The notes beneath the pieces were generated by a model, which worked only from the letters and a program-made list of their open reading frames with translations, was not told the DNA's origin and searched no databases. Below, piece after piece: positions 1 through 64,000 of a stretch of 64,000 bases of DNA (positions are counted from its first letter, which is position 1; each line of letters begins with the position of its first letter). The stretch is from Methanocaldococcus villosus KIN24-T80. GTDB lineage: Archaea > AGJL01 > Methanococci > Methanococcales > Methanocaldococcaceae. The DNA is taken from assembly GCF_000371805.1 (NCBI RefSeq), contig NZ_AQUK01000001.1, forward strand, positions 1,004,268 to 1,068,267, in the 5' to 3' direction. Made by a program: the position numbers and the translations under genes.

Positions 1-536
1 CTTAATCCCTCTTCATCTTCTTTAACACCTTCTTTACCTTTATCCCTACTCCAAAGAGATGCCCCCAAATTTGCTCCAAAAGATCCACCAGAAACGGGGA
101 TTATACCATTTATTATAAAAAAGTCATGAATTGTTCTTAAAGCTATTTCTTGCCCACCACTTCTATCTCCACCAACAGCTATTGCCATCCCTACTTTATT
201 TTTAAAAATATTTGGATTTTTAGCTAATATAGCTCTTGTCCTATCCATAACTGCTTTTATTTGTGCTGAAACTGTACCTTGATAAACTGGTGTGCCAATT
301 ATAATACCATCAGCCCATTCCATAGCTTCATAAAACTCAAGCATATCATCTTTAAAAACACATCCTTCTCTTTTCTTTATACAAAAATCACAATGAATAC
401 AAAAGTTTATTTTCTTTTTATGGACTGTTAGATATTTTACTTCAGCCCCCTTTTCTTTTAAATAGTTTAAAGCATAATTAACAGCAAAATGTGTCCCCTC
501 TAATCTTGGACTTCCACTAATACCAAGAACTTTCAT
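1..536 (-). CDS. Iron-sulfur flavoprotein (Isf family), 3' end cut by window edge
   Basis: Reads leftward from an ATG at 536 and runs off the window without a stop, so only about 178 residues are visible. The N-terminus (MKVLGISGSPR) is the FMN-phosphate loop of the NADPH-dependent FMN reductase/flavodoxin-like fold. A compact cysteine cluster follows at C46, C49, C52 and C59 (C-x2-C-x2-C-x6-C), the 4Fe-4S signature of archaeal iron-sulfur flavoproteins. A GTPVYQG segment further on is a second typical flavin-site motif of the fold. Isf proteins are cytoplasmic homodimers that pass electrons from ferredoxin to acceptors such as O2 or H2O2 in methanogens; the in vivo partner here is not visible. 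The next gene (map) lies 11 bp upstream on the same strand, so they may be cotranscribed. Confidence 0.88.
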   Translation of the reverse strand, partial: MKVLGISGSPRLEGTHFAVNYALNYLKEKGAEVKYLTVHKKKINFCIHCDFCIKKREGCVFKDDMLEFYEAMEWADGIIIGTPVYQGTVSAQIKAVMDRTRAILAKNPNIFKNKVGMAIAVGGDRSGGQEIALRTIHDFFIINGIIPVSGGSFGANLGASLWSRDKGKEGVKEDEEGL

Positions 537-547
537 AGTATCACAGT

Positions 548-1423
548 TTATTTAGTAGTAATAATTACTTTTCCATCTTCATTTATATATATTGTATGTT
601 CAGCCTGACTAACCATACCATTATTTTTTTCAATTAACATTGGATAGCCATATATGGAAGAAGAGGTTAAAAGTGATTTTAAATATATTCTCTCTTTTTC
701 ATCCTTTATTATCCACCTTTCAGCAAATGGCAAATATGGATATTTCTTCTCAATAATATCTAATAATTTTTTAGCCTTCTGCAACCTTACAGGTCTTTTA
801 TGTAAAAATTTATAAATATTTCCTAAATCTCCATCTCTAACCATTCCAAAACCATCTGTTGCAAATGGCTCTATAGCTACAAGATCTCCAACATCTATAC
901 ATCTATCAGTTTTTTCATAAACATTAGGGATGCTTATCCCTGTATGAAGCTCATATTTATGCATAACATGACCAGATAGGTTAGATATTGGTTTATAACC
1001 ATAACTTTCTATAACCTCTTGAATAATCTTTCCCATTAATCCAACATTCATAGGCACTTCTATCTCTTTAATAACAGTATTTAAAGCATCTTCAGAAGCC
1101 TTTACCAGATCTCTATAACTATTAGATAGATCAACAGTTACTGCAGTGTCTGCTATATATCCATCAACATGAGCCCCTAAATCAAGCTTAACAACATCAT
1201 CCTCTTTAAAATATAGAGGATCATTTATCTTTGGAGTGTAATGTGCAGCAATATTATTGATTGATATATTACACGGAAAAGCTGGCTCCCCTCCAAGCTC
1301 TCTTATCCTACTTTCAACAAACTCTGCCACTTCTAAAAGTTTAACTCCAGGTTTTATCATTTTTTTTGCTTCTTCTCTAACAGTCTTAGCAATCTCTCCT
1401 GCTTTCAATATTTTTTCTAACAT
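548..1423 (-). CDS. map: Methionine aminopeptidase, archaeal type II
   Basis: A 291-residue protein, the usual length for archaeal type II enzymes. It removes the initiator methionine from nascent proteins in the cytoplasm. The dinuclear metal ligands are visible: D81 (KLDLGAH), D92 (YIADTA), H152 (SGHVMH), E185 (AIEPFAT) and a glutamate in SQAEHTI near residue 275. The short helical insertion that marks type II over type I lies between the last two ligands. The start ATG at 1423 is divergent from the beta-lactamase-fold gene, with about 50 bp between the two starts that must hold both promoters. All catalytic residues look intact. Confidence 0.96.
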   Translation of the reverse strand: MLEKILKAGEIAKTVREEAKKMIKPGVKLLEVAEFVESRIRELGGEPAFPCNISINNIAAHYTPKINDPLYFKEDDVVKLDLGAHVDGYIADTAVTVDLSNSYRDLVKASEDALNTVIKEIEVPMNVGLMGKIIQEVIESYGYKPISNLSGHVMHKYELHTGISIPNVYEKTDRCIDVGDLVAIEPFATDGFGMVRDGDLGNIYKFLHKRPVRLQKAKKLLDIIEKKYPYLPFAERWIIKDEKERIYLKSLLTSSSIYGYPMLIEKNNGMVSQAEHTIYINEDGKVIITTK

Positions 1424-1472
1424 GCTATCACTTATATATTAATACTGTTTAAATTATAAAAAGGGGAAAGTT

Positions 1473-2063
1473 ATGATAGTGAAGTTAGGTGGGTTTGGTT
1501 ATAGTTGTAATACATACTTAATCTTAGATAAATACCATATCCTAATAGATCCTGGAATGTATGCAAATATTATTGATGAGATAGAGAAATATACAAGTAA
1601 GATAGATTTTGTTATAAATACTCATTGTCACTATGATCATGTTGGTGTAGATCATTTAATAGAGGAAATATATAACTGCCCAATTTATATAGATGATAAA
1701 GAAGTAAGACATCTTAAAAATGCTGACCATGTGGTGCTTGCAGAGCTTTTTAACTCTAAGCTCATACCTCCAAAAGAAGTGTTACCTATTTCTGAGTTAG
1801 AGGATGTAGAAATAATAAGAACTCCTGGGCATACTTATGGATCAATAACAATTTTATATAGAGATGGATTAATAACAGGAGATACTTTATTTGCCTATGG
1901 TGTAGGAAGAACAGATTTTCCTACTGGAGATATTATAAAATTAAGAGAATCTATAGCAATGTTAGAAAAGATAGCAAATCAGAGAGATATTAAACATATC
2001 TATCCAGGACATGGGGAAATAGGGGATAGAAGAGCATTTCAATATGCTAAACTTTTCCTGTGA
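1473..2063 (+). CDS. Metallo-beta-lactamase fold hydrolase (glyoxalase II-like)
   Basis: A 196-residue soluble metallohydrolase. The family motif H-x-H-x-D-H is complete at H51, H53, D55 and H56 (THCHYDHVG). It is followed by H118 (PGHTYGS), a bridging aspartate in TGDTLF near 137 and a final histidine in PGHGE near 180, so both metal sites should form. Such short proteins are often annotated as hydroxyacylglutathione hydrolase, but methanogens do not use glutathione, so the true substrate is unknown; a thioester or coenzyme ester is possible. It is the first gene of a run with cofC and moeA: its stop overlaps the ribosome-binding region of cofC. The same order (MBL protein, cofC, moeA) is known from M. 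jannaschii, so cotranscription is likely. Confidence 0.85.
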   Translation: MIVKLGGFGYSCNTYLILDKYHILIDPGMYANIIDEIEKYTSKIDFVINTHCHYDHVGVDHLIEEIYNCPIYIDDKEVRHLKNADHVVLAELFNSKLIPPKEVLPISELEDVEIIRTPGHTYGSITILYRDGLITGDTLFAYGVGRTDFPTGDIIKLRESIAMLEKIANQRDIKHIYPGHGEIGDRRAFQYAKLFL

Positions 2064-2068
2064 TAGTT

Positions 2069-2722
2069 ATGAAAGCTTTAATTCCAGTGTCACCATTGGA
2101 TTCTCTTAAAACAAGACTTTCAGAGTTTTTAAATAAAGAAGAAAGAAAATTTTTACTATTCAACATGTTAAAAGATATTTTTAAAGCTTTGGAAGGTTTG
2201 GAGGTTTATGTTATTAGTAAGGATAATGAGATATTAGATTTTGTAAAAGGTTTGGGAGGAAGGGTTATAGAGGAAAAATATAAGGGATTAAACAATGCTA
2301 TAAAACAAGGGTTTAATGAGATTAGAGGAAATGAGGTTTTAATAATCCCTGCTGACATACCTTTAATAAAAAAGAGACATATTAATGAGATAATGATTTT
2401 ATCAAAGAATTATGATGCCATAATCTCACCATCAAGGGGTGGGGGCACAAATTTGTTATATCTAAAAGATAAAAGGTCAATAGAGGTTAGATATGAAGGA
2501 TTTAGTTTTTTAAAGCATATTGATGAGTTTAAAAAGCATGGGTTAAAATATTATATTTATGATTCTTTCTATTTATCAATAGATGTTAATACTGTTGAAG
2601 ATCTTGGGGAGATATTTATCCATGGGGAGGGTACAGAGACAAAAAGATATTTAATGGATTTAAATATTAAAGTCCTTCCAAAGCATTCTTCTGCTGGAAG
2701 ATTTGAAATAGTGAGAGGATGA
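2069..2722 (+). CDS. cofC: 2-phospho-L-lactate guanylyltransferase (CofC)
   Basis: Activates 2-phospholactate (or PEP in some organisms) with GTP to give the guanylated intermediate used by CofD in coenzyme F420 synthesis. The protein is about 217 residues. It opens with the nucleotidyltransferase fold typical of CofC ([16 protein letters not shown]) and carries the central IIPADIPLI metal-binding segment. I place the start at the ATG at 2069. An in-frame GTG at 2060 overlaps the stop of the preceding gene and would add only three residues. The stop overlaps the moeA start by four bases (ATGA), so the two are translationally coupled. CofE and CofH, two other F420 genes, lie elsewhere in this window. 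Confidence 0.93.
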
Positions 2723-4551
2723 GGTATCTAACATTAAAAAATATAGAAGAGGCTAAAAAGATTGTTAGAGATTATTTAATGGGTGATGTTGAAACTGTTA
2801 GTATAGAAGAAGCTGTTAATAGGGTGTTAGCCGAAGATGTTTTTTCTGATATAGATATTCCACCATTTGATAGGGCAACAGTAGATGGTTATGCTGTAAT
2901 TGCTGAAGATACTTTTAATGCTGATGAAGATAAGCCTGTAGAATTAAAAGTTATTGATGAAATAAGAGCTGGGGAAATTAAGAATATAGAAATAAAAAGA
3001 GGAGAATGTGTAGAAATAGCTACAGGAGCTATGATACCTAAAAATGCTAATGCAGTTGTTATGGTTGAATATACTGAAAGGGAAGGAGATAAAGTTAAGA
3101 TATATAAACCTATAGCCCCTATGGAAAACATTCAATTTGCAGGTTCTGATGTTATGGTTGGAGAGTTAGTGTTAAGGAAAAATACTTTATTAACACCAAA
3201 AGATATTGGTGTGTTGGCAGCTATAGGAAGGAAGAAAGTTAGGGTTTATAAAAAATTAAAATTTGCTATTATATCTACTGGAAATGAGCTAGTTTCTCCT
3301 GGGGAAGTGTTAGAAGATGGAAAAATATATGATATAAATAGCTACACACTGATGAGTTATATTAAAAATCTTGGATATGATTATGTATTTTTAGGTATAG
3401 TAAGGGACAATGTAGAAGATATAAAGGAGAAGATTAATAAAGGGCTAGGATTGGCTGATATTATACTATTAAGTGGTGGAACTTCTGCAGGAAGAGGAGA
3501 TTTAGTAGAAAAGGCTATTGAAATGTTAGGTGGGGAAATATTAATACATGGATTAAAAATAAAGCCTGGAAAGCCAACAATTATTGGAAAAGTTAAAAAT
3601 AAACTGGTAATTGGCCTTCCTGGATATCCTACATCATGTCTAACTGTTTTTGATGTATTGTTTGGAAATGAGAAGAATTTGATAAAGGCTAAATTTAGAG
3701 GGAGATATATATCAGCAAAAGGTAGGGTTGAGTATCTACCAGTCATGCTTGTTAAAGGAAAGGAATACTCTTGTTATCCCATAACTAAGGGTAGTGGAGC
3801 AATAACCACACTTTCAGAAGCTGATGGATATGTTGTTATTGACGAAAATAGGGAAATTTTAGAAGAAGAGGATGTTGATGTTCATTTATTTGGCTACACA
3901 TCAGCTTTAAACATTATAGGAAGTCATTGTATAGGGATTGATATTATTTTAAAGGATGCTAATCTTCAAGCTAAGGTTATTAATACAGGATCATTAGGAG
4001 GAATATTGGCTATAAAAAGGGGAGAAGCTGATATAGCAGGAATACATTTATTAGATGAAAAGGAGGGGTACAACATACCATACTTAAAAAAATATAATGT
4101 AAAAAATGCTGTTTTAATTAGGGGTTATATTAGAGAGCAAGGATTTATTTTAAGAGAAGATTTAAGCTTAGATGAGATTATTAAAAATATCCACAATTTT
4201 GAAATTATAAGCAGAAATAAAGGAGCTGGAACAAGAATATTGTTTGAAAACTTTTTAAAGAAACATAATATTAATTATAATGAATTAAAAATTGTTGGAG
4301 AAGCTAAAACTCATTCTTCTGTAGCTAAAGCTGTAGCTATGGGTAGGGCAGATATAGGGATAGGTATTAAGACAGTTGCTGATTATTACAAATTAAAATT
4401 TATAAAAATTGGTGAAGAAAATTTTGATTTCTTAATAAGAAAAGAAAGATTTGGAGATGATGATGTTCAAAAGTTTATTAGAAGTTTAAAAAGGGCTAAA
4501 TTACCATTTAAAAAGCCTGAAAATTGTGGAGAAATAATTTGGGAAGGTTAA
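2719..4551 (+). CDS. moeA: Molybdopterin molybdenumtransferase MoeA with C-terminal periplasmic-binding-protein-like domain
   Basis: 610 residues, far longer than the roughly 400 of bacterial MoeA. Residues 1 to about 400 are MoeA proper: the DRATVDGYA segment, the ATGAMIP segment and the [11 protein letters not shown] active-site loop are present, followed by the GLPGYPTS stretch. Residues from about 405 to 610 form a substrate-binding-protein-like domain ([31 protein letters not shown]) with no signal peptide, so it is cytoplasmic. This two-domain form is common in methanogens; the extra domain is presumed to sense or hold molybdate, tungstate or a pterin, but that is inference. The enzyme inserts Mo or W into molybdopterin, needed for formylmethanofuran and formate dehydrogenases. 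It converges with purA, the last four bases overlapping. Confidence 0.93.
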
Positions 4552-5570
4552 AGTTTCTCTTTTCTTAAATCAATAATTTGTTTCATCTCTGGACCTGTGG
4601 ATATGAGAGTTACAGGCACTTTTGTAATATCCTCTATTTTTTCTATAAACTCTTTAGCTTTATCTGATAACTTTTCAAATTCTCTAACTCCATAACAGGA
4701 TTTATCATATTTATCTAATCCAGTTAAAGCAATTTGTGTAGCTCCATTTAACCTACAGGCTTTTCTAGCTAAATCAAAATCAAAATACCCTACCCTTCTC
4801 CTTCTCCCTGTAACTGTCCCATATTCCACTATTCCTAGTTTTTCAGCTTCTTCTAATGACATTTCTGTTGGGAAGGGTCCAGCTCCAACTCTTGTAGGAA
4901 AACTTTTAAACACTACTATAACTTCATCCACTTTAGTAGGCCCTATTCCAATATCAGCTGCAAAAGAAGATGCTGTTGTATCCTTTGATGTTACATATGG
5001 ATAAGTCCCATAATAAAGTGATAAAAAAGTTCCTTGGGTTCCTTCAATTAAAACATCTTTACCTTCATCTAAAGCATCATTAACTATCTCTGATACATCA
5101 CCTAAATAATCTTTTAATTCATCAATATCTTTAGCCTGTTTTAAGATTCTTAAAACCCTATCCCTATTAGCAGGCCCACAACCAGTTCCAGTAGTTCCAA
5201 TCTCTTCTGATAAATGCTTATCTTCTCTATCCTCTATTTTGTGTCTTTCTTCTATTATTCCACATCTATAATCTACAGTTAACCTCTCTTTAACATTAAA
5301 CTCTTTTAACATCTCAATTTCTTTTAATAATACATCTGGATCTACCAAAACCCCTGCTCCAATACATAACTTAGCCTCTCTATAAGGAAATCCTGTTGGC
5401 ACCATTCTTATACCAAACTTTTTATCTCCTATAGTAACTGTATGTCCTGCATTAGGGCCTACTCCACCTCTTGCTATTATATTTGGCTTATCTTCACTGC
5501 AGAGATAACTTATTATTTTTCCTTTACCTTCATCCCCCCACTGCCCTCCAACTATTATAGAGCAAACCAC
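4548..5570 (-). CDS. purA: Adenylosuccinate synthetase
   Basis: Joins IMP and aspartate using GTP, the first committed step from IMP to AMP. The N-terminal P-loop [11 protein letters not shown] is complete, with NAGHT and the [10 protein letters not shown] segment following; the late GLDKYD element binds the base. I choose the GTG at 5570, giving about 340 residues that start [12 protein letters not shown]. It has the Shine-Dalgarno sequence GGTGA four bases upstream and aligns with the known archaeal start. A TTG at 5594 would add eight residues lying on top of that ribosome-binding site. The enzyme is slightly shorter than bacterial PurA, as in other archaea. Confidence 0.96.
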
Positions 5571-5640
5571 AATCTCACCTTTAAATTTGTCCAAACCCTT
5601 TATATTTTAACAATAATATTATTTAAAAATTTGTGGGAGT

Positions 5641-6246
5641 ATGGATGTTGAAGAGTTAGAAAAAAAGTTGGTGCCAAGAGGAGAAGTTTCATTAATTGGT
5701 TGTGGTAGGCTTGGAATAAGAGTAGCTTTTGACTTATTAGAGGTTCATAGAGGTGGTGTAAAAAAGTTATATGTTTTTGATGGAGCAAAAATAGAGGAGA
5801 ATGATATAATACATAGAAAATTAGGTGGGTTAGTTGGAGAGTATAAAGTAGAGTTTTTAAAGAGATTTTTTGGAAACAGGGTTGAAGCTTATAATGTAAA
5901 TATAGGGAAAGATAATCTTCATCTTATAAAAGGGGATGTGACTATAATATGTATAGCAGGTGGGGATACAATACCTATAACAAGAGAGATAATAAAATAC
6001 TGTTGGAAAAAAGGGATTAAGACTATAGGAACTAATGGTGTATTTGGTTTAGAGGAGAATATTAAAGTTGAAGATGCTTACTATTGCAAAGGTCCAGCTG
6101 AACTATTAAAATTAGAGAGGGAAGGACATATAGTTGTAGGTACTGGAAAGTTTATCAAAGATTTTGAACCAATAACTCCATATACATTAGATGAAATTGC
6201 TAAAAAAATTGTTATTGAATGCCTTAGAATTTTAAGGAGATTATAG
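5641..6246 (+). CDS. ThiF/E1-like adenylating-fold protein, possibly HcgE
   Basis: 201 residues with an N-terminal Rossmann loop (SLIGCGRLGIRVAFDLL, about residues 17-33) and the ThiF/MoeB-type sequence DGAKIEENDIIHRK, where an E1-like enzyme binds ATP and a carboxylate. It lacks the C-terminal zinc CxxC pairs and the C-terminal half of full-length ThiF/MoeB, and there is no ThiS/MoaD partner nearby. HcgE, which adenylates the carboxyl group of the guanylylpyridinol precursor of the [Fe]-hydrogenase cofactor, is a ThiF-like protein of this size. The HcgA gene is the next protein gene downstream, facing it across the CRISPR array. That supports HcgE but does not prove it; another methanogen-specific ThiF paralogue is the alternative. 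Confidence 0.6.
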   Translation: MDVEELEKKLVPRGEVSLIGCGRLGIRVAFDLLEVHRGGVKKLYVFDGAKIEENDIIHRKLGGLVGEYKVEFLKRFFGNRVEAYNVNIGKDNLHLIKGDVTIICIAGGDTIPITREIIKYCWKKGIKTIGTNGVFGLEENIKVEDAYYCKGPAELLKLEREGHIVVGTGKFIKDFEPITPYTLDEIAKKIVIECLRILRRL

Positions 6247-6615
6247 ATTATCTAATAACTCTTATCAATTTTTCTAATTAACTTTTCTTGCCTTTATATA
6301 CCCTCTTGTTAAAAATTGTATGAGAAAATCGGGAAAAAGTAATAATGATTTTTTCAAATTAAAATTGAGATTTTTTAATTATTTTGGTTATTTATTTTTA
6401 TTTTTATGGTTTTATTTTTAGTTTGTTTTTATTTTAGTTAGGTAAGTTCTAATTGTTTATATTTTATGATACAGTTGTGCGTTATATTTATAAATAATTT
6501 GCATAATCTTTCTTAACTTTATAAAGGTTTTAATAATTGGGTAGTAAGAAAAATCTTGTTGAAAAAGAAAGGTTTATATAGGAGTTTTGGCGAATATAGT
6601 TAGTGGTTGCATAGG
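6247..6615 (+). promoter_or_regulatory. AT-rich CRISPR leader with archaeal promoter
   Basis: About 370 bases without a gene, dominated by T-runs (especially 6350-6440), as CRISPR leaders usually are. Close to the array an A-rich stretch (6561-6570) followed by TTTATATA (6573-6580) looks like a BRE plus TATA box. Transcription from it would begin near 6603-6606, just before the first repeat at 6616. The leader lies on the left because the rightmost repeat is the degenerate one, so new spacers should be added at the left end and the array read rightward. Confidence 0.7.
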
Positions 6616-7016
6616 GTTTGAATCGCTCATCCATTAAAACAAGGATGGAAACTTGAGTCTTGTGAGGGTGATGGTGTTCTCATCTTCGTTTGAATCGCTT
6701 ATCCATTAAAACAAGGATGGAAACCATCCTTTCACCTCTTGCTTTTGTTTTCATTATAAGTTTGAATCGCTTATCCATTAAAACAAGGATGGAAACATTA
6801 TCTTGTTAAGTGCATATTTTAATGATAAATTAGGTTTGAATCGCTCATCCATTAAAACAAGGATGGAAACTTGGATTGAACCACACCAAAACAGTAATTT
6901 GTTCGTTGTTTGAATCGCTTATCCATTAAAACAAGGATGGAAACATGCTGATTTTATAAGCTTCTCCATTTATTATGAGAGTTTGAATCGCTCATCCATT
7001 AAAACAAGGATGGAAC
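6616..7016 (+). CRISPR. Small CRISPR array, six 37-nt repeats and five spacers
   Basis: Repeats start at 6616, 6688, 6760, 6834, 6908 and 6981. Each begins GTTTGAATCGCT, contains ATCCATTAAAACAAGGAT and ends GGATGGAAAC, which would leave an ATGGAAAC-type 5' handle on crRNAs. Spacers are 6653-6687 (35), 6725-6759 (35), 6797-6833 (37), 6871-6907 (37) and 6945-6980 (36). CATCC and GGATG can form a short stem around a ten-base loop. Position 13 alternates between C (repeats 1, 4, 6) and T (2, 3, 5); T keeps a G-U pair. The last repeat lacks one A near its end (TGGAAC), as expected at the trailer end. No cas genes are in this window, so Cas proteins must act in trans. Confidence 0.97.
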
Positions 7017-7027
7017 ATATAAAAAAA

Positions 7028-8083
7028 CTATTTCTGACTTTTTAAATACATGTAATATTTATTATAATCTAACTTAGGTTTTAGGCCTAGAGATTCTATT
7101 ATTTTAACTGTATCATCTAAATTAGCTACTTTTGGATTACCTACTCCTTTAACTATTCTTGGGTAATTTTTGGGAATTACTGTAGCTATATTACTTGCCC
7201 CTGCTAATAATGAGAAATAGATTAATTCAGGTCCAATAGTTGGAGAGGGAGAGGTTATTCTTATATTTGGAAAGATCAATCTTGTTATAGCAATTGTTTT
7301 AGCCTGTTCTAAAGCTGAACATCTTGGAAAATTTTCCATTGGTGTGCCTTTATATGGATTAAATCCCATTATTGGTATTTCTCCTACTTCAAGTTCATTT
7401 TTTAGATAAAATAGATGTTTTACCCTATCTTCGTAACTCTCTCCAACCCCTATTAATAACCCAGAGGATAATTCTATTCCATATTTATTAACAAGCTTAC
7501 ACACTCTTATTCTATCCTCTAACTCTTCACCAGGTTTTAGTTTTTTAAATAATTTTTCATTTATTGTTTCCAAATTACAACATATGGTGTTAATATCATA
7601 TTTTTTCATTTCTTTTATAACTTCTTCAGTTAAATCAGCTCCAGCATTAACTAAAACTTCTAAACTAGTGTATTTTTTAACAATTTTTAATGCCCTAAGG
7701 GCTTCTTTACCACCATAACCATGAGCTGTTGAACAACTAACTCTCCTTATCCCACTTTCTTCTATAGCAATTGCAGCTTCTTTTATTTCTTCATCAGTTA
7801 GTCTAAAAGGATTATAATAGCCTTCCTTAGAAGTTCCTGCAGCAAAACCACAATAAAGACATTTTGGATTTACATGGCATATGTTTGTTACATGTATTGT
7901 AGAGGTAATTTCAATCTCTTTTTTAAAAATATCTCTAACTTCAGAAGCTAATTTAAACAATTCTAAGAAATCTCTCCAATTATCTAATTTAAATAATTTT
8001 AATGCCATATCTTCATCAATTAAAGAAAATACTTTTCCCTCTTTTAATTCTTCAATCTCTTCCCTTATATAATCAAACACCAT
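7028..8083 (-). CDS. hcgA: Radical SAM enzyme HcgA, [Fe]-hydrogenase guanylylpyridinol cofactor biosynthesis
   Basis: 351 residues with a radical-SAM TIM barrel resembling BioB/HydE. The iron-sulfur cysteines are C69, C75 and C78 in the spacing C-x5-C-x2-C, rather than the usual C-x3-C-x2-C. That variant is the hallmark of HcgA. HcgA acts in forming the pyridinol ring of the iron-guanylylpyridinol cofactor of Hmd, the nickel-free hydrogenase that reduces methenyl-H4MPT with H2. A GGTGA Shine-Dalgarno sequence precedes the ATG at 8083. Its stop is only 11 bp from the last CRISPR repeat. hmd itself is not in this window, whereas in M. jannaschii hcgA lies near hmd. Confidence 0.88.
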   Translation of the reverse strand: MVFDYIREEIEELKEGKVFSLIDEDMALKLFKLDNWRDFLELFKLASEVRDIFKKEIEITSTIHVTNICHVNPKCLYCGFAAGTSKEGYYNPFRLTDEEIKEAAIAIEESGIRRVSCSTAHGYGGKEALRALKIVKKYTSLEVLVNAGADLTEEVIKEMKKYDINTICCNLETINEKLFKKLKPGEELEDRIRVCKLVNKYGIELSSGLLIGVGESYEDRVKHLFYLKNELEVGEIPIMGFNPYKGTPMENFPRCSALEQAKTIAITRLIFPNIRITSPSPTIGPELIYFSLLAGASNIATVIPKNYPRIVKGVGNPKVANLDDTVKIIESLGLKPKLDYNKYYMYLKSQK

Positions 8084-8102
8084 ACTTCACCAAAAAATAT
8101 TT

Positions 8103-8927
8103 TTATTTATTTTCAACAATTTCAACAATTTTATTAACAATCTCTTTAAATGCTTCTCCAGCCCTACAATCAATTAATACCATAGGCTTACCCTTCTCTT
8201 GAGCTTCTCTTGCTTTGGCATCTAATGGTATTCTTCCAAGAAATCTTAATCCTAACTCTTTAGCTATTTTTTCACCAGCTCCCTTACCAAATATATCTAT
8301 CTCTTTATTGCAGTATGGACAGACAAATCCACTCATATTCTCAATTATCCCAATTATTGGAATATTTAACATTTTACACATAGATATGGATTTTTTCACA
8401 TCTAATAAAGAAATCTCATCTGGTGTTGTAACAATTATAGCTCCATCTATGTTAGGAATACTCTGCATAATTGTTAACTGAACATCTCCTGTTCCTGGTG
8501 GTGTATCAATTAGCAAATAATCTAATTCACCCCATGCAACATCTGCTAAAAACTGTCTTATAGCCCCACTAACTCTTGGACCTCTCCATATAACAGGTGT
8601 AGCTTCATCAGGTAGAAGATAGCTTATAGATATTGTTTTTATTCCACTGACTTCTATTGGTAATATTGCATCCCCAGCAACCATTGGTTCTCCATTAGCT
8701 CCAAGTATTTTTGGAATATTTGGTCCATGAATATCTCCATCTAACACTCCAACCTTTTTATTTAATAAACTTAAACCAACAGCTAAATTTGCTGTTACTG
8801 TTGATTTCCCAACACCTCCTTTTCCACTTAATATAGCTATTTTATGTTTTATTTTACTCATTCTTTCTCTAATTTTTGCATTTTGCTGTTCCAGAAGTTT
8901 TTTTGCATCTTTTCTGTCACATTCCAA
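8103..8927 (-). CDS. Iron-sulfur cluster carrier ATPase, ApbC/Mrp/Nbp35 family
   Basis: 274 residues. The deviant Walker A SGKGGVGKST spans residues 34-43. Walker B is the LIDTPPGTGD segment, and the cluster-bridging CPYC pair lies near residue 200 after ENMSGFV. These proteins hold a 4Fe-4S cluster between two subunits and pass it to apo-proteins; methanogens, with many Fe-S enzymes, keep at least one copy. The start appears to be a TTG at 8927, four bases after GGGTGG. The gene lies 19 bp upstream of hcgA on the same strand, so it may be cotranscribed and supply clusters to HcgA, though that is inference. Members are also annotated mrp or minD-like. Confidence 0.93.
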   Translation of the reverse strand: MECDRKDAKKLLEQQNAKIRERMSKIKHKIAILSGKGGVGKSTVTANLAVGLSLLNKKVGVLDGDIHGPNIPKILGANGEPMVAGDAILPIEVSGIKTISISYLLPDEATPVIWRGPRVSGAIRQFLADVAWGELDYLLIDTPPGTGDVQLTIMQSIPNIDGAIIVTTPDEISLLDVKKSISMCKMLNIPIIGIIENMSGFVCPYCNKEIDIFGKGAGEKIAKELGLRFLGRIPLDAKAREAQEKGKPMVLIDCRAGEAFKEIVNKIVEIVENK

Positions 8928-8997
8928 TGTACCACCCTTTTAAATATTATTATTTTTTAAATATTATTTTTAATATTTAATATCTTTGGTGATTATT

Positions 8998-10095
8998 ATG
9001 GATTACGGCACTACAAAATATATTATTTATGCTGAACTAATTGCTGATGGTTATGTAGAAAAAAATGACATTATTGGAGCTATATTTGGACAAACAGAAG
9101 GATTATTGGGAGAAGAATTTGACTTAAGAGAGCTACAGAAAAGTGGAAGGATTGGAAGGATAGAGGTTGAATTAACAAATATAAATGGAAAATCAATAGC
9201 AAAACTAACCATTCCATCAAGTTTGGATAGAGTTGAGACATCTATTTTAGCTGCAGCATTGGAAACAGTTGATAGAGTAGGCCCATGTATGGCAAGTTTA
9301 AAAGTTGTAAAGATTGAAGATATTAGGATTAAGAAAAGAGAATATATCATAGATAGAGCAAAAGAGATACTTAAAGAAATGATGAGTAATGTGGATATAA
9401 ATAGAATAATAGAGGAGGTGAAAGAGAGTGTAAGGATGAGTGAGATTATTGAATATGGAGAAGATAAACTTCCTGCAGGGCCTGATATAGATAAATCTGA
9501 TGAGATAATAATAGTTGAAGGAAAAGCTGATGTTTTAAATCTTTTAAGATATGGAATAAGAAATGCTATAGCAGTTGAAGGAGCTTCAGTACCAAAAACT
9601 ATTATAGAATTGAGTAAAAAGAAAATAACAACAGCATTTACAGATGGGGATAGAGGAGGGGAGCTAATTTTAAAAGAGCTCTTACAGTCATGTGATATTG
9701 ACTATATAGCAAGAGCTCCTCTTGGTAGAGAGGTAGAAGAGTTAACTAAGAAGGAGATAATAAAATGTTTGAAAAGTAGAATACCTGTAAATAGTGAAGT
9801 TAAAAGTATAGAAGTTGAAAGTTTATCGAATAATGATTATAATAATTATGCTAATAAACTACTAAGTTTGAAAGATGATGAGGTTATAATTATTATTAAT
9901 GGTGAGGAGAAGAAAATAAAGATTAATGAATTATCAAACCTTGATAACATTGATACACTTCTAATAAAAACAATTGATCAAAAAACATTAGATAATATTT
10001 ATAATAAAATTAACAACATTATTTGTTTAAATAAAAAAATTGTAAAAAAACCATCAAATGTTTCCATTATGAGTATTAGGGGCTTGACTCTTTAA
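8998..10095 (+). CDS. dnaG: Archaeal DnaG primase-like protein (exosome-associated)
   Basis: 365 residues from the ATG at 8998, which follows GGTGA by five bases; an upstream TTG at 8986 is rejected because it precedes that site. The TOPRIM domain is at about residues 168-250: the glutamate in [17 protein letters not shown] and the acidic pair in FTDGDRGG are both present. Archaeal DnaG is smaller than the bacterial primase and lacks its zinc domain. It has weak primase activity in vitro and is a stable subunit of the archaeal exosome, binding poly(A)-rich RNA. The C-terminus is Asn/Ile/Lys-rich. Its 3' end overlaps the convergent hydrogenase gene by 20 bp. Confidence 0.93.
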
Positions 10096-11188
10096 TTACT
10101 ATCATTCTATCAGTACATGTAAAACATGGATCACAACTCACTATTATAAGCTCTGCATCAGAAACATTATGTCCAGGTAAAATAGCCTCCATACAGGCTA
10201 AATTTGTAGCTGTTGGAGTTCTAACTTTTACATGTTTCACTCTTAAATTCTCATCTAATCCATAACTGTAATACACCTGACCTCTCTGTGCCTCATTATA
10301 TACATCTATAGGATCAAAAGGCTTTAGCTCATAGTTTGGATTATATATTTTTTTATCTAAATTTGGCAAATCTTTTAAAGCCTGTCTTATAATTTTTAAA
10401 CTTTCAAAACATTCATAAAACCTCACAGCCAATCTTGCATAAACATCTCCTTCATCAAATAACACTTCATCAAATTCAAACCTATCATACAATGACACTT
10501 TAAGTAGCTTCCTCATATCACTTCTTATCCCTGAACCTCTTGCTGTTGGTCCTGTAGCATGGAATTTTTTTGCAGTTTCCTTATCTAAATATCCAACTTC
10601 TTTGATTCTTGCTAATATCATGGGATCATTGAAGGTTCTTTTTAACAGTTTCTTTAAATCTTCTTCAAATTTTTCTAATCTTTCTAATATAGAAGGAATC
10701 TTGTTTTCTTGAATATTACATCTAGGCCTAACTCCTCCAATTATAGGGCAAGAGTATTGTACCCTACCTCCTGTTATTTCTTGAAGTATTTTTAAAATAG
10801 GTTCTCTAACCATAAAAGCTCTATATGCCATAGTTTCAAAGCCAAGAACCTCATATATATGCCCAAATAATAGTGTATGTGAATGTAACCTCTCAAGCTC
10901 CTCTACAATTATCCTTATATACTCAGCCCTTTCTGGCACTTCTATATCACAGCCTTTTTCAACAACCATAACATTTGTCCAAACATGTATATGTGAGCAT
11001 ATTCCACATATTTTTTCTGATAGTATAGATATTTTCTCTGGAGGTAGTCCTTCCATTATTAACTCTATTCCTCTATAATTAACACCTATTGTTATTTCTG
11101 CATCTTTTATAATTTCATCTTCTACAACTAGCCTTAATCTGTGTGGTTCAAGCATAGCTGAATGTATAGGCCCAATAGCAATTTCCAT
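10076..11188 (-). CDS. ehbN: Energy-converting NiFe hydrogenase large subunit, probably EhbN
   Basis: About 370 residues. The two nickel-binding cysteine pairs of group 4 hydrogenases are complete: KICGICSH near residue 60 and DPCFTC near the C-terminus. The protein ends shortly after the second pair, without the long processed tail of many other NiFe large subunits. Ehb couples the sodium or proton gradient to ferredoxin reduction for carbon assimilation. I favour EhbN over EhaO because the gene stands alone; in Methanocaldococcus the ehb genes are scattered, whereas ehaO sits in a long operon. The start is taken at the ATG at 11188 after GTGATT; an upstream in-frame start would add seven residues. 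Assigning Ehb versus Eha needs a tree. Confidence 0.75.
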
Positions 11189-11271
11189 GGTAATCACAAA
11201 ATTTATCATTATTAATAATGATAAAACTTTTTAATAGTATTTAAAAATTACTTTGAAAAAAATAAAAATAA

Positions 11272-11655
11272 TTATTCTTTACTTTCCAATCCTAAAATTT
11301 CTGGGATTGGTTTCTCTCCATACTCAATAACTTTACAGTTTATTTGAACAATATCAGGAGCTATTGTGTTACCTCTCACTGTTTTTCTTCTTCTTTCTCC
11401 TTTTCTCTTTGGCCAAAATCCTGGAGGACCTGAAAGTAGAACTCTAACTTTTCCACTACCATGTATATCTGGTCTCATTGGGAAACCACTATCATCAGTT
11501 CCTCCAGTAATCTGTAATTTATAACCATTTAATCCAATAATAGAGCCATCAAAAATATCTCCAATCTTCTTACCTACTAAAGGTGTATTGTCAGCCTCTA
11601 TTTGATAGCATCTACCAGTTTTGGGATCAGCTACAACAAACTTAGCTATTGGCAT
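11272..11655 (-). CDS. rps6e: 30S ribosomal protein S6e
   Basis: 127 residues starting [15 protein letters not shown] at the ATG at 11655, with GGTGA four bases upstream. It contains the S6e signature [13 protein letters not shown] and the basic stretch [13 protein letters not shown] that contacts 16S rRNA. The reading frame stays open upstream to 11793, but that part encodes no S6e sequence and lies in a GC-rich folded region, so the longer protein is rejected. Archaeal S6e lacks the phosphorylated C-terminal tail of the eukaryotic protein, and this one is the expected size. No other ribosomal protein genes flank it. Confidence 0.96.
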
Positions 11656-11795
11656 AATCTCACCTTTAACCTCTATCCCCAAAGGCTTCAGTAGTCTCAT
11701 CACCCTTTCTCCCCTCCTGGGTGGAGAGGGGAGGGGCTTAACTACCTCATCAACCACCCCAACCCTCTTTTGAGGGTCAGGATAATAAACCACTA
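11656..11795 (-). promoter_or_regulatory. GC-rich structured leader of rps6e (possible RNA element or ncRNA)
   Basis: In an AT-rich genome these 140 bases are clearly GC-rich, which in hyperthermophiles often marks structured RNA. A TATA-like TTTAAATA on the minus strand (about 11813-11820) predicts transcription from near 11790. The RNA can form a 6-bp hairpin with an AAAA loop (11762-11777), a 7-bp stem pairing 11730-11736 with 11711-11717, and an enclosing GUAGU/ACUAC stem (11741-11745 with 11691-11695). UGAUGA occurs twice (11752-11747, 11702-11697) and CUGA twice (11780-11777, 11691-11688), elements that in archaea can build L7Ae-binding kink-turns. Either an autoregulatory leader or a separate small RNA is possible. 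Confidence 0.5.
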
Positions 11796-11901
11796 AATCA
11801 TTAACAGAAACTTATTTAAATATTTTACCTTTCCGAAACTGTTAAATATTAAATAGATATCTTGGTTTAACTATTACAATTTACTGATTAAAGGTGATCA
11901 T

Positions 11902-12459
11902 ATGGAAATAGACTATAATATTCAAGTATCTGAAGTTATGAGCTTTCCAGTTATAACAGCTACTAAGGATAAAACAGTTTATGACATTGCAAATATAATG
12001 GCTGAAAATGATATTGGAGCAGTAGTTATTGTTGAAAATAATAATCCCATTGGAATAATAACAGAGAGGGATATTTTAAAAAGAGTTGTTGCTAAAAATT
12101 TAAGACCTAAAGATGTTCTAGTTGAAGAAGTTATGAGTAAGAAGCTTGTTACTGTCTCTCCTGAAGCTTCAATAAATGATGCAGCAAAGTTAATGGCTAA
12201 ACATAAAATTAAAAGGTTGCCTGTTGTTAAAGAAGGAAAATTAGTAGGGATAATAACTGAAAGTGATATTATCAAAGTCTCTCCAGAAATTATAAACCTC
12301 TTAGCTGAATATGCCTCTATAAAAGAAAAACCTACTTTATATGAAACTGAAGAAGAGTATATTGAAGGAATATGTGAAAGCTGTGGAGCTCAGGGAAGAG
12401 TGAAATATTATCAAGGTAAATATCTCTGTGAAGACTGTCTAGAAGAATACAAAAAATAA
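11902..12459 (+). CDS. CBS-domain pair protein with C-terminal zinc ribbon
   Basis: 185 residues. Two CBS domains (about residues 10-65 and 75-130) form a Bateman module. Each carries the GIITERDI or GIITESDI adenine-nucleotide-binding end. A short C-terminal ribbon follows, with CESCG and CEDC pairs able to bind one zinc or iron. There is no attached enzyme domain, so it is a stand-alone sensor. Related methanogen proteins bind AMP, SAM or MTA and some carry a redox-active metal site. The ATG follows GGTGAT. It is divergent from rps6e, with about 105 bp between the S6e leader and this start. The regulated partner is not apparent. Confidence 0.88.
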   Translation: MEIDYNIQVSEVMSFPVITATKDKTVYDIANIMAENDIGAVVIVENNNPIGIITERDILKRVVAKNLRPKDVLVEEVMSKKLVTVSPEASINDAAKLMAKHKIKRLPVVKEGKLVGIITESDIIKVSPEIINLLAEYASIKEKPTLYETEEEYIEGICESCGAQGRVKYYQGKYLCEDCLEEYKK

Positions 12460-12462
12460 AAT

Positions 12463-13233
12463 TTATAAATTTATAGCTAAATATTTTAAAGCCTCTTCTT
12501 CCATAAAATGCAATTTTCCAGGGATGATTAAGGAATGTAATGGTTTTCCAAAATTATAATCTATAAGATCTCTTATTTTTCCATAGACAATTAATGGTTC
12601 AAGTGATCCAACTCTTGCTAAAACAATAGCTTTTGTATCTAAATTAATAACTCCTTCTTTTCTTTTTTTCTCTATTTCTAATAGTACTTTTAAAGCCTCA
12701 TTTGCTGTCATAAATTTTTTCTCATTTTTTTCAACTCTTATATCTAATAAGCAAAGAGTATGTAAACCTCTTTCTAAGTTTTCTTTAATTACATTATAGG
12801 GAGTTTCAGGAAAATAGTTTTTTTCAGGAAATACAATAGAAGCTGTTTTTCCAAATTTATATATTTGCAAGCCTGTAATGGAAACTGCTGAATATATTGA
12901 AGGAGCATTTATAATAATAACTTTTATTCCTCTTTTCTTAGCTTCTATAACAAGATCAATATGGGTTGTAGCCACCATAGGGTCTCCAGCAGTTAATAAC
13001 ATAACATCTTTTTCTTTGGCTTCTTCAACAACTTTATAACTATTCTCTATATCCTCTCTATACAATATCTCAATTTTTTTTCCAATAACTTCTTCTATCT
13101 TCTCAATACTAGTTCCAGTTAATATGGATGTGTAAAATTCAGCATAAATTTTATCAGCCTTTTTTGCAAAATTTAGAGTTTTTAATGTCATATCTTGCTC
13201 ATCATAAAGTCCAAGACCTGCTAATATTAGCAT
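12463..13233 (-). CDS. dphB: Diphthine synthase (diphthamide methyltransferase)
   Basis: 256 residues, the normal size. It transfers methyl groups from SAM to the modified histidine of elongation factor 2 on the way to diphthamide. The N-terminal LILAGLGLYDEQDMTLK motif and the AGDPMVATTH segment, which binds SAM in the tetrapyrrole-methylase fold, are both clear. The start at 13233 lies just inside the 3' end of the upstream radical SAM gene (overlap 7 bp), so the two are translationally coupled. It ends 3 bp from the convergent CBS gene. Confidence 0.95.
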   Translation of the reverse strand: MLILAGLGLYDEQDMTLKTLNFAKKADKIYAEFYTSILTGTSIEKIEEVIGKKIEILYREDIENSYKVVEEAKEKDVMLLTAGDPMVATTHIDLVIEAKKRGIKVIIINAPSIYSAVSITGLQIYKFGKTASIVFPEKNYFPETPYNVIKENLERGLHTLCLLDIRVEKNEKKFMTANEALKVLLEIEKKRKEGVINLDTKAIVLARVGSLEPLIVYGKIRDLIDYNFGKPLHSLIIPGKLHFMEEEALKYLAINL

Positions 13234-14348
13234 CTTCTCAGCCTTAATTTTTTAGTTATTAGCGGTATTCTTTCAACCTCTAAAGCATCTGCTGTAGGAT
13301 AAACTTCTGATATATAGGCAGAAAACTTTATTGGGAATCTCTGTCTTTTCATCTCTTTGATTAGATCTTCTAAAATAAATGGATTTAGATAAATTTTATT
13401 TTCTTTAACTTCAAACTCAACTTCATTATCCTTTAATATTTCAATTATTTCTTTCATGTCTTTCTCTTTATCAAATATCATAATTCCTCTTAATAACAAA
13501 CCCTCATCAGTTATAACTTCATATGGTTTAGCTACATTTTTAGCCCTATTTATTAGTCTGTTTTTTAGTTGTATGGCATCTTTTAATACTGAAGGGCAAT
13601 AGTGAATAAACATTTTTCCTTTAAATTTTTTAATAACCTTTAATGCTGTTTCTTCACTACCTTTTATAGCGTTGCTTATATCATCTTTTGGTTCAAATCC
13701 TCTTTTTATAAGTTCATCATAGTTAGTGTCTGAAAACTCTAATTCATTTATATTCATAAAGTCAGCTTTACCATCAATAGCATAAGCTAAACTTAATATT
13801 TCCTTTTCCATGTTTGGAATTGATGGAATTTCAACCCCAACATGTTTTATATATTTTTTACAGAGTTCTATTTTTTCAAGTAAAAATTTTATATACTCTT
13901 CATCATAACCTTCATTAAATATTTTTGTAGGATGTAATCTAATTTCATCTAAATATTCACTTAATAATTTTAGCTTTTCTTCAGTTATTGATTCAGGCAC
14001 TGTGTAAAGATGAGAATGGAACTCTTTAAAGTGATTTTTTAAAGCTTTTAAATATTTGATAGTTCTATCTACTTTTAAAAGTGGATCTCCTCCAGTAATT
14101 CCCACTCCTCTACTACTACAAAGTTTAGCCTCTTCTATAGCTTCATTAACAGAGTTTATTAATCTTTCATTTGCATATATAACATCTTTCTTTCTTCTCT
14201 TATCAGAAAGTGGGCAATAATAACAGTTATTCTTACAAAGACCAGTTATAAATAAAACAAGTTTTTCTCCTTTTATACAGTATTTACAACCTTCAGGCAA
14301 CCTGTTATAATTTCTTTTTAAATATCTCTTAACACTTTCTACTCTCAT
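13227..14348 (-). CDS. Radical SAM protein of unknown function
   Basis: About 373 residues from the ATG at 14348; a GTG three codons upstream is part of the ribosome-binding site. The radical SAM cluster is C38, C42 and C45 (GLCKNNCYYCP). An additional CKYC pair at C21 and C24 lies just before it. The barrel continues with the GGDPLL motif (SAM amino group) and EIRLHP; the C-terminal third (about 285-373) has no recognised domain. Overlap with dphB suggests shared expression, so a role in translation-related modification is conceivable, but the substrate is unknown. The family seems to be archaeal; similar proteins are sometimes labelled as pyruvate formate-lyase activating enzyme-like, which I do not endorse. 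Confidence 0.8.
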   Translation of the reverse strand: MRVESVKRYLKRNYNRLPEGCKYCIKGEKLVLFITGLCKNNCYYCPLSDKRRKKDVIYANERLINSVNEAIEEAKLCSSRGVGITGGDPLLKVDRTIKYLKALKNHFKEFHSHLYTVPESITEEKLKLLSEYLDEIRLHPTKIFNEGYDEEYIKFLLEKIELCKKYIKHVGVEIPSIPNMEKEILSLAYAIDGKADFMNINELEFSDTNYDELIKRGFEPKDDISNAIKGSEETALKVIKKFKGKMFIHYCPSVLKDAIQLKNRLINRAKNVAKPYEVITDEGLLLRGIMIFDKEKDMKEIIEILKDNEVEFEVKENKIYLNPFILEDLIKEMKRQRFPIKFSAYISEVYPTADALEVERIPLITKKLRLRRC

Positions 14349-14406
14349 AATTATCACTCAAAAATTTTATAGTTTATAATAATTATATTTATTTTAGGTG
14401 ATTATT

Positions 14407-14700
14407 ATGAGGAAAGTTGTTGCTGAAGTAAAAATAATACCAATGGGAGAAGTTAGTGTCTCAAAGTATATAAAAAGGGCTATAGAGATATTTAAGAAGT
14501 ATAATTTAAAGGTTTCTCCATCAGCTATGGGTACTGTATTAGAAGGAGATATTGATGAAATATTAAAAGCTTACAAAGAAGCACACACAGAGATTTTAAA
14601 TTATGTTGATAGGGTAGTTAGTTTCTTAGAAATAGATGAGAGAAGGGATAAAGAAAACACTATAGAAAGAAAATTAAAGGCTATTCAGGTGGGAGATTGA
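14407..14700 (+). CDS. MTH1187/YqgV family protein (thiamine-binding-like, UPF0045)
   Basis: 97 residues from the ATG at 14407 following GGTGATTATT. The ferredoxin-like fold signature VAEVKIIPMGE..SVSKYI is at the N-terminus and the SAMGTVLEGD segment lies near residue 40, both characteristic of the MTH1187 family. Bacterial relatives bind thiamine or hydroxymethylpyrimidine; in archaea the ligand is not established. It starts 58 bp from the divergent radical SAM gene and its stop overlaps the first codon of the RLI gene, so it is coupled to that gene. Confidence 0.87.
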   Translation: MRKVVAEVKIIPMGEVSVSKYIKRAIEIFKKYNLKVSPSAMGTVLEGDIDEILKAYKEAHTEILNYVDRVVSFLEIDERRDKENTIERKLKAIQVGD

Positions 14701-16451
14701 GATTGGCTATTATTGACTATGAAAGATGCCAACCAAAAAAATGTTCCTTGGAATGTATAAAATACTGCCCTGGAGTAAGGATGGGTGAAAAAACAATAGT
14801 AATAGATGAAAAAACAGGAAAGCCAGTAATTTCTGAAGTGTTATGCTCTGGATGTGGAATATGTGTTAAAAGATGTCCATTTAAGGCTATATCTATAATA
14901 GGCCTTCCAGAGGAATTAACAGAGGATAAAATAGTCCATTCTTATGGACAGAATAGATTTAAACTTTTTGGTTTGGTGATTCCAAGAGAAGGTGTTGTTG
15001 GGATATTAGGGCAGAATGCAATAGGTAAGAGTACAGTTTTAAGAATATTAGCTGGAGAGATTATTCCGAATCTAGGAAAACATGGTGAAGAGCCTAGTTA
15101 TGATAAAGTTATAGAATATTTTAAAGGAACTGAGCTTCAGAGTTATTTTGAGATGTTAAAAGAGAAAAAAATTAAGGCCATACACAAAGTTCAATATGTA
15201 GATGTTCTACCAAAGGTAGTTAAAGGTAAAGTAAAAGATATATTAAAAAGAATAGATGAAAAGGGGAAGTTTAATTATGTTGTTGAAAAATTAGAATTAA
15301 AAAATATATTAGATAGAACCTTGGATCAGCTTTCAGGAGGGGAGTTGCAGAGAGTTGCTATAGCTGCAGCATATTTAAGAGAGGGAGATATATATTTCTT
15401 TGATGAACCATCATCTTGGCTGGATGTTAGGCAGAGATTTAATATGGCAAAACTAGTTAGAGAGCTCAATAAAGTCATTGTTGTTGAACATGATTTAATT
15501 GTATTAGATTATCTATCAGATTATGTTCATATTATGTATGGTGAACCGGGAGCTTATGGGATTGTCTCTTTACCAAAAAGTGTTAGAGTGGGTATAAATG
15601 AATATTTGTATGGTGAGTTAAGAGAGGAGAATATAAAGTTTAGAAGAGAGCCAATAATATTTGAAAAAAGAGCTATAATTGATTATAAAAATAGGCCTAT
15701 ATTATTAAAATACCCTAACATGAAAAAAAGTCTAGGAGATTTTAAATTAGAGGTTGCTAATGGAGAGATATATAAAGGAGAAGTTATTGGTATTTTGGGG
15801 CCTAATGGTATTGGAAAGACCACATTTGTAAAGTTGTTAGCAGGTGTTATAAAGCCTGATGATGGAGAGATAAATGAGAAAGTTAAAGTTTCTTACAAAC
15901 CACAATACATATCTCCTGATTATGATGGGACTGTTGAAGATCTTTTAAGCTCTATAACTAACATACATTCCTCTTACTACAAATCAGAAATAATAAATCC
16001 ATTACAATTAGAGAAACTTTTAGATAAAGAAGTTAATGAGCTTTCAGGAGGGGAGTTGCAGAGAGTTGCTATAGCTGCATGTCTCAGTAGAGATGCTGAT
16101 ATCTATTTGTTAGATGAACCCTCAGCATTTCTAGATGTTGAGCAGAGATTGAGAGTTTCTAAGGTTATAAGAAGAACTGCAGATGAGAAAGAGGCTGGTA
16201 TATTTGTTGTTGATCATGATATTTTATTCCAAGACTATATCTCAGATAGATTTATTGTATTTTCAGGAGAACCTGGAAGATATGGATATGCCTCTAAACC
16301 TTTAAATAAAAGAGAAGGAGCAAACAAGTTTCTAAAAGAGATGAATATTACATTTAGAAGAGATCCAGAAACAGGAAGACCTAGAGCTAATAAAGAAGGT
16401 AGTCAAAGAGATATTATGCAAAAAGAGAAGGGAGAATATTATTATGAATAG
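14697..16451 (+). CDS. Ribosome recycling ATPase ABCE1/RLI
   Basis: 584 residues. The N-terminal Fe-S domain carries two cysteine clusters (CQPKKCSLEC..C and CSGCGICVKRCPF). Two ABC ATPase domains follow with Walker A GQNAIGKST (about 105) and GPNGIGKTT (about 365), and each has the signature LSGGELQRVAIAA. Both signatures are encoded by the same 39-base DNA stretch (near 15331 and 16041). The Walker B/D-loop segments FFDEPSSWLD and LLDEPSAFLD are intact. RLI splits ribosomes with aPelota and aRF1 after termination. The start is a TTG at 14697 overlapping the previous stop, giving the known N-terminus MRLAIIDYERC. The final residues are charged and less conserved. Confidence 0.96.
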   Translation: MRLAIIDYERCQPKKCSLECIKYCPGVRMGEKTIVIDEKTGKPVISEVLCSGCGICVKRCPFKAISIIGLPEELTEDKIVHSYGQNRFKLFGLVIPREGVVGILGQNAIGKSTVLRILAGEIIPNLGKHGEEPSYDKVIEYFKGTELQSYFEMLKEKKIKAIHKVQYVDVLPKVVKGKVKDILKRIDEKGKFNYVVEKLELKNILDRTLDQLSGGELQRVAIAAAYLREGDIYFFDEPSSWLDVRQRFNMAKLVRELNKVIVVEHDLIVLDYLSDYVHIMYGEPGAYGIVSLPKSVRVGINEYLYGELREENIKFRREPIIFEKRAIIDYKNRPILLKYPNMKKSLGDFKLEVANGEIYKGEVIGILGPNGIGKTTFVKLLAGVIKPDDGEINEKVKVSYKPQYISPDYDGTVEDLLSSITNIHSSYYKSEIINPLQLEKLLDKEVNELSGGELQRVAIAACLSRDADIYLLDEPSAFLDVEQRLRVSKVIRRTADEKEAGIFVVDHDILFQDYISDRFIVFSGEPGRYGYASKPLNKREGANKFLKEMNITFRRDPETGRPRANKEGSQRDIMQKEKGEYYYE

Positions 16452-16460
16452 GGTGAGATT

Positions 16461-18431
16461 ATGAGTACAGATATTTTTAAAGAATTTAAAGAACATTCAG
16501 TGGCAGAGTTTTTTAGAAAAAATAAACACATGCTTGGATATAGTGGAAAAATAAGAAGTTTAACTACAGTAGTTCATGAACTTGTAACAAATAGTTTAGA
16601 TGCATGTGAAGAAGCAGGGATACTACCAGAGATAAAAGTTGAGATAGAAAAGTTAGGTAGTGATCATTATAGAGTAGCAGTTGAAGATAATGGGCCAGGA
16701 ATACCATTAGAATTTATTCCAAAAGTCTTTGGAAAGATGTTAGCAGGATCTAAGATGCATAGATTTATACAGTCAAGGGGGCAGCAGGGAATAGGTGCTG
16801 CAGGAGTTTTACTATTTTCTCAAATAACCACAGGAAAACCTCTTAAGATTAAAACTTCTTTAGGAGATGGAAAGATATATGAAGTTGAAGTAAAGATGAA
16901 TGTTGAAAAGAATGAAGGAGAGATAGTTAGTAAAAAAGTAAAAAAAGGAAATTGGAGAGGAACAAGAGTTGAAGGGGAATTTAAAGAAGTGGCATATAAT
17001 AGAGGAGAGTTGTCAGCTTATGAATATCTTAGAAGAATTAGCTTAGCTACCCCACATGCAAGAATTATTTTAGAAGATCCTTATGGAAAGGTAGTATTTG
17101 ATAGAGTAGTTAAAGAGATGCCTAAAAAACCAGAAGAAATGAAACCACATCCACACGGTTTAACAGTTGATGAACTTTTATATATAGCAAGAAAAACTAA
17201 AGCTAAAAAAGTTTCTTCTATGCTAGTCTCTGAGTTATCAAGGTTTTCTCAAAAAAGGATAGATGAGTTAAAGCAATATATGTTAAGAGACTTATTATTG
17301 GAAAAGTTCAAAAACACAATTTATTGGAAAAATGTGATTAAATGTTATTTAAATATAGATATTGAGAAATATTTAAAGAAATTTAGTGATTATCTAAGTA
17401 ATGAGGAAATAGAGTTTGTAAATGTCCTTATTAACAGCTTACCAGAAAGCCTTGATGATCTTAAAAGATATGCATTAAAATATATCTATATGGAATATCT
17501 ATTTAAGAAACTTTCAAAAGATGAGATAGAAAATAACAAGAATCAATTTAAAAAAATTCCTGAGAATTTTATAGAATGGGCTGAAAAAAATTATCTATCT
17601 ACTACTCATGTTAATGAGCTGAATAAAAAAGTTAGAGAAATAGTTAAAACTCCAAAAGAATTTATAGAACTATTAGAAAAGAGAAGATTAATTTCTAAGG
17701 AAGAATTGAATAAATTTAAAGAAAAAGTTGAAGAGATTTTAGATAAAAATCCTAAAAACTTAAGTTGGGATGAAGCTGAATTAATTGTTAATTGTTTACA
17801 GAATATGGAATTTATGGCTCCTCCAACATCTGGATTAAGGCCTATAGGTGCAGAGAATATAGAGAAATCTTTAAAAGATTTATTAAAACCTGATTTTGTT
17901 AAAGCCATAACAAGAAATCCTAAAACATATAAAGGAATTCCTTTTATTGTTGAAGCTGCTATAGCATATGGAGGTAATGCAGGGAAAGATTCTTCTGAAG
18001 GAAAAAAAATGGAAATAATGAGATTTGCTAATCATGTTCCTCTACTTTATGATGCATCAGCATGTGGAATAACCAAAGCTGTTAAAAGTATAAATTGGAG
18101 AAGATATGGAATAAAAGAAGAAGCACCAATAACTGTTTTTGTTAATTTAATATCAACATTCATTCCATATACTTCTGCAGGAAAACAGGCTATAGCTTGT
18201 AGTGAAAATGAAAATGAAGAAATTTATAATGAAATAAGATATGCACTAATGATATGTGCAAGGGCTTTAGAGAAATATTTATCAAAAATAAGAAGAGAGG
18301 CTGAAGAGGAAAAGAAAAGAAAATATGTTTTAAAATATGCTAAAATATTTGCTGAAGCTTTAGCTAATATATTAAATAAAAATCAAGAAGAGATAGAGAA
18401 AAAAGTTGTTGAGTTGCTCTCAAAAGAATAA
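16461..18431 (+). CDS. top6B: DNA topoisomerase VI subunit B
   Basis: 656 residues. The GHKL ATPase domain is complete: E40 and N44 in [22 protein letters not shown] at 76-82, and the lid GQQGIGAAG at 108-116. A helix-two-turn-helix region and a transducer domain follow; a lysine/glutamate-rich, all-helical stretch at about 240-460 makes it longer than crenarchaeal Top6B, as in other methanococci. Topo VI is a type IIB enzyme that makes double-strand breaks with two-base overhangs and decatenates chromosomes; subunit A carries the catalytic tyrosine and is not adjacent here. The gene follows RLI by 9 bp and so probably shares its transcript. Confidence 0.96.
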
Positions 18432-18438
18432 AAAATTT

Positions 18439-19398
18439 TTATAATAGTTTGTTGAATGGATGGTTTTCTACAGGAGTTATTCCTAAATCTTTTGCAGCTT
18501 CTGCTATAGCCATATCTGCCATAGCAACAGCTGGGAAGGCTAGTTGAGCATTGTCTATTGGCCCATACAATACAAAGTCTCCTGCAGCCATTACTTGTAA
18601 TAAATTAGCCCCTATATCACAAACATGATGTACATCTTTAGCTAATTGAGTTTTTCCAGCTTCTCTTAACTGTTTTCTAAACTGTCTTAACCAATCCCAA
18701 GCTGATGGAACGTTATGAATTCCACTACCCACAGGTAATCCTAATTTAGCTTTAACAGCAAATGAAGCTCTTATAGCATTTCCAGCTCCATTTCCTAAAG
18801 GTGTAACAGCTACGTCAATTAGTGGTTTTTTAATACCCGCTTTTTCTGCTAATTCTAACATCCCTTTATCAGCAGCTTTTCCTCCATTTAATAGAACATT
18901 CAATTTTCCTTCAACTGAAGAATCCATTGGATCAAAACACAGGATAATTGAAGCTTCTAAGTCACTTTCAATTAAGTTTTTAAGTTCTTCATCATCAATA
19001 GAAACATTGATAGAATTGTAAATACACTGCTTAGAATACCCTGCCTCAGTAGCTCTTTTAGCAGCTTCCATTCTAGCTTTTTTGTCAGTAGAATCCAATA
19101 ATATAGGCCCATCCCAAATTTCAACAACAAAATCAACATATTTAACTATAGCTTCTGGTGTAGCTCCGAATACCTGAACAAGAGCAGGATTTCCAGTAAT
19201 CTCTTCCATTTCAGCCTGTTTATTTATTAATTCTTCTGCAGCAGCTTTATCAAATATTCCTTTTCTTTCATCTTCAACAATCTTATGTCTTGCATAGAAT
19301 ATAGTCCCTGCTAATGCTGTTGGATATTCTCCAGGCTGTCCTCCGATTTTTCTACCAGCGATTTCAACAACCATTTGTTCTCTATCGAATTTGAACAT
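18439..19398 (-). CDS. mtrH: Tetrahydromethanopterin S-methyltransferase subunit H
   Basis: 319 residues, soluble. MtrH binds methyl-H4MPT and transfers its methyl group to Co(I) on MtrA, the first half-reaction of the sodium-pumping Mtr complex. The sequence begins MFKFDREQMVVEIAG and contains the conserved GGQPGEYPT and FGATPEAIVKYV segments of the TIM-barrel methyltransferase fold. It is the last gene of the mtr operon, preceded by an AGAGGTGA ribosome-binding site, and converges with top6B (7 bp apart). Confidence 0.98.
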   Translation of the reverse strand: MFKFDREQMVVEIAGRKIGGQPGEYPTALAGTIFYARHKIVEDERKGIFDKAAAEELINKQAEMEEITGNPALVQVFGATPEAIVKYVDFVVEIWDGPILLDSTDKKARMEAAKRATEAGYSKQCIYNSINVSIDDEELKNLIESDLEASIILCFDPMDSSVEGKLNVLLNGGKAADKGMLELAEKAGIKKPLIDVAVTPLGNGAGNAIRASFAVKAKLGLPVGSGIHNVPSAWDWLRQFRKQLREAGKTQLAKDVHHVCDIGANLLQVMAAGDFVLYGPIDNAQLAFPAVAMADMAIAEAAKDLGITPVENHPFNKLL

Positions 19399-19416
19399 TT
19401 AAATCACCTCTTAAAT

Positions 19417-19650
19417 TTATTTTACAACAACGGTAACTTTTGTTAAATATAATATAAACTTTAGCAAGTAAGGAATTACTGAGAATATTATTATACCTAA
19501 AACTAAACCATACAATATTCCAATATCCCTACCCACTTTTTTTCCAGCTCTTTGAAATATTTCAGCATTTGTGTTTTCAACTTTTTCCTCTAATTCATCC
19601 AATTTTTTCATCAATTCTTTAAACTCTTTTGAAGGAGTTAAGACAGCCAT
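19417..19650 (-). CDS. mtrG: Tetrahydromethanopterin S-methyltransferase subunit G
   Basis: 77 residues: an amphipathic helical N-terminal half (SKEFKELMKKLDELEEKVE) followed by one membrane helix at about 48-72. This is the standard architecture of MtrG, a small anchoring subunit of the Mtr complex. It lies between mtrF and mtrH with short gaps, in the usual operon order. It has no catalytic residues. Confidence 0.93.
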   Translation of the reverse strand: MAVLTPSKEFKELMKKLDELEEKVENTNAEIFQRAGKKVGRDIGILYGLVLGIIIFSVIPYLLKFILYLTKVTVVVK

Positions 19651-19659
19651 TAAATCACC

Positions 19660-19875
19660 TTATAATAGTATTTTTATAATTATAGGAATTCCCACTAATA
19701 CTATAGCTAGAGCTGCTCCAATGATAAATCCGCTAGTGGATTTTGTATGTATTCCAGAAGATAATCCAAGATCTCTTGTAATTAGCCCAACTTTATATTC
19801 TAATCTCTCTAACATTTTGTCACAGTATTCTAAGTCAGGCTTTACAATTTTTGGAATGCCTTCAATCTCACTCAT
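19660..19875 (-). CDS. mtrF: Tetrahydromethanopterin S-methyltransferase subunit F
   Basis: 71 residues. A short cytoplasmic part (KPDLEYCDKMLERLEYKVGLITRD) is followed by a single C-terminal membrane helix (about 49-70). MtrF resembles the linker and membrane anchor of MtrA, and its position directly after mtrA fits. Within Mtr it is a structural subunit near the corrinoid protein. Order and spacing match the eight-gene operon of other Methanococcales. Confidence 0.92.
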   Translation of the reverse strand: MSEIEGIPKIVKPDLEYCDKMLERLEYKVGLITRDLGLSSGIHTKSTSGFIIGAALAIVLVGIPIIIKILL

Positions 19876-19891
19876 ATTATCCCTCTAAATT

Positions 19892-20614
19892 TTAAATACT
19901 TAGGAGAGAGAATATTAATAATGATAGGAATAACCCAATAGCAATTCCTTGGATTTTACCATTGTAATAACCAGAATTATATTTATTTAATAAAGCTGTA
20001 GCATTTATTTTATCATATATCATTCTCATTCTAGCTTCAATTAAAGCGATTTCTGCAGATAATGGCCTTAATTCTCCTTCCCCTTCTTCTCCTTTAGCTC
20101 CACCTTCTAATTCTAAGATCATTGGTTCTTCATCAATAGCTCCAGGATCTTTAGATATACACTCTTTTATAGCTTGAGTTATTTTATTTATATCTTCACA
20201 GTCTATTAAATCTATAACTTCAATAATCTGCCTTCTAAATCTTTCAACTGCCTCTTTTCCAACATTTTCTAAGAATGGTATAGCACCTTTAGCACCAACA
20301 ATCTTTCCAGTCTCATCTATACCATTTTCCCATAAAGCTTTAAAGCACTGTCCAGTTAAATGTCCCTGAACTTCTGAACCACACAATATCATAAATCTAA
20401 TGTTTGGATTTGAAATATAGTTAGCAACAACTTTTTCAATTCCAAGATTTTCTGTATGGCAGGGGCCTGCTATAGCTGCTCCAGCTTCTACACATGCTTT
20501 TTCTAAACCATGTGAACCTAATGTAACCACTCCTACACAACTTTCAGGATCTCCTACCACATACTCTCCAGAAACTATTGGCCATCCAGGAGCAGGTTCT
20601 TTTTTATTAGCCAT
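19892..20614 (-). CDS. mtrA: Tetrahydromethanopterin S-methyltransferase subunit A (corrinoid protein)
   Basis: 240 residues. The cytoplasmic domain binds 5'-hydroxybenzimidazolyl cobamide and carries the methyl group between H4MPT and coenzyme M. H85 in EVQGHLTGQ corresponds to the cobalt-interacting histidine. The glycine-rich LGSHGLEKA and [10 protein letters not shown] loops surround the corrinoid. An acidic, flexible linker (about 160-195) leads to a C-terminal membrane helix (about 222-239). The start [16 protein letters not shown] is typical and preceded by GGTGAAATC. It is fifth in the operon. Confidence 0.97.
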
Positions 20615-20626
20615 GATTTCACCTTT

Positions 20627-20950
20627 TTATCTAAATAATCCAGGGAATATTTTATAGAGTGCAACTATAATTATTAACATAAATACCAAAGCTATCCAAA
20701 ACCCAAAGAACAATCCTTTAAAATGTCCTGCTATTTCATAAACTCTATCTCTATTAGGGAATGTATTCAATGGTGGGTTTCTAGGATCTAAAGATTTTTC
20801 AAAAGCATTAACCAATGTTTCTAATTTTTTAATCCTTTCTTCTACAGGAATGATATCTACCATAAACATGTCTTTTCTCATTTCAGCTACTAGACCAGAA
20901 TCAACATCCATAACAACATCAATTTCAGGACAAATTTTGACTACATACAT
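20627..20950 (-). CDS. mtrB: Tetrahydromethanopterin S-methyltransferase subunit B
   Basis: 107 residues: a small soluble N-terminal portion (VVKICPEIDVVMDVDSGLV) and one C-terminal membrane helix (about 78-102). It is a structural subunit of the Mtr complex, and position and length match MtrB of other methanogens. It lies 12 bp upstream of mtrA and 21 bp downstream of mtrC. Confidence 0.95.
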   Translation of the reverse strand: MYVVKICPEIDVVMDVDSGLVAEMRKDMFMVDIIPVEERIKKLETLVNAFEKSLDPRNPPLNTFPNRDRVYEIAGHFKGLFFGFWIALVFMLIIIVALYKIFPGLFR

Positions 20951-20971
20951 GTTTTTTCACCTTAAAATAAA

Positions 20972-21766
20972 TTATTGTTCTTTTTTAGGAATTTCTGGAA
21001 TGTAAAGGACACAGCATGCATCATTAAATGACATTTTTACAAACTTAACATAAACTATTGCCCATAGTATTATAGAAACCACAACTGAAACGATATCTAA
21101 TTTTATTACAGAGAATATAAACCATGTTAATAATCCACAAGCTATTGCTAATGTTAATGTTCTCTTATGGCTTTCATTTGGACCTAAACATGCATTAAAT
21201 GGATGTAGAATAGCCATACCTGATGCTATGAAAGCAATAGCCATAATTCCGTCATTTAAAGCATTTATAAATACATTAGGATCTAAACTTCCTGCATAAG
21301 CTACAGAATATCCCAACAATGCCATAGCTCCTGCTATAGATAAGAAAGTCATACTTCTAACCATTATAGGAATTTTCATTCCTACAGGTTTTACTGTTAA
21401 TTTTCCAACTATATATCCAACTATTGCAGAAATAACCAAAGCTAATATTGGCCCTGCTAAGTAAGGGATGTTTAAAGATTTTGTTATTAAAACACCGGCT
21501 ATAGCAGATACAGTACCCATACCTAAACTAAGCATACCTATGGATGGAACTCCAGTACCCAAACCATAAGCAGCAACCTTTCTAACAGTGTTTGCTCCAG
21601 CAACACATGAAGCTGAAACCAACAACCCTCCTATAAGCATGGAAAGTCCATAACCTGATAAAAAATGTGCTAAATAACAACCAATTAAAGCTAAAGCTAT
21701 ACCTATACCAAATATTTGTTCTTCTGGATAAAGTTCAGCAGCATGACCTCCTCCACCATGAGCCAT
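20972..21766 (-). CDS. mtrC: Tetrahydromethanopterin S-methyltransferase subunit C
   Basis: 264 residues, almost all membrane-embedded with about seven to eight predicted helices. It opens with a short histidine/glycine-rich cytoplasmic segment ([20 protein letters not shown]). MtrC, MtrD and MtrE form the membrane core through which sodium is moved during methyl transfer. Repeated glycine/alanine-rich helices such as [17 protein letters not shown] are family-typical. Confidence 0.96.
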
Positions 21767-21777
21767 AAGATATCACC

Positions 21778-22473
21778 TTATAAAGCCATTAAAATTATGA
21801 TTATTCCACATAATAATGAAGCTACTGTAGATGCTATAACTCCATTAGGCATCTTTTTGAATTTTGGATCATGAAATCCTTCTATTGTTCCTCCTATATT
21901 ATATGAAGCAAGTACTGCATTAATAAAGAAAAATCCTACAGCTATCATCCCCGCTACTGCTGGACTAAAGCCTATTGAAGCTAAAGCAATATATGCTAAT
22001 CCTCCACCAATCCCTCCAAGAGCAGCTCCAATTAACCCACTAATATAACAAACTGTTGGAATTCCATGTCCAGTAGTTCCAGGGGTTATGTATGGTTTTT
22101 GTTCATCTTTTGTTATAGGATCTACTTCACATTTATCAGCTGCAGGTACAACTCCTACTCCAAAGACATAGATAAGCTGGGCTATAAGCATTGTTACTCC
22201 AAGCATAATCATTGATCCTACAGCTCCAGATAGTAGGGTTAAAATATAACCAATAACCCCTAAAGAAGCTACTTTAGAATACATTACTGCAGCTGCTAAC
22301 AATCCTGTAAATCCTGCTCCAGCAGCTAACTGAGTGGTTCCAGTACCAACCCCTGTAGATGTAGCCATAGCTGCAGGAGCTCCTCCAACAGGAACAAAAT
22401 GAACAGAGGAATTAATAATTGCTCCAGCAACTGTGATTTCTACTAGTGGGATAATTAAGTTAGCTATATCCAT
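21778..22473 (-). CDS. mtrD: Tetrahydromethanopterin S-methyltransferase subunit D
   Basis: 231 residues, a polytopic membrane protein with about six helices rich in glycine and alanine. The loop [23 protein letters not shown] is a conserved exposed segment of MtrD. It is part of the sodium-translocating core with MtrC and MtrE. The gene order mtrE-D-C-B-A-F-G-H is unbroken here. Confidence 0.96.
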
Positions 22474-22485
22474 TCATAATCACCT

Positions 22486-23382
22486 CTATTTGTATGGCCC
22501 ATATTTTTCTCTTGCAAACACTTCTACTTTTCTATTTATTATTGCTAATATAGCAACTATGGTTAATCCTATTATTATAGATATGATAGATGAAGCCATT
22601 ATGTCATTACCTTTTATCACATCACCAATAACTCCTCTCCAACCATCTAAGAAAACAATTAAACCAAAACATAACCCTGTTAATGGACCTCCTAACTTAA
22701 CACAGAAATATGATGAGTCCATACTGTTTCTTAAACCAATTTCAGCTTTTATATCAATATCCCCATGGTTAGCTACTGGAACTCCTCCTCCAAATGGGTA
22801 TTTTTGATATTCTCTTTCAGCACCATAATGGACGTCTCCAGTGGATGAACCAATAGCTCCAACTGTAATTCCAAATATTAATGCTATTAATGGTAATGGG
22901 AATGGGTTTCCTAATATTGTATTAGCTATATAAGCCATTAGTAACATACAAAAAACAGCTATAAAACCGTGTCCAACAATAGGACCAATATGTGTCATAA
23001 CAATATCCCAATAAACTGGCTGACCAAAGTTTTTTGACTGCCCTACAATTCTTCCCAAATAAGCAGAAATTGCATAAGCCCCATGAACAAGCGCTGCAAC
23101 TCCAGTACCTGCTATTAAAGCTAATAACATTGGCAGTCCCATATTTATTAGAGCATAAGCTACCCCTCCAGCAACAGCTACATAAAGGCCATAAGCTACA
23201 GGTTCTCCAGAAATAGCTTTATTGTAATATCTGTGTATATTTCCCATCTGTGGAGCCAATTGAACCTGTGAATTTGGATTTGATTGAGAACCAACATCAG
23301 ATTCAATATCTTCAGCACATCCTGCTATTGTTGCCAATGCCCCACTTAATGCTATTGCACCTAAAGCTAAAATAGGGTCCAT
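22486..23382 (-). CDS. mtrE: Tetrahydromethanopterin S-methyltransferase subunit E
   Basis: 298 residues beginning MDPILALGAIALSGA. The GTG three codons upstream is rejected because it is part of the GGTGA ribosome-binding site lying five bases before the ATG at 23382. Six or seven membrane helices are visible. The long loop with DVGSQSNPNSQVQLAPQMG and the segment REYQKYPFGGGVP are conserved MtrE features near the proposed sodium path. It is the first gene of the mtr operon, 194 bp downstream of mcrA, with its own likely promoter. Confidence 0.96.
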   Translation of the reverse strand: MDPILALGAIALSGALATIAGCAEDIESDVGSQSNPNSQVQLAPQMGNIHRYYNKAISGEPVAYGLYVAVAGGVAYALINMGLPMLLALIAGTGVAALVHGAYAISAYLGRIVGQSKNFGQPVYWDIVMTHIGPIVGHGFIAVFCMLLMAYIANTILGNPFPLPLIALIFGITVGAIGSSTGDVHYGAEREYQKYPFGGGVPVANHGDIDIKAEIGLRNSMDSSYFCVKLGGPLTGLCFGLIVFLDGWRGVIGDVIKGNDIMASSIISIIIGLTIVAILAIINRKVEVFAREKYGPYK

Positions 23383-23575
23383 ACATCTCACCTATTGCTA
23401 TCTCTTTCTTCATAATTTTTAGAAGATGTTCTCTTCTTATATATTTTTCTATTTTTATTTATTTTTAGTTAAAATTTTTTTGATTTAAGTTTAGATTTTC
23501 TTTAATATCGTTTTTAATGATGGTTATTATTTGTTTTAATATTTAAAACAAATTAGATTAATAAAAAAATTGGGA
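23383..23575 (-). promoter_or_regulatory. mcrA-mtrE intergenic region: inverted repeat and mtr promoter
   Basis: Just after mcrA the minus strand has a T-run (CAATTTTTTTATT) that fits transcript termination. A perfect 11-base inverted repeat follows: arms 23529-23539 and 23543-23553 around TAT. Closer to mtrE, AAAAATATATAAG on the minus strand (23436-23448) looks like a TATA box, predicting a start near 23413 and a leader of about 30 bases. The stem is purely AT-rich, so it could be a terminator hairpin or an operator. Confidence 0.6.
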
Positions 23576-25237
23576 TTAATGGGCAGGAATAATGATATCT
23601 CTTTCTCCAGCAGGTTCAAACTCTCTTAATGCACCTCTAGCAAATTCTTTTCTTGGATATCTGAAGTCAAAGATTAAACTTGGGTCAGCAAATGCTACTT
23701 TAATTAATGGGTTGAGAGCAAATGCATCTCCTCTAGCTGAGTGAGCTGCCTGTGTAATTCCAGCATATTCTCCTTGATGTCCGACGTTCATTGCATAATT
23801 TGGATAGTTTGGACCTCTCAACTCAAGTGGAGATCCTTCATCATTTCTGAAGGATAATGAATTAGCAGCTCCACACTGATCTTGTAAGTCATAACCGTAG
23901 AATCCTAATCTACTGTGGTATTCTTTGTGTATTATTTGACTTAGATACCATCCGTTTAATCCAGCATTTGAATTTCCTGTAGCCAATGCTACTGATATAC
24001 CTGCAGCTGCAGCTGTAACTGCAGCTCTCTGTGAACCTCCAAAGTGATCTTCTAATAGTGCTGGGAATTCATCATATTGTTCTAAAGCGTAGAGTGTAAC
24101 TTCTGTAGCTATGTCTTCAACAACATCCATTGTTGGTTTTACTGAGTTACAACCTCCATATTTCTTCTGTATGTAGTCATAACCATAGTAGGAGAAGTCA
24201 TCTAATATATCATCAGTATATGATGCTGTAGCATACTGTGTGAATCCAACCCCTCCAGACATGTATCCTCCTAACCAAATTTGGTCAAATAACATAGCTC
24301 CTGCTCCAACAACTTCTAATGACTGCTCAACTGGATCGTCAGAAACTCTTGAAGTTTGTATTATATCAGCGAATACTCCAAAGTATATTCCTCCTGGTTC
24401 ATTTGGTCCTCTAGCTCTTCTTGCAGGTAAGAAGTTAGCCATCTGTATAACATCTGCGTGCTTAGCTGCATATGCGAAATCAGCTATAGCTGCCTCTCCA
24501 GCACATAATTTATATGCTGTAATGAATGACATACCAATTTGCATAGCACTCCATCTTGCTATAGTACCTCCATCACAACATCTTCCTACTAATGTTGGAA
24601 CTCTTGAAACTTGGTATGTTCTTTTACCTATAGCTTTTTTAATTTGTTCAGCCTGTTCTTCTGGGAAGAGCTTGTTTATATCAATTAAGAATCTTTTATC
24701 AATTTCATCAGCCAACTCATCATCTCCAGTGAATATCTTAGCATAACAATCCCAAACTAATCCAGGGTGGACTTCAACCATGTGCTCCTGAACAACAGCC
24801 CCTCCTGGTAGAGCGTGATTAATAACTTCCATATATTCGTTTATTGTTTCAGGAGTAACCTCTACCCCTAATCTCTTTTCTAAAACTGTATGAGCTGTGT
24901 CTAATCCAACTATAACAGTTCTTCTTATATCATCCCACATCTGTTGCATAGCAGCATTGTTCATAAAGTGTAAATCATCTCCTTCAACTATAGCATCTGT
25001 GTTAGAAACTTTATAAGGCATTAATTTTCTTTGCCCTAATGGAACTCCAATATCTGGGTTGTAAAATGGTATTCCTCCTCTTTTCTCTACTAATTTTTGA
25101 GCCCACTCAACAAACTCTCTTTTTCTTTTTGATTGCTTCCAACCTCCAAATATATAGAACTTTGTGTATTTTTCTCTTGGATCTTCTTCAAACTTTTCTT
25201 TTAAAGCTTTTAAGAATAATCTTTTTTCAGCATCCAT
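23576..25237 (-). CDS. mcrA: Methyl-coenzyme M reductase subunit alpha
   Basis: 553 residues starting [15 protein letters not shown] at 25237, preceded by GGGGTGATAGGA; an upstream in-frame codon at 25279 would run into mcrG. McrA binds F430 with the other subunits and releases methane from methyl-CoM and coenzyme B. Sites known to be modified in other methanogens are all present: histidine in AAKHADV, arginine in [12 protein letters not shown], glutamine in FGGSQRAAV, glycine in FYGYDLQDQ and cysteine in DLQDQCGA. The arginine is the substrate of Mmp10, encoded just upstream of this operon. It is the last gene of mcrBDCGA. Confidence 0.99.
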
Positions 25238-25259
25238 TCCTATCACCCCAAAAATTTTT

Positions 25260-26042
25260 TTATAATTTTTCAAAGACATCTTCTACTGGTAAGAAACCAC
25301 CAAATGTCCTAGCTCTGTGGATTCTTTTTATAACTGTTAATAACTCCTCATCTTGTCTTAAACCAATATTATCTTTTCTATATATTGTTGTAATTTCTCT
25401 TAATTTCTCTTCTGGTAATGGCTCTCCCACATCTACAGGCTCATCTAATGGTCTTCCAACTTGATCTTTAACATACAGAACATGTCCTGTCTTTTCATCA
25501 TAAATATATCTTTGCAATGCATCAAACATTAAACCATTTTCATCTAACCTTAATGAATGCCCGTGGACAGTAGCTCCCCTAATTCCACATCTTGCTGGAT
25601 CAAAGAACGCTGTATCAATTAAGAAGTTCTTAGCTATTGCTTCAAGGTCGCTTTCTCTCATTTCAATAACTTGTCTTCCTGATAATGTTCCAGTATCTAC
25701 TCCTCTAAATCTCCACATGTAAGTTCTTGCTCTATCATATGGTTGAGCTGGGGCATTATACATAGAATCAGTAAACTGAATATATCTAATTCTATGTCCT
25801 TCTTTAGCCCCATTTATAGGCTCCACAAGATCTCTAACATAATCTTCTGGTAAATCCATCTCTTCTAATGGTGGATGGACAGTTTTATAATCTTCCCCTG
25901 GTTGTCTATGACCCATTATTTTTACAACATCATCATCAGGAATATCTCTTAATTTCTCTAATTGGACTTCAGGATTCATGTGGTTTCTCCTATTCTGAGC
26001 AATTTTTGTACTTCCTGGGTAGAATTGTGGCTTGTATGCCAT
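25260..26042 (-). CDS. mcrG: Methyl-coenzyme M reductase subunit gamma
   Basis: 260 residues beginning [18 protein letters not shown], full length for the family. It contributes to the F430 and coenzyme B pockets of the alpha2beta2gamma2 enzyme; the RPGEDYK-like segment ([15 protein letters not shown]) and [12 protein letters not shown] are conserved landmarks. The start is preceded by GGTGATGGTTC. It lies 22 bp from mcrA and 6 bp from mcrC. Confidence 0.98.
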
Positions 26043-26048
26043 GAACCA

Positions 26049-26645
26049 TCACCTCAAGTATTTTTTTATCTTCATAACAATTTCGTCAATTTTGTGCTGA
26101 GGGCAAGATTCTCCCCTAACAACTCCTGTAACTATATCAACTACTGTCCCTACAGTTTGAGGTTCAACAGGTTTAACATCCCTTGTCTTCACCCCAGCTT
26201 TAGCAAGATCTTCCATATCTAAAGGAGCTTGACAAACAATTATTGTGGGAATTTTCACGTATTTTAATAATAATCTTGCTTTATGAACAATGTGGCTAAT
26301 AACATTTCCGAAATGAACAACACAGAGTTTATGTCTATTTATCTGAGCAGCTTCCTCAGGCTTGATACCGAATGTTGAACCATAAGATCTTCCACTTTCA
26401 TCTGGAGCTTGTCCAGATCCAGCATTTAATACAAGGACACTAGTTTGTATTCCAGTTTCTCTAATACCATAGGTTATTTCACAAACAGGTTTTGTTATAT
26501 GTCGCCTACCCGGAGACATGGCAACAACAATTACATCATTCCTTAAAGCCTCTGCTAATGTTCCTCTTTGGGCTAAACCTCCCCCTTCACCTAAACCCAT
26601 TACTGCTCTACAATCAACTATTTGTTCTTTTCTACCAACAGGCAT
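26049..26645 (-). CDS. mcrC: Methyl-coenzyme M reductase operon protein C
   Basis: 198 residues. McrC is not part of purified Mcr but belongs to the A3a activation complex that reduces F430 nickel to Ni(I). Conserved segments DCRAVMGLGEGGGLAQRGT and MSPGRRHITKPVCEITYGIRE are present. The ATG overlaps the mcrD stop (TAATG), so it is translationally coupled. A fuller name is methanogenesis activation protein, but its exact chemistry is unsettled. Confidence 0.96.
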   Translation of the reverse strand: MPVGRKEQIVDCRAVMGLGEGGGLAQRGTLAEALRNDVIVVAMSPGRRHITKPVCEITYGIRETGIQTSVLVLNAGSGQAPDESGRSYGSTFGIKPEEAAQINRHKLCVVHFGNVISHIVHKARLLLKYVKIPTIIVCQAPLDMEDLAKAGVKTRDVKPVEPQTVGTVVDIVTGVVRGESCPQHKIDEIVMKIKKYLR

Positions 26646-27124
26646 TATTCTTCCCTTTTTTCTACTACTGCTACTGAGGATGATAATTTACTTCTTGGAT
26701 CTACCATACCTATTAATCTTCTATCCATTTCATTTATAAGATAAACCCCATCTTCCCCATATTTGAGGTAATCTGTGACTGTAGGTCTATCTTTTAAGAA
26801 TTTTCCTACTCTTATATCATAACCAAAGGGAAACATTTCTTCACAAATTTTCTTTATCTTTTCTAATTCACTATCATCAGAAAGTGTTACTATAAACCTA
26901 CCTGCCATAACTGTCAATTCTATTGGAACTCCTTTTACATTAATTATTTTTCTTTCACTATGGTTGACAGGTAAACCTCTTGCAGGACCATATGTAACAA
27001 CTTTTGGAAGAGGTTGTCCATGAATCACTACTCTTTCAACAGTTTTCAAATCATAAAGTTTATTTAAAAATTTTTCAGTAGTGGAGGCCTTAAGATATCT
27101 ATGAGGGAAAATTTCAATTTCCAT
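26645..27124 (-). CDS. mcrD: Methyl-coenzyme M reductase operon protein D
   Basis: 159 residues starting MEIEIFPHRYLKAST at 27124; the extra three codons upstream are ribosome-binding site (AAGTGATTTGT). McrD binds Mcr and is implicated in assembly or activation of the holoenzyme, but is not a catalytic subunit. The conserved VVIHGQPLPKVVTYGPARGLPVNH stretch is split across about residues 33-56. It sits between mcrB and mcrC as in other Methanococcales. Confidence 0.95.
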   Translation of the reverse strand: MEIEIFPHRYLKASTTEKFLNKLYDLKTVERVVIHGQPLPKVVTYGPARGLPVNHSERKIINVKGVPIELTVMAGRFIVTLSDDSELEKIKKICEEMFPFGYDIRVGKFLKDRPTVTDYLKYGEDGVYLINEMDRRLIGMVDPRSKLSSSVAVVEKREE

Positions 27125-27133
27125 ACAAATCAC

Positions 27134-28468
27134 TTAAATCTTATCTTTAACTTGTAAAGCTCCTTCTATAACATATTTTAATGGTTCTCTGAATTCATCA
27201 ATAGCACTGAAGACAGTTCCAATTAAAGCTGATGTTCTTTCTGGAGAGAACATTTGTGTTCCTGCATCTAAACACATAGCTGCAGCAACTGGTGGAATTG
27301 CAAATCCTTTTGAGTGTCTTGTAACTATGTGGTTACCATTGAACACTCCAGGCCCTCCTCCCCCATAGATAGAGTGGGAGAAGAAACTGAATCCAACAGC
27401 TGTACCTTCAGCTCTACCAAAATCAACTCCAGGTAATCCTGTTTCGTATTCTAATATGTCGTTGTAGTATAAGATTGTTGAAGCTACACCTTGAGCAGCT
27501 CTTGCTGCACCTACATTAACAATAACAGCTGCAACTAAACCTGCTGCAGCATATGCATTCCACTTAGCAACATCAACTGGTTTATATAATTTAAATCCAG
27601 ATGGTAGTGTTCTATCTTCTTTTATAACTCCATCTTCTAAAGCTCTTTCAACAACTGATGCTACAACTGTTCCTACAGTTCCATTCTTACCATTTTCTTT
27701 AACTAAATCAATAACTAAGTTATCAGCATTCAACCCCTGGTAAGCCAATCCTAATAAATGTAATCTTTCAAATAATCCTACAGCATCTCCCATTTCAAAC
27801 ATTGCTGTTTGTTCCATTATTGATGCAAATGCAACAGCATTCATTACATTTTTCTTTGTACATGCAACAAAGTGATTAACCATAATATTTCTTAGAGCAT
27901 AACCAGGTCCTTCTAATGTTAATGGGTTTCCTAAAAGTCCAGCTACATTAGCTCCGGCCATAACTACATTATGTGGATATCCTCCTAAAATAGCAGCATG
28001 AACCATTGGTGCATCAAAGATATCTACATCAAATGTTCTAATAATAGCTTCTTTTAAAGCCTGAGCAGTTACTAATATAGATGTTGTATATTCTGCAGCA
28101 ATATCTAATCTTTTTGTAGGCATTTGTACAGCCATTTGCTTTCCATCATTAATTAATCTTATATTTGTATCATCATCTTCTGAAACTCTTATAACTCTTT
28201 CAACATATTCAGCAATTGTTTCAGCATTTTCAACAATTGGTAAATCTAACTCTCTACCAGGTAACTTGTTACCTTTTCCTCCGACTGTTCCATTTCTTAA
28301 GGCATTTTCTATTCCTGCTAAATTAACAGCTACTGTTCTTTTAACATCTTTTATTAATTTTTGTATTGTAGGGTTGTATAAAGGACTTACAGCTTCTAAA
28401 GGTACATTTTCTTCAACCAAATTTCCCTTAGCATCATACAAATTAATGGTATCTTTATATTTCATCAT
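27134..28468 (-). CDS. mcrB: Methyl-coenzyme M reductase subunit beta
   Basis: 444 residues beginning [15 protein letters not shown], first gene of the mcr operon. It forms part of the active-site channel; the strongly conserved [19 protein letters not shown] and [15 protein letters not shown] segments supply residues around coenzyme M and coenzyme B. GGTGAGA directly precedes the ATG pair. Upstream is a long AT-rich divergent promoter shared with mmp10. Sequence is unbroken and full length. Confidence 0.98.
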
Positions 28469-28675
28469 TCTCACCTTTTCAATTTATATAATTAGTATCA
28501 AGCAAAAATATATTAACATTTTACTTTAAACCAAATAGAAAACTATATATATGAGGTGTATTTGCTATATCCAAAATCTTATATTTTATATTCCATTAAA
28601 AATATTATTTGTTAGGGTTAATAAAACTTTTTATTTGAATTTTTGTAATAAAATTTTTATTTGAAGTGTGAAACT
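28469..28675. promoter_or_regulatory. Divergent promoter region between mcrB and mmp10
   Basis: About 200 bases. On the minus strand CATATATATAGTT (28541-28553) is a good TATA box for mcr, predicting a start near 28518 and a leader of about 50 bases. For mmp10, TTATATTTTA (about 28579-28588) is a weaker candidate on the plus strand. TTTTTATTTGAA occurs twice in direct orientation at 28628-28639 and 28654-28665, 26 bases apart, just before the mmp10 start. Confidence 0.6.
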
Positions 28676-29899
28676 ATGAATCTACTTGTAGATTTAAAAG
28701 GTGAACCAGGAAAAAATTGTAATGGCTTCTGCAAATTCTGTTATTTCAGGAAAATTAACAAAAATAATATAGAACCATTAGGATGCAAATATTGTCAATT
28801 TACAATAGGTTGTGATTATTGTTTATATTCAGTTAGAGAGATGAATGGGGATTTCTTACCATTACCATTTGTTATCTCACAAATACAGAGTGGTTTGTTA
28901 TTTAAAAGATATGAAAAAGTTAATATTACTGCAGGAGGAGATGTTAGCTGTTATCCCTACTTAGAAGAGCTTTGTAAATGGATTAATAAATTGGGATTAA
29001 ATATACATCTTGGATATACTTCTGGAAAAGGTTTTTATGATAAAGAAATAGCTAAAAGATTAGTAGATTATGGAGTAGATGAAGTAACTTTTTCAGTCTT
29101 TTCAACAAATCCACAATTAAGGAAAGAATGGATGAATGATAAAAATGCTGAAACAGCTTTAAAATGTTTAGAATATTTTTGTGAGCACTGTGAAGTACAC
29201 TGTGCTATCTTAGTTATTCCAGGTATTAATGATAAAGATTTAGAAAAAACAGTTTCAGATTTGGTAAATTTTGGAGCAAAGGCTGTAATATTAATGAGAT
29301 TTGCTAATAGAGAAGATCAGGGGTTAATATTAGGAAATGCTCCAATAATTGAAGGAGTTGAGCCCCATAGTTTAGAAGAGTTTAAAAATATTGTTAAACA
29401 AGTGCATGATGAATTTGGAGATAAAATAAGAGTTACTGGAACTCCACTGTATGATCCTATAGCTGGTACTCCATTTGCTATAGCCAGTGAAGATAAGATC
29501 TTAGAGAGATTGAGAAATAAGGTAGAAGGAGAAGCTACAATAATAACTGGTAGGGTGGCTTATCCATATTTAAGAAAGATTTTTAATGACACTGATGTAA
29601 ACATTGTAAAAGTGGAAAAAGATATAGCTGATTTAATAACTGCTAAAGATTTGGAGAAAATTAATTTAAAAGAACTTAAAGACACTGTTATCTTTCCTGG
29701 AAAAGCTTTTGTACATGATGAAGTAGCTAAAAAATTATTAAGTAGAGATAGAGAAAGAATAGTTGTAAGAGGAGTTGACCAATTAACATTAGATGGAGAA
29801 GTTAGTGGAAGCTATACAAGAGAGGAGGCAATAAAATTTGAAATTGAGGCCTTTAATGAATTAATTGGAATAATTAATTTTTTTGGTATGAAAAGATAA
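28676..29899 (+). CDS. mmp10: Methanogenesis marker 10, cobalamin-dependent radical SAM McrA arginine C-methyltransferase
   Basis: 407 residues from the ATG at 28676; the TTG at 28661 is rejected as lying before the GTGTGA ribosome-binding region. The radical SAM cysteines are C15, C19 and C22 (CNGFCKFC). A second cysteine group C37, C40, C46 and C49 follows. Mmp10 installs the 5-C-methyl on the active-site arginine of McrA, using SAM and a corrinoid. The location, divergent from mcrBDCGA, fits that partner. The C-terminal third (from about 290) is the unusual domain that binds cobalamin in this family. Loss of this modification is known to reduce Mcr stability in other methanogens. Confidence 0.94.
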
Positions 29900-29911
29900 T
29901 TTGGTGAATTT

Positions 29912-30271
29912 ATGATAGTTAATAGCTATGAAGATTTTAAAAAAGAGCTAAATAACATGATTAAAAAGTATAGGGGTAAGTTTGGAGGGATTATAGGATA
30001 TGATGGATTTGTGAGAGATTATGATGTCATAGAGGGAAAAAAAGTTCCATGTAAAGAGAAATATATTGAAAGTAATATAATAAATAGATTAAAATTAATT
30101 GAGGAGGAGGTAAGGAAGAGATATGATATTATTGACATCCTTATTTATCACAATACAGGATTAATTAAAGTTGGGGAAAGGTTAGCAGCTATAAGGATAT
30201 TTGCTAAGCATAGAAATGAAGCTTTTAAGGCTTTAGAATATTTTATTAATGAAATGAAAAAGTATCATTAA
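29912..30271 (+). CDS. MoaE-like protein, short form lacking the catalytic tail
   Basis: 119 residues resembling the large subunit of molybdopterin synthase. GFVRDYD (about 33-39), the KEKYIES segment in place of the usual YEAY, HNTGLIKVGERLAAI, and AKHRNEAFKALEYFINEMK all match MoaE. It stops at EMKKYH, just where the family normally continues with a PIWKKE-type segment that carries an active-site lysine. No frameshifted remainder is visible downstream before the next gene. It may therefore be a MoaE variant with another role, or use a different lysine. It follows mmp10 by 12 bp and precedes the KH-protein gene, so it is in an operon-like run. Confidence 0.75.
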   Translation: MIVNSYEDFKKELNNMIKKYRGKFGGIIGYDGFVRDYDVIEGKKVPCKEKYIESNIINRLKLIEEEVRKRYDIIDILIYHNTGLIKVGERLAAIRIFAKHRNEAFKALEYFINEMKKYH

Positions 30272-30282
30272 GAGGAGATATT

Positions 30283-30909
30283 ATGGTTTTTGTAAATGTT
30301 GAAGCAAAAAATGTTGAAATATTGAAAGTTCCTAAAGATAGAATAGGGGTGTTAATTGGAAAAAAAGGTGAGGTAAAAAGAGCTATAGAAGATACTTTAG
30401 GAGTTAAAATAAAGATAGATGAAGATGGAAATGTTTTTATTTATGGAACAGAAAAGCAGAAAGATCCTTTAGCTTTATGGAAAGCTAAAAATATAGTTAA
30501 AGCTATAAGTAGAGGTTTTAATCCAGAAATAGCTTTAAAATTGGCTAAAGATGATTATGTATTGGAAATAATTAATGTCGATGACTATGCTAGTTCAGAG
30601 AATGCTATAAGAAGATTAAAAGGTAGAGTTATAGGAAAAGAAGGAAAATCAAGGAAATATATAGAAGAATTAACTGGAACAAACTTATCTATTTATGGTA
30701 AAACCATTTCAATAGTTGGTGAAGTAGATTCAGTTCAAATAGCAAAAGAAGCTGTAGAAATGTTGTTAAGAGGAGCTTCCCATGCAAAAACATATAAATT
30801 CTTAGAAAGAGAAAGACAAAAAATAAAAGCTTATAAGTTTGAGTTGTGGGAAAAAAGAAAAGTAGATAAGGTTTATGATGAATTGTATAAGGGTGAAGAT
30901 GATGCATAA
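30283..30909 (+). CDS. Archaeal Dim2/Pno1-type KH-domain RNA-binding protein
   Basis: 208 residues with two KH domains: the first GxxG loop is IGKKGE (about 26-31) and the second is IGKEGKSR (about 117-124). Eukaryotic Pno1/Dim2 binds the 3' end of pre-18S rRNA during small-subunit maturation; the archaeal homologue binds aIF2alpha and probably 16S rRNA. The C-terminal LRGASHAKTYKFLERE stretch is diagnostic of this family. A GAGGAGA Shine-Dalgarno sequence precedes the ATG. Its end overlaps the hypB start by 8 bp; the same neighbours occur in M. jannaschii. Confidence 0.9.
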   Translation: MVFVNVEAKNVEILKVPKDRIGVLIGKKGEVKRAIEDTLGVKIKIDEDGNVFIYGTEKQKDPLALWKAKNIVKAISRGFNPEIALKLAKDDYVLEIINVDDYASSENAIRRLKGRVIGKEGKSRKYIEELTGTNLSIYGKTISIVGEVDSVQIAKEAVEMLLRGASHAKTYKFLERERQKIKAYKFELWEKRKVDKVYDELYKGEDDA

Positions 30910-31558
30910 AATAGGAACATTGGAAATAGCTAAGGATATTTTAAAAGCTAATAAAAGATTAGCTGATGAGAATAGAAAACTTCTAAAAAAACATGGTATT
31001 GTAGCTTTTGATATATCTGGGGCAATAGGTAGTGGAAAAACCCTATTAATAGAAAAATTAATTGAAAAATTAAAAGATAATTATAAAATAGCTTGTATTG
31101 CAGGGGATGTAATAGCTAAATATGATGCAGAGAGATTAGAAAGGCACAATGTTAAAGTTATTCCAATAAATACAGGAAAAGAGTGCCATTTAGATGCACA
31201 TTTAATAAAACATGCATTAGAAGATTTAGATTTAAATGATATAGACATTCTGTTCATAGAAAATGTAGGTAACTTGATATGCCCAGCTGACTTTGATCTT
31301 GGAGCAGATAAAAGAATTGTTGTAGTTTCTACAACAGAAGGGGATGATATTATAGCCAAACACCCTGAGATTATGAGAACAGCTGATTTAATAATTATAA
31401 ATAAAGTAGATCTTGCTAAATATGTAGGGGCAGATGTAAATAAGATGATTGAAGATGCTAAAAAAATAAATCCTAATGCTAAAGTTATAACATTAAGTTT
31501 AAAAACTATGGAAGGATTTGATGAGGTTGTAAATTATATTTTATCAAATCTCAAGTGA
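30902..31558 (+). CDS. hypB: Hydrogenase nickel insertion GTPase HypB
   Basis: 218 residues starting MHKIGTLEIAKDILK. The G1 loop SGAIGSGKT, a DxxG-type segment around ENVGNLICP, and INKVDL (G4) show an intact SIMIBI GTPase. Histidine and cysteine in GKECHLDAH bind metal at the dimer interface. HypB with HypA loads nickel into NiFe hydrogenases (Eha, Ehb, Frh, Vhu types in these organisms); the EhbN-like gene in this window is a potential client. No N-terminal histidine-rich storage tail is present. I place the start at the ATG at 30902, five bases after GGGTGA. It converges with birA, overlapping by 25 bp. Confidence 0.95.
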   Translation: MHKIGTLEIAKDILKANKRLADENRKLLKKHGIVAFDISGAIGSGKTLLIEKLIEKLKDNYKIACIAGDVIAKYDAERLERHNVKVIPINTGKECHLDAHLIKHALEDLDLNDIDILFIENVGNLICPADFDLGADKRIVVVSTTEGDDIIAKHPEIMRTADLIIINKVDLAKYVGADVNKMIEDAKKINPNAKVITLSLKTMEGFDEVVNYILSNLK

Positions 31559-32199
31559 ATTACATCCCCAGCAGGAATATTTATAATTTTATTTCCAATA
31601 TCTAACATTATTCCACTGTAGTCAATATCAACCACTTTGCCATATATTATCTTATTTGGAAGTAATATTTTAACAGGTCTATTTATTGTTATTGAATATT
31701 TTTTATAAGTTTCCAATATTTTTTCTTTATCTTTTTTCATATTTTCAAAAAATATCTTTAAAAATTTAAAGAGTAATTCAAATTTATTTATATCATATCC
31801 TAATGATTTTAATGAAACAGCTCTTTCTATTTTTATGTCATTATTAACATTAATACCAATTCCAAGTATAACATAACCTTTATATATCTCTATTAATACC
31901 CCACAGAGCTTTTTTTCATCTACACATATATCATTAGGAAACTTTATACCAGAGTTTATATTATATTGCCTTAGGGTTTCAACCACTGACACAGCTGAAA
32001 GAAAATTTATAAATTCTGGATCACCTTTTAAAATTATTGTAAAATATAACCCTCCCTCTTCAGAAATCCAAATTCTACCCAACCTACCTTTACCCTTACT
32101 TTGCCTTTCAGCTATAATAATTGCTTCATCTCCATTATCTATAAGTTTTTTAGCAAAATCATTAGTAGAATCTACTTCTTTTAAATATACAATCTTCAT
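31534..32199 (-). CDS. birA: Biotin-[acetyl-CoA carboxylase/pyruvate carboxylase] ligase
   Basis: 221 residues, a monofunctional ligase without the N-terminal DNA-binding domain of E. coli BirA. It has the substrate loop STNDFAKKL, the biotinyl-adenylate loop KGKGRLGRIW, the KFPNDICV lysine segment, and a small C-terminal SH3-like barrel. In methanococci the main biotinylated protein is pyruvate carboxylase; that gene is not in this window. The GGTGATTAT site precedes the ATG at 32199. Confidence 0.93.
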   Translation of the reverse strand: MKIVYLKEVDSTNDFAKKLIDNGDEAIIIAERQSKGKGRLGRIWISEEGGLYFTIILKGDPEFINFLSAVSVVETLRQYNINSGIKFPNDICVDEKKLCGVLIEIYKGYVILGIGINVNNDIKIERAVSLKSLGYDINKFELLFKFLKIFFENMKKDKEKILETYKKYSITINRPVKILLPNKIIYGKVVDIDYSGIMLDIGNKIINIPAGDVIHLRFDKI

Positions 32200-32229
32200 A
32201 TATAATCACCAAAATGAAGAGTGATAAAC

Positions 32230-33456
32230 TTGGATGCTGTAATATTAGCTGCAGGTAAAGGAGAGAGATTAAGACCTCTAACAGAAAATAGGCCAAAACC
32301 ATTATTACCCATAGCAGGAAAACCAATATTAGAACATATTATAGAAAAGATTTATGATAAAGTTGATAATATATATGTTGTTGTCAAATATAAAAGGGAG
32401 AAAATTATTGAACATTTTAATAACTATGATAAAATAGTTTTCCTAAATCAAGGAGATTTAGAAGGGACTGGAGAAGCTTTACTAACAGCTGAAAATTATA
32501 TTTCTGATGAGTTTATAGTTATAAATGGTGATATTGTTTTTGAAGATAGTTTAGATGAGATATTAAATTATGATTACGCTATAGCTGTTAAAAAAGTAAA
32601 TAATCCAGAGAATTTTGGGGTTTTTTTAGTTGATGAAAAAAATAATATTATAGATTTAGAAGAAAAGCCAAAATTCCCAAAATCTAATCTTATAAATGCA
32701 GGAATTTATAAACTTAAAAGAGATATTTTTAAATATTTAAAGGAAATCCCAATTTCAGAGAGGGGAGAAAAAGAATTAACAGATGCTATAAAACTGTTAA
32801 TAAAAGAGAAAGAAGTTAAAGCTATAGAATTAAAAGGATATTGGAATGATATTGGTTATCCATGGAGCTTATTAGAAGCTAATAAATATTTTTTAGATAA
32901 AATAGAAACAAAAATAGATGGTGAAATAGAAGAAAATGTTGTTATTAAAGGGAAAGTTATTATTGAAAAAGGAGCTAAGATAAGAGCTAATTCAGTTATT
33001 GAAGGGCCAGCTATTATAAAAAGTGGGGCAATAGTAGGGCCACTAGCATATATAAGGCCATATACTGTTCTAATGGAAAATACTTTTGTAGGAAATTCTT
33101 CTGAAGTAAAAGGGAGTATAATAATGAGGAATACTAAAATTCCACATCTGTCTTATGTTGGGGATAGTATAATAGGGGAGAATTGTAATTTTGGATGTAA
33201 CACAATAACAGCTAATTTAAGATTTGATAATAAACCTGTTAAAGTAAATATAAAAGGTAAGAGGGTTGAAAGTGTTAGAAAGTTAGGAGTTATAATGGGA
33301 GATAATGTAAAAACTGGAGTTCAAGTATCTTTTATGCCTGGAGTTAAAGTGGGAAGTAACTGTTGGATAGGGGCTAACTGTTTAATAGATAGGGATGTAG
33401 AAAAAAACTCTTTTATTTATAAAAAGGATAGTTTAATAATTAAAAAGTTACAATAA
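32230..33456 (+). CDS. Bifunctional sugar-1-phosphate nucleotidyltransferase / acetyltransferase (GlmU-like)
   Basis: About 408 residues. The N-terminal nucleotidyltransferase has LAAGKGERLRPLTENRPKP, the FVINGDIVF metal site and a GYWNDIG segment (about 1-230). The C-terminal left-handed beta helix is built of hexapeptide repeats (VVIKGKVIIEKGA onward), with the acetyl-CoA-site region PHLSYVGDSIIG. It should make a UDP- or dTDP-amino sugar such as UDP-GlcNAc for glycoconjugates. The start is a TTG at 32230 after GTGATAAAC; a GTG at 32221 would add three residues. It is nearly identical in layout to M. jannaschii MJ1101. Confidence 0.92.
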   Translation: MDAVILAAGKGERLRPLTENRPKPLLPIAGKPILEHIIEKIYDKVDNIYVVVKYKREKIIEHFNNYDKIVFLNQGDLEGTGEALLTAENYISDEFIVINGDIVFEDSLDEILNYDYAIAVKKVNNPENFGVFLVDEKNNIIDLEEKPKFPKSNLINAGIYKLKRDIFKYLKEIPISERGEKELTDAIKLLIKEKEVKAIELKGYWNDIGYPWSLLEANKYFLDKIETKIDGEIEENVVIKGKVIIEKGAKIRANSVIEGPAIIKSGAIVGPLAYIRPYTVLMENTFVGNSSEVKGSIIMRNTKIPHLSYVGDSIIGENCNFGCNTITANLRFDNKPVKVNIKGKRVESVRKLGVIMGDNVKTGVQVSFMPGVKVGSNCWIGANCLIDRDVEKNSFIYKKDSLIIKKLQ

Positions 33457-33966
33457 ATTACAATGTTCATTTAATAAATCATCTTCACTTTTATTAAGTC
33501 TTTTCATAAGTTCAGCCACAATAAGGTCAAAAAATATCATAGCTTTCTCTTCAAATGCTGTTCCTAATGGTAAATAATTAGATTTTTTAACATCTAAAGT
33601 TATAGTCAAATCTGCTAATTTATGAAGATCTCCATATTTACAAACCACTGCTATAATATTATTATTTATCTTTTTAGCTTTTTTAGCTACATTTATTACA
33701 GCTTCAGTTTTTCCAGAACCAGATATTAGGATGAGAAGATCTTCTTTTTTGTATGCAGGTGTTACAGTTTCTCCAACAAAATAAGCTTTTAATCCTAAAT
33801 GAATAAGCCTCATAGCAAAACATCTCCCAACATAACCACTTCTTCCAACACCAAAAATAAAAATTCTATTGGCTTTTAATATTCTATTAATCATATCTTC
33901 TACAGCTTCTGAATTAAGAATATTCTCTAATGAGGAAATATTTTTTAATATAATATTTAACTCCAA
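33448..33966 (-). CDS. 6-phospho-3-hexuloisomerase
   Basis: 172 residues (start TTG at 33966 after GGTG; a GTG at 33975 is the alternative). A single SIS domain is visible: GVGRSGYVGRCFAMRL and LILISGSGKTEAV are the phosphosugar-binding loops. The partner enzyme hexulose-6-phosphate synthase is separate. In methanogens this isomerase works in reverse in the ribulose monophosphate route, making pentose phosphates from fructose 6-phosphate because a classical pentose pathway is absent. The last 9 bp overlap the convergent sugar nucleotidyltransferase gene. A close match to the M. jannaschii MJ1247 family in sequence pattern. Confidence 0.92.
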   Translation of the reverse strand: MELNIILKNISSLENILNSEAVEDMINRILKANRIFIFGVGRSGYVGRCFAMRLIHLGLKAYFVGETVTPAYKKEDLLILISGSGKTEAVINVAKKAKKINNNIIAVVCKYGDLHKLADLTITLDVKKSNYLPLGTAFEEKAMIFFDLIVAELMKRLNKSEDDLLNEHCNLL

Positions 33967-34019
33967 TTTAAACACCTTTTTATATATAAATTAATTAATT
34001 TAATTAATTAAAAAATATA

Positions 34020-34128
34020 TGGTGGGGGTGCCGGGATTTGAACCCGGGTCCGGGGATTTCTCCTGCCGTGGTCCAGCGCCCTATAGGCAACTGGAGTCCC
34101 CGATGATAGGCCGCTACACCACACCCCC
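34020..34128 (-). tRNA. tRNA-Trp (anticodon CCA) with a 33-nt intron
   Basis: The acceptor stem pairs 34122-34128 with 34024-34030 (GGGGGTG/CACCCCC), the discriminator is A and the CCA end is encoded (34020-34022). The T arm (CCGGG TTCAAAT CCCGG) is perfect and the D arm is normal. The anticodon stem GGGGA/TCCCC encloses CTCCAG and a terminal A, giving loop CT-CCA-GA once 34058-34090 is removed. The junctions form a canonical bulge-helix-bulge: central helix CTCC/GGAG, three-base bulges AGT and AAA, and an inner TGCC/GGCA helix, so the splice endonuclease cuts after position 37. A TATA box (TATTTATATC on the minus strand) lies at 34159-34168. Confidence 0.97.
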
Positions 34129-34198
34129 AAAGATCAAAGTATAAAATAGAGTAAGGGGATATAAATATTTTACGTTTAATATTATTTGAGTGGTAAAG

Positions 34199-34948
34199 AT
34201 GATAAAAGAAAAAAATAAGATAGAAATTATAGGATTAGAGCTACCAATTTTTAAAGGAAATGATATAACTTTGGAGAAGTTGGCTGATATTATATCTCAA
34301 TACCCTATAAAAGATTATGATATTATAGTAATAGCTGAAACTCTTATATCTAAAGCTGAAGGAAATATTATAGAAAGAGATAAAATTATCCCTACAAAAG
34401 AAGCTATTGAAATAGCTAAAAAAATAAATAAAGATCCTAAAGTTGTACAAGTTATATTAAATGAAGCTAAAGAGATTGTTAAAATTGGAAAAAATTTTAT
34501 TATTACTGAGACCAAACATGGGTTTGTATGTGCTAATAGTGGAGTTGATGAAAGTAATGTTTTAGGTATTAAAACTCTTCCAAAAGATCCTGATAAGTCA
34601 GCAGAAGTGATAAGAAAATATATAGAAAAGAAAACTAAAAAGAAAATAGCTGTTATAATCTCTGATAGCGTAGGTAGGCCATTTAGAAAAGGAGCTATTG
34701 GGATAGCTATTGGGGTTTCTGGGATAATAGCTCTTTGGGATAGAAGAGGAGAAAAAGATTTATTTGGTAGGGAGTTAAAAAGCACAGAAGTAGCTGTAGC
34801 TGATCTAATAGCTAGTGCTGCAAATTTAGCTATGGGAGAAGCTAATGAAGGTGTGCCTGTAGTTATAATAAGAGGGGCTAAAGTACCATTTGGAAATGGT
34901 AAGGCTAGTGACCTTATTAGAAATAAGGAGGAAGATGTATTCAGATAA
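34199..34948 (+). CDS. cofE: Coenzyme F420-0:L-glutamate ligase
   Basis: 249 residues from the ATG at 34199, matching the known length; a GTG three codons earlier is rejected. CofE adds two L-glutamates to F420-0 with GTP. The start IEIIGLELPIFKGND, the metal-site ISDSVGRPFRKGAIGIAIGV stretch (split around 155-174) and the DRRGEKDLFGRELKSTE segment are conserved. It is a single-domain archaeal form without the nitroreductase-like C-terminal domain of mycobacterial FbiB. It diverges from the tRNA-Trp gene. Confidence 0.95.
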   Translation: MIKEKNKIEIIGLELPIFKGNDITLEKLADIISQYPIKDYDIIVIAETLISKAEGNIIERDKIIPTKEAIEIAKKINKDPKVVQVILNEAKEIVKIGKNFIITETKHGFVCANSGVDESNVLGIKTLPKDPDKSAEVIRKYIEKKTKKKIAVIISDSVGRPFRKGAIGIAIGVSGIIALWDRRGEKDLFGRELKSTEVAVADLIASAANLAMGEANEGVPVVIIRGAKVPFGNGKASDLIRNKEEDVFR

Positions 34949-34958
34949 TTGTTTATAT

Positions 34959-35030
34959 ATGTGACACAAATATTCACAAAACAGAAAATTTTATATATTT
35001 ATACACATATGTGTAATAAATAGAGATTAA
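34959..35030 (+). promoter_or_regulatory. Promoter with palindromic operator candidates
   Basis: Between cofE and the Gly/Arg-rich gene, TTTATATATTTATA (about 34990-35002) is a clear TATA box. A perfect 12-base palindrome ACACATATGTGT (35003-35014) lies directly downstream, between TATA and the expected start near 35022, where a bound repressor would block transcription. A second TGTGACACA palindrome lies upstream at 34960-34968. Both share TGTG/CACA half-sites. Confidence 0.5.
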
Positions 35031-35049
35031 AATAAATGAGGTGAAAGTT

Positions 35050-35346
35050 ATGTTTGGCTGGGGAAGAAGATTTGGATGGTGGGGTAGAGGTTTTAGAAGA
35101 ATTCCTATAAGAGTTGGAAGATTTACATATGTTGGACCATGTAGATGTGGTTTTGGACCTCATGCATTTTATGTTGATGACTATGGAAGATTAGTTCATG
35201 CATGGGAATTACCATATTATGTATCAACAGAAGAGGATAAAAGTTTAATAGAAGAAAGGATAAAAGATTTAGAAATGGAGAAAAAAATGTTAGAAGAAGA
35301 AATTATGAGATTAAAAAAAGAGCTTGAGAGATCAAAGAGGGAATAA
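35050..35346 (+). CDS. Small Gly/Arg/aromatic-rich protein with C-terminal coiled coil
   Basis: 98 residues from the ATG at 35050 (GAGGTGA upstream). The first 25 residues are rich in G, R, W and F (MFGWGRRFGWWGRGFRR). A middle part contains a CRCGFGPHAFYVDD segment with two cysteines and a histidine that could bind metal, and the last 40 residues form a charged coiled coil (EERIKDLEMEKKMLEEEI). This layout recalls small DUF5320-like proteins found near Fe-S or ParA-type ATPase genes in anaerobes. I cannot assign a function. It is followed 3 bp later by a small zinc-ribbon gene, so the two form a unit under the promoter with palindromes. Confidence 0.75.
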   Translation: MFGWGRRFGWWGRGFRRIPIRVGRFTYVGPCRCGFGPHAFYVDDYGRLVHAWELPYYVSTEEDKSLIEERIKDLEMEKKMLEEEIMRLKKELERSKRE

Positions 35347-35348
35347 AA

Positions 35349-35531
35349 ATGGATATGAAAGTTTTTATATGTACAAAGTGTAATAAACTTATAGAAGTTC
35401 CTTATGGTGTCCCTAAACCTGAAAAATGCCCTCACTGTGGAGCAGAGTCTATTTATATTCATAGGGTAGATTCTGGAGGAAGAGGATTAGGTAGGGGAAT
35501 GGGCAGAAGATGTGGAAGAAGATTCCTATAA
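35349..35531 (+). CDS. Small zinc-ribbon protein with Gly/Arg-rich tail
   Basis: 60 residues. Two CxxC pairs (CTKC at about 8-11 and CPHC at about 27-30) make a rubredoxin- or zinc-ribbon-like knuckle, and the tail is rich in G and R (GGRGLGRGMGRRCGRRF). The start may be the ATG at 35349 or the one at 35355. The tail resembles the head of the preceding protein, so they may interact or bind the same partner. A redox or metal-handling role is plausible but unproven. Confidence 0.75.
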   Translation: MDMKVFICTKCNKLIEVPYGVPKPEKCPHCGAESIYIHRVDSGGRGLGRGMGRRCGRRFL

Positions 35532-35534
35532 ATT

Positions 35535-36233
35535 CTAATTTTTTTGTAATATATTAACTACCTCTCCAACTACTATTATTCCTGGAGGTTCAATATTTTT
35601 AGCTTTATCTAAAATATCTTCTAATGTTCCCCTAATAACCTTCTGTTCTTTTGTAGCTCCTTTTAGAATTATTGCTATAGGGGTTTTCTTATCCCTTACT
35701 TTTAATAGATCATTAACTATTTTTTTAAGTTTAGTTATCCCCATTAGAATTACTAAAGTGTCTCCATTAAACTTAGTAAAGTCTACTTCTCCATCTTCTA
35801 TATGGGCTGTTAAAACAGTAAAAGATCTAGCCACTTTTCTATGAGTTAATGGAATTTCCGCTAATGCTGGTAATGCCGTAGCTGAGCTCAATCCTGGAAT
35901 AATTTCATATGGTATATTATGCTCTTTTAAAGCTAAAATTTCTTCTCCCCCTCTCCCAAAAATAAATGGATCTCCTCCTTTTAACCTTACAACTGTTTTT
36001 CCTTCTTTAGCCTTTTCTATAAGGATCTTATTAATATCCTCTTGCTTATATGAATGCCTACCTTTCCTTTTTCCTACATAAATTAATTCAGCATTTTTAT
36101 TATAGTTTAAAAGATCTTTATCTATTAAATCATCATAAACTATTACATCAGCCTCTTTAATAGCCTTTAAGCCTTTAACTGTTATAAGCTCTTTATCACC
36201 AGGACCAGCTCCAACTAATATTACTTTTCCCAT
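35535..36233 (-). CDS. cobA: Uroporphyrinogen-III C-methyltransferase
   Basis: 232 residues, a monofunctional SUMT without the CysG or HemD fusions. Residues VILVGAGPGDKELIT at the N-terminus and the VRLKGGDPFIFGRGGEE loop are diagnostic. It methylates uroporphyrinogen III twice to precorrin-2, the branch point to cobamides (needed by MtrA and Mmp10), F430 (needed by Mcr) and siroheme or archaeal heme. It overlaps the upstream rnp4 gene by 13 bp on the same strand. Confidence 0.96.
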   Translation of the reverse strand: MGKVILVGAGPGDKELITVKGLKAIKEADVIVYDDLIDKDLLNYNKNAELIYVGKRKGRHSYKQEDINKILIEKAKEGKTVVRLKGGDPFIFGRGGEEILALKEHNIPYEIIPGLSSATALPALAEIPLTHRKVARSFTVLTAHIEDGEVDFTKFNGDTLVILMGITKLKKIVNDLLKVRDKKTPIAIILKGATKEQKVIRGTLEDILDKAKNIEPPGIIVVGEVVNILQKN

Positions 36234-36568
36234 TTAGATCTCCTTTTTTCTTTCTTCTCTTTAATCATAGGAATTCTATATATTTTACCACACTCTAAAC
36301 AGGTTATAACTATATGAGGATATCTCTTACTCTTAACCCTAACTCTAGCATTTTTTCCAAATATCCAGAATGTTAAACATTTTTTACAAAATCTTCTTTT
36401 CCACTTTTTAGGAAATTTTATTCTCATTTTCATTGCTATTCTTCTTGCCAAATAAACATATCTTTTAACTCTTTCCCAATTACCTTTTTTTGCTTCTTCT
36501 TCAGCCAAACTCATTAATCTATCAATCCTTTCATAAGCTATTTTTATTAATCTCTTTCTATTTCCCAT
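36221..36568 (-). CDS. rnp4: Ribonuclease P protein component 4 (Rpr2/Rpp21)
   Basis: 115 residues, strongly basic. Two N-terminal helices (RLIKIAYERIDRLMSLAEEEAKK) precede a zinc ribbon formed by FCKKC near 62 and TCLEC near 92. Archaeal RNase P uses this protein with Rnp1 to support the specificity domain of the RNA during 5' tRNA processing. Its start lies within the end of taw3 (22 bp overlap) and its end within cobA, so the three genes form a tight minus-strand operon. Confidence 0.93.
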   Translation of the reverse strand: MGNRKRLIKIAYERIDRLMSLAEEEAKKGNWERVKRYVYLARRIAMKMRIKFPKKWKRRFCKKCLTFWIFGKNARVRVKSKRYPHIVITCLECGKIYRIPMIKEKKEKRRSKWEK

Positions 36569-37128
36569 AATTTATCTGCCCATCTATATATTAGCTCTCT
36601 ACTCATTTTTAATTTCTTTATAGCATAGTCTAATAAAAACTTTAGATATTGGTAATTAACATAAACTTTTCCATCTACACCTATTGGAGTGTCTATTTTA
36701 TATGTTGTTAATATCTCAACTATTACTCTTCTTTTTGAAATACTTTTTATAGATGAAGCTTTTAAACCATTGTGTATAGCAAGTTCTAACATTTTTTTAG
36801 CTGATTCTATATCTTTACATGCTATATGTAATATTGGTGAGTTCATAACAAATAGTATATAACCTTCTTTAGCTTTATTCAATGAGTTTATTATATCTTC
36901 TATCTTTGGATAATCATGCCATTTTCCTAACCATCTTGAAAATATCTTCGGATTTTTATCCTTTGGAATTTCTAAAATCCCTATTCTACCTATACAGGAG
37001 CTTGTTGTATAGTAATTTTTTAAATTGTTAATCTTCTCTAAAATAGGAATAACTTCTCTATCTACTAAACCCTCTTCTATAGCCAAATTCAATTCCATTA
37101 AAACTCTTCTCTTATCTTCTGAAAACAT
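36547..37128 (-). CDS. taw3: tRNA wybutosine-pathway methyltransferase Taw3
   Basis: 193 residues of the TYW3 family. The conserved TTSSCIGRIGILE, WLGKWHDYPKIEDI and LHIACKD segments are present. Taw3 methylates N4 of the tricyclic base at position 37 of tRNA-Phe using SAM in the wyosine pathway. It is the first gene of the taw3-rnp4-cobA run, joining tRNA modification and tRNA processing. It starts 37 bp from the divergent hef gene. Confidence 0.92.
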   Translation of the reverse strand: MFSEDKRRVLMELNLAIEEGLVDREVIPILEKINNLKNYYTTSSCIGRIGILEIPKDKNPKIFSRWLGKWHDYPKIEDIINSLNKAKEGYILFVMNSPILHIACKDIESAKKMLELAIHNGLKASSIKSISKRRVIVEILTTYKIDTPIGVDGKVYVNYQYLKFLLDYAIKKLKMSRELIYRWADKLWEIERD

Positions 37129-37165
37129 AAAGATAACTTTTAAAATTTAATTTTATAAAAATTTT

Positions 37166-39412
37166 ATGATAACAATAAAAATTGATGATACTATGTATAT
37201 AACCCACCCATTGATAAAACCTAATAAATTAGAGGCAAGATTATATCAGCAGATAATAGCAGCAATGGCTTTAAATAAAAATACTTTAGTAGTTCTCCCA
37301 ACTGGTTTAGGAAAGACAGCCATTGCTATATTAACAATAGCAGGAATGTTAACAAAAAAAGATGGGAAAGTCCTTTTCTTAGCTCCCACAAGACCACTTG
37401 TTGAGCAGCACTATAGAACATTGAAAGAAATATTGAACATTGATGAAGATAAAATAATAGCTTTAACAGGGAAAATTTCCCCAGATAAAAGGGAAAAGTT
37501 ATATAGGCAGGGGAAAATATTTGTAGCTACCCCACAAGTTATAGAAAATGATATTATTTCAAAAAGGATAAATATAGATGAATTTGTCTTACTAATAGCT
37601 GATGAAGCACACCATACTGTAGGAAATCATGCATATTCCTTTGTAGCTAAGCACTTTAAAGATAAATGTAGAGTATTAGCCTTAACCGCTTCTCCAGGAT
37701 CAGATATAGAGAAGATTTTAGAGATATGTGAAAACTTAGGAATTGAGCATATTGAGATAAGAACAGGAGATGAGCCTGATGTTAGACCTTATTTATTAAC
37801 TGTAAAGATAATTCCTGTAAAAATTGATTTACCTTTAGAGTTTAGAAAAGCTTTAAAGCTATTAGATGAGGCTATAAAAGATAGATTAAAGTTTTTAAAA
37901 GAAAAAGGAGTTATTGATTCAGTAAGGATTACTAAAACTGATTTGATAGAGTTAAATAATAAATTATTCTCTTATGATGATGAAGTAAAATATGAGCTTA
38001 TAAGAATTTGTTCAGAAGCCTTAAAATTGATGCATGCTAAGGAACTATTAGAAACCCAGGGGAAAAGTATTTTTTTAAATTATATGGAGAAATTACAAAA
38101 CCAAAGAACAAAATCAGCTAAAAATATTTTTGAAGATAATAGAGTTAGGGAAGCTATTTTATTATTAAAAAATACTGATGTAGAACATCCAAAATTAAAT
38201 AAAACTGTTGAGTTAGTTAAAAAAATACTAAATAATAATAAAAATGAAAGAATAATTGTTTTCACACAGTATAGGAATACAGTTGAAAAGATAGTTAATT
38301 TATTAAAACAGGAGGGGATTAATGCTATAAGATTTATAGGTCAGGCTAGTAGAGATGGAAAAGGTATGAGCCAAAAAGAACAAGTTGAAGCTATAGAAAG
38401 ATTTAAAAATGAAGGGGGGGTTCTAGTTTCAACAAGTGTTTCTGAGGAAGGAATTGATATCCCTACTGTTAATTACATTATCTTCTATGAACCTGTACCA
38501 TCAGAAATAAGATTTATTCAGAGAAGAGGAAGGGCAATGAGGGGGGAAGGGGGGAGAGTTTATATACTAATAGCTAAAGGCACAGCTGATGAGGCATACT
38601 ATTGGTCAGCCATATATAAAGAGAGAGAAATGAAAAGATTGCTAAAAAATCTTTGTGAGGCAGTAAATAGAAGATTAAAAAAGAAATTAGAGGAGCAAAA
38701 AAAAGAAGAAAAGAAAGAGGAAAAGAAAGAAATAACTTTATTGGATTTTATAAATAAAGATAATATAAATAAAGAGGAGAAAGAAGAAAGTAAAGTGAAG
38801 ATTATTGTTGACGTTAGAGAAAAAACAATGGCTAAGTTATTACATGATAGGGCTGATGTTGAACTTACAACATTAGAGGTTGGGGATTATGTGCTAAGTG
38901 ATAGGGTAGTTGTTGAAAGAAAAACTGCTGAAGACTTTGTTAATTCAATTATAGATAAAAGATTATTTAATCAACTGAAAGATTTAAAAAAGGTAGAAAA
39001 ACCAATATTAATAATTGAAGGAGAAAACTTTTCAAGAATACATGAAAATGCTTTAAAAGGAGCTATATTATCTATAATATTAGATTTTGGCATTCCAATA
39101 ATCTTTACTAAAGATGAAAATGATACAGCTGATATTTTAATAAGAATAGCTGAGAAAGAGCAGATAAAAGAAAAAAGGCCTGTAATGATAAGGCATGGAA
39201 AAACAGCCATGAGTTTAAAAGAAAGACAAAAATTCATTGTTCAGAGTCTACCAGATGTTGGAGGGGCATTAGCTGAAAGATTGTTAAAACATTTTAAAAC
39301 TGTTGAGAAAGTATTTACTGCTAAAGAGGAAGAACTTTTAAAAGTTGAGGGTGTGGGAAAAGAGAGAGCTAAAAAAATTAGAGAGGTTTTAACTGCAGAA
39401 TATAAAGAGTAG
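37166..39412 (+). CDS. hef: Hef: fused SF2 helicase and XPF-family nuclease
   Basis: 748 residues. The helicase occupies about 1-500: Walker A PTGLGKTA, the ADEAHH box and motif VI QRRGRAMRGEGG. A lysine/glutamate-rich linker (about 505-545) is followed by an XPF nuclease with the VERKTAEDF catalytic motif near 590 and a C-terminal double helix-hairpin-helix (GVGKERAKKI). Hef processes stalled replication forks and is the archaeal relative of FANCM and XPF/Mus81. All key catalytic motifs are intact. The gene diverges from taw3 and abuts hisI, which starts at the next base. Confidence 0.97.
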   Translation: MITIKIDDTMYITHPLIKPNKLEARLYQQIIAAMALNKNTLVVLPTGLGKTAIAILTIAGMLTKKDGKVLFLAPTRPLVEQHYRTLKEILNIDEDKIIALTGKISPDKREKLYRQGKIFVATPQVIENDIISKRINIDEFVLLIADEAHHTVGNHAYSFVAKHFKDKCRVLALTASPGSDIEKILEICENLGIEHIEIRTGDEPDVRPYLLTVKIIPVKIDLPLEFRKALKLLDEAIKDRLKFLKEKGVIDSVRITKTDLIELNNKLFSYDDEVKYELIRICSEALKLMHAKELLETQGKSIFLNYMEKLQNQRTKSAKNIFEDNRVREAILLLKNTDVEHPKLNKTVELVKKILNNNKNERIIVFTQYRNTVEKIVNLLKQEGINAIRFIGQASRDGKGMSQKEQVEAIERFKNEGGVLVSTSVSEEGIDIPTVNYIIFYEPVPSEIRFIQRRGRAMRGEGGRVYILIAKGTADEAYYWSAIYKEREMKRLLKNLCEAVNRRLKKKLEEQKKEEKKEEKKEITLLDFINKDNINKEEKEESKVKIIVDVREKTMAKLLHDRADVELTTLEVGDYVLSDRVVVERKTAEDFVNSIIDKRLFNQLKDLKKVEKPILIIEGENFSRIHENALKGAILSIILDFGIPIIFTKDENDTADILIRIAEKEQIKEKRPVMIRHGKTAMSLKERQKFIVQSLPDVGGALAERLLKHFKTVEKVFTAKEEELLKVEGVGKERAKKIREVLTAEYKE

Positions 39413-39784
39413 ATGGAGGGGGTGTTATTGATAGAAGGTCTTAAATTTAGGGAGATTGATGGAGAAAGGCTAATAGTTGCTGTTGTATGTGATGAAAATA
39501 AGAATGTCTTAATGGTAGCTTTTATGAATGAAGAGGCATTAAAAAAGACATTGGAAACAGGATATATGCATTATTATTCAACAAGTAGAAAAAAACTATG
39601 GAAAAAAGGAGAAGAGAGTGGAAATTATCAAAAATTAATAAAGGTTTATGCTGACTGTGACAAGGATTGTTTATTGTTTATAGTAAAACAACATGGTAAT
39701 GCCTGTCATGAAGGCTATTATTCATGCTTCCATTACAAATTAGAAAATGGTAAATTTGTTCTAACAGAAGAGTATTATAAGTGA
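39413..39784 (+). CDS. hisI: Phosphoribosyl-AMP cyclohydrolase
   Basis: 123 residues, a monofunctional HisI (no HisE fusion). It hydrolyses phosphoribosyl-AMP in the third step of histidine synthesis. Metal-binding residues are in [12 protein letters not shown] and [13 protein letters not shown], and the [14 protein letters not shown] segment binds substrate. The ATG at 39413 immediately follows the hef stop; a TTG at 39428 just after GGGGTG is an alternative start. No other his genes are nearby, as expected since his genes are scattered in methanococci. cofH follows 4 bp later, as in M. jannaschii. Confidence 0.95.
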
Positions 39785-39788
39785 GACT

Positions 39789-40865
39789 ATGGATTTATGT
39801 AAGTTCAAAGAGAGAGAAATAAAAAAAAGAGAAGCTCTAGAGTTATTTGAAGAGGAAGATTTTTATGACATATTAAAATTTGCAGATAGTTTAAGAAAAG
39901 AGATTGTTGGGGATATTGTTACATATGTTGTTAATAGGAATATAAACTTTACAAATATATGTGTAAATAACTGCAGGTTCTGTGCATTCAGAGTTAATGA
40001 AAGAGATAAAAGGGCTTATTTTTTAGATATAGATGAAATTGTTAAAAAGGCAATAGAAGCTAAAAAGTTAGGATGTACAGAAGTTTGTATTCAAAGTGGT
40101 CTTCATCCAAAGATAGATACATATTATCAAGCTAAAATTCTTAAAGAAATTCATGAAGCTTTAAAACCTTATGGAGATATTCATATTCATGCTTTTTCAC
40201 CAATGGAGGTTTATTTTGGGGCAGAAAATGCAGGTTTAGATATAAAAGAAGCTCTAAAAATATTAAAAGAATCTGGACTCAATTCTATGCCTGGAACTGC
40301 TGCAGAAATTTTAGATGATGAAATAAGGGAGATTATATGCCCAAATAAAATAAAAACTAAAGATTGGATAAGAATAATAAAAACTGCCCATAAGTTAGAA
40401 ATCCCCACAACAGCAACAATGATGTATGGACATATAGAAGAGTATAAACATATTGTTAATCACATATATATTATTAAAGAAATTCAAGAAGAAACTGGAG
40501 GTTTTACTGAGTTTGTCCCCCTGTCATTTATTTATCAAAATTCTCCTCTTTATAAGGAAGGGTTAGCAAGAGCTGGAGCTTCTGGAATAGAGGATTTAAA
40601 AGTGATTGCAATAAGCAGAATAATATTTAAAGATATTTTGAAAAATATACAAGCTTCATGGGTAAAATTAGGTAAGAAAATGGTTCAAGTTGCTTTAAGA
40701 TGTGGAGCTAATGATGTTGGGGGAACTTTGATAGAGGAGAATATATCAAGATCAGCAGGATCTGAACATGGAGTTTCTCTTTCAGTTAAAGAGATTAGGG
40801 AAATGATAGAAAGAGTTAATCTAATTCCAAAGCAGAGAGATACTCTATATAACATCATAAGGTGA
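39789..40865 (+). CDS. cofH: FO synthase subunit CofH
   Basis: 358 residues. The radical SAM motif C-x3-C-x2-C is in CVNNCRFCAF (about 58-65). CofH joins the tyrosine-derived hydroxybenzyl group to 5-amino-6-ribitylaminouracil; CofG, a separate protein in methanogens, closes the ring to FO. Landmarks separating it from CofG are the GGLHP-like QSGLHPKID segment and FSPMEV followed by SMPGTAAEI. GTGAGACT precedes the ATG. The next gene begins five bases after the stop. Confidence 0.93.
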   Translation: MDLCKFKEREIKKREALELFEEEDFYDILKFADSLRKEIVGDIVTYVVNRNINFTNICVNNCRFCAFRVNERDKRAYFLDIDEIVKKAIEAKKLGCTEVCIQSGLHPKIDTYYQAKILKEIHEALKPYGDIHIHAFSPMEVYFGAENAGLDIKEALKILKESGLNSMPGTAAEILDDEIREIICPNKIKTKDWIRIIKTAHKLEIPTTATMMYGHIEEYKHIVNHIYIIKEIQEETGGFTEFVPLSFIYQNSPLYKEGLARAGASGIEDLKVIAISRIIFKDILKNIQASWVKLGKKMVQVALRCGANDVGGTLIEENISRSAGSEHGVSLSVKEIREMIERVNLIPKQRDTLYNIIR

Positions 40866-40869
40866 GACT

Positions 40870-41334
40870 ATAAAGAGACACTTTCTTAGTAAAAAAGAAA
40901 TAAAAAATTTAAAAAAAGAGCTTGAAGAGTATGTAAATATAGAGTTACCAAAAAAGAATATAGAAGTTGCTGTTTTTGATGATTTTGAAGTTTATTTATT
41001 AGATAAAGAACCAATAGCTATAAAGAAGGATAATAAGATATTTCCATCATTAAAATTACTGTTAAAGAATAATCCAAAGAAAAATATAGTTATAGTTGAT
41101 ACAGGAGCTATAAAATTTCTAATAAAAGGAGCTGATGTAATGGTTCCTGGAATAAAGGAGGTAGATAATTTTAATAAGGGAGATGTAGTTTTTGTTTTAG
41201 ATGAAGTTCATAAAAAGCCAATATGTGTAGGAATAGCTTTAATGTCTCATGAAGAAATAAAGAATTCTGAAAAAGGAAAAGCTATAAAGAATATACACTA
41301 TGTTGGAGATAAAATTTGGAATTTTAAAGGGTGA
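40870..41334 (+). CDS. MCT-1/Tma20-like PUA-domain protein, apparent AUA start codon
   Basis: Reads as 154 residues beginning (M)KRHFLSKKEIKNLKKEL and ending IHYVGDKIWNFKG. The second half matches the PUA part of eukaryotic MCT-1/Tma20: DTGAIKFLIKGADVMVPGI, KPICVGIALMSHEEI and NIHYVGDKIW. MCT-1 with DENR acts in ribosome recycling and non-canonical initiation; the archaeal role is unsettled. The frame is open only from the stop at 40858 and contains no ATG, GTG or TTG before 41140, well inside the PUA domain. GGTGA at 40861-40865 is followed after four bases by ATA (40870), the spacing other genes here use for ATG. I therefore take ATA as the start, with a sequencing error or point mutation as the alternative. 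Confidence 0.85.
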   Translation: MKRHFLSKKEIKNLKKELEEYVNIELPKKNIEVAVFDDFEVYLLDKEPIAIKKDNKIFPSLKLLLKNNPKKNIVIVDTGAIKFLIKGADVMVPGIKEVDNFNKGDVVFVLDEVHKKPICVGIALMSHEEIKNSEKGKAIKNIHYVGDKIWNFKG

Positions 41335-41338
41335 ATAA

Positions 41339-42148
41339 ATGAAAATCTCTGAAAAATTTGAAGAATTAAAGAAAAAAGGAGAAAAAGCATTTATAGCTTT
41401 TTATGTTGCAGGAGATCCTAACATAGAGATGTCAGAAAGGGCTTTAGAAGTTATATGCAAATATGCTGATATTGTTGAAATAGGAATTCCTTTTTCTGAT
41501 CCTGTTGCTGATGGTTTAACAATACAAAAAGCTGATGTCAGGGCACTTTCATCAGGTATGACACCAATAAAAGCTTTTGAGATTGTTAAAAGATTAAATA
41601 GCAAATTTCCAAAAGTACCAAAAGTATTTTTAACATATTATAATATTATTTTTAAAATGGGAGAAGAAGAGTTTGTTAAAAGATGTAAAGAGGTTGGAGT
41701 AGCTGGAATAATTGTCCCAGATTTACCATTGGAAGAGTCAGACTCACTATATAATATTTGTAAAAAGTATGGTGTAGATCTCATCTATCTGGTAGCTCCA
41801 ACCACAACAGAAGAAAGATTAAAAAAAATATTAGAAAGAGCTTCAGGATTTGTCTATGCAGTTTCTGTTACTGGAACTACGGGAGAAAGAGAAAAAATAG
41901 CTGAAGAAACTAAAGAATTAATTAAAAGGGTCAAAAAATATTCAAAAATTCCTGTATGTGTTGGATTTGGGATATCTAAAAAGGAACATGTTGAAGAGTT
42001 ATGTAGTATAGCTGATGGAGCTATTGTGGGTAGTGCTATTGTTAAACTTGTAGAAAAGTATAAAGGTGAAGAGTTTTTAAGAGAACTTGAGAAATTTGTT
42101 AAAGAATTAAAAGAAGGGACAAAAAAGAAAATAATAATAAAAAACTAA
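41339..42148 (+). CDS. trpA: Tryptophan synthase alpha chain
   Basis: 269 residues. The catalytic glutamate (DIVEIGIPFSDP) and aspartate (DPVADG) of the indole-glycerol-phosphate lyase site are present, as are the YYNIIFKMG segment and the phosphate loop GFGISKKEHV. TrpA passes indole to TrpB, but trpB is not adjacent: the upstream gene is the PUA protein and the downstream one is on the other strand. GGGTGAATAA precedes the ATG. The C-terminus is lysine-rich. It overlaps the convergent methyltransferase gene by 4 bp. Confidence 0.96.
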   Translation: MKISEKFEELKKKGEKAFIAFYVAGDPNIEMSERALEVICKYADIVEIGIPFSDPVADGLTIQKADVRALSSGMTPIKAFEIVKRLNSKFPKVPKVFLTYYNIIFKMGEEEFVKRCKEVGVAGIIVPDLPLEESDSLYNICKKYGVDLIYLVAPTTTEERLKKILERASGFVYAVSVTGTTGEREKIAEETKELIKRVKKYSKIPVCVGFGISKKEHVEELCSIADGAIVGSAIVKLVEKYKGEEFLRELEKFVKELKEGTKKKIIIKN

Positions 42149-42717
42149 AGTTTTTTAGCATTTATTATATATAACTCTTCAAATGGGAGTTTTAACTTGG
42201 CTTTAATCTCCACTTTAAATCCTAAATTTTTTAATATTGATAATGTTTTATCTTTATCATTTAATGAACTTTGAACTAATTGGATAACTCCTCCATCTTT
42301 TAAATATTTTGGAGCTTCTTTTAAAAATCTATCTAAAACAGCCCTCCCATCTTTTCCTCCATCAAAAGCATAGTTTATATAACCATCTAACTTTTCATCC
42401 TCTTCTGTGGGTAAATATGGAGGGTTAAAAATAATAACATCAAATTTACCTTTTATATTTTCAAATAAATCACTTTCTATAATCTCTATTTTAGCATTGT
42501 TTAATTTAGCATTATATTTAGCCAATTTAACAGCATATGGATTTATATCTGTTGCCACTACTCTTTTAGCCCCTTTTTTATAGCAAGCTATAGCTATTAA
42601 ACCACAACCTGTTCCAATCTCTAAAACCTCTTTTCCTTCAACATCAACTAAGTTGTTTAATAATAAATAACTATCTTCAGCAGGTTCATATACATATTTA
42701 TGAAACTTTAGCTTCAT
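42145..42717 (-). CDS. HemK/Mtq2-like N5-glutamine methyltransferase
   Basis: 190 residues with the Rossmann SAM motif LEIGTGCGLIAI (about 35-46) and the catalytic NPPYLP motif (about 99-104) that holds the glutamine amide of the GGQ loop. It has no N-terminal PrmC domain, so it matches the short archaeal/eukaryotic Mtq2 form that methylates aRF1 (with Trm112 where present). The N-terminal YEPAEDSYLLL segment is diagnostic. Its start overlaps the end of the upstream HAD gene by 20 bp on the same strand. Confidence 0.92.
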   Translation of the reverse strand: MKLKFHKYVYEPAEDSYLLLNNLVDVEGKEVLEIGTGCGLIAIACYKKGAKRVVATDINPYAVKLAKYNAKLNNAKIEIIESDLFENIKGKFDVIIFNPPYLPTEEDEKLDGYINYAFDGGKDGRAVLDRFLKEAPKYLKDGGVIQLVQSSLNDKDKTLSILKNLGFKVEIKAKLKLPFEELYIINAKKL

Positions 42718-43504
42718 TTTTCTCCTCTAATAATTTTTTAACTATATCAACAACTTCCTTTATATTCTCAATTTTAATATCTGCTGCCTCTATAGCTTTT
42801 TTTGAAGTATATCCACTTTGTAATGTGGCTATAGCTAAATGGCTTTCTTTCATAGCAGGCACATCATTAGCTCCATCCCCAACCATTATTGTAAAATATC
42901 CATCTGTTTTTAGATTTTTTATCAGATCTTTTTTTAATTTATGATGCGCTTCAGGTAATATGTATCTTTTATTAACTCCTGTTAGCTCAGCCAATTTTTC
43001 TATAAATTCTCTTCTATCTCCAGAAGCTATAAAAACTTTTACTCCTAAATTTTTTAGTTCCTTTATGGTGTCTTTAACTTCTGGAAAGAGACACCCTGCA
43101 GTAGCTATGGTATATTCTATCTCTCCTTCATTAGTATCTACTATTAAAGCACTACCATATCCAGTTTCAATATTGTATTTTTTTAAAATTTCTAGAGGTT
43201 CTTTTAATTCTTTCATTTTAGCCTTCTTATCTTTATATATTCCATTTATATCTATTGGAGGATTACAGTATGAGATGCCAATATCTACTTCTTTAAGAAA
43301 ATCTGTTATTAACTTATTATCATCACAAACATCAACAGTTTTTAGAGGGTCATCTTTTATTATTACCAAAGCTCTTCCCACTTTTTCATCAACTATATCC
43401 ACTGTTTGCCTATTACATATAAACTTACCTCTTTTCAAATCTTTAATAACTCTTATTATCTTAACCAAGGTTCCAGCACTGTCAAAGACAACAGCTATCT
43501 TCAT
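42698..43504 (-). CDS. HAD-superfamily protein, soluble P-type-ATPase-like phosphatase
   Basis: 268 residues. The HAD core has motif I FDSAGTLV (nucleophile D8), motif II in IASGDRRE, and motif III/IV in VGDGANDVPAM, the form seen in P-type ATPases and stand-alone relatives. No membrane helices are present, so it is soluble. Motif I reads DSAGT rather than DKTGT, with the acid/base position replaced by alanine, so the reaction may differ from that of classical phosphatases. A central insertion (about 15-110) could be a cap. The family occurs in methanogens without an established substrate. Confidence 0.8.
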   Translation of the reverse strand: MKIAVVFDSAGTLVKIIRVIKDLKRGKFICNRQTVDIVDEKVGRALVIIKDDPLKTVDVCDDNKLITDFLKEVDIGISYCNPPIDINGIYKDKKAKMKELKEPLEILKKYNIETGYGSALIVDTNEGEIEYTIATAGCLFPEVKDTIKELKNLGVKVFIASGDRREFIEKLAELTGVNKRYILPEAHHKLKKDLIKNLKTDGYFTIMVGDGANDVPAMKESHLAIATLQSGYTSKKAIEAADIKIENIKEVVDIVKKLLEEKNEAKVS

Positions 43505-43592
43505 ACCAACTCACTCTTAAATCTTAAACAATAAAATTTATACTCCCTAACTATTTAAAATATATTGGATCATATAAGATTTAGGTGATAGT

Positions 43593-46208
43593 GTGGAAAT
43601 GCCAAAAGACTACAATATAGAGATAGAAAAAAAGGTTCAAAAAAAGTGGGAAAATGAAGAGATTTATAAATTTATAGAAAACTCTGATAAGCCTCCATAT
43701 ATTATTGATACTCCTCCTCCATACCCAACTGGAAGGTTACATTTAGGGCATGCTTTAAATTGGACATACATGGATATTATTGCCAGATATAAAAGAATGA
43801 AAGGATATAATGTCCTCTTTCCACAAGGTTGGGATTGTCATGGATTACCTACAGAAGTTAAAGTTGAGGAGATATATAATATTACCAAATCAGACATAGA
43901 TAGAAAGAAGTTTAGAGAATTGTGTATAAAATTAACTGAAGAGAATATAAGGAGAATGAGAGAACAAATAAAATCATTAGGAATATCAATAGATTGGAGT
44001 AGGGAATATATTACAATGAAACCTGATTATATAAAAAAGTCACAGACAGCTTTTGTTAGAATGTATAAACAGGGGTTAATATATAGAGGAGAATTCCCAG
44101 TTAATTGGTGTCCTCGCTGTCAAACAGCTATAGCTTTTGCTGAAGTAGAATATATTGAAAGAGAAAGCTATCTAAATTATATCAAATTTAAAGGTGATGA
44201 GAAAGATCTAATAATAGCCACAACAAGGCCTGAATTGTTACCTGCATGTGTGGCTATTCTTGTTCATCCTGAGGATGAGAGATATAAGGATATAGTTGGA
44301 AAAGAATTCACTGTCCCTTTATTTGGTCAAAAGGTTAAAGTTTTAGCTGATGAATCTGTTGAAAAAGAATTTGGAACAGGGGCAGTGATGGTTTGTACTT
44401 TTGGGGATAAAACAGATGTTCATTGGGTTAATAAATATAATCTACCTGTTATAAAAGCTGTAAATGAGAGAGGAGAGTTAACAGAAGTAGCTGGGAAATA
44501 TAAGGGATTAAAGACAGAAGAAGCTAGAAAGAGAATAATAGAAGACCTAAAAAAGGAAGGGTATTTAATTAAACAAGAGAAAATAAAACAAAATGTTGGG
44601 GTTTGTTGGAGATGTAAGACACCTATTGAAATAATTGTCACAAAACAGTGGTTTGTTGATATTAAAAAATTACTACCAAAAGTTAGGGAAGTTGTAGATG
44701 AAATAAAATGGGTTCCTGAACATATGAAAATTAGGTTATTAAATTGGATAGAAAACATGGATTGGGATTGGGTTATTAGCAGGCAGAGAATATTTGCTAC
44801 ACCCATTCCAATATGGTATTGTAGAGATTGTGGAAATATTGTAGTTGCTAAAGAAGAAGACCTTCCAATAGATCCTACTGAAAAAGGATACAAGTGTGAT
44901 AAATGTGGCTCAACCAATTTAGAACCTGAAAAGGATGTATTAGACACATGGATGGATTCTTCAATAACTCCACTGGTTATAACAAAATGGTTAGAGGATG
45001 AAGAGTTTTTCAAAAAGCACTATCCTACACAGCTTAGACCTCAAGGACATGATATAATAAGAACATGGGCATTCTATACAATATTAAGATCAGTAGCACT
45101 AACAGGAAAAAAACCTTGGGAAGAGATTGTAATAAATGGAATGGTTTTAGGAGAAGATGGACATAAAATGAGTAAGAGCAGAGGTAATGTTGTTGAACCT
45201 GATGAAATAATAGAGAAATATGGAGCTGATTCATTAAGACTCTGGGCAAGTAACAGTACAATAGGGGAAGATGTTCAATTCTTATGGAAAGAGGTTGATT
45301 ATGCATACAGATTCTTAAGGAAATTTTGGAATGCCTGTAGATTTGCAAAGATGCATATTGACAACATAGATGAGTTAAAGAAAAATAGGAAAGTAAATAA
45401 TATAGTTGATAGGTGGATATTAAGTAAGCTTCAAAAATTAATAGAGAAGATTGACAATGATCTTAGTAATTATAGATTTAATACAATTGTCAATCTTTAC
45501 AAATTCATATGGCATGAGTTCTGTGACAATTATATTGAGATGGTTAAATATAGATTATATGAAAAAAATGATTTAGAGGCAAAATATACACTATATTATG
45601 TTATAGATAAACTTATTAGATTACTCACACCATTTGCTCCTCATTTCTGTGACTACATATCTGAGATATATAATATAGATAATTTACACTTTTCATTCCC
45701 AGAAGTGAATAGAGAGTTGATAGATGAAAATGCTGAAAAGTATGGGGAGATTATTAAGAATACAATAGTTGCTATAAGGAGATATAAAGCTAATAAAGGG
45801 TTGTCATTAAATGCTAAATTAAAGGAGGTTTTCATATATACTGAGGATGAAGATACATATAAAGCTTTAAATTTAGGATTGGAAGATATAAAAGGTACAA
45901 TGAAGATAGAAGATGTAAAGATAATCAAAGGTAAGCCAGAATTAAGATATAAAATAATAGAAATCATTCCAGACAAATCTAAGATAGGTCCTGAGTTTAA
46001 GAAACATACTAAAGAGGTTATGGAAATTATCAAAAATGCTGATGAAGAGACATTAGAGAAAATACTTTCTGAAGGATTAAAAACTGAGTTTGGTATTATC
46101 AGAAGAGAGCATATAAAAGATGTTAAAAGAGCTTTATTTGTTGAAGGTAAAGAAGTAGAAGCAGTAAATATAGAGAATGTTTTAGCTCTTGCCTTGGTTA
46201 AACTTTAA
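43593..46208 (+). CDS. valS: Valyl-tRNA synthetase
   Basis: 871 residues, class Ia. The HIGH signature is LHLGHALNW (about residues 49-57) and KMSKS is [11 protein letters not shown]. The editing domain with [10 protein letters not shown] and a zinc-binding region (CRDCGNIV and CDKCGSTN) are in place. It charges tRNA-Val and removes mischarged threonine. The probable start is the GTG at 43593, after GGTGATA. The gene is unbroken and ends 6 bp before the convergent transducer gene, marking the left edge of the chemotaxis island. Confidence 0.97.
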
Positions 46209-46214
46209 AATTTT

Positions 46215-47648
46215 TTAATGTTTAAATTCATTATTAATTTTAAATCTTAAAGATAATTCCTCAGCTATTTTTGATGTCTCTTTTAGATCAATTATTATTT
46301 TTCTAAACTCTGATATTGTTGAGTTCAACTCCTCAGTTGAAGCTGTTAACTCTTCAGCAGTTGCAGCAAACTCTTCTGATATAGAAGCGATGTCTTGAAT
46401 ATGCCTTAAAGCTGTTTCAACGTTCTCTTTTGAAGTCTTAGCACTCTCTTGAATTCTAACTATAGTTTCATTAGCTTTATCGATAGCCTCTTTTATCTTT
46501 AAGAATGCATTATTAACTTCATCTATAACAATAACTCCTCTATCAACAGCCTCTTTTCCAGTTAAACCAAGATCAATAGTTTTCTCGATAGCTGATCTTA
46601 TCTCTTCTACAGTTTTATTTATATCATCAACAGACTTTCCTATCTCTTCAGCTAATCCTTTTATCTCACTAGCGACAACTGCGAAACCTCTTCCTGCCTC
46701 TCCAGCCCTTGCAGCTTCAATAGATGCGTTTAATGCTAATAATCCTGTTTGTTCAGCGATATCTTTAATTAAAGCTGTTATTTCATTTATCTTCTCACTC
46801 TTCTTACCAAGCTCCTCTAAAGCCTTTCCAAGCTCATCAATAATATTCGCTATTCTCTGCATAGCCTCAATAGCATTTTCAACGTTCTTAACCCCTTCAT
46901 TAGCTTTCTCATCAACTACAGCCATCGCTTCTACTCCTTCCTCAGCAGCTTTAAGTGTATCTTCAGCCATCTTAGCTGTATCTTCAACCTCCTGAGTTAA
47001 ATCTTGCAACTTATTAGATTGATCTGTCGCTGCAACAGCAACTTGGTTAGCTGCATCGGCTATCTGTTCTGATGTTTCTTTTATTCTATTAACTTCTTCT
47101 TCCGCTCTATGGATTTCAGAATTTAATTTTTTAACGTCTTCTATTAAATCTCCTATCAATCTTGATAAACTATCCAATGCATTATTAATAACTACTCTTA
47201 ATTTTTCTAATTTATTTCCTTTTTGTTTTGAAATTCTTTCAGTTAAAGATCCGTTAGATATTGCTTTCATAACTCTATAAATCTCATTTAAAAAATTTTC
47301 AATCTCACTCATATTATTTTCATAAATCTTATCTTTTTTTATAATAAATTCTTTAATATTATATAAGTTATAAATAATATTGTCTAAAATATCATTACTT
47401 TTTTTAAATTTAATTTCAATATTTACATTCCCCCTTGATATTTCATTTGATATCTTCTCAATATACAATAACTTAGTGATTAACAATTTTTTAATAATTA
47501 TAAAACAGAATATACCAAAAATAATTGAAACAGTATTTAAAAATATAATATCACTAATGGCCTTACTTATAAATATAGAAAATATTAAAACTATAACTAT
47601 ATAACCTACAATGGGCATTGATAATATTACCCTACTATCTATATTCAT
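46215..47648 (-). CDS. Methyl-accepting chemotaxis transducer without extracellular domain
   Basis: 477 residues. Two adjacent membrane helices at about 8-30 and 35-55 leave almost no external loop, so it senses a cytoplasmic or membrane signal. A HAMP-like region follows, and the coiled-coil signalling domain (about 185-460) carries the hairpin tip [24 protein letters not shown], which contacts CheA and CheW. Codons for about 250 residues of this domain are shared almost letter for letter with the transducer at 55796. The start ATG at 47648 follows GGTGATG. It converges with valS and diverges from the first coiled-coil gene. Confidence 0.94.
46327..47081 (-). repeat. 755-bp near-identical tract, copy 1 (MCP signalling domain)
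   Basis: This tract inside the first transducer matches 55890-56644 in the third transducer over its full 755 bases in the same orientation. By eye I found one difference: CAGCAACTT near 47037 against CAGCTACTT in the other copy. Similarity drops abruptly at both ends. The encoded signalling domains are identical. Confidence 0.9.
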
Positions 47649-47729
47649 CTTACATCACCAAATTAATTTTAATAAATTATAAACTATTTTTATATTTTGT
47701 GTAGGTAGATGTGTAAGTGAGGTGTAATA

Positions 47730-48251
47730 ATGAAAAATGATATTCCATTAAACTTAAGTAATTCCATAAACTATTTAATAAATAGTGTGAAAGAATTTAG
47801 GAAAGGTAATGAAGAAATGCTATCTCTTATAAAACAGCTTTCAAATGTTTTAGATAATGTAGAAAAGACATTAAATATTATAGAAGATAAACTTTTAATA
47901 ATAATTGAAAGACAAAAAAGTGGTAAAGAAATAAATCATTATGTTTTGGAAAAGTTTGTTGAAAATATAGAAAATCTTTCTCATGTTTTAGAAAATGTTG
48001 ATAAGATTAGTAGAAGTTTAAACTTAGAAATAGAAAAGCATGAGTCTTCTATAAATAATTTAGAGGATACTATAGAAAAGCTGAAAGATATTGATGCTAA
48101 AATTTCAAAAAATGTAGAGTTAGAATTAAAGAGAATTCATGAAGTTATTGATACAAATAGAAGTGAGCTAAAATATATTAGTGATAGATGTGATGCTTTA
48201 AATGAAAGGTTAAAAGATCTCTTACAGGAGATAGATAGTTTAATAAGCTAA
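47730..48251 (+). CDS. Uncharacterised coiled-coil protein of the chemotaxis cluster
   Basis: 173 residues, almost entirely heptad-patterned helix with no membrane segment, cysteine motif or known domain. The N-terminus (NLSNSINYLINSVKEFRKG) precedes a long coiled coil (about 25-170). It lies between the divergent transducer and the che genes, in the same direction as cheW, and has a GAGGTGTAATA ribosome-binding site. It may be a structural or adaptor part of the signalling array; homology to archaellum accessory proteins such as ArlC cannot be excluded by eye. No function is assigned. Confidence 0.75.
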   Translation: MKNDIPLNLSNSINYLINSVKEFRKGNEEMLSLIKQLSNVLDNVEKTLNIIEDKLLIIIERQKSGKEINHYVLEKFVENIENLSHVLENVDKISRSLNLEIEKHESSINNLEDTIEKLKDIDAKISKNVELELKRIHEVIDTNRSELKYISDRCDALNERLKDLLQEIDSLIS

Positions 48252-48378
48252 TTTTTATTTTTAAATTTGTTAATCTAAAATTTTAAATATATAAATATAT
48301 TTATATAACCTACATAAAAATGAACACAAAAACAATATTTATTATTAATGCTAATTTATTTAAATTAGGTGGGGTGTT

Positions 48379-49068
48379 ATGGGTGATAATGATTTAATTA
48401 ATAGAATAAAACACTTAGAAAATCTTGCTATGAATTTATCTAAGAAACTAAATTCTAATAGCAATGAAGAGAAAGATGAAGCTAAAGAAGAAAAAAAAGA
48501 AAATAGCAATGAAGATAAAATTAAAGAACTTAGAGAAAAATTAGATAGCTTAAAATCTGAGTGTGCTAGTGGGAAGATATATGAGAGATTGGAAGTTATT
48601 TTAAAGAAGTTAGATGAAGGAATGTCAATAATAAAGAATTTAGATGAACAATTGAAAGAGCTTTCTAAGAAAATAGAAGGTATCAAACCACAAGAGATTG
48701 GAGAAGATACAATAAATAAAATTACTGAAAGGGTCAAAGAAATTAATGAATCTACAAAATCAGAAATTATTGAAAAGTTAAATAATATTGAAAAAGCTTA
48801 TTTTGGATGTACAACTAAATTGGATGATATTATTGATAAATTAAACAATATTCTTGATAAGATACAAGCTATTTTAGAATCTGGAGGGGTTAAAGTAGTG
48901 GATATTATCAATTTAATAAAAGAGATTCACAGTGGAATATCTACTGTAAAAGAGCTAATTTTAAAATCTAAGGAAGAAGAAATAATTAAAGCTATTGAAA
49001 TAGTTGATAATTTGAATAATAAAATTGATAATTATATAGATGAAATAAAAAAAGAGATAGAGAATTAA
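48379..49068 (+). CDS. Uncharacterised coiled-coil protein with charged linker, chemotaxis cluster
   Basis: 229 residues. A short N-terminal helix (LINRIKHLENLAMNLSKKL) is followed by a lysine/glutamate-rich stretch (about 28-50) like the linkers of CheA downstream, and then a coiled coil to the end. Two isolated cysteines are present (in KSECASG and YFGCTTK). No known domain is recognised. GGGGTGTT precedes the ATG at 48379; the gap of about 130 bases before it is AT-rich and may hold a promoter. CheW starts 60 bases later, so it is probably expressed with the che genes. Confidence 0.75.
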   Translation: MGDNDLINRIKHLENLAMNLSKKLNSNSNEEKDEAKEEKKENSNEDKIKELREKLDSLKSECASGKIYERLEVILKKLDEGMSIIKNLDEQLKELSKKIEGIKPQEIGEDTINKITERVKEINESTKSEIIEKLNNIEKAYFGCTTKLDDIIDKLNNILDKIQAILESGGVKVVDIINLIKEIHSGISTVKELILKSKEEEIIKAIEIVDNLNNKIDNYIDEIKKEIEN

Positions 49069-49128
49069 AATTATTTATATTTTAAAACACAAAATTACTA
49101 TTATTAAAATTTTTGTAAGGGATCTAAT

Positions 49129-49587
49129 ATGGGTAATGAAAATGATGTTATTAAAATTGTTGTGTTTAGATTGGGAAAAAATGAATATGGGCTAAAGGTT
49201 GATGAAGTTAGAGAAGTTTTAAAGCTAAAAAAATCAGATATAACTCCTTTGCCAAATGCTCCTAGTTATGTAGTAGGAGTTACAAATATTAGAGGGGAAA
49301 TAACACCAATAATAAATTTAAAAGAAGTTTTGGGAATATATGAAGAAGTTGAGAATGGAAAAAAAGATGAAAAATTGGTTATGGTAATTGAGATTGATCA
49401 GCAAACTTTTGGTATTTTGGTTGATGGTGTTAATGATGTTATGCAAATCACTTCAGACATGATCACTCCTGTTTCAGCAATAAAAAAATCAACATTAGGC
49501 GGGGATTACGTAGAGGGGATAGTTAAAATAGAAAATAGGTTAATAATTTTATTAAACATCTCTAATTTGTTGAACTTAAATCAATAA
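49129..49587 (+). CDS. cheW: Chemotaxis adaptor CheW
   Basis: 152 residues with two SH3-like subdomains. Landmarks are VVFRLGKNEYGLKVDEVREV, LPNAPSYVVGVTNIRGEI and GILVDGVNDVMQI. CheW links transducers to CheA in the signalling array. It is the first of the conserved cheW-cheB-cheA-cheD run, with cheB beginning 17 bp after its stop. The length is typical. Confidence 0.96.
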   Translation: MGNENDVIKIVVFRLGKNEYGLKVDEVREVLKLKKSDITPLPNAPSYVVGVTNIRGEITPIINLKEVLGIYEEVENGKKDEKLVMVIEIDQQTFGILVDGVNDVMQITSDMITPVSAIKKSTLGGDYVEGIVKIENRLIILLNISNLLNLNQ

Positions 49588-49604
49588 ATAAATGAGGTGA
49601 TATT

Positions 49605-50726
49605 ATCGCTGGTAAAAAAATTAGAGTTTTAGTTGTAGATGATTCTGCTTTTATGAGAAAAGTTCTTTCAGATATTCTTAATTCTGATCCAGAAATTGAA
49701 GTAGTTGGAACTGCTAAAGATGGAGTTGAAGCTGTAGAAATGACATTAAAACTAAAACCTGATGTTATTACAATGGATGTTGAAATGCCAAGAATGAATG
49801 GTTTGGAAGCTGTAAAAAAGATTATGGAACTTTGTCCAACACCTATAGTTATGGTCTCTGCCTTAACAACTGAAGGATCAAGAATAACATTTGAAGCTTT
49901 AGAGGCAGGAGCTGTTGATTTTATTCCAAAACCTTCTGGAAGTATATCTTTAGATATTAGGAAAATAGGGGATGAATTAATAAGAAAAGTAAAAGCTGCT
50001 GCAAAAGCTAAAGTAGTGAAAATCACACCTAAAGTAGCAAAACCTGAAGTAGAGAAGAAACCTGAAGCTAAATCAGAAGTAGTTTCTATTCCAAAAGCTC
50101 AAGAAGTTATTGAAGATTTACCATATCCTGATGATATACTAAAAACTATGTGTGTAATTATTGGCTCATCAACTGGAGGACCACCAGTAGTTACTGAAAT
50201 TATTTCAAAACTACCTAAAAGAATGCCCCCAATATTTGTAGTTCAACACATGCCTGAAGGTTTTACAAAATTGTTTGCTGATAGGATTGATAGAGTGTCA
50301 AAATTAAAAGCTAAAGAAGCTGAGCATGGAGAGAGAGTTCAGCCAGGTTATGTTTATGTAGCTCCTGGAGATTACCACATGTTATTAAAAAAGAGAGGTA
50401 GTGAAGTCTATATTATCTTAGATAACAAGATGCCAAAGGTTAATGGTACAAGGCCTGCTGTTGATGTGACTGCTGATTCAGTAGCTAATGTATATGGAGG
50501 TAGAGCTGTTGGTGTGATTTTAACAGGTATTGGAAGAGATGGAGCTTATGGATTTAAAAAGATAAAAGAAAAAGGAGGAAAAATAATAGCTCAAAATAAA
50601 GAAACATGTGTTGTCTTTGGTATGCCAAAAGCTGTTATTGAGATGGGGATAGCTGATGCAATATTACCTCCATCAGAGATACCCCCCACTATAGTTAAGT
50701 TCTGTAAGGAGATTTTAGGGGGATAA
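49605..50726 (+). CDS. cheB: Chemotaxis response regulator/methylesterase CheB, apparent AUC start codon
   Basis: About 373 residues from ATC at 49605. The receiver needs everything from KKIRVLVVDDSAFMRK onward (acid pocket D12-D13; phospho-acceptor D58 in TMDVEMPRMNG), yet the first in-frame ATG is at 49653, after the DD pair. The frame is closed by TGA at 49593 and holds no ATG, GTG or TTG before that. GAGGTGA (49594-49600) sits four bases before ATC, the normal spacing for ATG in this genome. The methylesterase half is intact: catalytic serine in IGSSTGGPPV, histidine in VVQHMPEGFT and aspartate in GIGRDGAYG. CheB demethylates transducers and adapts the array. A linker of about 40 residues joins the domains. 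Confidence 0.92.
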   Translation: MAGKKIRVLVVDDSAFMRKVLSDILNSDPEIEVVGTAKDGVEAVEMTLKLKPDVITMDVEMPRMNGLEAVKKIMELCPTPIVMVSALTTEGSRITFEALEAGAVDFIPKPSGSISLDIRKIGDELIRKVKAAAKAKVVKITPKVAKPEVEKKPEAKSEVVSIPKAQEVIEDLPYPDDILKTMCVIIGSSTGGPPVVTEIISKLPKRMPPIFVVQHMPEGFTKLFADRIDRVSKLKAKEAEHGERVQPGYVYVAPGDYHMLLKKRGSEVYIILDNKMPKVNGTRPAVDVTADSVANVYGGRAVGVILTGIGRDGAYGFKKIKEKGGKIIAQNKETCVVFGMPKAVIEMGIADAILPPSEIPPTIVKFCKEILGG

Positions 50727-50729
50727 TGT

Positions 50730-53597
50730 ATGGCAGAAATTATGGAAGAGTATTTAGATGTATTTGTTGAAGAAGCTGAAGAGCATATTCAAAAAATAAA
50801 TGAGTGTTTATTAGAATTAGAAAAAAATCCTGACAATTTAAATTTAGTTCATGAAATATTTAGATCAGCTCATACTATAAAAGGAGGAGCTAGAACTGTA
50901 GGTTTAACTCATATATCTGAACTTACTCACCACATGGAGGATATATTAGATCAAATAAGAAATGGTAGAATTCCTGTAACTTCTGAAATTGTAGATTTAC
51001 TTTTTGAATGTTTAGATGCTTTAGAAACAATGTTAGAAGAAGTGAAATCAGGAGAATATGAAACATCTATTGATTATAATGCAATTATTGAAAAAATTAA
51101 AAATATGAAAGATAAGTATTTAGGTGGAGCTCCTCCTACTGAAGAAGAAAAGAAAGAAGAGGCTAAAGAAGAGAAAAAAGAAAAAGAAGAAACTAAAGAG
51201 GAAAAGGAAGAAGTTAAAGAGGAAAAAAAGCCAGTAAAAAAAATTATTAAAATTAAATATAAATCTCCAAAGACAAAGGTTAAAGTAAAGAAGGTAGTTA
51301 AACAGCAAGTGGAAATAGAGCTTGAGGAGATTTCTGAGGATATATCTGAAATAATAGAAGGTATTAAAAAACCATTAGAAATCTTTTATTCACTTAATGA
51401 AAAACTAAACAATGAATATTTAAAATCTATTTTAGACACTATCAAAGAATATATTGATAAAGTTTCATCTAAAGAGATAAAAATTACAAAAAAGGTTTAT
51501 GACACCTTAAATTATATAACAAAAGTTTTAGAAGATGTTGCTAAATGTTTAGAAGAAGGTAGTGATTTAAAAGAAATAGTCAATTTAGATGAACTTAAAA
51601 ATAAAATAGAGGAGAGTTTTAAAACAAAAGAAATTAAGGAAATAGAAAGTGTTGAAGAAATTGAAGTTGAGTTAGATCATGAAAAATTTGATCTTAGTGA
51701 GTTTGCTAGTCTAATTAAAGAAAAATTAGAAAGTGGATACAAGCTCTATCATTTAAAGGCTAAAGTAGAAGATGCTTGTGAATTAAAATCAGCAAGATTG
51801 GCAATATTATTAACAAGATTAAAAAGTGTTGGGGAACTTTTATTATCAATACCAACAGAAGCTGAATTAAAAGAGAAAACTTTTGAAGAATTAGAAGCAA
51901 TGTTTTTATCTGAAAAAGATGTAGATGAAATAAAAAAATCATTAGAGATGCCTGAAATTGAATATATAGCTATATCCCCAGTAGATATTGAATTTGAAGA
52001 GGAGGTTATAGAAGCTAAAGAAGAAGAAATTGTTGAGGAAGAACCTGTCCCAGATGCTTATAAGATTGAAGTAATATTAGATGAAGAATGTCTTTTAAGA
52101 GCTGTTAGGGCTTATATGGTAATAAAAGAGCTAAGAGAGTTAGGAGAGGTTGTTAAAACTAATCCTCCATTAGAGAGTATAGAGAATGGGGAATTTAATG
52201 GATTAAGATTTACTATATATTTCAAACCTAAAGAAGGTGTTGAAGTAGATGATATAAAAGAAACTGTAATGGGAATTCCAGAAATAAAAGAAGTTAATGT
52301 TATCCCACCTGGTGAGCAAGTAGAGGAGAAAAAGGAAGAAGCTAAAGAAGAGAAAAAAGAAAAAGAAGAGACTAAAGAGGAGAAAAAAGAAGAGGCTAAA
52401 GAAAAACAAATACAACAAATACAAGCAGCTGCAAAAAAAGAAAGTAAGAAATCAACACAAACAATTAGAATTAACATTGAAAAGCTTGATAAGTTAATGA
52501 ACTTGGTTGGAGAACTTGTTATTACAAGAGCTAATTTTGCTCAAATAGCAAACAAATATCAGATAAAAGAATTAAACAATGCTGTTAATAGGCTGAGTAT
52601 GTTAATTAATGAATTGCAAGAAGAAGTCATGGCAATGAGAATGGTTCCTGTGTCATACGTTTTTAACAGATTTCCTAGGATGGTTAGGGATCTTGCTAAA
52701 GCATTAAATAAAGAAGTTGAATTGATAATGGAAGGAACAGATATTGAGTTAGATAGAACAGTTTTAGATGAACTAGCAGAACCTCTAGTTCATTTAATTA
52801 GAAATGCAATAGACCATGGTATTGAACCTCCTGAAGAGAGAGAAAAATTAGGAAAACCAAGAAAAGGTAGATTAAGATTAGCAGCTATTAGAGAAAGAGA
52901 TCATGTAAATATTATAGTAGAAGATGATGGTAGGGGTATAGATCCAGAAAAAGTTAAGAAGAAAGCTATTGAAAGAGGATTAATTACTGAAGAAGAAGCA
53001 AAAAAGATGTCAGACCATGAGATTATTAATTTAATTTTCTTACCTGGTTTTAGTACTAAGGAGCAAGTGTCTGAGGTTTCTGGTAGAGGAGTGGGGATGG
53101 ATGTTGTTAAAACAAAGATAGAATCTTTAGGAGGTTCAGTTGTTGTATATTCTGAAAAGGGGAAAGGGACAAGAGTTGTTTTGAAATTACCATTAACAAT
53201 GGCTATAATTACAGCATTATTAATGAAACTTTCTGACCAAGTTTATGCTATCCCTATAACAAGTGTTTTAGATGTTACAAGAATTGAAAAATCTGAAGTA
53301 AAAAATATTGAAGGAACTAATGCTATTATATATAGAGATGAAATAATTCCTGTGATATGGTTAAAAGATTTCTTAGGATTCTCTCACCTACCTGATCCAC
53401 CAGGGGATGAGCTAGTTATAGTTGTTATTGAAAGAAGTAATGGGAAGTTAGGGGTAGTGGTTGATGATGTTATAGGTAGGGAAGACATTGTTGTAAAAAC
53501 ACTTACTGGCATGCTTAAAAACATTCCTGGGCTTGCGGGAGCTACTATTTTAGGAGATGGTAGGGTAGCTCTGATATTAGATTTAAGCAATGCATAA
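50730..53597 (+). CDS. cheA: Chemotaxis histidine kinase CheA, extra-long form
   Basis: 955 residues against about 650 in E. coli. The Hpt domain has H48 in RSAHTIKGGA. The kinase core has the P3 dimer helices from about 575 (LDKLMNLVGELVITRA), the N box HLIRNAIDHGIE, the G1 box DDGRGIDP and G2 GRGVGMDVV. The C-terminus is the CheW-like P5 domain. Between Hpt and P3 lie some 440 residues: two Lys/Glu-rich linkers encoded near 51136-51230 and 52322-52410, and two related alpha/beta modules near residues 310-400 and 445-530 that look like P2 response-regulator-binding domains. The gene lies 3 bp after cheB. Confidence 0.95.
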   Translation: MAEIMEEYLDVFVEEAEEHIQKINECLLELEKNPDNLNLVHEIFRSAHTIKGGARTVGLTHISELTHHMEDILDQIRNGRIPVTSEIVDLLFECLDALETMLEEVKSGEYETSIDYNAIIEKIKNMKDKYLGGAPPTEEEKKEEAKEEKKEKEETKEEKEEVKEEKKPVKKIIKIKYKSPKTKVKVKKVVKQQVEIELEEISEDISEIIEGIKKPLEIFYSLNEKLNNEYLKSILDTIKEYIDKVSSKEIKITKKVYDTLNYITKVLEDVAKCLEEGSDLKEIVNLDELKNKIEESFKTKEIKEIESVEEIEVELDHEKFDLSEFASLIKEKLESGYKLYHLKAKVEDACELKSARLAILLTRLKSVGELLLSIPTEAELKEKTFEELEAMFLSEKDVDEIKKSLEMPEIEYIAISPVDIEFEEEVIEAKEEEIVEEEPVPDAYKIEVILDEECLLRAVRAYMVIKELRELGEVVKTNPPLESIENGEFNGLRFTIYFKPKEGVEVDDIKETVMGIPEIKEVNVIPPGEQVEEKKEEAKEEKKEKEETKEEKKEEAKEKQIQQIQAAAKKESKKSTQTIRINIEKLDKLMNLVGELVITRANFAQIANKYQIKELNNAVNRLSMLINELQEEVMAMRMVPVSYVFNRFPRMVRDLAKALNKEVELIMEGTDIELDRTVLDELAEPLVHLIRNAIDHGIEPPEEREKLGKPRKGRLRLAAIRERDHVNIIVEDDGRGIDPEKVKKKAIERGLITEEEAKKMSDHEIINLIFLPGFSTKEQVSEVSGRGVGMDVVKTKIESLGGSVVVYSEKGKGTRVVLKLPLTMAIITALLMKLSDQVYAIPITSVLDVTRIEKSEVKNIEGTNAIIYRDEIIPVIWLKDFLGFSHLPDPPGDELVIVVIERSNGKLGVVVDDVIGREDIVVKTLTGMLKNIPGLAGATILGDGRVALILDLSNA

Positions 53598-53621
53598 TAT
53601 TTTCTTTTTTAGGGGATTTAT

Positions 53622-54086
53622 ATGGTTATAAGGGTTAGGATAGGGGGGTTGGAAGTGGCGAGGTCTCCTGAAGTATTAGAAACACTTTTGGGTTCATGTG
53701 TAGCTATTATGCTATATGATAAAGGTAAAAAGATTGGAGGAATGGCACATTCTGTTTTACCTGAAGCTAAAAATGAAAAAGTTACTGATCCTGGAAAATA
53801 TGTAAATACGGCAATCCCCGCATTAATTACAAAACTAGCTGTTAATGGGGCTAGAACTAATAAGCTAATAGCTAAGCTTGCTGGTGGAGCTAATATGTTT
53901 AAAACATCAAAAAATTCTATAAATGTTGGAGAAAAAAATGTAGAAACTGCAAAAAGGCTGTTAAAACAATATAACATTCCATTAGTAGGTGAAGATACAG
54001 GAGGAAATAGAAGTAGAATTGTTAGATTTTACTTAAAAACAGGTGATGTTGAAGTTAGAAAAGGTGGGGAAACTATTATTATTTAA
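53622..54086 (+). CDS. cheD: Chemoreceptor glutamine deamidase CheD
   Basis: 154 residues. The catalytic cysteine ([12 protein letters not shown], about C27) and histidine (GGMAHSVLP, about H44) are in place. CheD deamidates glutamines on transducers and, where CheC exists, partners it; no cheC, cheR, cheY or cheF is in this window. GGGGATTT precedes the ATG. It converges with the rhodanese-transducer gene, overlapping by 4 bp. Confidence 0.95.
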
Positions 54087-55777
54087 CTTTCTATAGGATA
54101 TCCTTTCTCTTTCCAAGCTTTTATTCCTCCTTCCATATTATAAACATCATATCCTTCCTTCTTTAATAACCAATAAGCTGAAGGACTAGTGAATCCCATG
54201 TTACAATAAACAACTATTTTTTTATCTTTTGGAATTTTATCTAAATTATTCTTTAATTCATTTATTGGGATATAAATAGAGTTTGGAATTTTCCCTAAAT
54301 ACTTATCTCTGGGAACCACATATATGAATAGATAATCTTTATTATTAATAAGCTCTTTAGCCTCATCCACAGATATATTTCTTGTTGTTTTTATTCTCAT
54401 TAAATTGTCTCTAACAGATCTTGAAACATTTTCTAATTTTATTATAACTTCCTCTATTTCTTTAAGAGCTTTTTTCTCTTCCTCTGCATTAGCTGATAAC
54501 TCTTCAGCAGTTGCAGCAAACTCTTCTGATATTGATGCAACCTCCTGCACTTCTTTTAAAGCTTTTTCCATATTTCTTATAGTTTTTCCTGCTGATTCTT
54601 TGATTTCTTCTATTTTTTCTTTAGTTTCATCTATTGTATTTTTTATTTCTAAGAATTTATCATTAACCTCATTTACAACATTAACTCCACTGTCTACTTC
54701 TTTTTTACCTATATTACTTAAATTTACAGTTTTCTCTATTTGTTCAAATATCTCTTCAATAGTTTTATTAACATCATCAACAGACTTTCCTATCTCTTCA
54801 GCTAATCCTTTTATCTCACTAGCGACAACAGTAAAGCCTCTTCCTGCCTCTCCAGCTCTTGCAGCTTCAATAGATGCGTTTAATGCTAATAATCCTGTTT
54901 GCTTGGCAATATCTTTAATTAATGTTGTAATTTCAGTAATTTTCTTAGATTTTTCTCCAAGTTCTTCAATTGATTTACTTAAATCATCAATAACATCTGA
55001 TATCTTTTTCATAGAATTTACAGCATTTTCTACTTTAACCATACCTTCATCTGCTTTTTCACTTGCTCTTATTGCTATCTCTACACCTTCTTTTGATAAG
55101 TTTTCTGTTTTTATGGCTAATTTATCTGTTTCTTCAACATCACTTGCCACTTCTTGAAGCTTACTTGACTGAGAAGTAGCTGCTTCAGCTACTTGCTGTG
55201 AAGCATCAACAATTTGATCTATAGAATCTTTAGCTTTTTTTGTTTCATCTTTTAAAATTACAATTTGATGATTAAGTTCAAGAACTTCTTTTCTTATGTT
55301 TTCAAGAACTTCAGCTAGTTTATCTAAAGCTCTATTAAATGTTTTTTGTAACAAGTTTCTTTTTCTGTTTTCATCTAATCTTACTGAAAAATCTCCTTCT
55401 TCTAACTTTTTTATAGCATATAATAACTCTTTTACTGTTTTAGAAATCTCTTGCCTTTCTTCTTTTAAGGCTTCTTCTTTTTTAATTATATTATTTAATA
55501 ACTCCACAACTCTTTTATGTAATATTAAACATGTTTTATTCCTTACTTTTATATCAATAATCTTCCTCTCTTTTTCAAATATATCAATTAACTTAACAAT
55601 TTTTTCAGCATCTCTCAATAAAAATAATCTTATACATAGTAATGAAACAAATGAAAAAATAAATACTGACAATATTGCTAACAGATCATTTATTTTTGAT
55701 AAAAAATAAATTAATAATCCAAATAAGAGGACTATTATAAGTATTCTATAATCATATTCTCTTAATTTCTTCAACAT
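54083..55777 (-). CDS. Methyl-accepting chemotaxis transducer fused to a C-terminal rhodanese domain
   Basis: 564 residues. Two adjacent N-terminal membrane helices (about 9-27 and 31-50) leave no sizeable external domain. The signalling domain has the usual tip ([24 protein letters not shown]). From about residue 469 a complete rhodanese-like domain follows: [30 protein letters not shown] and C525 in [10 protein letters not shown], ending [12 protein letters not shown]. The loop ends in Thr where sulfurtransferases often have Arg, and the Asp of the usual IDVR motif is Tyr. The rhodanese unit lies in the cytoplasm, so the protein may sense sulfane sulfur, sulfide-related or redox signals. 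This architecture is unusual. Confidence 0.92.
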
Positions 55778-55795
55778 AATCTCCCCTTAAAATTT

Positions 55796-57637
55796 TTAAA
55801 TTTTAAACTTATTAACGTATTCATTAACAGTTTCAGTAATTTTGGAGAATTTTTCAATACTTACATAGACCTCATTGATTATTCCATTTAACTCCTCAGT
55901 TGAAGCTGTTAACTCTTCAGCAGTTGCAGCAAACTCTTCTGATATAGAAGCGATGTCTTGAATATGCCTTAAAGCTGTTTCAACGTTCTCTTTTGAAGTC
56001 TTAGCACTCTCTTGAATTCTAACTATAGTTTCATTAGCTTTATCGATAGCCTCTTTTATCTTTAAGAATGCATTATTAACTTCATCTATAACAATAACTC
56101 CTCTATCAACAGCCTCTTTTCCAGTTAAACCAAGATCAATAGTTTTCTCGATAGCTGATCTTATCTCTTCTACAGTTTTATTTATATCATCAACAGACTT
56201 TCCTATCTCTTCAGCTAATCCTTTTATCTCACTAGCGACAACTGCGAAACCTCTTCCTGCCTCTCCAGCCCTTGCAGCTTCAATAGATGCGTTTAATGCT
56301 AATAATCCTGTTTGTTCAGCGATATCTTTAATTAAAGCTGTTATTTCATTTATCTTCTCACTCTTCTTACCAAGCTCCTCTAAAGCCTTTCCAAGCTCAT
56401 CAATAATATTCGCTATTCTCTGCATAGCCTCAATAGCATTTTCAACGTTCTTAACCCCTTCATTAGCTTTCTCATCAACTACAGCCATCGCTTCTACTCC
56501 TTCCTCAGCAGCTTTAAGTGTATCTTCAGCCATCTTAGCTGTATCTTCAACCTCCTGAGTTAAATCTTGCAACTTATTAGATTGATCTGTCGCTGCAACA
56601 GCTACTTGGTTAGCTGCATCGGCTATCTGTTCTGATGTTTCTTTAGCTCTTTCACCTATATCTTTTAATTTTTCAATCTCTTCATTCAACAATCTAACCT
56701 CATTTGCTAATTCTTTTATGGCTTCACTTAAACTTTCAATTACAGAGTTAATTAAGTTAGCTAATTTATTTAATCTCTCATCTTCCCATTTTGCTTTTAT
56801 TTTTACATTTAAATTACCTTCTTTTACTTTATCTAATATCTCTGACATATATCTTATAGCATTATCAAACATCTGTTTTTCTTTCATCTCTTTTTCTGCT
56901 TCAGCTTTTAAGTTATTAATTATTTCTTTAATTTTATTGAATATAACTCCAATTTCATCATTTCTGAATTTTATTTTTGGTTTAATATTATAGTTACCTT
57001 TAGCTATCTCTAAAACTACCCTATTCAACTCTTCCAAAGGTTTTATAATATGGTTCTTTACAACATAAAATGCTAACACTGAAATAATTATTGATAAAAT
57101 AATCATTGTTTCTAACATTAAATTTAATTCTTTAACTTTTTCATGACTATACTCTGTATATAATAACACTGCTTTATGCATTTCTGATAACAATTCCATA
57201 TTGTGGTTCTTAATATATTCTAAAGCCTTTTTAACTTCAGGATCTGAAGGATCCTTTTCATAAATTATCAATATATTTTTATAAAACTCACTCCACATAG
57301 ACTTTACTTTTAAAAGTTGTGCTTTAACAATAGGAGGAGCAGGAGTAATTCCTCTCTCTTCATTACCATTAATTAAATCATTTAAATTCTTATCAAACTC
57401 TTGTGCTGTTTTTATTAACTCTTTTTTCATTTCTAAATTACCTAAAGCTATCATAAAAGCTTCTTTAGACATTTTTTGAATTAACATTCTCTGTTTTCCT
57501 GCAATATTAATAATATTTGCATCATGCTCCATATCTTTTAATAATATAGTTGTATAAGCTGCACCAAATATAATACACATAACCAAGATAGAAACAATAC
57601 CTAACAGTTTAAATTTTATAGATAAATTTTTAAACAT
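55796..57637 (-). CDS. Methyl-accepting chemotaxis transducer with PilJ-type external sensor
   Basis: 613 residues from the ATG at 57637 after GGTGATTTAT. Membrane helices at about 9-31 and 172-192 enclose an external four-helix sensor whose start ([21 protein letters not shown]) matches the PilJ/NarX-type N-terminal domain. A HAMP domain follows (about 195-245) and then a second HAMP-like stretch. The signalling domain is the same in sequence as that of the transducer at 46215. The bounding membrane helices suggest it reads an extracellular small molecule. It ends 18 bp upstream of the rhodanese transducer gene on the same strand, so they may be cotranscribed. Confidence 0.94.
55890..56644 (-). 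repeat. 755-bp near-identical tract, copy 2 (MCP signalling domain)
   Basis: Counterpart of 46327-47081, same orientation and same length, with one base difference noted by eye. The intervening rhodanese transducer shares only short identical patches (54773-54829, and 54837-54901 with one mismatch), so the exchange mainly joined the outer two genes. Confidence 0.9.
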
Positions 57638-57731
57638 ATAAATCACCCCAAAAATTTTTAATGTCTAATCTATAATAACCTTAAAATCTATTAAATATTT
57701 TTTTATGTAGGTAATTTTGTAGATGATAATT

Positions 57732-58610
57732 ATGATATTCTCAAGATGGACACAGGAAAAAAGAAAATTAAATAGTTTAGATGAATTAAAAAAAGATATT
57801 TTAGAGCAATTTAAAGAAAACAATTTATTAGATGAAGAGATTATAGCTATGGTTAGTGGAGGGAAAGATAGCTCTCTATCTGTAGCTTTGGCTAAAGATT
57901 TAAATCTTAATATATCTTATATACTACACTTCTATCATAGGTGGAGTTGGGATGTTTCAAGAAAAATGGTTGAAAAGATTGGCAAAATTTACAACATACC
58001 TGTTGTATATATAGATATAACAAATGATTTATTAAAAAGAACAAAAAGAGCCAAAGGATCAAGTATTTGTAGGATTTGCAAAAATATAATGAAATGTAAA
58101 ACTGTAGATTTTGCTAAAGAACATGGAATAAAAATTATAATGACTGGAGATTCTTCTTTAGATAAAATAGTTGGAGCTGTGATGAATTATTTAAGAGAAA
58201 AATATGGAGAAGTAAAGTTTAATAAAATGGAATTAACAAAAGTGCCTGGAAGATATGGGTTATTTTTCTTTAGACCTTTAATAAGGTTAGCTTACAAAGA
58301 TATATTAAGGCTTTTAAATTACTATAATTTAAATATTGAGAGAGCTTATGAAGTTGGGGATAAGAAAGGATTTTGGAGAGAAGGATGTTGTTTGCAGTAT
58401 GTTGATGGAAATATAATATTAGAAAATAATGAAGAAATCTTTAATAAGTTATATAAATACAATAAATTAGCTACTAAAATAGCTAAAGAACACGGTTTTA
58501 GAGCTTCAATAACATACCCTTCAAAGAGAATATTAGTGGAGCCTAATAAAGAAGAGTATAGAGATATAATTAAAAAAGCTTTGAGGGATTTGGATGATGA
58601 AAGTTTATAA
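57732..58610 (+). CDS. PP-loop ATPase, possible tRNA-thiolation or sulfur-transfer enzyme
   Basis: About 292 residues. The PP-loop [11 protein letters not shown] (about 42-52) binds ATP for adenylation. [11 protein letters not shown] cluster near 115 and CC in REGCCLQY near 225 could hold a metal or Fe-S cluster or carry sulfur, as in TtuA/NcsA-like tRNA thiolases. It lacks the paired zinc fingers of full TtuA, so it may belong to another PP-loop branch. The start is uncertain: ATG at 57732 or 57723. It overlaps the next gene, encoding a membrane protein, by 17 bp. The substrate is unknown. Confidence 0.7.
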
Positions 58611-59142
58611 GATTTCTGGCAATAAAGCTATTATCTTATTTATAATTATAATATTATTTTTATTGATTCTTTTCCTTTTAGCCTTACCCATTATTATTTT
58701 TCTGTTTATTTTAATTTTAGGTTATATTTTCTTTAAATATAAATTTAAGGGTTTTTTAAAACATATATATTATAGACTTAGAAGAAAGAAAATAAAAATA
58801 ATTGATAACTCTAATAATGGGGAAATAAAGATAAACTTTAGAAAGAGTTTAGAAAATGTTGATGATGATACAAAAATGTTTATTAATTATTTAAAAAATA
58901 TTGGAGCTAAGGTTGATAAAAGATATGTTTATATTAATGGCTATAAAGCATACCCTATTTATAAAAGCTCTTATCCAGTTAATGAGATTATTACCCTAAA
59001 TTATCCTGAAGATGTAGAAGCAGTTATTCTTGGATTAAAAGGTTCTCCAGACAATCCAAAGTTTTTATTTTTAATTCCAAAAGAATTTCTAAAGAGAAGA
59101 ATGCATATTGATGAAATAAAAAGATTTATTTTAAATATTTAA
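58594..59142 (+). CDS. Uncharacterised membrane protein
   Basis: 182 residues. A very hydrophobic N-terminal region (about 12-50) forms two closely spaced helices or a hairpin. A basic stretch ([14 protein letters not shown]-like, about 55-70) faces the cytoplasm by the positive-inside rule. The C-terminal domain of about 110 residues is soluble, ending in [20 protein letters not shown], with no domain recognised. Translational overlap with the PP-loop ATPase suggests a joint function or only shared transcription. ATG codons at 58594 and 58597 are both possible starts. Confidence 0.7.
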
Positions 59143-59279
59143 ATTAATTAATAAAAGAAAAAAATAAATAATAGAAACTAATATTATATGTGATGCTCTA
59201 CAATGGTTATTTTTGTTCATATTTTAATAATTATAATGTTTGGGGTATATATAATTAACCAAATTTGTTGGGGATAAAC
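59143..59279 (+). promoter_or_regulatory. RNA polymerase operon promoter region
   Basis: AT-rich gap before rpoH. TATATATAA (59246-59254) is a strong TATA box. A start about 25 bases on would fall near 59275, leaving almost no leader before the TTG at 59280, although GGGGAT (59270-59275) looks like a Shine-Dalgarno site. An upstream TTATAATG near 59231 is an alternative box that would give a normal leader. Confidence 0.5.
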
Positions 59280-59516
59280 TTGAAAGTAACCGACCATATT
59301 TTAGTCCCAAAACATGAAATAGTTCCTAAAGAAGAAGTAGAGAAGATTTTGAAAATGTATAATATAAAACTTCAACAACTACCAAAGATCTATGAAGATG
59401 ATCCTGTAATTCAAGAGATTGGGGCCAAAGAAGGGGATGTTATTAAGATTACAAGAAAAAGTCCTACAGCAGGAACTTTTGTTGTATATAGATTAGTTAT
59501 TAAAAGAATAGTTTAA
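59280..59516 (+). CDS. rpoH: DNA-directed RNA polymerase subunit H
   Basis: 78 residues beginning (M)KVTDHILVPKHEIVPKEEV, the archaeal counterpart of the Rpb5 C-terminal domain. The start is the TTG at 59280; an upstream TTG at 59265 would add five unrelated residues. The conserved LPKIYEDDPVIQEIGAKEGD segment is complete. RpoH contacts downstream DNA in the jaw of the polymerase. It heads the order rpoH-rpoB2-rpoB1-rpoA1, as in other methanococci. Confidence 0.96.
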   Translation: MKVTDHILVPKHEIVPKEEVEKILKMYNIKLQQLPKIYEDDPVIQEIGAKEGDVIKITRKSPTAGTFVVYRLVIKRIV

Positions 59517-59528
59517 AGGTGTTATATA

Positions 59529-61010
59529 ATGAAAGCCTTAATAGATGCCTATTTTAAAGAACATAGTTTAATAGATCACCAAATAGAGTCTTATAATGAC
59601 TTTATAGAAAGAAGATTACAAGAGATTGTTGATGAGGTTGGAGAAATAGATACTGAGATTCCTGGAGGATATAAAGTAAAATTAGGTAAAATAAGATTAG
59701 GAAAACCTATAATAAAGGAAGCTGACGGGTCAGTAAGAGAAATAACTCCTATGGAAGCTAGAATAAGAGATCTGACTTATTCTGTTCCTATTTATTTAGA
59801 AATGACTCCTATTATAGGAGGTAAAGAAGGAGAAACTAAAGAAATTTATATTGGAGAATTACCAGTTATGTTAGGTTCTAAGATATGTCTCTTATATGGA
59901 AAATCTAGAGAGGAGTTAATAAAACTTGGAGAGGATCCAGAAGATCCATTTGGCTATTTTATAATAAATGGTACTGAAAGGGTTTTAATAACTCAAGAAG
60001 ATCTAATTCCAAATAGAATAATCTGTGAAAAGGATGAAAGAAGTGGAAAGATTGTTGATGTAGCAAAAGTCTTCTCTACAAGGCATGGCTTTAGAGCTTT
60101 ATGTACTGTTGAAAGACATCCTAATGGTTTATTGTATGTAACATTCCCAAGCTTTCCAGGACAAATTCCATTAGTTATACTGATGAAGGCTTTAGGAGCA
60201 GAGACTGATAAGGAGATATTGGAAGCTATTAATGATGAAAGATTTTTTATGGAAATTGTTTTAAACATACAGGAAATTAGGGAGGAGTATAATATAAATA
60301 CTCAGGAGGAAGCTTTAGATTATATAGGAAAAAGGGTAGCTCCAGGACAGGCAAGAGATTATAGATTAAAAAGGGCTGAAACTGTTTTATGTAACTATCT
60401 CTTACCTCACTTAGGAGTTAATAAAGAAGATTTTAAGAAAAAAATAAAATTTTTAGGGATAATGACTAGAAACTGTTTAGAACTTTATTTTGGATATAGA
60501 GGAGAGGATGATAAAGATCACTATGCATTTAAGAGGGCTAAATTGGCAGGAGATTTAATGGAAGATTTGTTTAGATATGCTTTCCAGCAATTGGTTAAGG
60601 ATATAAAATATCAGTTAGAAAGACAGGCTTTAAGAAACAAATCTCCATCAATCCAAGCTGCTGTTAGAGCTGATGTATTGACTGAAAGAATTAAGCATGC
60701 TATGGCTACAGGTACTTGGGTAACTGGAAAAACTGGAGTTAGTCAGTTATTAGATAGAACTAGTTATCTTGCTACATACTCACAACTTAGAAGAATTGTT
60801 TCTCCACTTTCAAGATCACAGCCACACTTTGAAGCTAGAGAATTACATGGAACACATTGGGGTAAAGTATGTCCATCAGAAACTCCAGAAGGTCCAAATT
60901 GTGGTTTGGTAAAAAACTTTGCTTTAATGTGTAAAATAACAAGAGAAGAAGATGATTCTAAAATTATAGAGTTGCTAAAATCATTTAATATAAAGGAAAT
61001 TGAGAATTAA
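59529..61010 (+). CDS. rpoB2: DNA-directed RNA polymerase subunit B'' (N-terminal half of B)
   Basis: 493 residues corresponding to the N-terminal half of Rpb2. Methanogens split the B subunit into B'' and B', and this organism does so. It includes the protrusion and lobe parts ([36 protein letters not shown]) and ends with the fork segment [14 protein letters not shown]. The split is at the standard place. The stop lies 10 bp before the rpoB1 start, so coupled translation is likely. Confidence 0.97.
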
Positions 61011-61020
61011 GGTGAAAATC

Positions 61021-62880
<1,860 letters not shown>

Positions 62881-62895
62881 ATTTATGGTGAAATT

Positions 62896-64000
62896 ATGGA
62901 AAAATATGAGATACCAAAAGAATTAAAAGAAATAATGTTTGGAGTTTTATCTCCAGACTATATAAGGAAGATGTCAGCTGCTAGAATAGTTACTCCTGAC
63001 ACATATGATGAAGATGGTTATCCCATTGAAGGAGGGCTAATGGATCCAAGATTGGGGGTTATTGATCCAGGTTTAGTTTGTAAAACATGTGGGGGTAGAA
63101 TAGGAGAATGTCCTGGACATTTTGGGCATATTGAACTAGCTAAGCCTGTTATACATATAGGATTTGCTAAAACTATTTATAAAATCTTAAAATCTGTATG
63201 TCCACACTGTGGTAGGGTAGCAATAACTGAAAATAAGAGGAGAGAGATATTAGAAAAAATGAGAAAATTAGAAGAAGAAGGAGGTAATAAATGGGAGATT
63301 TGTGAGGAAGTTTATAAAGAAGCTTCTAAAGCTAATGTTTGTCCATACTGTGGAGAAATAAAATATGATGTAAAATATGAAAAACCTACAAGTTATTATA
63401 GAATTGATGGCAATGAAGAAAAACCTTTAACTCCTGCAGATGTTAGAGAGATCTTAGAGAAGATCCCTGATGAAGATTGTATATTACTTGGAATTAACCC
63501 AGAAACTACAAGACCAGAGTGGATGGTTCTCACAGTTCTTCCTGTTCCACCAGTTACAATGAGACCATCTATTATTTTGGAAACAGGGGAAAGAAGTGAG
63601 GATGATTTAACACATAAATTGGTTGATATAGTTAGAATAAACAATAGATTAGAAGAAAACATAGAAGGTGGGGCTCCAAATTTAATTATTGAAGATCTTT
63701 GGAATCTTTTGCAGTATCATATAAACACTTACTTTGATAATGAAGCTCCCGGCATCCCTCCAGCAAGACATAGAAGTGGAAGACCATTAAAAACATTAGC
63801 CCAAAGATTAAAAGGAAAAGAAGGAAGATTTAGATACAATTTAGCAGGAAAAAGAGTTAATTTCTCTGCTAGGACAGTTATATCTCCAGATCCTTGCTTA
63901 AGTATAAATGAAGTAGGAGTTCCAATAGAAATTGCTAAAGAGCTTACAGTTCCAGAGAAGGTTACAAGATATAATATAGAGAAAATTAGAAAATTAATAA
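62896..64000 (+). CDS. rpoA1: DNA-directed RNA polymerase subunit A', 3' end cut by window edge
   Basis: First 368 residues, beginning [20 protein letters not shown] after GGTGAAATT. The clamp zinc cluster (CKTCGG, CPGHFGH) and a second zinc site (CPHCG and CPYCG) are in place. The conserved [19 protein letters not shown] and [18 protein letters not shown] segments are visible. The catalytic NADFDGD motif lies beyond the window, so whether the A' intein known from M. jannaschii is present cannot be judged. Confidence 0.97.

Follow-up and report, generated by a model that had tools for sequence, protein, structure and literature searches.

In DcrH of Desulfovibrio vulgaris, a membrane methyl-accepting chemotaxis protein (MCP), the signalling domain is followed by a cytoplasmic C-terminal hemerythrin, for which a redox-type signal has been proposed (PMC13401364), and MCPs of the TlpD type receive C-terminal input from a CZB domain via one conserved reactive cysteine (PMC6715182). 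The receptor analyzed here is encoded in the window, i.e. the whole 64,000-nucleotide stretch of Methanocaldococcus villosus KIN24-T80 DNA that was studied, and carries at its C-terminus a rhodanese, a domain whose usual role is in handling sulfur atoms. It resembles DcrH in being a membrane MCP whose signalling domain is followed by a putative sensor domain in the cytoplasm, and TlpD in that input would come from a C-terminal domain through one conserved, presumably reactive, cysteine. It differs from DcrH, which combines an O2-binding diiron hemerythrin with a periplasmic domain, in having a rhodanese and no external domain, and from TlpD, a soluble protein with a zinc-cysteine switch, in its membrane anchor and rhodanese fold; neither CZB nor hemerythrin matched it at E <= 0.01 in Pfam. 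The logic of C-terminal input, proposed for DcrH and shown in part for TlpD, may by analogy extend to this protein. A survey of archaeal chemoreceptors (PMC9680633) names Cache, PAS, protoglobin, PilJ, HBM, SBP_bac, 4HB and unnamed N- or C-terminal domains; C-terminal sensor domains are thus already known as a class in archaeal MCPs, and rhodanese is not named in the survey's main text. The rhodanese domains of CoA-disulfide/persulfide reductases, a persulfide dioxygenase and lactamase fusions (3icr, 3nta, 6pfz, 3tp9, 5ve3) share with the window's protein the fold, the C-terminal position after an unrelated module and the loop cysteine. These proteins are, however, enzymes, and the relatives of this type collected here keep the DxR motif; in the window's protein the partner is a receptor and the motif is missing.

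The elements of the rhodanese-MCP gene are the following.

54083..55777, minus strand: rhodanese-MCP, 564 aa in a single reading frame with an ATG start (reading of the open reading frame)
54083..54375, minus strand: rhodanese domain plus stop codon (Pfam, alignment and predicted structure)
54203..54205, minus strand: C525 codon, encoding the invariant cysteine of the loop (coordinates derived from the residue number)

Inspection of the open reading frame revealed GGGGAG a few nucleotides upstream of the start codon. The protein consists of two transmembrane helices within residues ~9-56, a juxtamembrane region (57-165), an MCP signalling domain (166-455), a linker (456-468) and the rhodanese (469-564). 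Pfam matched the MCPsignal family (PF00015) at residues 234-416 above its curated cut-off (E 7.1e-38) and the Rhodanese family (PF00581) at residues 469-558 over the entire profile (1-102 of 102; E 3.1e-17; 63.3 bits versus a curated cut-off of 22.2), and gave a sub-threshold HAMP match (17.8 bits versus a cut-off of 25 bits). The sequence-only reading of this DNA had described a full MCP with two membrane helices and the standard tip, continuing in frame into a complete rhodanese-like domain with C525 in the active-site loop. The two hydrophobic segments, the signalling-domain match, the conserved tip at 285-330 and the complete rhodanese profile within one frame bear this description out, and the interval to which it was assigned, 54083-54375, is exactly the rhodanese part of the gene. 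Alignment of the five rhodanese-MCPs identified in this work places two hydrophobic N-terminal segments, a few residues apart, within ~9-56 in every one of them, and comparison of these homologues revealed no external sensor domain between the two helices. Since so few residues separate the helices, practically the whole protein is expected to be cytoplasmic.

The distribution of the fusion was analyzed by searching 36 genomes of the order with the rhodanese part. The same fusion was found in five of the 14 Methanocaldococcus genomes, the window's included, and was absent from the 22 other genomes of the order. The other four proteins are 63-73% identical to the window's and are encoded by open frames of 567-578 aa. 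MCP genes scoring above the Pfam cut-off occur in seven genomes of the genus, five of which carry the fusion; one of the two MCP-bearing genomes without it is only 86% complete. In addition, one of these five proteins is present again in an independently named vent MAG record, Dive100_bin4.136 (L023). These data bear directly on the explanation that the junction is a misassembly or a chance joining of two genes, which the sequence-only reading had itself named as a possible refutation: because the same junction recurs in four other genomes and in the MAG record, the fusion can be put down neither to chance nor to an artefact of joining, and this explanation was rejected. A tree of signalling domains unites the five rhodanese-MCPs in one group, with support of 94/82 and recovery in 95% of bootstrap trees. 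The 15 further MCPs from the genus fall outside this group, and many of them cluster by genome. A single fusion event followed by inheritance would be the simplest history within this sample, and the rhodanese-MCP seems, from these sequences, to stand outside the homogenization that affects neighbouring MCPs. In other genomes of the order, too, pairs of MCPs have equal domain scores and MCPs group by genome; the rhodanese-MCP lies outside such a pattern. Short open reading frames (~253 aa) with a partial MCP signalling domain also occur in several genomes of the order (G000:C1:214212-214604 (L143), L144, L152 and L155).

The sequence-only reading had also suggested a search for the MCP-rhodanese architecture in Archaea. 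A shallow search with a model of the whole fusion covered ~1,640 genomes of other phyla, reached via Methanoperedens, Alkalithermobacter, Thiotrichales, Methanobacteriaceae and Spirochaetales centre genomes and their phyla, and a match counted as a fusion if it spanned both the MCP and the rhodanese parts. In the larger runs, scoring was confined to the best 3-4 candidates of each genome, under strict cut-offs, and two runs returned no match. The architecture was hence recovered within the genus, and no other instance appeared among the matches listed for the ~1,640 genomes; as a shallow, thresholded negative this is weak evidence, compatible with independent fusions elsewhere. Scans of plasmids and viruses gave either no match or rhodaneses of the ordinary kind alone. 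Searches of the open literature met no description of a rhodanese joined to a chemoreceptor in the titles, abstracts and passages that they covered. As far as these sources go, the novelty lies in a known receptor class combined with a sensor domain not described there and altered at the hallmark DxR motif.

Rhodanese active-site loops fall into classes, with Cx4R/T typical of sulfurtransferases and the one-residue-longer Cx5R of Cdc25 phosphatases and the arsenate-reductase type, while the DxR motif is regarded as highly conserved but of unknown function (PMC10135228). In the window's protein the loop reads CNMGFT and in its four relatives CKLGFT, with the GFTSP stretch invariant, and C525 is the only cysteine common to all five proteins. 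No gap is needed to align this Cx4T loop with Cx4R/T loops, and it does not have the longer Cx5R form, so assignment to the Cdc25/arsenate-reductase type was rejected. A lack of conservation of the cysteine loop among relatives, part of the second refutation that the sequence-only reading had named, is contradicted by this invariance. What that reading had not noticed is that DxR, at the end of the first strand, is replaced in every fusion (YVV in the window's, NVV in the four relatives), which sets the fused domain apart from ordinary rhodaneses: D and R are both present in 77 of 77 non-fusion relatives, a collection gathered mainly with two peptide patterns, which therefore samples close relatives and not the rhodaneses as a whole. 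The only other rhodanese match in the genome, G000:C1:790062-790415 (L002), belongs to a 222-aa protein that reads as MnmH-like and keeps DVR; it adjoins a separate P-loop half, and the two look like a split tRNA selenouridine synthase. The AlphaFold model of the fused domain is a confident rhodanese fold (pLDDT 91.7), matching solved rhodaneses with TM up to 0.85; the nearest include a lactamase-rhodanese fusion, persulfide dioxygenase, the rhodanese domains of CoA-disulfide/persulfide reductases, and YgaP. The model of the full-length protein is poor (pLDDT 51), too low for dimer geometry.

Because DxR is missing, sulfurtransferase activity is not to be assumed, and its loss in all five fusions is what one would expect if the tail were a non-catalytic binding module that docks a sulfur-carrier protein, a desulfurase or a Che protein, or holds the dimer, with C525 not a redox switch. 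Inactive rhodaneses are indeed regarded as protein-interaction modules (PMC10135228), and the tail would lie near the methylation helices on which CheR, CheB and CheD act. Inactive rhodaneses are, however, defined by absence of the loop cysteine, whereas here the cysteine and GFTSP are invariant across divergent homologues, and we consider a pure binding role decidedly doubtful. A retained cysteine could also serve a different chemistry, C525 sensing an oxidant, O2-derived species, NO or a metal(loid) instead of sulfane sulfur, as the repellent redox sensor of a strict anaerobe. The structural neighbour YgaP is both S-nitrosylated and S-sulfhydrated according to PDB entry titles, TlpD senses oxidant by a conserved cysteine in an MCP C-terminal domain (PMC6715182), and C525, as sole conserved cysteine, would be sufficient for either sulfenylation or persulfidation. 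On the other hand, sulfur is the first candidate suggested by the Cx4T loop and by the closest relatives, many of which are persulfide reductases or persulfide dioxygenases; this leaves such a redox sensor unlikely, if a serious contender.

The conservation of the five homologues is uneven along the protein. Mean pairwise identity is 27% in the membrane part and 31% in the juxtamembrane region, and rises to 64-68% over the signalling part and to 70% over the rhodanese, in which 48 of 96 alignment columns are invariant; the hairpin tip at 285-330 reaches 87%. In the rhodanese, dN is 0.08-0.29 versus a dS of 0.9-2.4, the dS values being near saturation. Given 70% versus 27-31% identity, together with dN well below dS, selection keeps the rhodanese tail and not the membrane part. 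With purifying selection equal to that on the signalling domain, an inert remnant is unlikely. A conserved tail and a drifting membrane part would fit a receptor composed of an anchor plus C-terminal input.

The rhodanese-MCP sits inside the cheW-cheB-cheA-cheD cluster of the window, which comprises the following genes.

46215..47648, minus strand: third MCP of the cluster, 477 aa (Pfam)
49129..49587, plus strand: CheW (sequence reading and synteny)
49653..50726, plus strand: CheB (sequence reading and synteny)
50730..53597, plus strand: CheA, 955 aa (sequence reading and synteny)
53622..54086, plus strand: CheD (PF03975, 1.8e-32), convergent with the rhodanese-MCP gene and overlapping it by 4 nt
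55796..57646, minus strand: PilJ-type MCP, 616 aa, directly upstream of the rhodanese-MCP gene on the same strand with an 18-nt gap (Pfam)

The PilJ-type MCP and rhodanese-MCP genes are probably on one transcript. Elsewhere in the genome, Pfam matched CheR (PF01739, 4.5e-57) and, outside the window, archaellins; the Che/archaellum set is apparently complete, and the receptor is on these grounds taken to operate in an apparently complete system. The MCPs at 46215-47648 (minus strand) and 55796-57646 (minus strand) share an identical 253-residue stretch (756/759 nt) with different N-termini, a sequence pattern that we interpret as recent gene conversion. Two coiled-coil proteins at 47730-48251 and 48379-49068 (both plus strand) adjoin cheW, and the former matches FlaC_arch weakly; homologues of both occur in the relative L139 and of the first in L141, and they are candidate archaeal chemotaxis or archaellum accessory proteins. 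In L139, cheA consists of two open reading frames (8522-11453; 744 + 189 aa), owing to a frameshift, a split gene or a sequencing error.

The neighbours of the fusion gene itself vary: it lies next to cheD in two cases (the window and L139), next to a KaiC-like gene in two others (L138 and L141) and next to a hydrogenase-protease-like gene in L140 (names by sequence reading). Comparison of the five neighbourhoods revealed no sulfur-metabolism gene that consistently adjoins the rhodanese-MCP, which counts against a sulfur-sensor reading. In the window, a PP-loop ATPase and a small membrane protein (57723-59142, plus strand) adjoin the receptor genes, as they do in L138 and L139 and not in L140 and L141. 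The PP-loop protein (57723-58610) was tried as a conserved sulfur-gene partner and rejected on this distribution. In species that lack chemotaxis its gene presumably also neighbours serA, and the locus was accordingly read as an insertion site and not as a partner. The neighbourhoods are also relevant to the explanation that the tail has no input role and acts as a functional sulfurtransferase enzyme, which the fusion tethers to the receptor array. The loop cysteine and the fold are kept, as such an enzyme would require; no acceptor partner, however, adjoins the gene in all five genomes, DxR is lost, and multidomain relatives appear fused to enzymes, not receptors, which together make a tethered enzyme very improbable.

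We assign a probability of about 0.5 to the reading that the rhodanese is a cytoplasmic cysteine-based sensor at the receptor C-terminus, most likely for sulfane sulfur, with both ligand and sulfur chemistry presumed. The sequence-only reading had proposed a cytoplasmic sulfur/redox chemoreceptor; its general form is supported by a conserved cytoplasmic C-terminal domain, an invariant cysteine in a sulfurtransferase-type loop and an apparently complete Che/archaellum set, while the sulfur part stays conjectural. According to the sensor reading, the two N-terminal helices, predicted from sequence and with practically no external loop, would anchor the dimer expected for the family, and the helical hairpin tip would couple to CheA/CheW, as is known for the family, before the chain returns to its membrane-near end. 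Each chain would end there in a rhodanese. Its C525 may be modified reversibly by a small redox or sulfur species, the likeliest being sulfane sulfur in the form of a persulfide or polysulfide, which would give Cys-SSH. If this altered the loop, or the contact between the two rhodaneses of a dimer, the adjoining methylation helices could shift, and with them CheA activity; adaptation would be provided by CheR, CheB and CheD, the genes for which are present. Archaellum switching would in this way be biased by the sulfur or redox state within the cell. Against the sensor reading, the loss of DxR could mean that the domain no longer does rhodanese chemistry. The fuller proposal, of a lineage-specific Methanocaldococcus chemoreceptor in which a DxR-altered rhodanese has been turned into a cytoplasmic sulfane-sulfur sensor steering swimming, is tentative and falls somewhat short of an even chance.

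If true, the rhodanese-MCP would add a new sensor type to the chemoreceptor repertoire and would be a candidate means by which methanogens at vents find their position in gradients of sulfide and sulfur. The rhodanese-MCPs also constitute a natural test of the role of DxR, having kept the cysteine and the fold and lost the motif while the job of the domain apparently changed from enzyme to receptor. Archaea with a rhodanese-tailed receptor may therefore steer by their intracellular sulfur or redox state.
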